From Pseudomonadota bacterium (lineage in GTDB: Bacteria; Pseudomonadota; Alphaproteobacteria; Micavibrionales; Micavibrionaceae): DNA of 32,620 bases. The position numbers and the translations under genes were made by a program. The notes beneath the pieces are model-generated. The model made no database searches and was not told where the DNA came from. It was given only the letters and a program-made list of their open reading frames with translations. The stretch spans positions 1 to 32,620 of the forward strand of contig CAUJHN010000015.1 in the NCBI GenBank assembly GCA_963204825.1, in the 5' to 3' direction. This document shows, piece after piece, positions 1 to 32,620 of this stretch. Positions within the stretch are counted from its first letter, which is position 1, and every line of letters begins with the position of its first letter.

Positions 1-140
1 AGATGGTGATGCCTGGTGACAACGTGAAGATGACGGTGAACCTGATCGCGCCGATCGCGATGAACGAAGGTCTTCGCTTCGCTATCCGCGAAGGCGGCAG
101 AACCGTCGGCGCTGGCGTCGTCGCTAAAATTTTGGCTTAA
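1..140 (+). CDS. tuf: Elongation factor Tu, C-terminal fragment (cut by window edge)
   Basis: Only the last 45 codons lie in the window. They encode the end of beta-barrel domain 3 of EF-Tu, the GTPase that delivers aminoacyl-tRNA to the ribosome. The stretch [10 protein letters not shown], then [20 protein letters not shown] and the ending [10 protein letters not shown], is almost identical to EF-Tu in other bacteria, so the call is secure despite the short length. The reading frame enters at base 3 and stops with TAA. The gene sits just ahead of rpsJ, the usual order where the str cluster runs into the S10 cluster. Confidence 0.97.
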
Positions 141-167
141 TTAAGAGAAAGAAGAAGGCAAGCGAAA

Positions 168-488
168 ATGGACAACCAAGTTATCCGCATCAGATTGAAA
201 GCGTACGATCACCGCGTGCTCGACGCTTCCACGCTCGAAATCGTCAATACGGCGAAACGCACGGGTGCGCAGGTACGCGGACCCATTCCGCTGCCGACGA
301 ACATCAAGTATTTCTCCGTCAACAGCTCTCCGCACGTTGACAAGAAATCACAAGAGCAGTTCGAAATGCGCGCACACCGTCGCCTCGTCGATATCGTCGA
401 TCCAACACCGCAAACGGTGGATGCTCTGATGAAACTCGACCTAGCTGCGGGCGTGGACGTAGAAATTAAAATTGGCGCGGCTGCGTAA
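168..488 (+). CDS. rpsJ: 30S ribosomal protein S10
   Basis: S10 binds the 3' domain of 16S rRNA in the head of the small subunit. As NusE it also joins NusB in transcription antitermination. The 106-residue product has the S10 beginning ([14 protein letters not shown]) and the conserved segment [15 protein letters not shown] at about residues 30-44, which carries the ribosome-inserted loop. The usual length is about 102-105. It lies 27 nt after tuf, with purine-rich sequence ahead of the ATG, and is the first gene of the S10 cluster here. Confidence 0.98.
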
Positions 489-519
489 GTAGAAGGGCCA
501 TAAGGTAAGGAAGAAGACA

Positions 520-1269
520 ATGAGAACAGGCGTTATCGCACGAAAAGAGGGAATGACCCGGATCTTCACGGAAGACGGTCAGCAGGTTCCCGTCACTGTG
601 CTGAAGATCGACAACTGCCAGGTTGTTGGTGTTCGCAGCGAAGAGAAGAATGGCTATGTCGCCGTCCAACTCGGCGCGGGCAATGCGAAAGTAAGCCGTA
701 CATCCAAAGCGATGCGCGGCGTGTTCGCGGGCGCGAAAGTTGAACCGAAGCAAAAGATGGCGGAATTCCGCGTCGATCCGGCAAATGTCCTGGAAGTTGG
801 CGCTGAGCTGTCCGCTGAGCACTTCGTTACGGGACAGTTCGTCGATGTTCAGGGTATCACGATCGGTAAAGGTTTTGCCGGTGCGATGAAGCGCTGGAAC
901 TTTGCCGGTCACCGCGCAAGCCACGGTAACTCCATTACGCACAGATCCCACGGTTCGACAGGTCAGCGTCAGGACCCAGGTAAAGTGTTCAAGAACAAGA
1001 AAATGGCCGGTCATTTGGGTCACGAGACAGTCACAACGCAGAACCTGAAAGTCGCAGGCATTGACCTGGAAGACAATCTGGTTCTGATCGCCGGTTCCGT
1101 TCCCGGTCCGGACAATGGTTGGGTGATGATCACGGATGCCGTGAAAAAGCCCTTCCCGAAAGATGCGCCTGTCCCGGCAGGCCTGAAACAATCCGCGAAA
1201 TCTGCAAAAGCGGCTCCTGCAGCGCAAGCTGAAGAAGCACCGGCAGCAGAAGAAGCAAAAGGTGAATAG
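520..1269 (+). CDS. rplC: 50S ribosomal protein L3
   Basis: L3 starts large-subunit assembly near the 3' end of 23S rRNA and reaches towards the peptidyl-transferase centre. The 249-residue protein has the expected start [14 protein letters not shown] and the long internal loop with HRASHGNS (from residue 131) and [11 protein letters not shown] (from residue 145). The last 20 or so residues form an Ala/Glu-rich acidic tail absent from the roughly 210-residue E. coli protein. A purine-rich Shine-Dalgarno precedes the ATG. rplD starts two bases after its stop. Confidence 0.98.
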
Positions 1270-1271
1270 TC

Positions 1272-1895
1272 ATGAAGATCGCTGTTAAAACACTTGATAA
1301 TAAGGCCGCAGGCGACATCACGCTCGATGACTCTGTTTTTGGCGCTGAAATCCGCGCAGACGTTCTGCATCAGATGGTGACATACCAGCTGGCAAAACGC
1401 CGCGCAGGCACGCACAAAACGCAAAGCCGTTCGGAAGTATCCCGCACAGGTAAGAAGCCTTTCAAACAAAAAGGAACAGGTTCCGCCCGTGCCGGTGACA
1501 GAACGCGCGTTATCGACCGCGGCGGTCAGGTTGCGCACGGTCCGCAAGTCCGCAGCCACGCGACCGAACTGCCAAAGAAAATTCGCCAGATGGCGATGCG
1601 TTCCGCCCTGTCTTCTAAAGCAAAAGAAGGCAAGCTGATCGTGGTCGATGCGCTCGCCGCCAAAGACCACAAAACAAAGGCAATGGCGAAGGCGTTTGAA
1701 ACGCTGGGCTTTGACTCTGCCCTGATCGTCGGCGGCAAGGAAATCGATGCGAATTTCGCCCGTGCGACCAACAACCTGCCAAAGGTTGACGTTCTGCCGG
1801 TGCAAGGCGCAAACGTATATGACATTCTGCGTCGCGATACATTGGTATTGACCAAAGATGCGGTTGCCGACCTCACAGAAAGACTGAAAGGCTAA
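1272..1895 (+). CDS. rplD: 50S ribosomal protein L4
   Basis: L4 binds 23S rRNA domain I and lines the exit-tunnel constriction. In E. coli it also represses the S10 operon, but whether it does so here cannot be seen. The 207-residue length is typical. The loop with [18 protein letters not shown] at about residues 59-76 is the conserved tunnel extension, and the C-terminal half has the expected alpha/beta pattern (LVLTKDAV near the end). The ATG is two bases after the rplC stop, so translation is probably coupled. Confidence 0.98.
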
Positions 1896-1899
1896 GACA

Positions 1900-2220
1900 A
1901 TGGCTGCGAAGAAAAAAGAAGATAAAAAAGTCGCCGAATGGATGTATGGCATCATCGCATCCCCGGTCGTAACGGAAAAATCCACAAGAGGTTCCGAGCA
2001 CGGCCAGGTGACGTTCAAAGTGCCTGTGAAGGCAACGAAACCGGATATCAAAGCCGCTGTTGAGGCTTTGTTCAAAGTCAAGGTCAAAGGCGTGAACACG
2101 CTGATCCAAAAAGGTAAGACAAAGACCTTTAAAGGCACCAAGGCTTTCCGTTCCGATGTAAAAAAAGCGATTGTCACCCTCGAAGAAGGTCAGGCGATCG
2201 ACGTTGGAACAGGTCTGTAA
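1900..2220 (+). CDS. rplW: 50S ribosomal protein L23
   Basis: L23 sits at the tunnel exit and is the docking site for trigger factor and SRP. The 106-residue protein has the core [16 protein letters not shown] at about residues 17-32 and the motif [18 protein letters not shown] at about 58-75. The first 15 residues are Lys-rich ([10 protein letters not shown]). The gene starts four bases after rplD. A 50-nt gap, larger than most in this cluster, separates it from rplB. Confidence 0.97.
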
Positions 2221-2270
2221 GATAAACAAATATGGCTCTCCGCCGATAATGGAGAAAGGTAAAGAAGACA

Positions 2271-3095
2271 ATGGCACTGAAACAATTTAGACCGATTACA
2301 CCCGGTACACGGGGCTTGATCCTGATCGAACGGGACGCTTTGCACAAAGGCGCGCCGGAAAAGAGCCTGACAGAAGGCAAAAGAAAAACAGGCGGACGCA
2401 ACAACCTCGGCCGCGTAACATCCTGGTCTCGCGGCGGCGGTCACAAGCAGCGTTACCGCATCATCGACTGGAAGCGTAAAAAGTTCGATGTCGAAGGAAC
2501 GGTCGTGCGTCTGGAATACGATCCGAACCGCACAGCGTTCATCGCCTTGATCGAATACGCCGATGGCGAAAAGGCCTATATCGTGGCGCCTCAGCGTCTG
2601 CAGGCCGGCGATAAAATCATCGCCGCTGAAAAGGCGGACATTAAGCCTGGCAATGCAATGATGTTGAAATCGATGCCTGTCGGTACGATCATCCACAATA
2701 TCGAAATGCGCGTCGGCAAAGGCGCCCAGATGTGCCGTTCCGCCGGAACATACGCACAGCTGGTTGGCCGCGACCAAGGGTATGCGCAGGTTAAACTGGC
2801 ATCCGGCGAGCTTCGCGTCGTGCCGCAGGACTGCATGGCGACGGTGGGCGCGGTTTCCAACCCAGACCACATGAACCAGAACTTCGGTAAAGCAGGCCGT
2901 CAACGCTGGAAGGGCAAACGCCCTGTCGTTCGCGGTGTTGCCATGAACCCTGTAGATCACCCGCACGGAGGCGGCGAAGGCCGTACATCCGGAGGCCGTA
3001 ACCCTGTTACACCATGGGGTAAACCGACCAAGGGCGCGAAAACACGTAAAAACAAAAAGACGGATCAATTCATTATCCGTCGTAAGAAGAAATAA
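2271..3095 (+). CDS. rplB: 50S ribosomal protein L2
   Basis: L2 is a primary 23S rRNA binder needed for subunit joining and for integrity of the peptidyl-transferase centre. The 274-residue length fits the family. The start [15 protein letters not shown] and the C-terminal signature [18 protein letters not shown] are diagnostic, the latter holding the conserved histidine of the family. The C-terminus ends in a basic run ([16 protein letters not shown]). It is followed by rpsS after 12 nt with a good Shine-Dalgarno. Confidence 0.99.
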
Positions 3096-3107
3096 GGAGC
3101 TTAACGT

Positions 3108-3395
3108 ATGGCACGTTCACTTTGGAAAGGTCCGTTTATCGACCGTCACCTCCTCAAAAAGGTGGAAGCGGCTCGTCAGGCTGGCAAGAACACAATCATT
3201 CAGACATGGTCCCGTCGTTCGACGATCCTGCCGCAGATGGTTGGTCTGACGTTCGGCGTTCACAACGGCAAAAAATTCATTCCGGTTCTGGTTTCCGACC
3301 AGATGATCGGTCACAAGCTCGGTGAATTTTCGCCGACGCGCGAATATAAAGGTCACTCCGGCGGAGACAAAAAAGCCGCAGCGGCCAAGAAGTAA
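3108..3395 (+). CDS. rpsS: 30S ribosomal protein S19
   Basis: S19 forms a dimer with S13 in the head of the 30S subunit and contacts the A-site finger. The 95-residue product matches the family length and start ([18 protein letters not shown]). The C-terminal half has the signature [19 protein letters not shown], followed by [10 protein letters not shown]. The last residues are Ala/Lys-rich (KKAAAAKK), a mild form of the tails on several neighbours. AAGGAG lies a few bases before the ATG. Confidence 0.98.
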
Positions 3396-3410
3396 GGATA
3401 GAGGTCTATT

Positions 3411-3923
3411 ATGGGACAAGAAACAAACGAAAGACGCGTCAAGGATAACGAAGCCATGGCAATGGCAAAGTTTCTGCGCACCAGCCCGGGCAAACTGAAC
3501 CTGGTTGCAGCGATGATCCGCGGCAAGGCCGCAGGCAAAGCGCTGACGGACCTGCAATTCAGCAACCGCCGTATTGCACAGGATGTTCGCAAAGTGCTGG
3601 CATCCGCTGTCGCCAACGCAGAAAACAACCACAATCTCGATGTAGACAAGCTGGTAGTGGCCGAAGCCTATGTCGGCAAGTCGGTTAAAATGCGCCGCTT
3701 CTCTGCCCGTGCTCGCGGACGCGCAGCCCCGATCGAAAAGCATTTCTCACGTCTGACGATCATCGTCCGTGAAGGTGAAGCGAAAGCCGCACCTAAGAAA
3801 AAAGCCGCTGCCCCGAAAGCAGCAGCACCGAAAAAAGAAGCCGGTGAAAAAGCAGCCGCAAAGAAACCAGCTGCTAAAAAACCAGCCGCCAAAAAAGCGA
3901 CAACCAAGCAGGACAAGGAATAG
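3411..3923 (+). CDS. rplV: 50S ribosomal protein L22 with long Ala/Lys/Pro-rich C-terminal tail
   Basis: L22 lines the nascent-peptide tunnel. The conserved core covers about residues 16-120, from [19 protein letters not shown] to the beta-hairpin tip [15 protein letters not shown]. From about residue 122 to 170 the protein continues as a low-complexity tail of A, K and P with repeated AAPKK and KKPAAK units, while most bacterial L22 proteins end near residue 110-120. The tail is in frame with no sign of a frameshift. An internal ATG at 3456 could be an alternative start, but 3411 has the better ribosome site. rpsC follows after 12 nt. Confidence 0.97.
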
Positions 3924-3935
3924 GAGCTCCATACT

Positions 3936-4631
3936 ATGGGTCAAAAAGTCAATCCAATCGGTCTTCGCGTCGGCATCAACCGGACATGGGATTCCCGCTG
4001 GTTCGATGACCGCAAATACGCGGACAAGCTGGTTCAGGATCTTGAACTGCGCAAATACGTGCAGGAACGCCTCAAAGCCGCCGGTATTTCCAAAGTAGTT
4101 ATCGAGCGCGCCGCGAAAAACACGAAAGTGGCCGTTTACACGGCGCGTCCGGGCGTCATCATCGGTAAAAAAGGTGCGGATATTGAGAAGCTCCGCAAGG
4201 ATCTTTCCGCACGCGCAGGTTCCGAAGTCGCGCTGAACATCATCGAAATTCGCAAGCCGGAAATCGATGCGCAGCTGGTCGCCGAAGGCGTCTGCCAGCA
4301 GCTGGAACGCCGCGTTTCCTTCCGCCGCGCCATGAAGCGCGCAGTGCAAAGCACGATGCGCTTGGGCGGTCAGGGTATCCGTATCAACGTGTCCGGCCGT
4401 CTCGGCGGAACGGACATCGCCCGTACGGAATGGTACCGCGAAGGCCGCGTGCCTCTGCACACACTCCGCGCCGACCTGGATTACGGCTTTGCCGAAGCTC
4501 TGACGACCTACGGGATCATCGGGGTTAAGGTCTGGATCTACAAGGGCGACATTATGGCCCACGATCCAATGGCACGCGACAAACGCATGGGCGATAACAT
4601 CGCGCCCGGCGGCCAAAACAGAAACGCCTAA
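3936..4631 (+). CDS. rpsC: 30S ribosomal protein S3
   Basis: S3 sits at the mRNA entry channel of the 30S subunit and contributes to its helicase activity. The 231-residue protein has the start [20 protein letters not shown], a type II KH domain with the loop [17 protein letters not shown] at about residues 71-87, and the C-terminal domain with [18 protein letters not shown]. It ends shortly after the core, without the Ala/Lys tail of its neighbours. It is unusual in being followed by a 204-nt spacer, because rpsC and rplP are usually nearly adjacent. Confidence 0.98.
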
Positions 4632-4639
4632 GGGCGACC

Positions 4640-4675
4640 ATTTTGGGCCAAAAAATTTAACTTTTGGCCCAAAAT
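4640..4675 (+). other. Perfect 14-bp inverted repeat in the rpsC-rplP spacer
   Basis: Bases 4640-4653 (ATTTTGGGCCAAAA) and 4662-4675 (TTTTGGCCCAAAAT) are exact reverse complements around an 8-base loop, starting 9 nt after the rpsC stop. In RNA this would be a stable hairpin. No U-run follows the stem on the + strand apart from the A/T ends of the stem itself, so it is not a standard terminator. It may be an RNase processing or stability element, or a regulatory site. Its function is unknown. Confidence 0.8.
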
Positions 4676-4835
4676 AACACTGGTAATTCGTAAAAATTGG
4701 CTATATAGTCCGCGCGAATTTGTAAAAATCCACGGACTTTGATAGTCGGATTGAGCCATATAGAGACTGTTTCCCAAAGGGGTTCCAAGTCTATGTGAGC
4801 GAAATTTTTTTATTGTCGAAACGGAAGTTAAAACA
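4676..4835 (+). promoter_or_regulatory. rpsC-rplP spacer with direct repeats and a possible internal promoter
   Basis: No gene is seen here. Two direct copies of AATTyGTAAAAAT lie at 4685-4697 and 4717-4729, 32 bp apart, about three helical turns. TATAGT at 4704-4709 matches a -10 box at five of six positions, but the sequence 17 bp upstream (TGGTAA) is a poor -35 box, so a promoter is only possible. AGTCCG (4707-4712) and CGGACT (4733-4738) form a weak stem. GGAAG at 4823-4827 is the Shine-Dalgarno for rplP. Confidence 0.4.
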
Positions 4836-5249
4836 ATGTTGCAACCAAAGAAAACGAAATTCAGAAAGGCCCACAAGGGCCGTATCCACGGCGATGCCAA
4901 GGGAGGTTCCGACCTGTCTTTTGGCGCATTCGGCCTTAAAGCCATGAAGCCGGAGCGTATCACGGCGCGCCAAATCGAAGCGGCCCGCCGCTGCATCGCC
5001 CGTCACATGAAACGCCAGGGCAAGGTTTGGATCCGCGTATTCCCGGATGTTCCTGTATCCAAGAAGCCTCTGGAAGTCCGGATGGGGTCTGGTAAAGGGT
5101 CTCCTGAATTCTGGGTCTGCCGCGTTAAACCTGGCCGTATCCTGTTTGAACTGGATGGCGTATCCAAGGATCTTGCCCGTGAAGCGCTGGCCCTGGCCGC
5201 TGCAAAACTGCCGATGGCGACGAAGTTCGTTGCCCGTATCGGCGAATAA
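4836..5249 (+). CDS. rplP: 50S ribosomal protein L16
   Basis: L16 organises the A-site region of the 50S subunit. The 137-residue product has the standard start ([16 protein letters not shown]), the segment [20 protein letters not shown] at about residues 64-83 and the loop [11 protein letters not shown] that approaches the peptidyl-transferase centre. The stop overlaps the Shine-Dalgarno of rpmC (AAGGAG, 5248-5253). It sits apart from rpsC behind a 204-nt structured spacer and may have extra control of its own. Confidence 0.98.
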
Positions 5250-5261
5250 GGAGTGATGACG

Positions 5262-5498
5262 ATGAAAGCCGAAGACCTCAAAGGCAAAACGCAGGATGAA
5301 CTGCAAAAAGCATTGATGGATGCACGTAAAGACCAATTTGCCGCACGCATGCAGCGCGCAGCGGGTCAGCTGGAAAATACGGCCTCCCTTCGTGCGATGC
5401 GCCGCGATATCGCCCGCATCAAAACGCAAATGAATGCAAAGACCGAAGCAAAGGCATCCGCCAAAGCTCCGGCAAAAAAGAAATCCGCCAAGGCGTAA
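5262..5498 (+). CDS. rpmC: 50S ribosomal protein L29
   Basis: L29 lies beside L23 at the tunnel exit. The start at 5262 (MKAEDLKGKTQDEL) is chosen because AAGGAG at 5248-5253 is 8 nt upstream. In-frame GTG at 5253 and ATG at 5256 are too close to it. The product is 78 residues. The two-helix core with QLENTASLRAMRRDIARIKT ends near residue 58, and the rest (60-78) is an Ala/Lys tail ending KAPAKKKSAKA. L29 is usually about 63-70 residues. Confidence 0.96.
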   Translation: MKAEDLKGKTQDELQKALMDARKDQFAARMQRAAGQLENTASLRAMRRDIARIKTQMNAKTEAKASAKAPAKKKSAKA

Positions 5499-5510
5499 GG
5501 AGATAGAAGA

Positions 5511-5888
5511 ATGCCACGTCGTGTATTGGAAGGAACGGTTGTTAGCGACAAAATGGACAAGACCATCACGGTTCTCGTCGAACGCCGCTACATGCATCCT
5601 GTTTACAAGAAATACCTGAAACGCACGGACAAATATGCCGCGCACGATGAAAACAATGTCGCAAAAGAAGGCGAAAAAGTGCGCATTATCGAATGCGCGC
5701 CGATTTCCAAGCGTAAAAGCTGGGTTCTGATAAAGGACGGCGCAGAGCAAGGCCCCGCTCTGAAAGTGCCAACCGCAGCAGCTCCTGCAAAAAAGGCGCC
5801 TGCAAAGGCAGCAGCGCCGAAAAAAGAAAAAGCAGCCGCAGCCCCTAAGGCTGAAAAGAAACCGGCCGCGAAAAAAGCGAAAGCATAA
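5511..5888 (+). CDS. rpsQ: 30S ribosomal protein S17 with long Ala/Lys-rich C-terminal tail
   Basis: S17 is a primary 16S rRNA binder with an OB fold. The core is residues 1-86, starting [20 protein letters not shown] and containing the motif [19 protein letters not shown] at about residues 60-78. Residues 87-125 are a tail made almost entirely of A, K and P, with units such as PAKKAPAK and EKKPAAKK. The family usually ends at about 80-90 residues. The tail resembles that of L22 in the same cluster. The Shine-Dalgarno AAGGAG is close upstream of the ATG. Confidence 0.97.
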
Positions 5889-5922
5889 CGAGTTAGAGAA
5901 TAGGCGAAGAAGGATTTAAGTC

Positions 5923-6291
5923 ATGATCCAGATGCAATCAAATATGGAAGTAGCCGACAACTCTGGTGCGCGCCGCGTGGAGTGCATTAAAGTTCTCGGT
6001 GGTTCCAAACGCCGCACGGCGAATATCGGCGATATCGTCGTTGTTTCCATTAAAGACGCCATTCCGCGTGGCCGCGTAAAGAAAGGCGATGTGCGTAAAG
6101 CCGTTATCGTCCGTTCCAAACACGGTCTGAACCGCGTAAATGGCGAAAAAATCCGTTTCGATACGAACGCCTGCGTTCTGATCAACAATCAGGGCGAACC
6201 AATCGGCACACGTATCTTTGGACCCGCTACCCGTGAACTGCGCGGTAAAGGTTACATGAAAATTATTTCGCTGGCTGGAGAGGTGCTCTAA
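5923..6291 (+). CDS. rplN: 50S ribosomal protein L14
   Basis: L14 lies at the subunit interface and is the binding site of the silencing factor RsfS in other bacteria. The 122-residue length is exactly typical. The start [20 protein letters not shown] and the signature [20 protein letters not shown] at about residues 43-62 identify it. The TAA stop shares bases with the ATG of rplX (TAATG), so the two are translationally coupled. No tail is present. Confidence 0.98.
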
Positions 6292-6611
6292 TGGCGACCG
6301 CAAAAATGAAAATTAAAAAAGGCGATCAGGTGATCGTTCTGACAGGTAAGGACAAAGGCAAGAAGGGTGAAGTTCTTTCCGCCATTCCGACCGAGCAACG
6401 CGTTGTCGTCGCAGGCGTCAATGTGATGAAAAAGCACAACAAGCCAACGCAGTTTTCTGCCGGTGGTATCGAAGATAAGGAATTGTCCATCCATGTGTCC
6501 AACGTGGCTCTGGTCGATCCGAAAAAAGGCACAGCCACCCGCGTCGGCTATAAAACGCTGAAGGATGGCAAGAAAGTGCGCGTCGCCAAAAAATCCGGCG
6601 AAACGCTCTAA
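6291..6611 (+). CDS. rplX: 50S ribosomal protein L24
   Basis: L24 is an early assembly protein that binds the 5' part of 23S rRNA. The 106-residue protein opens with the KOW motif region [20 protein letters not shown] at about residues 5-24, followed by [17 protein letters not shown], both typical of the family. The start overlaps the rplN stop by one base. The C-terminus ([19 protein letters not shown]) is of normal form. Confidence 0.98.
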
Positions 6612-6624
6612 GAGGTAAATGACA

Positions 6625-7191
6625 ATGGCACAGGCAAAGAAAAAAGATTATACGCCGCGCTTCCAGCAGCGCTATGAAGCAAAGCTGAAAGCCGCCCTGA
6701 AGGCGAAATACGGCTACAAAAACGATTACCAGATTCCAAAGCTGGACAAGATCGTGATCAACATGGGTGTTGGCGCAGCCACGACGGACCGTAAGGCCGT
6801 TGAAGCCGCCGCCGCTGAACTCGCACTGATTTCCGGTCAAAAGCCGATCATCACGAAGGCGCGTAAATCAAACGCATCTTTCAAAGTCCGCGAAAACATG
6901 GATATCGGTTGCAAGGTTACACTGCGCCGCGAAAAAATGTACGAATTCCTGGATCGTCTTGTCACGATCGCTCTGCCCCGTATCCGCGACTTCCGCGGCA
7001 TCAACGGCAAGAGCTTCGATGGACGTGGAAACTATGCATTCGGTATCAAGGAACACATCGTGTTCCCGGAGATCGACTACGATAAAGTGACCGCTGTTCG
7101 CGGTATGGACATCATCATCTGCACGACAGCGGCAAATGACGATGAAGCGAAAGAATTGCTGCGCGGCTTCGATATGCCGTTCAGAAACTAA
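6625..7191 (+). CDS. rplE: 50S ribosomal protein L5
   Basis: L5 binds 5S rRNA and contacts P-site tRNA and S13. The start at 6625 ([17 protein letters not shown]) is chosen because AGAGG at 6611-6615 is 9 nt upstream. An in-frame ATG at 6619 is only three bases from it. The product has 188 residues, with the conserved stretches [25 protein letters not shown] and [19 protein letters not shown]. It is slightly longer than the usual 179 because of a basic N-terminal extension. Confidence 0.97.
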
Positions 7192-7209
7192 TCAAGGAGC
7201 GAATGACAC

Positions 7210-7515
7210 ATGGCAAAAGTCAGTGCAGTAAACAGAGATCTTAAGCGCCGCAAGCTTAACAAAAGCTTGGAGCCAAAGCGCGCGAAGCTGAAGGCGATTA
7301 TCGCGAACAAGGAAGCCCCGATGGAAGAGCGCTTTGCCGCCGTCCTGAAGCTGGCCGAAATGCCGCGCAATTCGTCCAAGACGCGCCAACGTAACCGTTG
7401 CGCGCTCACGGGTCGTCCTCGCGGTCACTTCCGCAAGTTCCGCCTGTCGCGTATCGCGCTTCGTAACCTCGCATCGCGTGGCGAACTGCCAGGCGTAACG
7501 AAATCCAGCTGGTAA
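7210..7515 (+). CDS. rpsN: 30S ribosomal protein S14, zinc-free long form
   Basis: S14 is a late-assembling protein of the 30S head. At 101 residues it is the long type, without the CxxC pairs of the short zinc form: only the single Cys of [12 protein letters not shown] remains. The C-terminal signature [20 protein letters not shown] and ending GVTKSSW are standard. A Shine-Dalgarno (AAGGAG, 7195-7200) precedes the ATG by nine bases. The spc-cluster position is normal. Confidence 0.98.
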
Positions 7516-7529
7516 GGGAGAGATAGAAG

Positions 7530-7928
7530 ATGTCCATGAACGATCCCCTCGGCGATATGCTGACCCGCATCAGAAACGGCCAACAAGCCCGTAAAGCAGT
7601 TACGGCCGCGCCGTTTTCCAAATTGCAGGAATCTGTTTGCAGAGTTTTGCAGGACGAAGGCTATATTCGCGGCTATAAAGTCGTCGATATCAGCGCCGGC
7701 AAAAAAGAACTGCATATCGAATTGAAATATGATGCGGGCAATCCGGCTATCCGTGAATTGAAACGCATTTCCAAACCTGGCCGCCGTATTTACTCGCAAA
7801 TCAAAGGTTTGCAGCAGTTCTACAACGGTCTTGGAATTAAAATTCTGTCCACTCCGCAGGGTGTGATGGCTGACCACAAGGCGAAAGCCGCGAATGTGGG
7901 CGGCGAAGTGCTCTGCCAGGTGTTCTAA
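7530..7928 (+). CDS. rpsH: 30S ribosomal protein S8
   Basis: S8 binds helix 21 of 16S rRNA and in E. coli also represses the spc operon. The 132-residue protein shows the start MSMNDPLGDMLTRIRNGQ, the middle segment LKRISKPGRRIYS and the C-terminal rRNA-binding stretch GIKILSTPQGVMADHKA, then the ending GGEVLCQVF. Length and domain order are normal. A good purine-rich ribosome site lies ahead of the ATG. Confidence 0.98.
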   Translation: MSMNDPLGDMLTRIRNGQQARKAVTAAPFSKLQESVCRVLQDEGYIRGYKVVDISAGKKELHIELKYDAGNPAIRELKRISKPGRRIYSQIKGLQQFYNGLGIKILSTPQGVMADHKAKAANVGGEVLCQVF

Positions 7929-7945
7929 GAGAAGGATGAGCAGAT

Positions 7946-8479
7946 ATGTCCCGTATTGGTAAAAATCCGGTAGCTGTTCCAGATGGCGTTACAGTCAATG
8001 TGGATGGTCAGACCGTAAAAGCAAAAGGCCCGAAAGGCGAACTGTCCGTCGTCGTGCATGACGATGTGTCCGTCAAAATGGTCGATGGCAAGGTAAAACT
8101 TGACCAGCGCGTCAACAGCCTGCGCGCCAAGAAGCTCTGGCCAACAATGCGCACGCTGGTGAAGAACATCGTTGTCGGCGTGAAAGAGGGTTACAACGAA
8201 TCTCTTGAAATCCAAGGGGTTGGTTATCGTTGCGCGATGCAAGGCAGCACGCTGGTTCTCCAGCTCGGTTTCAGCCACGAAGTGCGTTACGACGTGCCAA
8301 AAGGCATCGAAATCAAAGTCGAAACCCCGACATCCATTAAAATTGCAGGTATCGACAAACAGGCCGTCGGTCAGGCAGCCGCAAAAATCCGTTCCTTCAA
8401 AAAGCCCGAACCATACAAGGGCAAGGGCATTCGCTACACCGGCGAATATGTCCCGATGAAGGAAGGCAAGAAGAAATAA
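7946..8479 (+). CDS. rplF: 50S ribosomal protein L6
   Basis: L6 lies near the sarcin-ricin loop and the factor-binding site. The 177-residue length is exactly typical of the family. It begins [20 protein letters not shown] and contains the second-domain signature [18 protein letters not shown] near residues 152-169, which binds 23S rRNA. The two-domain repeat architecture is intact and no extension is present. Confidence 0.98.
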
Positions 8480-8491
8480 GGAAACAAAGCC

Positions 8492-8869
8492 ATGGGAAAA
8501 AGAATTAGCAGCTTTGAAAGACGCCGGTTCACCGCACGCAAGAAATTGCGTAGCGTCAATATCAACCAAAATCCGAACCGCGAGATCCGCCCGCGTTTGT
8601 CCGTGCACCGCACGAACAAAGCGATTTACGCGCAGATCATCGACGATATCAAGGGCGTTACGCTGGCCGCGGCTTCCAGCCTCGATAAGGACGCAGCGCT
8701 TAAAAACGGCGGGAATATCGATGCCGCTTCCAAAGTCGGCAAACTGGTGGCCGAGCGTGCGAAAAAAGCAGGCGTGAAAAAAGTTCAGTTCGACCGTGGA
8801 GCATTTTTGTACCATGGCCGCGTGAAAGCACTGGCCGAAGGCGCGCGCGCCGCCGGTCTGGAATTCTAA
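8492..8869 (+). CDS. rplR: 50S ribosomal protein L18
   Basis: L18 binds 5S rRNA together with L5 and L25. The 125-residue product has the basic N-terminus [20 protein letters not shown] and the conserved C-terminal part [20 protein letters not shown] ending AAGLEF, as in L18 of other bacteria. Its stop overlaps the Shine-Dalgarno of rpsE (AAGGAG, 8868-8873). Confidence 0.98.
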
Positions 8870-8881
8870 GGAGCATTGAGA

Positions 8882-9448
8882 ATGGCAAAAGCAGAAAGAC
8901 AACCACGCGAAAGAGAAGAGTCCGAGTTCATTGAAAAACTCGTAGCCGTAAACCGCGTTGCAAAAGTCGTTAAAGGCGGACGTCGTTTCGGTTTCGCGGC
9001 GCTGGTGGTAATTGGCGACGGCAAAGGCCGCGTCGGTACCGGCCACTCCAAAGCGAAAGAAGTTCCGGATGCTATCCGTAAGGCAACCGACCAGGCGAAA
9101 CGCAGCATGATGCGTATTCCTCTGCGCGATGGCCGCACATTGCATCATGATGTCAAAGGCCACTTCGGTGCAGGGAAGGTTATTCTTCGCGCGGCGCCAA
9201 TGGGTACGGGAATTATCGCAGGCGGCCCGATGCGCGCCGTGTTTGAATGCCTTGGCGTTCAGGACGTTGTTGCGAAAGTCACGGGTTCCAACAACCCATA
9301 CAACATGGTCAATTCCACGCTGGAAGCCTTGAAATACATGCAAAGCCCACGTCAGGTTGCGGCACGCCGCGGCAAGAAGGTGAGCGACGTTGTGGCGCAG
9401 CGCGAAGGCACAAAAGCCGGCGAAGCCGCAGCTTCTGATGAAGAATAA
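8882..9448 (+). CDS. rpsE: 30S ribosomal protein S5
   Basis: S5 acts in decoding accuracy and, with S3 and S4, at the mRNA entry site. The ATG at 8882 ([12 protein letters not shown]) is preferred over the in-frame TTG at 8876 because AAGGAG at 8868-8873 is 8 nt upstream. The product has 188 residues. The dsRBD-like N-terminal domain carries [20 protein letters not shown] and [17 protein letters not shown], and the C-terminal domain has [20 protein letters not shown]. The last 15 residues are Ala/Glu-rich. Confidence 0.98.
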
Positions 9449-9459
9449 GGGTTAAGACG

Positions 9460-9705
9460 ATGAGTGAAGCAAAAGCAACAAAAGCTCCTGCAAAAAAAGC
9501 AGCCCCCAAAAAGGCCGCTTCCGGGAAAACAATCACGGTTACGCAAATCGCGTCTCCGGCGGGCCGTCTGCCTGTTCAACGTAAAACGCTGATCGGTCTT
9601 GGTCTGAACAAAATGAATCGCACGAAGACACTGGAAGACACGCCTTCCGTACGTGGCATGATCGAAGCGGTCAAACACCTCGTGAAAGTTGTAGAAGCAG
9701 CGTAA
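9460..9705 (+). CDS. rpmD: 50S ribosomal protein L30 with Ala/Lys-rich N-terminal extension
   Basis: L30 is a small surface protein of the 50S subunit. The family core starts at about residue 24 ([20 protein letters not shown]) and runs through [20 protein letters not shown] to the end at 81. Residues 1-23 are an added Ala/Lys/Pro segment ([16 protein letters not shown]). The start at 9460 is right because the preceding AAGGGTTAAGACG is the only ribosome-site-like sequence and no ATG lies near residue 24. L30 normally has about 60 residues. Confidence 0.96.
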
Positions 9706-9727
9706 TTGCCGCTTTAGGAGAAACGAT

Positions 9728-10222
9728 ATGAAACTGAATGAATTGAAACCGAACGAAGGCGCAAAGCATAACTATAAGCGCGTTGGCCGTGGTATCGGCT
9801 CCGGCAAGGGTAAAACGGCCGGCGTCGGCGTTAAAGGTCAAAAGGCCCGTTCCGGCGTTGCCATCAAAGGCTTCGAAGGCGGACAGATGCCTCTTTACAT
9901 GCGCCTGCCAAAACATGGCTTCAACAATTTCTTTGGCAAGGAGTACGCTGTTATAACGCTGGCGCGCCTACAACAGGCCATCGATAAAGGCATGATTGAC
10001 GGCAAAGGCACCGTGGATGAAAATTCGCTTCTAAAAGCAAAAGTCATCAGCCACAAACGCGATGGTGTTCGCCTGGTTGGCGGCGGCACGCTGAAATCCA
10101 AAATCGCCCTGAAGATCACGGGCGCGACGAAGGCGGCATCCGAAGCCGTTTCCAAAGCGGGCGGTTCGGTCGAGCTGATAAAAATCGAACGCAAGCCGGT
10201 CGTTCGCAAAAAAGCGAAGTAA
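9728..10222 (+). CDS. rplO: 50S ribosomal protein L15
   Basis: L15 is a late-assembly protein of the 50S subunit. The 164-residue product begins MKLNELKPNEGAKHNYKRVG, followed by GRGIGSGKGKTAGVGVKGQK, the glycine-rich segment that threads into 23S rRNA. FEGGQMPLYMRLPKHGFNN follows at about residues 55-73. A Shine-Dalgarno (AGGAGA) lies about eight bases before the ATG. The gene is followed directly by a strong intrinsic terminator, which closes the spc transcript before secY. Confidence 0.98.
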   Translation: MKLNELKPNEGAKHNYKRVGRGIGSGKGKTAGVGVKGQKARSGVAIKGFEGGQMPLYMRLPKHGFNNFFGKEYAVITLARLQQAIDKGMIDGKGTVDENSLLKAKVISHKRDGVRLVGGGTLKSKIALKITGATKAASEAVSKAGGSVELIKIERKPVVRKKAK

Positions 10223-10228
10223 GAATAC

Positions 10229-10253
10229 AAAACCCCGCTTCGGCGGGGTTTTT
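10229..10253 (+). terminator. Rho-independent terminator between rplO and secY
   Basis: AACCCCGC (10231-10238) pairs perfectly with GCGGGGTT (10243-10250) around a TTCG tetraloop and is followed by TTT, so the hairpin ends in a run of five T. The upstream side is A-rich. It lies seven bases after the rplO stop. This is a textbook intrinsic terminator. secY therefore probably needs its own promoter or read-through. Confidence 0.92.
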
Positions 10254-10382
10254 AATTGGTGCTGTAGGGCATATTGTTTTTTCGTGAATACGGACAATAT
10301 TTTAAGCTTATGCCCTTGTTTCCTGTGTCCAAATTTCCTACAACTTTAGGGTATTATCCTTCTACATAGAAAGTGACTGCCC
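10254..10382 (+). promoter_or_regulatory. secY upstream region with an imperfect hairpin; promoter location uncertain
   Basis: ATATTGT (10271-10277) pairs with ACAATAT (10294-10300), and flanking GGGC (10267-10270) can pair with GCCC (10312-10315) across a bulge. TTGTTT (10316-10321) with TACAAC (10339-10344) at a 17-bp spacing is a weak promoter match, and TATTAT (10352-10357) is an alternative -10 box. No Shine-Dalgarno is seen before the secY ATG. Because a terminator precedes this region, some promoter should be here, but I cannot place it firmly. Confidence 0.4.
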
Positions 10383-11741
10383 ATGGCCTCTGCCATCGAA
10401 CAACTTGCCAAAAACGCCAATTGGGGCGTGTTCTCCAAGGCGACCGAACTCAAGAAAAGAATTCTATTCACGCTGGGCGCGATTCTTGTCTATCGCCTTG
10501 GCACATACATCCCCGTTCCCGGCATCGATCCTTCCGTATGGGAAGACATCTATAACCAGAAGGGCGGCGGCATTCTGGACATGTTCAACATGTTCTCAGG
10601 CGGCGCGCTTCAACGTATGACGATTTTCGCCCTGAACATCATGCCGTATATTTCGGCGTCCATTATCATGCAGTTGGCAACCGCCATGTCTCCAAAGCTT
10701 GAAGCTTTGAAAAAAGAGGGCGAGTCCGGGCGCACGAAAATCAATCAATTCACGCGCTACTTCACGGTTCTTCTTGCCGGTATTCAGGCCTATGGCCTGG
10801 CTGTCGGACTTGAAAGCATGCAAAGCTCCATGGGTTCTGCCGTTATTGATCCTGGCTTCTTCTTCCGCGCCTCCACCGTTATCACGATCGTCGGCGGCAC
10901 GATTTTCCTGATGTGGCTTGGCGAACAAATCACACAACGCGGGATCGGAAACGGCATTTCCCTGATCATCTTTGCAGGGATCGTGGCGGGGCTTCCTCGT
11001 GCGCTTGGTTCTGTGCTTGAGTTAGGCCGCCAGGGGCAGTTCAACCCGATTGAAATGCTCGCGCTGGCCGCCATGGTCGTCGGCGTCATTGCCTTTATCG
11101 TATTTATCGAACGGGCCCAGCGCCGCGTTGTCGTGCAATACCCCAAACGCCAAACCGGCGCAGGACAGATGAGCATGGCGCAGCAGAATCACTTGCCGTT
11201 AAAGTTGAACACATCGGGCGTTATTCCGCCGATTTTCGCCTCTTCTCTGCTGTTCCTGCCGCTGACGATTCTGAACTTCACGGGCGCGGGCGGGCAGGGC
11301 GGCATACTGTCTCAATTCACGGCGCTGCTGGCGCATGGACAGCCGTTATACATGTTTATGTATGGCGGGCTGATTGTGTTCTTCGCGTTCTTTTATACGG
11401 CGATTGTATTCAACCCGCAGGAAAATGCGGAGATGCTCCGTAAATACGGCGGGTTCGTACCCGGCATTCGTCCCGGTAAAAACACGGCCGACTATCTCGA
11501 TTACGTTTTGACGCGCATTACGCTGCTTGGTGCGGGCTACCTGGTGTTTATCTGTCTGTTGCCGGAAATCATGATCGCGCATTATTCCATTCCGTTCTAT
11601 TTCGGCGGCACGTCCCTTTTGATTGCGGTGTCCGTTACCATGGATACGGTGGCGCAGGTCCACTCACATTTGATCGCACATCAATATGAAGGCCTCATCA
11701 AGAAGGCCAAGCTGAAAGGCACGAGAGAAGGAAGACGATAA
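10383..11741 (+). CDS. secY: Protein translocase channel subunit SecY
   Basis: SecY is the inner-membrane channel that exports unfolded proteins with SecE, SecG and SecA and inserts membrane proteins. The 452-residue protein has ten predicted hydrophobic segments, beginning with the helix around RILFTLGAILVYRLGTYIPV. Other family marks are EGESGRTKINQFTRY and LGEQITQRGIGNGISL, and the basic cytoplasmic C-terminus ends KLKGTREGRR. adk begins one base after its stop, and purine-rich sequence at the secY end (GAAGGAAG) is the adk ribosome site. SecY itself lacks a clear Shine-Dalgarno. Confidence 0.98.
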   Translation: MASAIEQLAKNANWGVFSKATELKKRILFTLGAILVYRLGTYIPVPGIDPSVWEDIYNQKGGGILDMFNMFSGGALQRMTIFALNIMPYISASIIMQLATAMSPKLEALKKEGESGRTKINQFTRYFTVLLAGIQAYGLAVGLESMQSSMGSAVIDPGFFFRASTVITIVGGTIFLMWLGEQITQRGIGNGISLIIFAGIVAGLPRALGSVLELGRQGQFNPIEMLALAAMVVGVIAFIVFIERAQRRVVVQYPKRQTGAGQMSMAQQNHLPLKLNTSGVIPPIFASSLLFLPLTILNFTGAGGQGGILSQFTALLAHGQPLYMFMYGGLIVFFAFFYTAIVFNPQENAEMLRKYGGFVPGIRPGKNTADYLDYVLTRITLLGAGYLVFICLLPEIMIAHYSIPFYFGGTSLLIAVSVTMDTVAQVHSHLIAHQYEGLIKKAKLKGTREGRR

Positions 11742-11742
11742 A

Positions 11743-12321
11743 ATGAATATCATCGTGATCGGGCCGCCGGGCGCGGGCAAGGGAACGCAGGCGAAAATCC
11801 TTGAGGCAGAATATGGCTTGAAGCAACTATCGACGGGCGACATGCTCCGCGCGGAAATCGCGGCCGGATCGGATCTTGGTAAAAAAGCGAAGGCGCTGAT
11901 GGATGCCGGGGAGCTTGTACCGGATGATGTTGTTATCGGCATGATTGCGAACCGCATCGCGCAGCCGGATTGCGCCAAAGGCGTAATTTTCGATGGATTT
12001 CCCCGCACGGTGGAACAGGCGAAAGCGCTCGATAAAATGCTCGGCGAAAAGGGTAAGCCGATCAAGGTTGTGATTGAATTCGCGGTGAATGAGGAAGAGC
12101 TGGTGAACCGCCTCCGCACCCGCATTCAACAAACGATCGACGCGGGGCAGCAAGTGCGGGGTGATGACAACGAAGAAACCCTGCGCAACCGTTTAAAAGT
12201 TTTCCGCGAACAGACGGCGCCGATTATCCCTTATTACAAGGGGACGGGCCTCCTCAAAACGGTCGACGGCATGCTGCCCATCGACCATGTGACGCAGGCG
12301 ATTAAGGCGCTGTTGAAGTAG
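11743..12321 (+). CDS. adk: Adenylate kinase, short-LID form
   Basis: It catalyses ATP + AMP to 2 ADP in the cytoplasm. The P-loop GPPGAGKGT is at residues 7-15, the AMP-binding region at about 31-60 (STGDMLRAEI), DGFPRT at 84-89 and the LID arginine/aspartate motif RGDDNEET at 139-146. At 192 residues the protein lacks the long LID and the zinc cysteines seen in some bacteria. Short forms at this locus are typical of Alphaproteobacteria. It is coupled to secY. Usually rpsM follows directly, but here an unrelated gene comes between. Confidence 0.97.
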   Translation: MNIIVIGPPGAGKGTQAKILEAEYGLKQLSTGDMLRAEIAAGSDLGKKAKALMDAGELVPDDVVIGMIANRIAQPDCAKGVIFDGFPRTVEQAKALDKMLGEKGKPIKVVIEFAVNEEELVNRLRTRIQQTIDAGQQVRGDDNEETLRNRLKVFREQTAPIIPYYKGTGLLKTVDGMLPIDHVTQAIKALLK

Positions 12322-12338
12322 GCTGCACGCAGGCAATA

Positions 12339-12386
12339 TTGGTTAATAAAATATAAATTGACATAATGCATAACTTTGTATAGCTT
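12339..12386 (+). promoter_or_regulatory. Two overlapping candidate promoters upstream of the orphan gene
   Basis: TTGGTT (12339-12344) and CATAAT (12362-12367) are 17 bp apart, and the -10 box matches at five of six positions. A perfect TTGACA (12358-12363) overlaps that -10 box and pairs with TATAGC (12379-12384) at a short 15-bp spacing. The region is very AT-rich compared with its surroundings. Either would give the next gene its own transcript independent of adk. Confidence 0.5.
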
Positions 12387-12392
12387 CCGGGC

Positions 12393-12417
12393 AAATCGAC
12401 GATCGATTTCAGGAGGT
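12393..12417 (+). promoter_or_regulatory. Hairpin directly before a strong Shine-Dalgarno
   Basis: AAATCGA (12393-12399) and TCGATTT (12403-12409) are exact reverse complements around a 3-base loop. One base later comes AGGAGGT (12411-12417), an almost full anti-16S match, and the GTG start is at 12424. The hairpin does not cover the ribosome site. It could protect the 5' end, block upstream translation read-in or bind a regulator. Confidence 0.6.
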
Positions 12418-12423
12418 GTTGTT

Positions 12424-13479
12424 GTGAGTGATAAGCCAGAAAATTCCTATAAACTTACGCCCGTTGGCGAGGCAAGAGAATTTCGTGTTTCAGAAGATAT
12501 GGGCTTTGAAGTGCCTCAGGCTGATGGCACTTCTGCAAGGGAACCAAGAACGGTCGTTAGCTGGGAAGAACGATACCCCTTTGCCGTTGATGAAGTTTTG
12601 GAAGCTCTTCGTCAAGAATATGGACGTGCGATCGCTCTGCTCGAGGATCTTGATTCAGATCTTTTTCATGAGCCGATGGATGCGGCGGATGCAATTTTTT
12701 TCGGATCACGTGAAGAGCAACAGCAGGGCGCGGTTGCAGAATTAACTGAAAAATATAGCGCTGTAACGCAGGCGCTGGGCCAGCGTCAGGATAGACAAAT
12801 CTATCTTCCAGTCAGCTTTGCGGAAGCAGCAGCATACGAGATGGAAGCGCCGTTGTTAACGGCTGTTATGCTGGCTTTGGATTTAAAAGAACAAGATATG
12901 ACGTATTACAAAGAGCGTTTGGCTAAAGAGGCAGGGCTGCAAGATACTTTCGGTGCCATCGCCGCCATCGCTGCTCAAATGCCACCCACGTTTGGTTTGG
13001 AAGATTTTGCTGAAACACTGGAACCTTGTGGTCCAATGGTGGTTGTAACAACGGAAAAAATCAGATGTAGTCCAGAGGACGAAGCAGCTCGCTTAAGAGC
13101 AATTTTTGAGGACGCCGATGACCCGCCGCCTGTAATACAGGAGGGGCAAGAAGTTCGTTTGCCGTATCCAATAGACCGGGTTTTGGAAGCGGTTGAAGCA
13201 GAAGCCGATCAGGCTGTTGCATTTTACCAGCAAAATCCTCAACTGGATCCAGGTGGTATGAATGCACAATTTACACATGGAACCAAAGAAGAGATCTTGT
13301 CAGTCTTATCCAAAGCGAGAGATGCAGGAGTCCCAGAAGTATGGTTGGCACTTAAGCCAAACTCTGATCCTAATCACCCACCAATGAGGGTGTTCAGTAC
13401 CGTCTTCCATAACATGCTTCTTTCAGGACAAGACCGTTTTCTTGAGCCGCCAGGCAGTGCTGGCCCGGCAATGGGTTAA
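12424..13479 (+). CDS. Unrecognised 351-residue acidic protein with three internal repeats
   Basis: I do not recognise a family. The GTG at 12424 is preferred to an in-frame ATG at 12376 because AGGAGGT lies 6 nt before it. The protein is acidic and mainly helical in pattern, with no signal peptide or membrane segment. Three related segments occur at about residues 51-75 (YPFAVDEVLEALRQE), 128-153 (LPVSFAEAAAYEMEA) and 247-269 (LPYPIDRVLEAVEAE): an aromatic/Leu-Pro start, then an Ala/Glu helix ending in a hydrophobic stretch. Repeats 1 and 3 are the clearest pair. The gene interrupts the conserved adk-rpsM junction, is more AT-rich than its neighbours and has its own promoter-like sequence, which suggests later insertion. 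Function unknown. Confidence 0.85.
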   Translation: MSDKPENSYKLTPVGEAREFRVSEDMGFEVPQADGTSAREPRTVVSWEERYPFAVDEVLEALRQEYGRAIALLEDLDSDLFHEPMDAADAIFFGSREEQQQGAVAELTEKYSAVTQALGQRQDRQIYLPVSFAEAAAYEMEAPLLTAVMLALDLKEQDMTYYKERLAKEAGLQDTFGAIAAIAAQMPPTFGLEDFAETLEPCGPMVVVTTEKIRCSPEDEAARLRAIFEDADDPPPVIQEGQEVRLPYPIDRVLEAVEAEADQAVAFYQQNPQLDPGGMNAQFTHGTKEEILSVLSKARDAGVPEVWLALKPNSDPNHPPMRVFSTVFHNMLLSGQDRFLEPPGSAGPAMG

Positions 13480-13530
13480 CAGCGTTAATTTCTAGCTGTA
13501 AAACAGGTTTTTTTGCACCCAAAACACTTG

Positions 13531-13559
13531 TTGACACAAGGGGTTAGAGTTCCTATATT
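13531..13559 (+). promoter_or_regulatory. Strong sigma-70-type promoter for the rpsM-rpsK-rpoA-rplQ operon
   Basis: TTGACA (13531-13536) is a perfect -35 box. TATATT (13554-13559) is a five-of-six -10 box at the ideal 17-bp spacing. A start near 13566 would leave a leader of about 115 nt before rpsM. This is the best-matching promoter in the window and agrees with the need to restart transcription after the inserted gene. Confidence 0.85.
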
Positions 13560-13595
13560 GCGGCAAATCTTAAAGCCCGCACGGTCTATGTTTAT

Positions 13596-13654
13596 CTTAT
13601 AAGCATTTGATTTATAAGGCTTTTTGATGGTGTAGGGTCTGGAATTACGGACCC
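13596..13654 (+). promoter_or_regulatory. Structured 5' leader of the alpha operon: two hairpins
   Basis: CTTATAA (13596-13602) pairs with TTATAAG (13612-13618). GGGTCTG (13635-13641) pairs with CGGACCC (13648-13654) through seven pairs, one of them G-U, around a 6-base loop. The second hairpin ends 17 nt before the AAGGAG of rpsM. In E. coli the alpha-operon leader is a pseudoknot bound by S4. No sequence match to it is seen, and rpsD is not in this operon. Confidence 0.45.
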
Positions 13655-13681
13655 GTTTAATATGATCAAAAAGGAGAAACT

Positions 13682-14062
13682 ATGGCTCGTATTGCAGGGG
13701 TTAACGTACCCGACAACAAACGCGCGCTCATCGCCCTGACCTATGTGCACGGCATTGGACGCTTTTCAGCACGTCAAATCTTGAAAGAAGTCGGCATCGA
13801 CGAAACACGCCGCATGAACTCGCTGACCGAGGATGAGCTGAACGCCATCCGTTCGCTGATCGATTCAGACAAATACATGATCGAAGGCGACCTGCGCCGC
13901 GAAATCGCGATCAACATCAAACGCCTGATGGACATGGCCTGCTACCGCGGCATCCGTCACCGCAAACACTTGCCTGTTCGCGGCCAACGCACGAAGACCA
14001 ACGCCCGCACGCGTAAAGGTCCTGCGAAGCCGATCGCCGGTAAGAAACAAGTGACGAAATAA
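13682..14062 (+). CDS. rpsM: 30S ribosomal protein S13
   Basis: S13 forms inter-subunit bridges with the 50S and contacts P-site tRNA. The 126-residue product begins [20 protein letters not shown] and contains the helix-two-turn-helix segment [20 protein letters not shown] at about residues 21-40. The C-terminal signature [20 protein letters not shown] is followed by [14 protein letters not shown] lies 7 nt before the ATG. It is the first gene after the strong promoter. Confidence 0.98.
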
Positions 14063-14075
14063 GGGGTGATGAACA

Positions 14076-14468
14076 ATGGCTAAACCAGCAGCAGCGAAGA
14101 CCGCTAAAAAAGTCAAAAAGAACATCACAACGGGCACCGTGCACGTCAATGCGTCTTTCAACAACACGCATGTCACGATCACGGATGAACAAGGGAATGT
14201 CATTTCCTGGTCCACGGCCGGCCTGATGGGTTTTAAAGGTTCCCGTAAATCCACGCCGTATGCCGCGCAGATGGCCGCAGAAGATGCAGGCCGTAAAGCG
14301 CAGGAACATGGCGTGCGGGAAGTTTATGTCGAAGTAAAGGGCCCAGGTTCGGGACGTGAGTCCGCGCTCCGCGCCCTTAACATCATCGGCCTGACGATCC
14401 GTTCCATCAAGGATATCACGCCTATCCCGCACAACGGCTGCCGCCCACGCAAGCGCCGCCGCGTTTAA
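14076..14468 (+). CDS. rpsK: 30S ribosomal protein S11
   Basis: S11 lies on the 30S platform next to the E-site codon. The 130-residue product has an Ala/Lys-rich N-terminus ([16 protein letters not shown]), then the family core with [19 protein letters not shown] and, near the end, [20 protein letters not shown] followed by RKRRRV. Length is normal. A 119-nt spacer with a long imperfect hairpin separates it from rpoA. Confidence 0.98.
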
Positions 14469-14474
14469 AAATTA

Positions 14475-14532
14475 GGGGTTGGAGATTGGATATTGGAATT
14501 TTTCTAAGATCCAATCTCTAAAATCCAACCTC
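14475..14532 (+). repeat. Imperfect palindrome in the rpsK-rpoA spacer
   Basis: AGATTGGAT (14483-14491) pairs exactly with ATCCAATCT (14509-14517), and GGTTGG (14477-14482) pairs with CCAACC (14525-14530), with a 7-base bulge on the right side only. The left arm consists of TTGGA-type tandem units (TTGGAGATTGGATATTGGA). Its low-GC, repeat-like composition differs from the flanking genes and resembles a small palindromic repeat element, though no second copy is seen in this window. Confidence 0.6.
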
Positions 14533-14587
14533 CAGTAAACCAGAGGCCGGCTAAGAACCGGATGACGTTAACGAGAAAGGAACTATT

Positions 14588-15610
14588 ATGATCCAGAAAA
14601 ACTGGCAAGAACTGATCAAGCCCCTGAAGATTGAAATCAATCACGGGAGTGTATCGAAAACAATCGGCAAAATCATTGCAGAACCGCTGGAGCGCGGCTT
14701 CGGTCTGACGCTCGGCAACGCAATTCGCCGCATTTGTCTGTCCTCGCTGCAAGGCGCGGCCGTTACGGGTATTCAAATCGATGGCGTTCTGCATGAATTC
14801 TCTTCCATCGAAGGCGTTCGTGAAGACGTAACGGACATCGTTCTGAACGTAAAAGCCCTGTCCGTGCGCATGCACGCAGAAGGCCCGAAACGCATGCGCG
14901 TTCACGCCGAAGGCCCATGCGAAGTCACGGCTGGCATGATCGAAGCCGGCGCGGACATCGAAATTATGAACCCGGACCTCGTGATCTGCACGCTGGACAA
15001 GGGCGCGAAATTCAACATGGAAATGATCGTCAACACGGGCAAAGGATATCGTCCTGCCGCCATGAACCGTCCGGAAGAAGCGCCAGTCGGTCTGATCCCG
15101 GTCGACTCCGTTTTCTCTCCGGTGCGTAAAGTGTCTTACGAAATCGAAGACACGCGCGTTGGGCAGATCACAGACTACGACAAGCTGACCCTGACGGTCG
15201 AAACGAACGGCGTTATTTCGCCGGAAGATGCCGTGGCTTATGCCGCGCGCATTCTGCAGGACCAGCTGCAGGTCTTCATCAACTTCGAAGAGCCAGACGC
15301 GGCGCAAAGCGGCGAAGAAGCGGACGAACTGCCGTTCAACCGCAATCTGCTGCGCAAAGTGGACGAACTCGAACTTTCGGTCCGCTCCGCGAACTGCCTG
15401 AAGAACGACAATATCGTTTACATCGGCGACCTCGTTCAGAAATCCGAAGGCGACATGCTGCGCACGCCGAACTTTGGCCGTAAGTCTCTTAACGAGATCA
15501 AGGAAGTGCTTTCCAACATGGGTCTGCATCTTGGCATGCAGGTAGAGGGATGGCCGCCAGAGAACATTGAAGATCTGGCGAAACGCCTGGACGATCCGTT
15601 CTCTAACTAA
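14588..15610 (+). CDS. rpoA: DNA-directed RNA polymerase alpha subunit
   Basis: Alpha dimerises to nucleate RNA polymerase assembly and contacts activators and UP elements through its C-terminal domain. The 340-residue protein has the N-terminal assembly domain ([20 protein letters not shown] at about residues 36-55; [20 protein letters not shown] next) and the CTD from about residue 255, with [13 protein letters not shown], in which R266 corresponds to the DNA-binding R265 of E. coli. [20 protein letters not shown] and WPPENI close the domain. Domain order is normal. Confidence 0.99.
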
Positions 15611-15618
15611 TTCTGGTT

Positions 15619-15639
15619 GCCCTCGCGTAGAGCGAGGGC
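15619..15639 (+). other. Stable hairpin between rpoA and rplQ
   Basis: GCCCTCGC (15619-15626) pairs perfectly with GCGAGGGC (15632-15639) around a 5-base loop, nine bases after the rpoA stop. Only TTCC follows, not a T-run, so it is not a standard terminator. It may attenuate rplQ, protect the rpoA 3' end or be a processing site. The spacer to rplQ (134 nt) holds nothing else I can identify except the rplQ ribosome site. Confidence 0.65.
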
Positions 15640-15744
15640 TTCCAACAAGGACATAGTGTCCGCCCCCGTTTCCTATCGCGAGATGCCAACGGGTAATACC
15701 ATGGGACCGATGCGTCGGCCCGCTGCTTAAAAAGGAGAAACGCC

Positions 15745-16215
15745 GTGAGACACGGAATGAAACAAAGAAAACTGAACCGCACATCGCAACACCGCACGGC
15801 GATGTTCGCCAACATGGCGGCGGCGCTGGTGAAGCACGAACAGATCGTGACGACCCTGCCGAAGGCAAAAGAACTGAAGCCGATCGTTGAAAAACTGATC
15901 ACGCTGGGTAAAAAAGGCGGGCTTGCAAATCGTCGTCTGGCTATTTCCCGTATGCGCGATGAAGCGCAAGTGGCGAAACTGTTCGACACGCTGGCAACGC
16001 GCTACGCAGACCGTCAGGGCGGATATGCCCGCGTTCTGAAGGCGGGCTTCCGTTATGGCGACAATGCGCCGCTGGCGATCATCGAACTGGTCGACCGCGA
16101 CGTAACGGCAAAGGGCCAGGACAGCGGCCCAGTGTTCACGGACAGCGAACACGAAGCCGAAGAGGCCGCGAAGCCTGCTAAAAAAGCTCCGGCCAAGAAA
16201 AAAGCCGCCGCTTAA
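15745..16215 (+). CDS. rplQ: 50S ribosomal protein L17 with Ala/Lys C-terminal tail
   Basis: L17 lies on the back of the 50S subunit near the tunnel exit. The GTG at 15745 is the start because AGGAG at 15733-15737 is 7 nt upstream and the product then begins [17 protein letters not shown], as the family does. The core ends near residue 120 with LVDRDV. Residues 121-156 are an extension ending [15 protein letters not shown] clear terminator follows 20 nt after the stop and closes the ribosomal block. Confidence 0.97.
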
Positions 16216-16235
16216 TATAATTATGCAATAATACC

Positions 16236-16265
16236 AAAAGCGGCCCTTAATACGGCCGCTTTTTT
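16236..16265 (+). terminator. Rho-independent terminator after rplQ
   Basis: AGCGGCC (16239-16245) pairs perfectly with GGCCGCT (16254-16260) around an 8-base loop. It is preceded by AAA and followed by five T, so A-T pairs extend the stem. It ends the rpsM-rpsK-rpoA-rplQ transcript. The next gene starts 17 nt later and so needs its own promoter. Confidence 0.92.
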
Positions 16266-16281
16266 ATGGCATATATTCCGT

Positions 16282-16707
16282 ATGGCCCATATTGGACGGC
16301 AAAATTATATATCGGCGCGCCTACACGGTCAGCGGTTAGAGTTAGACTGTCTGCAACAGATGGTCATCGATGCGTTTAGGACCGCCGTGAAAGTTCTTGA
16401 AACCGATGGGCAGCGCATTTCTATTATGGAGTACGCCTTAATAAGACCTTACACAAACGGGCTGACCGCTCTGCTAAATCAACCGGATTTATTCCCGAAG
16501 CGGGCGCTCACGTATTTGCGTACAACGTTTCCCACCTATGGTGTTTCAGATGTAGAGCAGGAATTGCTTTTTTATCTAAGTGACATGGCTGACAGCGACC
16601 GCGACCTAAGAATGGACGGGGCATTGCGCGTTATACAGGTTATAGACGATGTAGTGGAGATTGAGCGCCTTAGAAGAACTATGCCTGTTTTAGGGCTTGA
16701 TACGTGA
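16282..16707 (+). CDS. Hypothetical 141-residue protein
   Basis: No family recognised. The product is soluble, without a signal peptide or membrane segment. It is mostly helical in pattern ([40 protein letters not shown]) with several short conserved-looking aromatic and acidic patches. The ATG has no Shine-Dalgarno. CATATA (16270-16275) lies six bases upstream, a possible -10 box for a leaderless message, but it is a weak match. The last 29 bases overlap the 3' end of panB on the other strand. Codon use and the uninterrupted frame favour a real gene, but without homologues this stays uncertain. Confidence 0.6.
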
Positions 16708-17491
16708 AGGCTGTATCCGGAAAGCGGCGTGCGCGGACATCATCGGCATATTGTTTTACAGCGCTTTCCATCAGCGATGCAGTATCCGCATATTCTTTCA
16801 CGAATTTTGGTTTCTTGCCCTGGGTGATGCCCAACATGTCTTCGGCGACAAGTATCTGACCATCGCAGGCTGCAGAGGCCCCGATGCCGATAACGGGGAT
16901 GGAAAGGGCGTTTGTCACCTGTACGCCCAATGTTTCGGCAACGCCTTCGAGGACAATGCAGAATGCTCCCGCCGCTTCAATCGCTTTTGCATCGTTCAGG
17001 ATTTTTTGCGCGCCGGGTTCATCACGCCCCTGCGCCTTAAAGCCGCCCATGGTGTTGACGGATTGCGGTTGCAGTCCGACATGGCCGCACACAGGGATTC
17101 CGCGCTGCGTGAGGTATAAAACCGTTTCGGCCATTTCCGCGCCGCCTTCAAGTTTCACGCAGCCGCAATTCGTTTCCCGCATAAAGCGCGCGGCATTTTC
17201 GAACGCCTGTTCGCGGCTTCCCTGATAGGACCCGAAGGGCATATCGACGGCGATCAACGCATTTTGCGTGGCGTTCGCGACGGCACGGCCGTGTCTGATC
17301 ATCATCTCCATGTCGGCCTGCAGGGTGGAGGGTTCTCCATAGACGACCATGGCCACGGAATCGCCGACCAGCAGCAGGTCGCAATGCGGGTCAAGCAGCC
17401 GCGCCATAGGCGCCGTGTAGGCGGTCAGGCAGACGAGGGGAACGGTATGGGAGCCTTTATGGGAGGCAATATCCTTAATGGTTTTACGCAT
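16679..17491 (-). CDS. panB: 3-methyl-2-oxobutanoate hydroxymethyltransferase (ketopantoate synthase)
   Basis: PanB transfers a hydroxymethyl group from 5,10-methylene-tetrahydrofolate to 2-oxoisovalerate, the first step of pantothenate and coenzyme A synthesis. The 270-residue product is full length. The metal ligands are in place: D44 in [13 protein letters not shown]83 in VDMPFGSYQ and E115 in VKLEGG. The catalytic base corresponds to E182 (VLEGV). [20 protein letters not shown] and IPVIGIGAS complete the TIM barrel. panC and panD are not nearby. The ATG lacks a Shine-Dalgarno, and TATTCT (17498-17503) lies six bases upstream of it, which suggests a leaderless transcript. Confidence 0.97.
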
Positions 17492-17586
17492 GCGCGCAGA
17501 ATAGGGGCTAAAAGGGCCTGAATAAAGAGAAAAGGAGATTGTCAGACTCGTTATTATTTTCTATAAAACAGACCAAGGATTATTGA

Positions 17587-19800
17587 ATGGAAATTGCGAG
17601 TCTGAGCGCTGCCTTTGATGAAAGCGGGGATTTCCCGGGTGTCGCGCTGTCCGCGAAAGACTATGTTCATGTTCCGGGATGGCCGTCACTGGAAGCCTTT
17701 TTGAAAGGCGATCTGGGCATAACATCCCGCCGGGCACTGGAATCATTCCGGAATTTTTACAATCAATACTTAAAGCGTTTCCCTGTCCATTATTTTTCCG
17801 GGCAGACAATCCCCGGCATTGAATTTGCGCTGTTTTTTCCCATCCGTCTTGCCAATGACAAACATAAAAGTGCCTATTACCTAGTGGCCATGGGACATGA
17901 TAACAAGCGAATGGTCCTGTTTCATAGAAACATGCCGAACCAGATGCGCACCCGCACCAATTTTTACTACCTGACAAAAAAATGGAAGGAGATGGGAGCA
18001 CCCGAAGAGAGTTACAGAACCAATATCAAGGATATTTTATATGTATGTGAAAATCCCGAAGACTTGATAGCGAAGCGGAAAAAGGCGCTCCCCTCCTACC
18101 TGAAAAAACTGCAGTACAGGCTGAAAAAACAAAATCTGGCTTATCCTTTTGAAGGGAAATGGGATCGCATCCAAAAGTATCTGGAAGACCGAGACCGGGA
18201 GTTCATCTGCAAAATAACGGCACGCATGAAAAGCGAGCATGTCGATTTCGAAGTGGCAAAAAAGGCCGCGGAAATATCCGACAGCAATCTGCATATCTAC
18301 AACTGGATCATGGCGGGCGGCAGTCCTGCTGCAGTTCGTAACCGTATGCAGGTCGTAGAAGTTTATCCGTGGCTTGCACAGGCGCTTGCCATAGAAGACG
18401 AAAGACGCTCCCGACACAGTTATCAGAAGGAACAAGCCGTGCCGCTTTCCGATGTTGCGGTCGCGTATGCCGAATGCGAACGCGCCATTGATGAGGGGGA
18501 GCGTCTCCCGCCTGTAATACAGGATGTTCTTACGGAACATACCGGCGGCGTGGATGTCAGCCAGTCTGCCATTCGAAAGACAATGGGGCTTCGGCTGCGC
18601 CGTGATTTAAGGGAGCCTGCAATACTGGGGAAGGTGCTGCACGATGTCGGAAGATATCTGGACTTTCTGGATTTGAAAGAAGGCGATCTGGAAGTTATTC
18701 ATGATGTACAGAAAGAAGGCGCGCGCGGGTTCAGCTCCTTCAATACGAATTTTGCGGAGATGCTTTCACATGCGCCGCCGGATCTTCGTGAAGCGATGAT
18801 GGGTCCAAAAAGCATGCACGAAACGGCGCGCGATATTGCCAATACCGCCGACTATATGCATCAGGTTTATGCGCGCCTGGTCCTTCCTTATTTCGCGTAT
18901 GAAGCCCACAGGCGCAACACGCATGGACTTTCGCTTGCCGTGCAAGGATATCTGAACGGGACTATGTGGGAGGAATCATTCGAACGCCATGACGATGCTT
19001 TTGGCAGGCTACCGCCGTACCTTCGCTCTTTTGGCAATATGCGCACGCACAACATAGTGAAGCTGAGCGTAGAATGGCACAAAGCGCTGGGCCGGTATTC
19101 TGCCAGCATGCGCGGCGTAGAAGTGCCAAGGGAAATTTCATGGCCGGCGCTCCTCTACCGTCCGGTTGTCGCGCCCAACGATATAGTAATAACCTGCCGG
19201 AACTCCAAAAAGGCGTTGGAAGAAGAACATCGTATTATGGGGCACTGCATCGATGGCTATACAGCCCATTGCCTTGGTCTGGTGGATAAGCCGGGAGAAG
19301 AAAGAAAATACGTCCATATCGTTCATCTGGCAGCCAAGAACGACCCGAGGATTAAGGCAACCTTTGCCGTGGAAGAGCCGTTCAACAGCAAAGGCCCGCG
19401 GCGGGTGAGTGCCGGCCCGATGGACGGAATTCGCATTAGAAAAGACACCTGGAATGTCCCGACGGCGAATTCGCCTGTCTGGGCCGCGGCGCGCTGGCTG
19501 GTAGAAGGCATTAACGATGGTTCCTTGAAGGTAGACTGGGAGCGCATAGATCAGCAGCGTCGCGGCATGAAATACGAAACCATTTCGGCGCAAACCGGCT
19601 TTGATCCGACCGTATGGGAGAACTGCGTTGAATCTTATCGAATATTCCGGCCCTTCCTGCCGGAACGCTTTCGCCATTACGTCTACGAAGCATGGGTTGA
19701 AAAAATGGGATTTGCACGGGATGCCGATGTTCTGTTCCGGGAAGGGGCGGATCTTTCGCTTCTCCATCTGAACCGGCTGGAATATGCCCCCGGCGGCTAA
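17587..19800 (+). CDS. Large PcfJ-like domain protein, function unknown
   Basis: A 737-residue soluble protein. The segment at about residues 535-625 resembles the PcfJ-like domain: SKKALEEEHRIMGHCIDGY with M551, H553 and C554, then VHIVHLAAKNDPRIKATFAV. PcfJ was named from an Enterococcus conjugative plasmid, but related proteins occur on chromosomes and their biochemical role is not known to me. The first 400 residues are rich in charged helices and long basic patches (KKALPSYLKKLQYRLKKQN), which could bind nucleic acid. AAGGAT at 17575-17580 precedes the ATG by six bases. No conjugation or mobile genes lie nearby. Assignment rests on motif resemblance only. Confidence 0.75.
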   Translation: MEIASLSAAFDESGDFPGVALSAKDYVHVPGWPSLEAFLKGDLGITSRRALESFRNFYNQYLKRFPVHYFSGQTIPGIEFALFFPIRLANDKHKSAYYLVAMGHDNKRMVLFHRNMPNQMRTRTNFYYLTKKWKEMGAPEESYRTNIKDILYVCENPEDLIAKRKKALPSYLKKLQYRLKKQNLAYPFEGKWDRIQKYLEDRDREFICKITARMKSEHVDFEVAKKAAEISDSNLHIYNWIMAGGSPAAVRNRMQVVEVYPWLAQALAIEDERRSRHSYQKEQAVPLSDVAVAYAECERAIDEGERLPPVIQDVLTEHTGGVDVSQSAIRKTMGLRLRRDLREPAILGKVLHDVGRYLDFLDLKEGDLEVIHDVQKEGARGFSSFNTNFAEMLSHAPPDLREAMMGPKSMHETARDIANTADYMHQVYARLVLPYFAYEAHRRNTHGLSLAVQGYLNGTMWEESFERHDDAFGRLPPYLRSFGNMRTHNIVKLSVEWHKALGRYSASMRGVEVPREISWPALLYRPVVAPNDIVITCRNSKKALEEEHRIMGHCIDGYTAHCLGLVDKPGEERKYVHIVHLAAKNDPRIKATFAVEEPFNSKGPRRVSAGPMDGIRIRKDTWNVPTANSPVWAAARWLVEGINDGSLKVDWERIDQQRRGMKYETISAQTGFDPTVWENCVESYRIFRPFLPERFRHYVYEAWVEKMGFARDADVLFREGADLSLLHLNRLEYAPGG

Positions 19801-19866
19801 GAAAATTCCTTGGAAAAACAGCGGACTTGTCACAATCCTGCCCGAATCTCTTCGTATAAAACCATC

Positions 19867-21282
19867 ATGGGAATCAGGGTATTACAGATATTTGCGGCGT
19901 TATGCATTATGGTCGGAGCTACGGCTTTCGCGCAGGACCGCGCTGTGCCGGAAACGCAGGAGCAGGTCAGCCTGTCCTATGCGCCTGTCGTTAAAAAAAC
20001 GTCCCCTGCCGTTGTCAATATTTACACAAAGCGCGTGGTGCATCAGCGGATAAGCCCGTTCATGGCAGATCCCATGTTTGAAAGATTTTTCGGCGATCTT
20101 GGCATGCGCGGCCTTTCAAGGGAACAGGTGGAAAGCTCGCTCGGTTCCGGCGTTATCGTCGAAGGCGACGGGTTGATCGTCACCAACGCGCATGTGGTGA
20201 AAGGGGCGGACGAAATCATGGTCGTTTTATCCGACCGGCGCGAATTTCCGGCAAAAGTTTCTCTGCTTGATGAACGTTCCGATATCGCCATTTTGCGCGT
20301 GAACACGAAGGGCGAATTATTGCCGAGCGCCACCTTGAAACCATCTGAACAATTGCAGGTCGGCGATATCGTCATAGCGATTGGAAATCCATTCGGCGTT
20401 GGGCAGACGGTGACCAGCGGGATCGTTTCTGCACTGGCACGTTCTTCGCTCAACATCAGTGATTTCAATTTCTTTATCCAGACAGATGCTGCGATCAATC
20501 CTGGTAACTCCGGCGGTCCGCTTGTTTCCATGGACGGCGGCGTTGTCGGCATTAACTCTGCGATTTATTCCAAGGATGGGGGATCGCTGGGTATTGGTTT
20601 TGCCATACCTTCCGAAATGGTTGCGACCGTCATCGCAGCTGAGAAAACAGGGAAGGGAAGCAAATCCGTTACGCGCGCGTGGCTGGGCATCAGCGGGCAG
20701 CAGGTGACGGCGGATATAGCAGACTCGCTTAATTTAAACAGGCCTACGGGTGTTTTGATCTCTGCCATCCATGAAGAAAGCCCTCTGTTGAAAGAAGGCA
20801 TGCAGGTTGGGGATGTCGTAACCAAAATTAACGACAAGGAAATACATGATGCGGCAGAGATGAAATTCCGCCTGGCGACGTTGCCTCTCGGCGAAGAAGC
20901 GAAGCTGGATGTATTGCGTAAAGGAGAGCCAAAAACCTTTCGTGTTAAAGCCATGGCGCCTCCTGACGTTCCAGCGCGGGATGAGCGGAAGATTGATAGT
21001 CAGAACCCGCTCAATGGCGCGAGCGTCGCCAACATCAATCCTGCTGTTGCCATTGAACAAAATTTAACGGGCGATGCAAAAGGCGTTGTCGTGACGAATG
21101 TTGCGGACGACCGTAGCGCGGCCCGGCTCGTGCAGCAGGGTGACATCATTCTTGCCGTAAACAACGTGGAAGTCGGGACGGTGAAAGAACTGATGGGCGC
21201 GCTGGATAAGGCGATGAAATCCAATATGTTCGCCCTGACCATTAACCGCGGCGGCCAGAAAACGCAGATCGTTATTCGCTAG
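19867..21282 (+). CDS. Periplasmic serine protease of the DegP/HtrA family
   Basis: It degrades or chaperones misfolded envelope proteins. The start at 19867 (MGIRVLQIFAALCIMVGATA) gives a clean signal peptide with cleavage after AFA at about residue 22, while an in-frame ATG at 19810 would bury it. The catalytic triad is H109 (VTNAHVV), D139 (RSDIAI) and S215 (NPGNSGGPL). Two PDZ domains follow, from about residues 271 and 372. Total length is 471. No Shine-Dalgarno is present. TATAAA (19855-19860) lies six bases before the ATG, so the transcript may be leaderless. Whether it is DegP, DegQ or MucD cannot be told from sequence alone. Confidence 0.95.
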   Translation: MGIRVLQIFAALCIMVGATAFAQDRAVPETQEQVSLSYAPVVKKTSPAVVNIYTKRVVHQRISPFMADPMFERFFGDLGMRGLSREQVESSLGSGVIVEGDGLIVTNAHVVKGADEIMVVLSDRREFPAKVSLLDERSDIAILRVNTKGELLPSATLKPSEQLQVGDIVIAIGNPFGVGQTVTSGIVSALARSSLNISDFNFFIQTDAAINPGNSGGPLVSMDGGVVGINSAIYSKDGGSLGIGFAIPSEMVATVIAAEKTGKGSKSVTRAWLGISGQQVTADIADSLNLNRPTGVLISAIHEESPLLKEGMQVGDVVTKINDKEIHDAAEMKFRLATLPLGEEAKLDVLRKGEPKTFRVKAMAPPDVPARDERKIDSQNPLNGASVANINPAVAIEQNLTGDAKGVVVTNVADDRSAARLVQQGDIILAVNNVEVGTVKELMGALDKAMKSNMFALTINRGGQKTQIVIR

Positions 21283-21324
21283 TTTTGACTCGCTTTTGTC
21301 GCGTGTTCGCTCTATGTTCTTGCC

Positions 21325-22629
21325 ATGCCGTCTCTCTTTGATGTTCCCGCAAAAGACATGAGCCATGAAGCCCCTCGGCCCATGGCCGACCGTCTGCGTC
21401 CACAGGCTTTGGAAGAGATTGTCGGGCAGGATCATCTGGTGGGGGAAGGCGGGGCGCTGCGCCGGATGGTGGAAGGCGGCGCGCTGGGATCGCTCATCCT
21501 CTGGGGGCCACCCGGATGTGGCAAGACGACGATGGCGCGGATACTGGCGCAGCACACGGACCTGCATTTCGAACAGATATCGGCGATTTTTTCCGGCGTT
21601 GCGGATTTAAAGAAAGTTTTTGAAAGCGCAAAATTTCGTCGGCAACAGGGGCGCGGGACTTTGCTCTTTGTCGATGAGATCCATCGTTTCAATAAATCGC
21701 AGCAGGATGCATTTTTACCGGTGATGGAAGACGGCACGATTATTTTGATCGGCGCAACAACGGAAAATCCTTCGTTTGAACTGAACGGCGCTTTGCTTTC
21801 GCGTAGCCAGGTTCTGGTTTTGAAGCGTCTCGATGATGAGGCGCTGGAACAGATTTTAAGCCGCGCAGAAGAAGCGGCAGGGAAGAAACTGCCGCTCGAT
21901 GAAAATGCGCGGGAAACGCTGAAAGCCATGGCGGACGGCGATGGACGGTATGCGTTGAATTTGGCCGAACAGGTTCTGGCACAGGACAAAGTGATGGATA
22001 TAGAAGGCCTCACACAACTGCTGCAAAAACGCGCGCCGCTCTATGATAAGAAAGATGACTCCCATTATAATTTGATTTCTGCCTTGCACAAAAGCGTGCG
22101 GGGGAGCGATGCGGATGCGGCGCTTTATTGGCTGTCCCGCATGCTGAACGGCGGAGAAGATCCGCGTTATATAGCCCGGCGCGTTTCCCGTATGGCCGTG
22201 GAAGATATCGGTATGGCCGATCCACAGGCGATACAAGTGGCCCTCAATGCGTGGGAGATGTATGAGCGCGTGGGATCGCCGGAAGGGGAACTGGCGATTG
22301 CGCAGGCGGTGATTTACATGGCGACCGCGCCGAAATCGAATGCGGCCTATGTGGCTATAGGCGCGGCCCGCCGCGCGGCGAAGGAAACAGGATCGCTGAT
22401 GCCGCCCAAACATATTCTGAACGCGCCGACGAAGCTCATGAAAAACCTGGGCTACAGCGATGGATATGCTTATGACCACGATACGGAAGAAGGGTTCTCA
22501 GGGCAGGATTACTTCCCGGAAGAAATGAGGCGGCAAGTTTTCTATGATCCACCTGAAAGAGGGTTTGAGCGTGAAATCAGAAAACGCTTGGATTACTGGG
22601 CGAAACTGCGCGATAAAAGAAGCAATTAA
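21325..22629 (+). CDS. rarA: Replication-associated recombination protein RarA (MgsA) AAA+ ATPase
   Basis: RarA acts at stalled replication forks. The 434-residue protein has Walker A GPPGCGKTT at residues 61-69, Walker B FVDEIH at 115-120, sensor 1 GATTENPS at 143-150 and an arginine-finger-like LLSRSQV near 160. The C-terminal part shows the family blocks DAALYWLSRMLNGGEDPRYI and YVAIGAARRA. The ATG at 21325 has no Shine-Dalgarno. TATGTT (21313-21318) is six bases upstream. It follows the protease after 42 nt and leads into crcB. The pair degP-rarA is seen in some Alphaproteobacteria. Confidence 0.96.
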   Translation: MPSLFDVPAKDMSHEAPRPMADRLRPQALEEIVGQDHLVGEGGALRRMVEGGALGSLILWGPPGCGKTTMARILAQHTDLHFEQISAIFSGVADLKKVFESAKFRRQQGRGTLLFVDEIHRFNKSQQDAFLPVMEDGTIILIGATTENPSFELNGALLSRSQVLVLKRLDDEALEQILSRAEEAAGKKLPLDENARETLKAMADGDGRYALNLAEQVLAQDKVMDIEGLTQLLQKRAPLYDKKDDSHYNLISALHKSVRGSDADAALYWLSRMLNGGEDPRYIARRVSRMAVEDIGMADPQAIQVALNAWEMYERVGSPEGELAIAQAVIYMATAPKSNAAYVAIGAARRAAKETGSLMPPKHILNAPTKLMKNLGYSDGYAYDHDTEEGFSGQDYFPEEMRRQVFYDPPERGFEREIRKRLDYWAKLRDKRSN

Positions 22630-22646
22630 AACGGGGCGCATTTTTT

Positions 22647-23027
22647 ATGCAGATGGTATTGGCGATAGCAGCAGGCGGGGCCTTAGGGTCAGTGCTGCGG
22701 CATTTTGCGGGGAAAGGGGCGCTTGTCTTATTGGGGGCCGGATTTCCTTATGGAACGCTGTTTGTGAACATCCTTGGATCGTTCATAATGGGATTGTTCG
22801 TTGCCGGCTTTGCGCATTTCGGCAATCCGTCGCAGGAAGCGCGGGCGTTTTTGACGGTGGGGTTGCTCGGCGGGTTTACGACCTTTTCCTCGTTTTCATT
22901 GGACGTCGTATCCCTCTATGAGCGCGGGGAAGTTTTTATGGCGATGGCTTATATCGCTTTGTCTTTGGTTTTATCGCTGGCGGGAATTTTCGCCGGCATG
23001 TTTTTGATGAGAAGTTTTGCGCAATGA
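22647..23027 (+). CDS. crcB: Fluoride ion channel CrcB (Fluc)
   Basis: CrcB lets toxic fluoride leave the cytoplasm and works as a dual-topology dimer. The 126-residue product has four hydrophobic helices, the GGALGS start, the conserved Asn of GTLFVNILGSF (N41) and the signature GGFTTFSSFSLD at residues 75-86. An ATG at 22653 would also be possible. The stop overlaps the next start (ATGA at 23024-23027), so translation is coupled to the pseudouridine synthase. No fluoride riboswitch was recognised upstream. Confidence 0.96.
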   Translation: MQMVLAIAAGGALGSVLRHFAGKGALVLLGAGFPYGTLFVNILGSFIMGLFVAGFAHFGNPSQEARAFLTVGLLGGFTTFSSFSLDVVSLYERGEVFMAMAYIALSLVLSLAGIFAGMFLMRSFAQ

Positions 23028-23998
23028 AAGATGTTCAACATATTAAGATCCCGCAGGATGACGACGGGCAGCGCCTCGACCGCTGGCTGAAGAAGAACGT
23101 TCCCGAAATGTCGTTCGTGATGGCGCAGAAGCTGATCCGCACCGGGCAAATCCGCGTCGATGGAAAACGGGCGAAGCCCGATGCGCGGCTAATCGCGGGG
23201 CAGGAAATTCGCCTGCCGCCGATGGACGAACGCCCTGAAAAAGGCGATGGCTACAGGCTTCGTGATGAAGACGCGGAGATGATCGTCAAGGCCGTGATTT
23301 ATGACGACGGCGATATTCTTGCGATCAACAAGCCCGCAGGCATCGCCACGCAGGGCGGTATGAATATCGAACGGCATATCGATGGCATGCTCGAAGCGCT
23401 CACCGGGAAAGACGGCGTGAAGCCGCGTCTTGTTCACCGTCTGGATAAGGACACGTCCGGCGTTCTATTGCTGGCGAGATCCGCCGAAATGGCGCGCAGG
23501 CTTGGAAAAATGTTCCAAGGGCGCGACATGAAGAAAATCTATTGGGCGATTACCAGCCCTGCGCCGCTGGAGATGGAGGGCGAAATCAAGGCCCACCTCA
23601 TCAAGGGTACGCATGGGCCGGATAAAGACAAGATGATCGTCGATATGAAGGAAGGGCAGAAAGCCTATACGAATTACGAGGTGATGGAAGTAGCGGGCAA
23701 GAAGGCCGCGTTCGTTGCCTTCATGCCAAAGACAGGCCGCACGCACCAGATCCGCGTCCATGCCGCCCATATGGGCTTTCCGCTTCTGGGCGATGCCAAA
23801 TACGGGGTCAAGGCGGCTATCGAAGGGCCGGGGATTACGCAGAGGCTCCACCTGCACGCCCGTTCGTTGGAATTTCAACATCCTGTGACGAGGAAGAAGC
23901 TGAAACTTTCAGCACCGCTGCCCGCCGACCTTGCCAAAAGCTGGGAAGCTCTTGGTTTCCAGAAGAAGCCGGACCACGAGCCGTTCGCCGGGTTTTAG
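23024..23998 (+). CDS. Large-subunit pseudouridine synthase, RluC/RluD family
   Basis: Isomerises uridines in 23S rRNA. The 324-residue protein has an N-terminal S4 RNA-binding domain (RLDRWLKKNVPEMSFV at about residues 15-30, through GQIRVDGKRAKPD) and a RluA-type catalytic domain with the motif VHRLDKDTSGVLLLAR, whose D141 is the catalytic aspartate. KTGRTHQIRVHAAHMGFPLL is the other family block. RluC is favoured because alphaproteobacterial rluC genes often lie between crcB and an ATP12 gene, but the exact uridines modified are not readable from the sequence. It overlaps crcB by four bases. Confidence 0.93.
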   Translation: MKDVQHIKIPQDDDGQRLDRWLKKNVPEMSFVMAQKLIRTGQIRVDGKRAKPDARLIAGQEIRLPPMDERPEKGDGYRLRDEDAEMIVKAVIYDDGDILAINKPAGIATQGGMNIERHIDGMLEALTGKDGVKPRLVHRLDKDTSGVLLLARSAEMARRLGKMFQGRDMKKIYWAITSPAPLEMEGEIKAHLIKGTHGPDKDKMIVDMKEGQKAYTNYEVMEVAGKKAAFVAFMPKTGRTHQIRVHAAHMGFPLLGDAKYGVKAAIEGPGITQRLHLHARSLEFQHPVTRKKLKLSAPLPADLAKSWEALGFQKKPDHEPFAGF

Positions 23999-24002
23999 GC
24001 TT

Positions 24003-24031
24003 TTGCAAAACGGGGCTTAAGACCCTATACT
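24003..24031 (+). promoter_or_regulatory. Promoter placed for a leaderless transcript
   Basis: TTGCAA (24003-24008) and TATACT (24026-24031) are separated by 17 bp. The ATG of the next gene is at 24038, six bases after the -10 box, where transcription would normally begin. No Shine-Dalgarno is present before that ATG. Confidence 0.7.
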
Positions 24032-24037
24032 CGCTGG

Positions 24038-24934
24038 ATGAAAAAATGGAACAGACAATCGATAACGTGGGGAAAGCGTTTGCTTTTGACCGTGCTCATC
24101 ATGGGCGCGATCTGTTATGGCATCCTTGCCATAGCCGAGCGGTCTAAAGATCCCATTCGGTTGGGCCTCCAGGATTATCTGACGCAGATCACAGGCGGCA
24201 GGGCCGAAATCACCAATCTATTCGAAGTGCAGCTAGTTCCGGACACGCTTTTTAAAATGGGCGGCATCGTCATATGGGACAAAGACGATCCCAAAAAAAC
24301 GCTGGGCAAGGTGGAAACGGCCTATGTTGCTCTGCCTTTCTGGCACCTTCTTTTTGGTATCAGCCAATATTACGGATTCGAACTTAAAGGTTTTGAAGCG
24401 GCCAGCGGCACGCTGGCGCCTAAAAAACTTGCACTGGATTTTGTGGGCATTTCCGCGCCCGAAGGCCAGACGTCCCCGGCCTTTTTGCTGGAAGGCAGAT
24501 ATAATGATTTGCCGTTGCTGGTAACGGTGGAGATGATCCGCAAGAAAGGCAGCAATCCGCCGCTCTTTTCTTTCGCAAAAACCTTTTCCGCTACACTCAA
24601 ACTTGGAGGGCTGGAAGGCAGCGGTATTTTACTGCGAGAGTTCAGTAATGTGCGGATGGAGCGTGGACGTTTAAGCCGGGGAGAGCATACAGCCGAATTT
24701 ACGCTGGAAGGAATCGACAAGACCCCCATGGATATCAAGGTAAAAGGTACTATAGACGGGATAAATTTTAACGCGGATTTAACCAAATCGGGCGAAGCTG
24801 TAAGACTGGATATTACGCCTGCCGGGTCGGCCCCGGAAGGTATCGCAAGGATCAAGGATTTCATCAAAAAAGTGGAAAGCGATCTGGGGTTGTCTGAGAA
24901 GGATTCAGAACTGGTCATCACGGTAAAGGAATAG
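24038..24934 (+). CDS. Membrane-anchored AsmA-like protein
   Basis: A 298-residue protein with one N-terminal membrane helix at about residues 14-33 (RLLLTVLIMGAICYGILAIA). Next comes a periplasmic part whose start (DYLTQITGGRAEITN, then a glycine and KVETAYVALPFWHLLFGI at about residues 91-108) resembles the opening of AsmA-family proteins, which shape or move lipids at the outer membrane. The rest is beta-rich, as in AsmA, but short, since full AsmA proteins exceed 500 residues. The family call is inferred from pattern only. It is followed after 9 nt by the ATP12-type gene. Confidence 0.65.
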   Translation: MKKWNRQSITWGKRLLLTVLIMGAICYGILAIAERSKDPIRLGLQDYLTQITGGRAEITNLFEVQLVPDTLFKMGGIVIWDKDDPKKTLGKVETAYVALPFWHLLFGISQYYGFELKGFEAASGTLAPKKLALDFVGISAPEGQTSPAFLLEGRYNDLPLLVTVEMIRKKGSNPPLFSFAKTFSATLKLGGLEGSGILLREFSNVRMERGRLSRGEHTAEFTLEGIDKTPMDIKVKGTIDGINFNADLTKSGEAVRLDITPAGSAPEGIARIKDFIKKVESDLGLSEKDSELVITVKE

Positions 24935-24943
24935 TGGAAAGAT

Positions 24944-25654
24944 ATGAAACGCGTTTATACGATGGCATCTTACAATAAGACGGAAGACGGTTTTGTTATC
25001 CAGCTGGATGGCAAGACGGTTAAGACGCCATTGGGACAGCCGCTGGCCGCTCCGAATAAGACTATTGCCGATGCGATCGTCAAGGAATGGGTATCGCAGG
25101 GTGACCAGATCATTCCGGATTCCATGCCTATAACGCAGTTTCTGACAACGGCTCTTGATCGTACTCGTGAGCGGGACGCCATAACCAAATCTCTGCTGAA
25201 ATACCTCGATACGGATCTTTTATGCTATCGCGTGAAGGAACCGGCTGAGCTTGCAAAAAAACAAAAGGAAGTCTGGGACCGCTGGCTGACATGGTTCGAT
25301 GAACAGTTTGAAAGCCCGCTGGAAGTGACATACGGAATTGACGCCTTGACGCAGGATCCGGACACGCACAAGCAAATCTGGAACTATCTGGAGGCGCTGG
25401 ACGAATATTATTTTACGGTTCTGCAGGTTGTTACGTCGCTGACAGGATCAATCGTTTTGGGGCTTGCGTTCCTGGAGCATGAAGCGACGCCGGAAGACGT
25501 GTTTAATGCGGCCGAACTGGAAGAGATTTATCATGCGGAAATTGCCGGAGAAGCGCAGCATGGCGCTGATCCTGTGCAGGAACGGCGACAAAATACGCTA
25601 AAGCGGGAATTGGAAACGTCACGCACATTTATGTCTCTCCTGGATCAGGAATGA
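24944..25654 (+). CDS. ATP12-family F1-ATPase assembly chaperone
   Basis: Mitochondrial Atp12 binds the F1 alpha subunit during assembly, and the alphaproteobacterial relatives are presumed to do the same. The 236-residue product shows the family opening KRVYTMASYNKTEDGFVIQL, GKTVKTPLGQPLAAPNK and the middle block DTDLLCYRVKEPAELAKKQK, followed by VWDRWLTWFDEQF. GGAAAG precedes the ATG. The last codons overlap the start of tag (ATGA at 25651-25654). The family is largely limited to Alphaproteobacteria and mitochondria, which supports the taxonomic reading. Confidence 0.93.
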   Translation: MKRVYTMASYNKTEDGFVIQLDGKTVKTPLGQPLAAPNKTIADAIVKEWVSQGDQIIPDSMPITQFLTTALDRTRERDAITKSLLKYLDTDLLCYRVKEPAELAKKQKEVWDRWLTWFDEQFESPLEVTYGIDALTQDPDTHKQIWNYLEALDEYYFTVLQVVTSLTGSIVLGLAFLEHEATPEDVFNAAELEEIYHAEIAGEAQHGADPVQERRQNTLKRELETSRTFMSLLDQE

Positions 25655-26289
25655 GCGAAAACGGCTTGATACACGGGGCGGATGGTTGCCATCGCTGCTG
25701 GTGGTGCGGTGAAGATCCTCTTTATAATCTTTATCATGACAAGGAATGGGGCCGACCGGTCACGGACGATAGGTGCCTGTTTGAAAAAATATGCCTAGAA
25801 GGATTTCAATCCGGTTTGAGCTGGATCACCATTTTAAGGAAGCGTGAAAATTTCAGAAAAGCTTTCGATGGGTTTGATTTTGCAAAGATAGCAAAATACA
25901 CGCAAAAAGATGTTGAACGACTTGTTCTGGACGCCGGGATTATCAGGCATCGCGGTAAAATCGAAAGCACTATCAATAACGCTGCCCGCGCCATCGACAT
26001 GAAGCAGGAATTCGGATCGTTGGCGGCGTATTTCTGGTCCTGGGAACCACAAGCAGATACACGTCCCGCAGCATTCGATTTTGCAACGATCAAAACCATG
26101 GGCAAAACAGATGCCTCGCTGGCGCTGTCAAAGGATCTGAAAAAGCGTGGCTGGAGTTTTGTTGGCCCTACAACGGTCTATGCCTTTATGCAAGCCATGG
26201 GGATGGTCAATGATCATATTGACGGCTGTCATTGCCGATCAGATATAGAAAGGGCGCGTAAGGGCTTTAAGCGTCCGTTGGCGGCATGA
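25651..26289 (+). CDS. tag: DNA-3-methyladenine glycosylase I
   Basis: Tag removes 3-methyladenine from alkylated DNA, starting base-excision repair. The 212-residue product contains all zinc ligands at the family spacing: C16, H29 (YHDKEWG), H189 and C193 (NDHIDGC). E50 in CLEGFQSGLSW corresponds to catalytic E38 of E. coli Tag. VERLVLDAGIIRHRGKIEST is another family block. The start overlaps the ATP12 stop by four bases. The gene ends three bases before the stop of the converging small gene. Confidence 0.96.
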   Translation: MSENGLIHGADGCHRCWWCGEDPLYNLYHDKEWGRPVTDDRCLFEKICLEGFQSGLSWITILRKRENFRKAFDGFDFAKIAKYTQKDVERLVLDAGIIRHRGKIESTINNAARAIDMKQEFGSLAAYFWSWEPQADTRPAAFDFATIKTMGKTDASLALSKDLKKRGWSFVGPTTVYAFMQAMGMVNDHIDGCHCRSDIERARKGFKRPLAA

Positions 26290-26292
26290 TCA

Positions 26293-26427
26293 TCACCTGC
26301 GGGTCAGAAAATCTGTATTTTCTTTCTCTTGATCTTCTCTCTCCTGAAGTTGCGTGGTGATCAGCTCCAGTTCGCGCAAAACAAATTTCATCCGTTCCGA
26401 CAAAGGTAAAGCATAGGGTGGTTGCAT
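26293..26427 (-). CDS. Small 44-residue protein divergent from an XRE regulator
   Basis: The minus-strand ATG (complement of 26425-26427) has AAGGAGA seven bases upstream, the best ribosome site in this part of the window, so a short real gene is likely. A longer frame starting at 26481 would begin inside the operator and promoter and is rejected. The product has a proline-containing N-terminus (MQPPYALPLS), then one amphipathic helix (ERMKFVLRELELITTQLQER, then EDQEK) that may form a coiled coil. No family is recognised. Its promoter contains an operator for the divergent regulator, so it is likely repressed by it. It could be an anti-repressor, antitoxin-like partner or regulator accessory. 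Confidence 0.7.
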   Translation of the reverse strand: MQPPYALPLSERMKFVLRELELITTQLQEREDQEKENTDFLTRR

Positions 26428-26448
26428 GGTATGTTCTCCTTGCAACCA

Positions 26449-26478
26449 TATATACAAGAATTCTTGTTTTGTGGTCAA
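26449..26478 (-). promoter_or_regulatory. Promoter of the 44-residue gene
   Basis: On the minus strand TTGACC (complement of 26473-26478) is followed at 17 bp by GTATAT or at 18 bp by TATATA (complement of 26449-26454). Transcription would start near 26442, about 15 nt before the ATG and just ahead of its AAGGAGA. Operator O1 occupies most of the spacer. Confidence 0.75.
26454..26467. promoter_or_regulatory. Operator O1, perfect 14-bp palindrome
   Basis: ACAAGAATTCTTGT is a perfect palindrome lying between the -35 and -10 boxes of the minus-strand promoter. Binding there should block RNA polymerase. The adjacent Cro/CI-type regulator is the natural candidate to bind it. Confidence 0.75.
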
Positions 26479-26491
26479 CAAATATTCTTGT
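26478..26491. promoter_or_regulatory. Operator O2, imperfect copy of O1
   Basis: ACAAATATTCTTGT keeps one full ACAAGAAT half-site and a degenerate second half. Its centre is 24 bp from that of O1. A weak + strand promoter (TTGTGG 26469-26474, CATGAT 26492-26497, spacing 17) would have O2 inside its spacer, which would allow autoregulation of the regulator. That promoter match is weak. Confidence 0.6.
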
Positions 26492-26526
26492 CATGATCCA
26501 CAATTTTTCGCGTGGTACGCTTTCCC

Positions 26527-26883
26527 ATGACTGTTTTAAAGAATATTCCCGATCTGGCCGAACGGCTGAAATACATCCGTAAAGTAAACGGGTTAAGCCA
26601 GATTCAAATGGCCGAAATAGCCGGAACGACGCAGCAGGCCATCCAGCAGGCCGAGGCCGGAAAGGCCCAAAACCCCCGTTATCTGCATAAACTGGCTCTG
26701 ACACTGGAAATTCCGTATGAATGGCTGACCATGAATATTCTCCCGGACAAGAAGGAAAAACAGGCATCACAAGGCTTTTCGGAGAAGGGGCGCGAGGTAC
26801 TGGACAATTTCTTCGCGATGCCGAAAAAGGATCAGGCCTTGCTCCTGGAACTCATGAAAACCCGTCAGAAAAAAGACAAATAA
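26527..26883 (+). CDS. Cro/CI (XRE) family transcriptional regulator
   Basis: A 118-residue DNA-binding protein. The helix-turn-helix domain covers about residues 9-66: LAERLKYIRKVNGLSQIQMA leads into the recognition helix TTQQAIQQAEAG (34-45), then the supporting helix PRYLHKLALTLEIPYEWL. The remaining 50 residues are helical and charged, without a peptidase or sensor domain, so it resembles small phage or plasmid repressors. An in-frame GTG at 26512 is an alternative start. Neither has a Shine-Dalgarno. It is divergent from the 44-residue gene across two operator copies. Confidence 0.88.
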   Translation: MTVLKNIPDLAERLKYIRKVNGLSQIQMAEIAGTTQQAIQQAEAGKAQNPRYLHKLALTLEIPYEWLTMNILPDKKEKQASQGFSEKGREVLDNFFAMPKKDQALLLELMKTRQKKDK

Positions 26884-26974
26884 GCCATCCGTTTGCCGCA
26901 TGGGAGGCGCGCGTCTTAAAGTCATCCGGGAAGCTGCTTGATGCGTATAAAGCCTAACAGAAAGAGAGGATGCC

Positions 26975-27670
26975 ATGATCCGCATTCATGACCGCGATAT
27001 ACGCGGTAAAACCAAGATGGGCTGGCTGGACAGCAAGCATACGTTTTCCTTTGGCCATTTTATGGACCCCAAACGCATGGGTTTCAGATCCCTTCGTGTC
27101 ATTAATGACGACATCGTAATCCCGGGCGCCGGGTTCGATACGCACCCCCACAGCGATATGGAGATCATAACGTACATATTGAAAGGAGAGCTGGCGCATA
27201 AGGACAGTCTTGGCACGGGGTCTACCATCCGTCCCGGCGAAATTCAGAGAATGAGCGCTGGTACGGGAATTCTTCATTCTGAATTCAACCCTTCCAAAGA
27301 GAACGGTGTCCATTTGTTGCAAATCTGGATTCGCCCTGAAAAGCGCGGGCTTGAGCCATCCTACGAGCAAAAGACGGTTGCTCCGAGCAAGGGCGCCTTT
27401 AAGGTGATAGGGGACCGGTATGGCACGGATGGCGGCGTGACGATTCATCAGGACGTAAAACTTTTGGTCGCGCATCTCGATGATGGAATGGAAACGTCTT
27501 ATTCGCTCCAACCGGGGCGCGGCGGATTTATCCACGTTGCCAAAGGCTGGATCACGCTTAACGGTGAGGCGCTCAAGGAAGGCGATGGCGCGGAAATAAC
27601 GGATATAGATAAAATCGAGGTTGTATCAAAAGCAGACGAAACCGAAGTTTTATTGTTCGACTTAGCGTAG
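26975..27670 (+). CDS. Pirin-family cupin protein
   Basis: Pirins are two-domain cupins that bind a metal. Some (E. coli YhhW) show quercetin 2,3-dioxygenase activity in vitro, but the physiological role is unclear. The 231-residue product has the metal ligands H57, H59, H101 and E103 (THPHSDMEII and ILHSEF), which match YhhW positions. GWLDSKHTFSFGHFMDPKRM is the N-terminal family block, and a second cupin domain follows from about residue 135. GAGAGGATG precedes the ATG. Its stop overlaps the purN stop on the other strand by nine bases. Confidence 0.94.
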   Translation: MIRIHDRDIRGKTKMGWLDSKHTFSFGHFMDPKRMGFRSLRVINDDIVIPGAGFDTHPHSDMEIITYILKGELAHKDSLGTGSTIRPGEIQRMSAGTGILHSEFNPSKENGVHLLQIWIRPEKRGLEPSYEQKTVAPSKGAFKVIGDRYGTDGGVTIHQDVKLLVAHLDDGMETSYSLQPGRGGFIHVAKGWITLNGEALKEGDGAEITDIDKIEVVSKADETEVLLFDLA

Positions 27671-28246
27671 GGAAATTTCGCCCGACAGTATTTTCTGCAA
27701 GGTTTCTATGTAGAATCCAGGTTCGGCGTCTTTCACTTTTGCTTCGATATCATCCACTGACTCCCCGTTCAAAACGGGGAGTCTTTTTTGCGCTATGATG
27801 CGTCCGTGATCGTATTCACCGTCTACAAGGTGAATGGTAACCCCGGTTTCCGTCTCCTTATTGTCGAAAACGGCTTGATGCACATGACGGCCGTAAAGAC
27901 CCTTTCCGCCGTGTTTTGGAAGCAGGGCGGGGTGAACGTTCAGTATGCAGCCATGCATGGCGGCGATCGTTTTGGGGCCGATCAGTTTCATGTAGCCGGA
28001 ACATATCGCGAGATCTATGTGATTGTCGGTCAAAAGATCCGCGATCGCCTTATCAGGATTTTGCGCATTGGAGGCGTTGATAACGGCTGTCTTTAAATCC
28101 AGGTCTTTTGCCCATGTAATAGCCCCGCAACCGGCATTGTTGCTGATGAGCAGAACGGGTTCAGCCGGCAAAATGCCATTCAGACAGGCATTGGTGATGG
28201 CGAGCGCTGACGATCCGTTGTGGGAGGCAAGAAACGCGATATTCAT
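27662..28246 (-). CDS. purN: Phosphoribosylglycinamide formyltransferase-type enzyme
   Basis: PurN transfers a formyl group from 10-formyl-tetrahydrofolate to GAR in purine synthesis. The 194-residue product keeps the catalytic Asn-His pair (NVHPALLPKHGG, N103 and H105) and the Asp of the C-terminal loop (VDGEYDHG, D146). The region after them (GKGLYGRHVHQAVFDN) is longer than in E. coli PurN and resembles the version seen in some Bacteroidetes. The N-terminal LASHNGSSA differs from the usual GSGTNLQ. Role in purine synthesis is therefore likely but not certain. It is the last gene of the mutL-led minus-strand group. Confidence 0.85.
   Translation of the reverse strand: MNIAFLASHNGSSALAITNACLNGILPAEPVLLISNNAGCGAITWAKDLDLKTAVINASNAQNPDKAIADLLTDNHIDLAICSGYMKLIGPKTIAAMHGCILNVHPALLPKHGGKGLYGRHVHQAVFDNKETETGVTIHLVDGEYDHGRIIAQKRLPVLNGESVDDIEAKVKDAEPGFYIETLQKILSGEISLR
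27759..27789 (+). terminator. Intrinsic terminator for the pirin transcript, inside antisense purN
   Basis: GACTCCCCGTT (27759-27769) pairs perfectly with AACGGGGAGTC (27773-27783) around a 3-base loop, followed by six T (27784-27789). It lies 88 nt after the pirin stop, within the coding part of purN on the other strand. On the purN strand the hairpin has no following T-run, so it should only act on + strand transcripts. Confidence 0.88.
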
Positions 28247-28255
28247 GGCGGAGTT

Positions 28256-28765
28256 TTACAACCAGCTTTTGGGGTTTGCAATCCTGTAGCCTTTCCAGGC
28301 GCGGGAAAAACCATTGGCAAGGCGGTATACAAGGTAAAGGATCGAAGGTCCCACGGCCACAGTGCTCGCGGTTATAAGTAACTTCAGGTTTGTGTCGATG
28401 TAATCGCGTCCAATCTGGTTAAGTTCTTCCTCATTGAGCATAACGCCGTTGTCAATGTTCGCTATCGCATTATCGATGACGGTCGCATCGCCCTGCGCGT
28501 AGACCCAGTATCCGACGATTAGAAGGCTGATCACAAAGAATATGGAGCTTATCCATATCGTGCCGATCATATATGTCATGTGGTTGTACAGAAGCGTATC
28601 CTTGTCGGTCTGTCCGCGAAACATATAGGCAAGCATAAGGACCAAGCTGACCAGAACGAGAGACAGAAGTTGCACGGACGCCATAGGCATGAAGCCCGTT
28701 ATGCTAGAAACAACGAGCGCCACGTAAAGCGCGTTGGTGATGGTCTTTTGCTTATTGTCGTCCAT
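28256..28765 (-). CDS. Four-helix membrane protein, unknown function
   Basis: A 169-residue protein with four hydrophobic helices: about residues 10-27, 30-50, 65-88 and 128-148. A polar acidic loop (NAIANIDNGVMLNEEELNQI) lies between helices three and four. The C-terminus RAWKGYRIANPKSWL has an amphipathic look, as in several small uncharacterised bacterial membrane families (a DUF4870-like pattern is possible, not established). It starts three bases after mutL with AAGGTG as its ribosome site, and purN follows after nine bases, so the three genes are probably one transcript. Confidence 0.85.
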   Translation of the reverse strand: MDDNKQKTITNALYVALVVSSITGFMPMASVQLLSLVLVSLVLMLAYMFRGQTDKDTLLYNHMTYMIGTIWISSIFFVISLLIVGYWVYAQGDATVIDNAIANIDNGVMLNEEELNQIGRDYIDTNLKLLITASTVAVGPSILYLVYRLANGFSRAWKGYRIANPKSWL

Positions 28766-28768
28766 GCG

Positions 28769-30544
28769 TCACCTTCTATGAAAAAGTTTCTCGATATCTT
28801 TAAGGCTCAAAGATATGTAGGTCGGTCGGCCATGATTGCAGTGGCCGGAATTTTCTGTTTCTTCCATCTGGCGCAGGAGCGCGTTCATTTCTTCAATGCT
28901 TAGGCGGCGCCCTGAACGGACGGATCCATGACAAGCCATGGTGGCCAGAACCGCGTTCATTTTTTCTTCGAGCAAAGTGGAGGACTCCTGGTCTTCCAAC
29001 TCGTCGGCAATATCGTTCACGAGCTTAACGGTGTCCGCCTTTCCTGAAAGAATTGCAGGGACAGAACGCACGGCTATGGAGCCTTGGCCAAAAGCTTCTA
29101 TTTCAAGGCCCAATCTTCTAAATAAATCCGCTTTGTCCAAAAGCGCGTTGGAGCGCGTGTCGGACATGTCTATTATCTCTGGAATTAACAGACCCTGCGT
29201 GGCGATGCCGCCGTCTGCAAGCTGCGCTTTAAATCGTTCATAGACAAGCCGTTCATGCGCCGCATGCTGGTCTATAATCATCATGCCATCCTCGGTTTGC
29301 GCGATAATGTAATTTTCGTGCAGCTGCGCGCGCGGCGCGCCGAGAGGGTAGGAGACCGTCTGCGGCACGGTATGGAGTTCGGCGCGCGCAGAAGGAATAG
29401 GTTCCATCAGCGGGGCATAGGGTTGTGCCATCCGTTCGGCCATGCCTGCGCCGTAGGCGCGGGATGAGTAGGCGCTGCGTGAAAGCGGCAGGGCGGGGGC
29501 GGCGCTGTGCGGCTTGAAAGAGGACAGCGCAAAAGCGGAAATAGTAGAAGAGGTGGTTTGCCCCCCTTCCAGCAGGGCGTGCTTCAGGGCGCTGACGATG
29601 GCGCCCCGCACAAGGGCGCTGTCCCGGAAACGCACTTCCGCCTTTGCAGGATGCACATTCACATCTACTTCTTCGGGCGGCACGTCTATATACAATGCGG
29701 CGATAGGGTGACGGTCGCGGCTCATCAAGTCGCTGTAGGCGGCGCGAATGCACCCCAGGAGCAAACGGTCCCGCACAGGGCGGCCGTTCACAAAAAGAAA
29801 TTGATACTGCGCCGTGCCTTTATCAAAACTTGGCAGGCCTGCATAACCGGTAACATGCACATATTCCCGCTGCGCTTCGATGGGCACGCAGTTGTCGCCA
29901 AAATCCTTTCCCAAAACCGCGGCAAGACGCGCTTGTCGTTCGCCTGTGGCATTTAGTGATAAAGAATTCGCGCCATTGTGGGTGAGTTTAAACGTAATAT
30001 CCGGATGCGCCATGGCTATGCGGGAAAGCATGTCTTTTACGGCGGCGTATTCGGCTTTGTCCGTTTTGAGGAATTTGAGACGCGCAGGCGTAGCGTAGAA
30101 GAGATCTTTCACTTCGACCGTGGAGCCTTGCGGATGCGGAGCGGGAACCGGCTCTTTCTTTTTGCCGCCTTCAACGCCGAGCGTCCAGCCCGTGTCCTCG
30201 TCCTTATGTTTTGATGTAATCGATAAACGGCTTACTGCGCCGATAGAAGGCAGCGCTTCGCCGCGAAAGCCCAAATGGCGGATGTTTACAAGATCATCGT
30301 CAGGCAGTTTTGAGGTTGCATGGCGCTCTATACAGGCGGCCAGTTCTTCCCGCGTCATGCCGGAGCCATTATCCCGTACGCGGATGAGGGATTTTCCCCC
30401 GTCGCGCAAGTCAACCTCAATCTGGCGCGCGCCGGCGTCAATAGCGTTTTCGACAAGTTCCTTCACCGCCGCGGACGGGCGTTCGATAACCTCGCCTGCG
30501 GCGATCTGGTTGACCAGATAATCGGGTAAATGGCGGATGCGCAT
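28769..30544 (-). CDS. mutL: DNA mismatch repair protein MutL, endonuclease type
   Basis: MutL links MutS mismatch recognition to strand excision. The start at 30544 (MRIRHLPDYLVNQIAAGEVI) is the family start. An ATG further upstream gives an unrelated leader. The GHKL ATPase sites are E29 and N33 (ELVENAIDAG), DNGSGM at 58-63 and GFRGEAL at 92-98. The C-terminal domain has the endonuclease motif DQHAAHERLVYE at residues 425-436, and later ACHGSVRSGRRL and CNHGRPT, which help bind zinc. This fits bacteria lacking MutH. Total 591 residues. No Shine-Dalgarno is seen, and a -10-like TATATT or TATTGT lies six to eight bases upstream. Confidence 0.97.
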   Translation of the reverse strand: MRIRHLPDYLVNQIAAGEVIERPSAAVKELVENAIDAGARQIEVDLRDGGKSLIRVRDNGSGMTREELAACIERHATSKLPDDDLVNIRHLGFRGEALPSIGAVSRLSITSKHKDEDTGWTLGVEGGKKKEPVPAPHPQGSTVEVKDLFYATPARLKFLKTDKAEYAAVKDMLSRIAMAHPDITFKLTHNGANSLSLNATGERQARLAAVLGKDFGDNCVPIEAQREYVHVTGYAGLPSFDKGTAQYQFLFVNGRPVRDRLLLGCIRAAYSDLMSRDRHPIAALYIDVPPEEVDVNVHPAKAEVRFRDSALVRGAIVSALKHALLEGGQTTSSTISAFALSSFKPHSAAPALPLSRSAYSSRAYGAGMAERMAQPYAPLMEPIPSARAELHTVPQTVSYPLGAPRAQLHENYIIAQTEDGMMIIDQHAAHERLVYERFKAQLADGGIATQGLLIPEIIDMSDTRSNALLDKADLFRRLGLEIEAFGQGSIAVRSVPAILSGKADTVKLVNDIADELEDQESSTLLEEKMNAVLATMACHGSVRSGRRLSIEEMNALLRQMEETENSGHCNHGRPTYISLSLKDIEKLFHRR

Positions 30545-30628
30545 GGGAAAACAATATAGAAACGCATGGGGAAACGGAAGGTTTTCGGGCCAAAAACCCC
30601 CTGATATTTTCATAAATTAATCAGAGAC

Positions 30629-31930
30629 TTATCGGATAATGGCGCCTTGCGTCAACGCGTCTTCAAGATTGGAGCCGGAGAGGTTTGCGCCGGTTAAATC
30701 CGCGCGGCGGAGATCGCATCCGGTCAGGTTGGTATTCGACAGGTCTATACCCATCAAAATGGAATCACGCAGGTCGCAATCCCGCAGGTTGCAGAATTTT
30801 AAAGAGGCCCCGCTTAAGTTCGCGCGTTGCATGCGAACGCCATGCCCTTCCGGTGTGTCAAATTTAATGGGACCGAAATTTACCCCGGTTAAGTCTGCGC
30901 GCGTAAGCTGCGCGCCCTTTAAAGACGTTCCCCTGAAATCCGCCCGCGCAAGGGTACAATCGCGAAAGTCGCTGTAATCTAAAATCGCGCTCTGAATATT
31001 TGCCTTTTCCAGGTGAAGGCCGAGGAATGTTGCCTTTACGGCGCGAACGGCCGTAAGCGGGTATTCGAACAGGTTTTTTATATCACGCAGGTCGAACCCG
31101 CTTAAATCCATCTGATGCCCTTCTTTTCCGCCGGTTGCAATCCAGCGTTTATGGACACTGAGCATTTCTATAAGGGTTTGTTCGCCGCGCTGGAGCAGTT
31201 TACCCATAGCCTCGTCTTTGACGGCGTTTTCAATGATGGAGTCCTGCAATTCCGTGTTCCGCAGAATAATGCCTGTCAGGATGGTATTCGACAGATTTGC
31301 GCGGGTAAGATCCGATCCGGATAAATCCGCTTTCGTTAAATTTGCGCCGTCAAAGTTCGCTCCGGAGAGGTTTGCCTTGTTTAATACGACGCCGCTGAGA
31401 TCCGCATCGGCAAAATCGGCGGAAATGGCTTTCACGCTATTCATGGTGGTGTCGGCCATTTTTGCGCCTGTGAAGACGGCGTGATCCGGTTTTCCCTTGG
31501 GAAAATTGGGAAGCAGCTTGTTGATCAGGGTGCCGAATTCGCCCCGTTCCATTATTTTACCTTCACGCATGTCCGCGGAGTCCAGATTTGCGCCGGACAG
31601 ATTCGCCCCGGCCAGATGCGCGCCTCTGAAATCCGCGCGGTTCAACACGGCGTTGGTTAAATCCGCGCCGCGAAGATCGCAGGAAAAAAAACATGTGCCG
31701 CTGAATGTCCCGCCGGAAAAGTTGCAACGTGAAAAATTGCAGCCTGTGAAATCGGCTTGCGATAAATCCCGGCCCACGAAAGAAAGCCCGGAGAGATCTG
31801 CGAATTTCAAGCAGGCGCGCGCGCCGCCGCGGCGTCCTTTGATAAACGATTCATGCTTCGCAATAAGCGCATCCAGATCATGTTGCGTATAGCGGCGGAA
31901 CTCGTTTTCTGGGATGGTTGTATCCTGCAT
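30629..31930 (-). CDS. Pentapeptide-repeat protein
   Basis: A 433-residue protein built mostly of A(D/N)LxX repeats that fold into a right-handed beta-helix. Residues 1-40 are a helical cap (YTQHDLDALIAKHESFIKGR, then RGGARACLKFADLSG). Repeat blocks cover about residues 42-120, 150-235 and 275-428, with two helical breaks at about 121-150 and 236-275. No signal peptide or enzyme domain is visible. Known members include DNA-mimic gyrase inhibitors and proteins of unknown role, and nothing here shows which. It follows pgi by 24 nt. Confidence 0.93.
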   Translation of the reverse strand: MQDTTIPENEFRRYTQHDLDALIAKHESFIKGRRGGARACLKFADLSGLSFVGRDLSQADFTGCNFSRCNFSGGTFSGTCFFSCDLRGADLTNAVLNRADFRGAHLAGANLSGANLDSADMREGKIMERGEFGTLINKLLPNFPKGKPDHAVFTGAKMADTTMNSVKAISADFADADLSGVVLNKANLSGANFDGANLTKADLSGSDLTRANLSNTILTGIILRNTELQDSIIENAVKDEAMGKLLQRGEQTLIEMLSVHKRWIATGGKEGHQMDLSGFDLRDIKNLFEYPLTAVRAVKATFLGLHLEKANIQSAILDYSDFRDCTLARADFRGTSLKGAQLTRADLTGVNFGPIKFDTPEGHGVRMQRANLSGASLKFCNLRDCDLRDSILMGIDLSNTNLTGCDLRRADLTGANLSGSNLEDALTQGAIIR

Positions 31931-31954
31931 GCTTGTTCAGAATATCGTAATCTT

Positions 31955-32620
31955 TCAGGATTTTATATAGGCCAAAAGAGCCGCGGTAGAAGAGTCGATA
32001 TGTTCCGTTTTGCCTTTTTCGATATTGTTTGCGAGTTCCTTGCCCAGCTCCACGCCGTACTGATCATAGGAATTAATATTCCATATTATGCCCTGAACAA
32101 ATACCTTGTGTTCGTAGAGCGCTATTAGGAAGCCCATGGATCGCGGATCCAGTATGTCGAACAGCAGAATATTGCTTGGGCGATTGCCTGCAAAAGCGCG
32201 GGCGCGGTTGCCGCCGACTTCTTCCAGGCCGCGGCCCTGCATAAGAGCCTGTGACTGCGCGAGCATGTTGTTGAGCAGAAGCGTGTGCTGATTGCCCAGT
32301 TGATTGTGTGAAGTCTTTGAAGAGATGAAGTCGCAGGGAATTACATCGCTGCCTTGGTGGATAAGCTGATAGAAAGCGTGCTGGCCGTTTGTGCCGGGTT
32401 CGCCGAACAGGACGGGGCCTGTTTTATAGTCGGTGATGGGTGCGCCGCTGCGGTCGGTGTCCTTGCCGTTCGATTCCATATCCATCTGTTGCAGAAATGC
32501 GGGGAAACGGTGCAGATATTGATCGTACGGGAGAACGGCGATAGCGCCCATGTCCCAGAAGTTCCTGTACCATATGCCCAGAAGCGCCATAAGAACGGGA
32601 ATATTTTTATCGAGCGGAGC
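31955..32620 (-). CDS. pgi: Glucose-6-phosphate isomerase, C-terminal part (cut by window edge)
   Basis: Interconverts glucose-6-phosphate and fructose-6-phosphate. The visible 221 residues cover the C-terminal half, with [37 protein letters not shown] and the family signature [14 protein letters not shown], whose Lys is the one conserved in the active site. The frame continues past base 32620. The stop precedes the pentapeptide gene by 24 nt on the same strand. Confidence 0.97.

Follow-up and report, generated by a model that had tools for sequence, protein, structure and literature searches.

In Gammaproteobacteria, the Alpha_RBS element is a structured ribosomal-protein leader (r-leader) of the S4 type that lies directly 5' of rpsM. 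S4 leaders 5' of rpsM are known as well in Clostridia and Fusobacteriales (PMC7247131). Our literature searches uncovered neither a description of an alphaproteobacterial rpsM leader nor any account of the adk-rpsM junction. Here, we analysed a 32,620-nucleotide stretch of DNA (the whole of which is called the window) from a member of Micavibrionaceae; among named organisms, Micavibrio sp. UBA7689 is closest to it (L033, with adk 78% identical). We consider it likely that an orphan gene confined to this species arrived, probably by a lateral route, at the boundary between the secY-adk and rpsM (alpha) operons, where the rpsM operon's own promoter and leader would make the site tolerant. What is new at this locus is the candidate r-leader without a Rfam match and the seam marked by it, the insertion of an orphan gene being an ordinary kind of event.

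The adk-rpsM junction in the window

A 351-codon gene with a GTG start and a strong Shine-Dalgarno sequence had been noted between adk and rpsM by the first-pass annotation, and it is readily seen in the sequence. The features of the region, all on the forward strand, are as follows:

11743-12321, +, adk, the final conserved member of the secY-adk unit, 5' of the insert (translation; 59 of 61 family genomes match)
12322-13520, +, inserted segment, missing from the sister species G001 (blastn of junctions; homology to G001 resumes at 13521)
12411-12416, +, Shine-Dalgarno sequence AGGAGG, with the GTG 7 nt downstream (sequence)
12424-13479, +, orphan gene, 351 aa, acidic and mostly helical product (GTG start to stop)
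12535-12645, +, repeat copy A, residues 38-74, ending ERYPFAVDEVLEALRQEYGRAIALLE (self-alignment with shuffles)
13114-13230, +, repeat copy B, residues 231-269, ending VRLPYPIDRVLEAVEAEADQAVAFYQ (self-alignment with shuffles)
13531-13559, +, putative rpsM promoter TTGACA-17-TATATT (11/12), its position conserved across the family
13621-13676, +, predicted structured leader of rpsM, its helix pairing 13635-13641 to 13648-13654 (model R1, 64.1 bits; covariation; distribution)
13682-14062, +, rpsM, which heads the alpha operon (rpsM-rpsK-rpoA-rplQ)

Elsewhere in the window, a 737-aa ORF adjoining the ribosomal cluster (17587-19800) appears PcfJ-like by eye (GHCIDGY motif), and a gene on the minus strand adjoining mutL (30629-31930) codes for a 433-aa pentapeptide-repeat-like protein.

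The nearest sister species, which belongs to the same genus (G001), carries an empty site with an adk-rpsM spacer of 174 bp, while a second congener (G002) has a different spacer of 793 bp. The absence of the segment from the sister species agrees with the description of the gene as inserted. Comparison of the flanks of the insert revealed no shared repeats of 7 bp or more, so no duplicated target site, and no integrase gene was recognised near the orphan gene. The window is a metagenome contig, and misassembly at the ends of the insert is possible. In the G002 insert (L113, at about junction bases 580-630), an interspersed-repeat-like sequence, CATTGCGAGGAACATCGTGACGAAGCAATCC, was observed on the minus strand beside an orphan ORF.

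Coding potential, composition and internal repeats of the orphan gene

The orphan ORF is coding and not accidental, as indicated by its codon periodicity, its codon score and the probability of its open frame. The stop-free frame, which opens at 12376 and extends over 367 codons, has a chance probability of about 1.6e-9 at its composition; GC content at codon positions 1, 2 and 3 amounts to 0.66, 0.41 and 0.38, and the in-frame codon score exceeds that of each of the five other frames. When compared with 175 genes of at least 150 aa sampled across 230 kb of its own genome, the gene shows a GC3 of 0.38 against a mean of 0.58 (sd 0.07), the fifth lowest value, which bears out the earlier remark on its AT-richer composition and, as expected of a laterally acquired ORFan, suggests recent acquisition. 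Alternatively, relaxed selection or the youth of the gene, rather than transfer, might account for this low value. The acidity of the product was likewise correctly noted, with a pI of about 4.3, a charge of -34 and the fourth most negative charge per residue among the sampled genes.

The best off-diagonal self-alignment of the protein pairs residues 38-74 with 231-269 at a score of 58, which was attained by 1 of 300 shuffled sequences (mean score 35). The first-pass annotation had proposed three related segments; the first and third are related by this alignment, and the middle one (residues 128-153) matches neither of them (p 0.97 and 0.62), which reduces the claim to two. Thus, the evidence supports two copies of a strand-helix module rather than three, with duplication holding for two segments only. 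In the low-confidence structure model, copy B forms a strand followed by a helix.

Search for relatives and possible function of the orphan protein

The protein had been called unrecognised, and searches of profiles, of phage, plasmid and viral sequences, of the PDB and of genome samples yielded no convincing relative. It had no matches in NCBIfam, PHROGs, PADLOC or PDB and none above the cut-off in Pfam, and none among phage and plasmid records or viral and GTDB contigs, these contig scans extending to close relatives only. No homologue was found in the genus sample, in 104 family genomes or in 142 order genomes (the source plus 103 and 141 others, respectively), nor in the class (385 genomes) and phylum (398 genomes) samples, two weak matches (G120 and G876) being set aside. 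The G120 match is spurious, its alignment crossing a stop into a response regulator, and that in G876 is too weak (E 4.7e-4, 20 bits, part of a 608-codon frame), which leaves the protein without homologues beyond its species, as for laterally acquired ORFans. Low E-values against designed consensus TPRs arise from summing over near-identical repeats, with no individually significant TPR stretch in the protein, and a match to CPT_N (E 0.06-0.08) was dismissed. Structure prediction without relatives gave a pLDDT of 39.8 for the full length; the C-terminal 120 aa reached a pLDDT of 62 and a pTM of 0.58 with a strand-helix-helix-strand-helix order. Foldseek of the models matched no fold, the best E being not under 2.5.

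Tentatively, and at somewhat less than an even chance, we propose that the product is a soluble, acidic, cytoplasmic partner-binding protein with a duplicated strand-helix module. The lineage includes the obligate predator M. aeruginosavorus ARL-13, in which the attack-phase genes of highest expression are mostly hypothetical (PMC3189940), and the product might be an effector or attachment factor serving a predatory or host-associated life; this is unlikely here, as no signal peptide is evident by eye and searches of the 103 other family genomes yielded no homologue. The strong negative charge and atypical composition would also suit an acidic inhibitor derived from a phage or other element, such as a DNA or RNA mimic of the anti-defence type. 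This origin appears quite improbable in view of the blank phage, plasmid, viral, PHROG and PADLOC searches and of neighbouring genes among which no element genes were recognised. Furthermore, 351 aa is long for acidic mimic inhibitors. A cytoplasmic partner-binding protein stays our preferred, if tentative, reading of the product, with the acidic mimic inhibitor and the predation effector as its chief competitors.

Predicted promoter and structured leader of rpsM

In nearly every junction of the family, a sigma70-like promoter 120-240 bp 5' of rpsM is followed by a conserved leader, promoter and terminator calls in this work being consensus matches only. The leader consists of GUNUA 5' of a 7-bp helix, a loop whose length ranges from 6 to about 70 nt and that usually ends in UUA, and a G..GAAAU-like sequence on the 3' side. 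Over 25 distinct sequences the helix was paired in 100% of 175 cells, a percentage biased towards the helix since the sequences were picked around it, and four pairs showed two-sided changes. Covariation is the stronger measure: it amounted to 0.542 vs 0.229 for shuffles and was lost when the partner was slid. The leader of the window folds better than its shuffles (z -2.9).

A covariance model detected the leader once per genome in 74 of 135 order genomes (families f1, f5 and f7), and in 3 of 289 genomes of the class-wide sample, all of them Micavibrionaceae. At each of the ten loci examined it lies directly 5' of rpsM. Rfam gave no gathering matches in the whole window, and at the junction a chance match only. 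The stretch 13621-13676 thus combines a covarying helix with a place in the untranslated 5' region of a ribosomal-protein operon, as expected of r-protein leaders, and is probably an autoregulatory leader of this kind.

Variation of the junction across Micavibrionaceae

Linked adk and rpsM genes are separated by 174-345 bp in 31 of 48 family genomes and by 759-1483 bp in the other 17 (45 genomes from extracted regions, and G020, G031 and G054 measured separately). It had been claimed that nothing normally lies at this site; this holds for other sampled Alphaproteobacteria, with spacers of mostly 106-256 bp, and for the nearest sister, but not for the family itself with its 17 inserts. Gaps of more than 400 bp were found at 27 of 66 adk-rpsM loci (some genomes counted twice), compared with 3 of 83 at secY-adk, 0 of 59 at rpsM-rpsK, 0 of 55 at rpsK-rpoA and 1 of 41 at rpoA-rplQ. 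The contents of the large gaps are mutually unrelated and differ in strand, length and family: adenylate-kinase paralogues (G019, G032, G036, G037 and G101), an Ntn-hydrolase-like protein (G021 and G023) and a rhodanese-like ORF (G037), both assigned by eye, and orphans on either strand (G000, G002, G024, G029, G040/G041, G045 and G048), with no long ORF in G004. At five loci (L114, L115, L123, L138 and L143), a diverged second adenylate kinase with about 27-44% identity to the adk of the window was observed directly 3' of adk. The second adenylate kinases at the seam suggest a recurrent or ancient duplication of adk. The orphan gene itself is absent at this site from all relatives compared.

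It is highly improbable that the gene was inherited vertically and evolved fast, the other inserts being its orthologues diverged beyond recognition. The site is shared and several inserts are as well low-GC3 orphans, e.g., one of 189 aa with a GC3 of 0.40 in G029; against this stand the variety of strand, length and family among the inserts (adk paralogues, Ntn-hydrolase-like, rhodanese-like), none of which is tied to the orphan protein by blastp at E 0.01, and the spacers of just 174-190 bp in the close relatives G001, G103 and G003.

In at least six family genomes adk and rpsM are unlinked. In G015 a single contig carries both genes at a distance of about 857 kb (C1:269312 and 1127088), and in G016, G035, G064, G065 and G083 they are on separate contigs, the unlinking in G016 resting on likeness to its congener G015, as its adk contig stops 0.8 kb past adk. 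Some Micavibrionaceae carry the secY-adk block and the rpsM-rpsK-rpoA block at different places in the chromosome. All six of these genomes retain the promoter and leader in front of rpsM; in G057, where the two genes also lie on separate contigs, the leader was not recognised.

A probable boundary that takes in genes

Acquisition at a tolerant operon boundary accommodates these observations. Since rpsM keeps its promoter and leader where it is unlinked from adk, and since the orphan gene lies wholly 5' of that promoter, the flanks are most simply regarded as separate transcription units. With its own promoter and conserved 5' leader in front of rpsM, the adk-rpsM site would tolerate insertions; new DNA may settle 5' of the promoter and leave both flanking units unchanged. 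The first-pass annotation had regarded the gene as an unusual insertion into a conserved operon. This judgement does not stand, because the insert falls between what are most simply two transcription units, 5' of the rpsM promoter and leader, at a boundary of separately controlled blocks that often gains genes or is dissolved in the family, so that the presence of the orphan there is ordinary.

No terminator-like sites were found between adk and the orphan gene, which is therefore probably read as a distal cistron of the secY-adk transcript; a weak promoter of its own, with TTGACA at 12358, is possible from the sequence. Downstream of the gene, the fold of a potential terminator was no better than shuffles (z -0.36).

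An extended proposal, to which we assign an even chance, holds that an undescribed r-protein leader (GUNUA-hairpin-G..GAAAU) controls the rpsM operon in the order, that such autonomy makes adk-rpsM a recurrent landing site and that the orphan founds a new protein family. Under the boundary reading itself, the S10-spc-alpha cluster in Micavibrionaceae is not one unbroken unit, the adk/rpsM seam with its independent promoter and leader gathering new genes, and its empty and occupied sites may serve as a natural series for studying how orphan genes settle.

Comparison with known systems

That the orphan product is a distant DinB-superfamily protein is scarcely credible: DinB_2 (PF12867) matches residues 44-99 at E 0.0027, yet with 18.6 bits against a curated cut-off of 24.8, with an alignment confined to positions 58-122 of the 128 in the profile, roughly half of it, and with a single histidine by eye in the matched stretch where the family has a metal-binding triad. 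The likeness to DinB_2 is thus a weak similarity, below the cut-off, partial and devoid of the histidine pattern expected of a DinB fold.

The orphan gene resembles lineage-specific ORFans acquired between transcription units in its lack of homologues, its atypical GC3, its position between units and the empty site in the sister species. It differs from them in having its site within the S10-spc-alpha ribosomal cluster, where gene order is normally among the most conserved. With the S4-type r-leaders of Clostridia, Fusobacteriales and the Alpha_RBS type, the Micavibrionales leader shares a structured element directly 5' of rpsM; unlike them, it is a hairpin restricted to the order among the samples covered, without a Rfam match, and detected in a single copy per genome.
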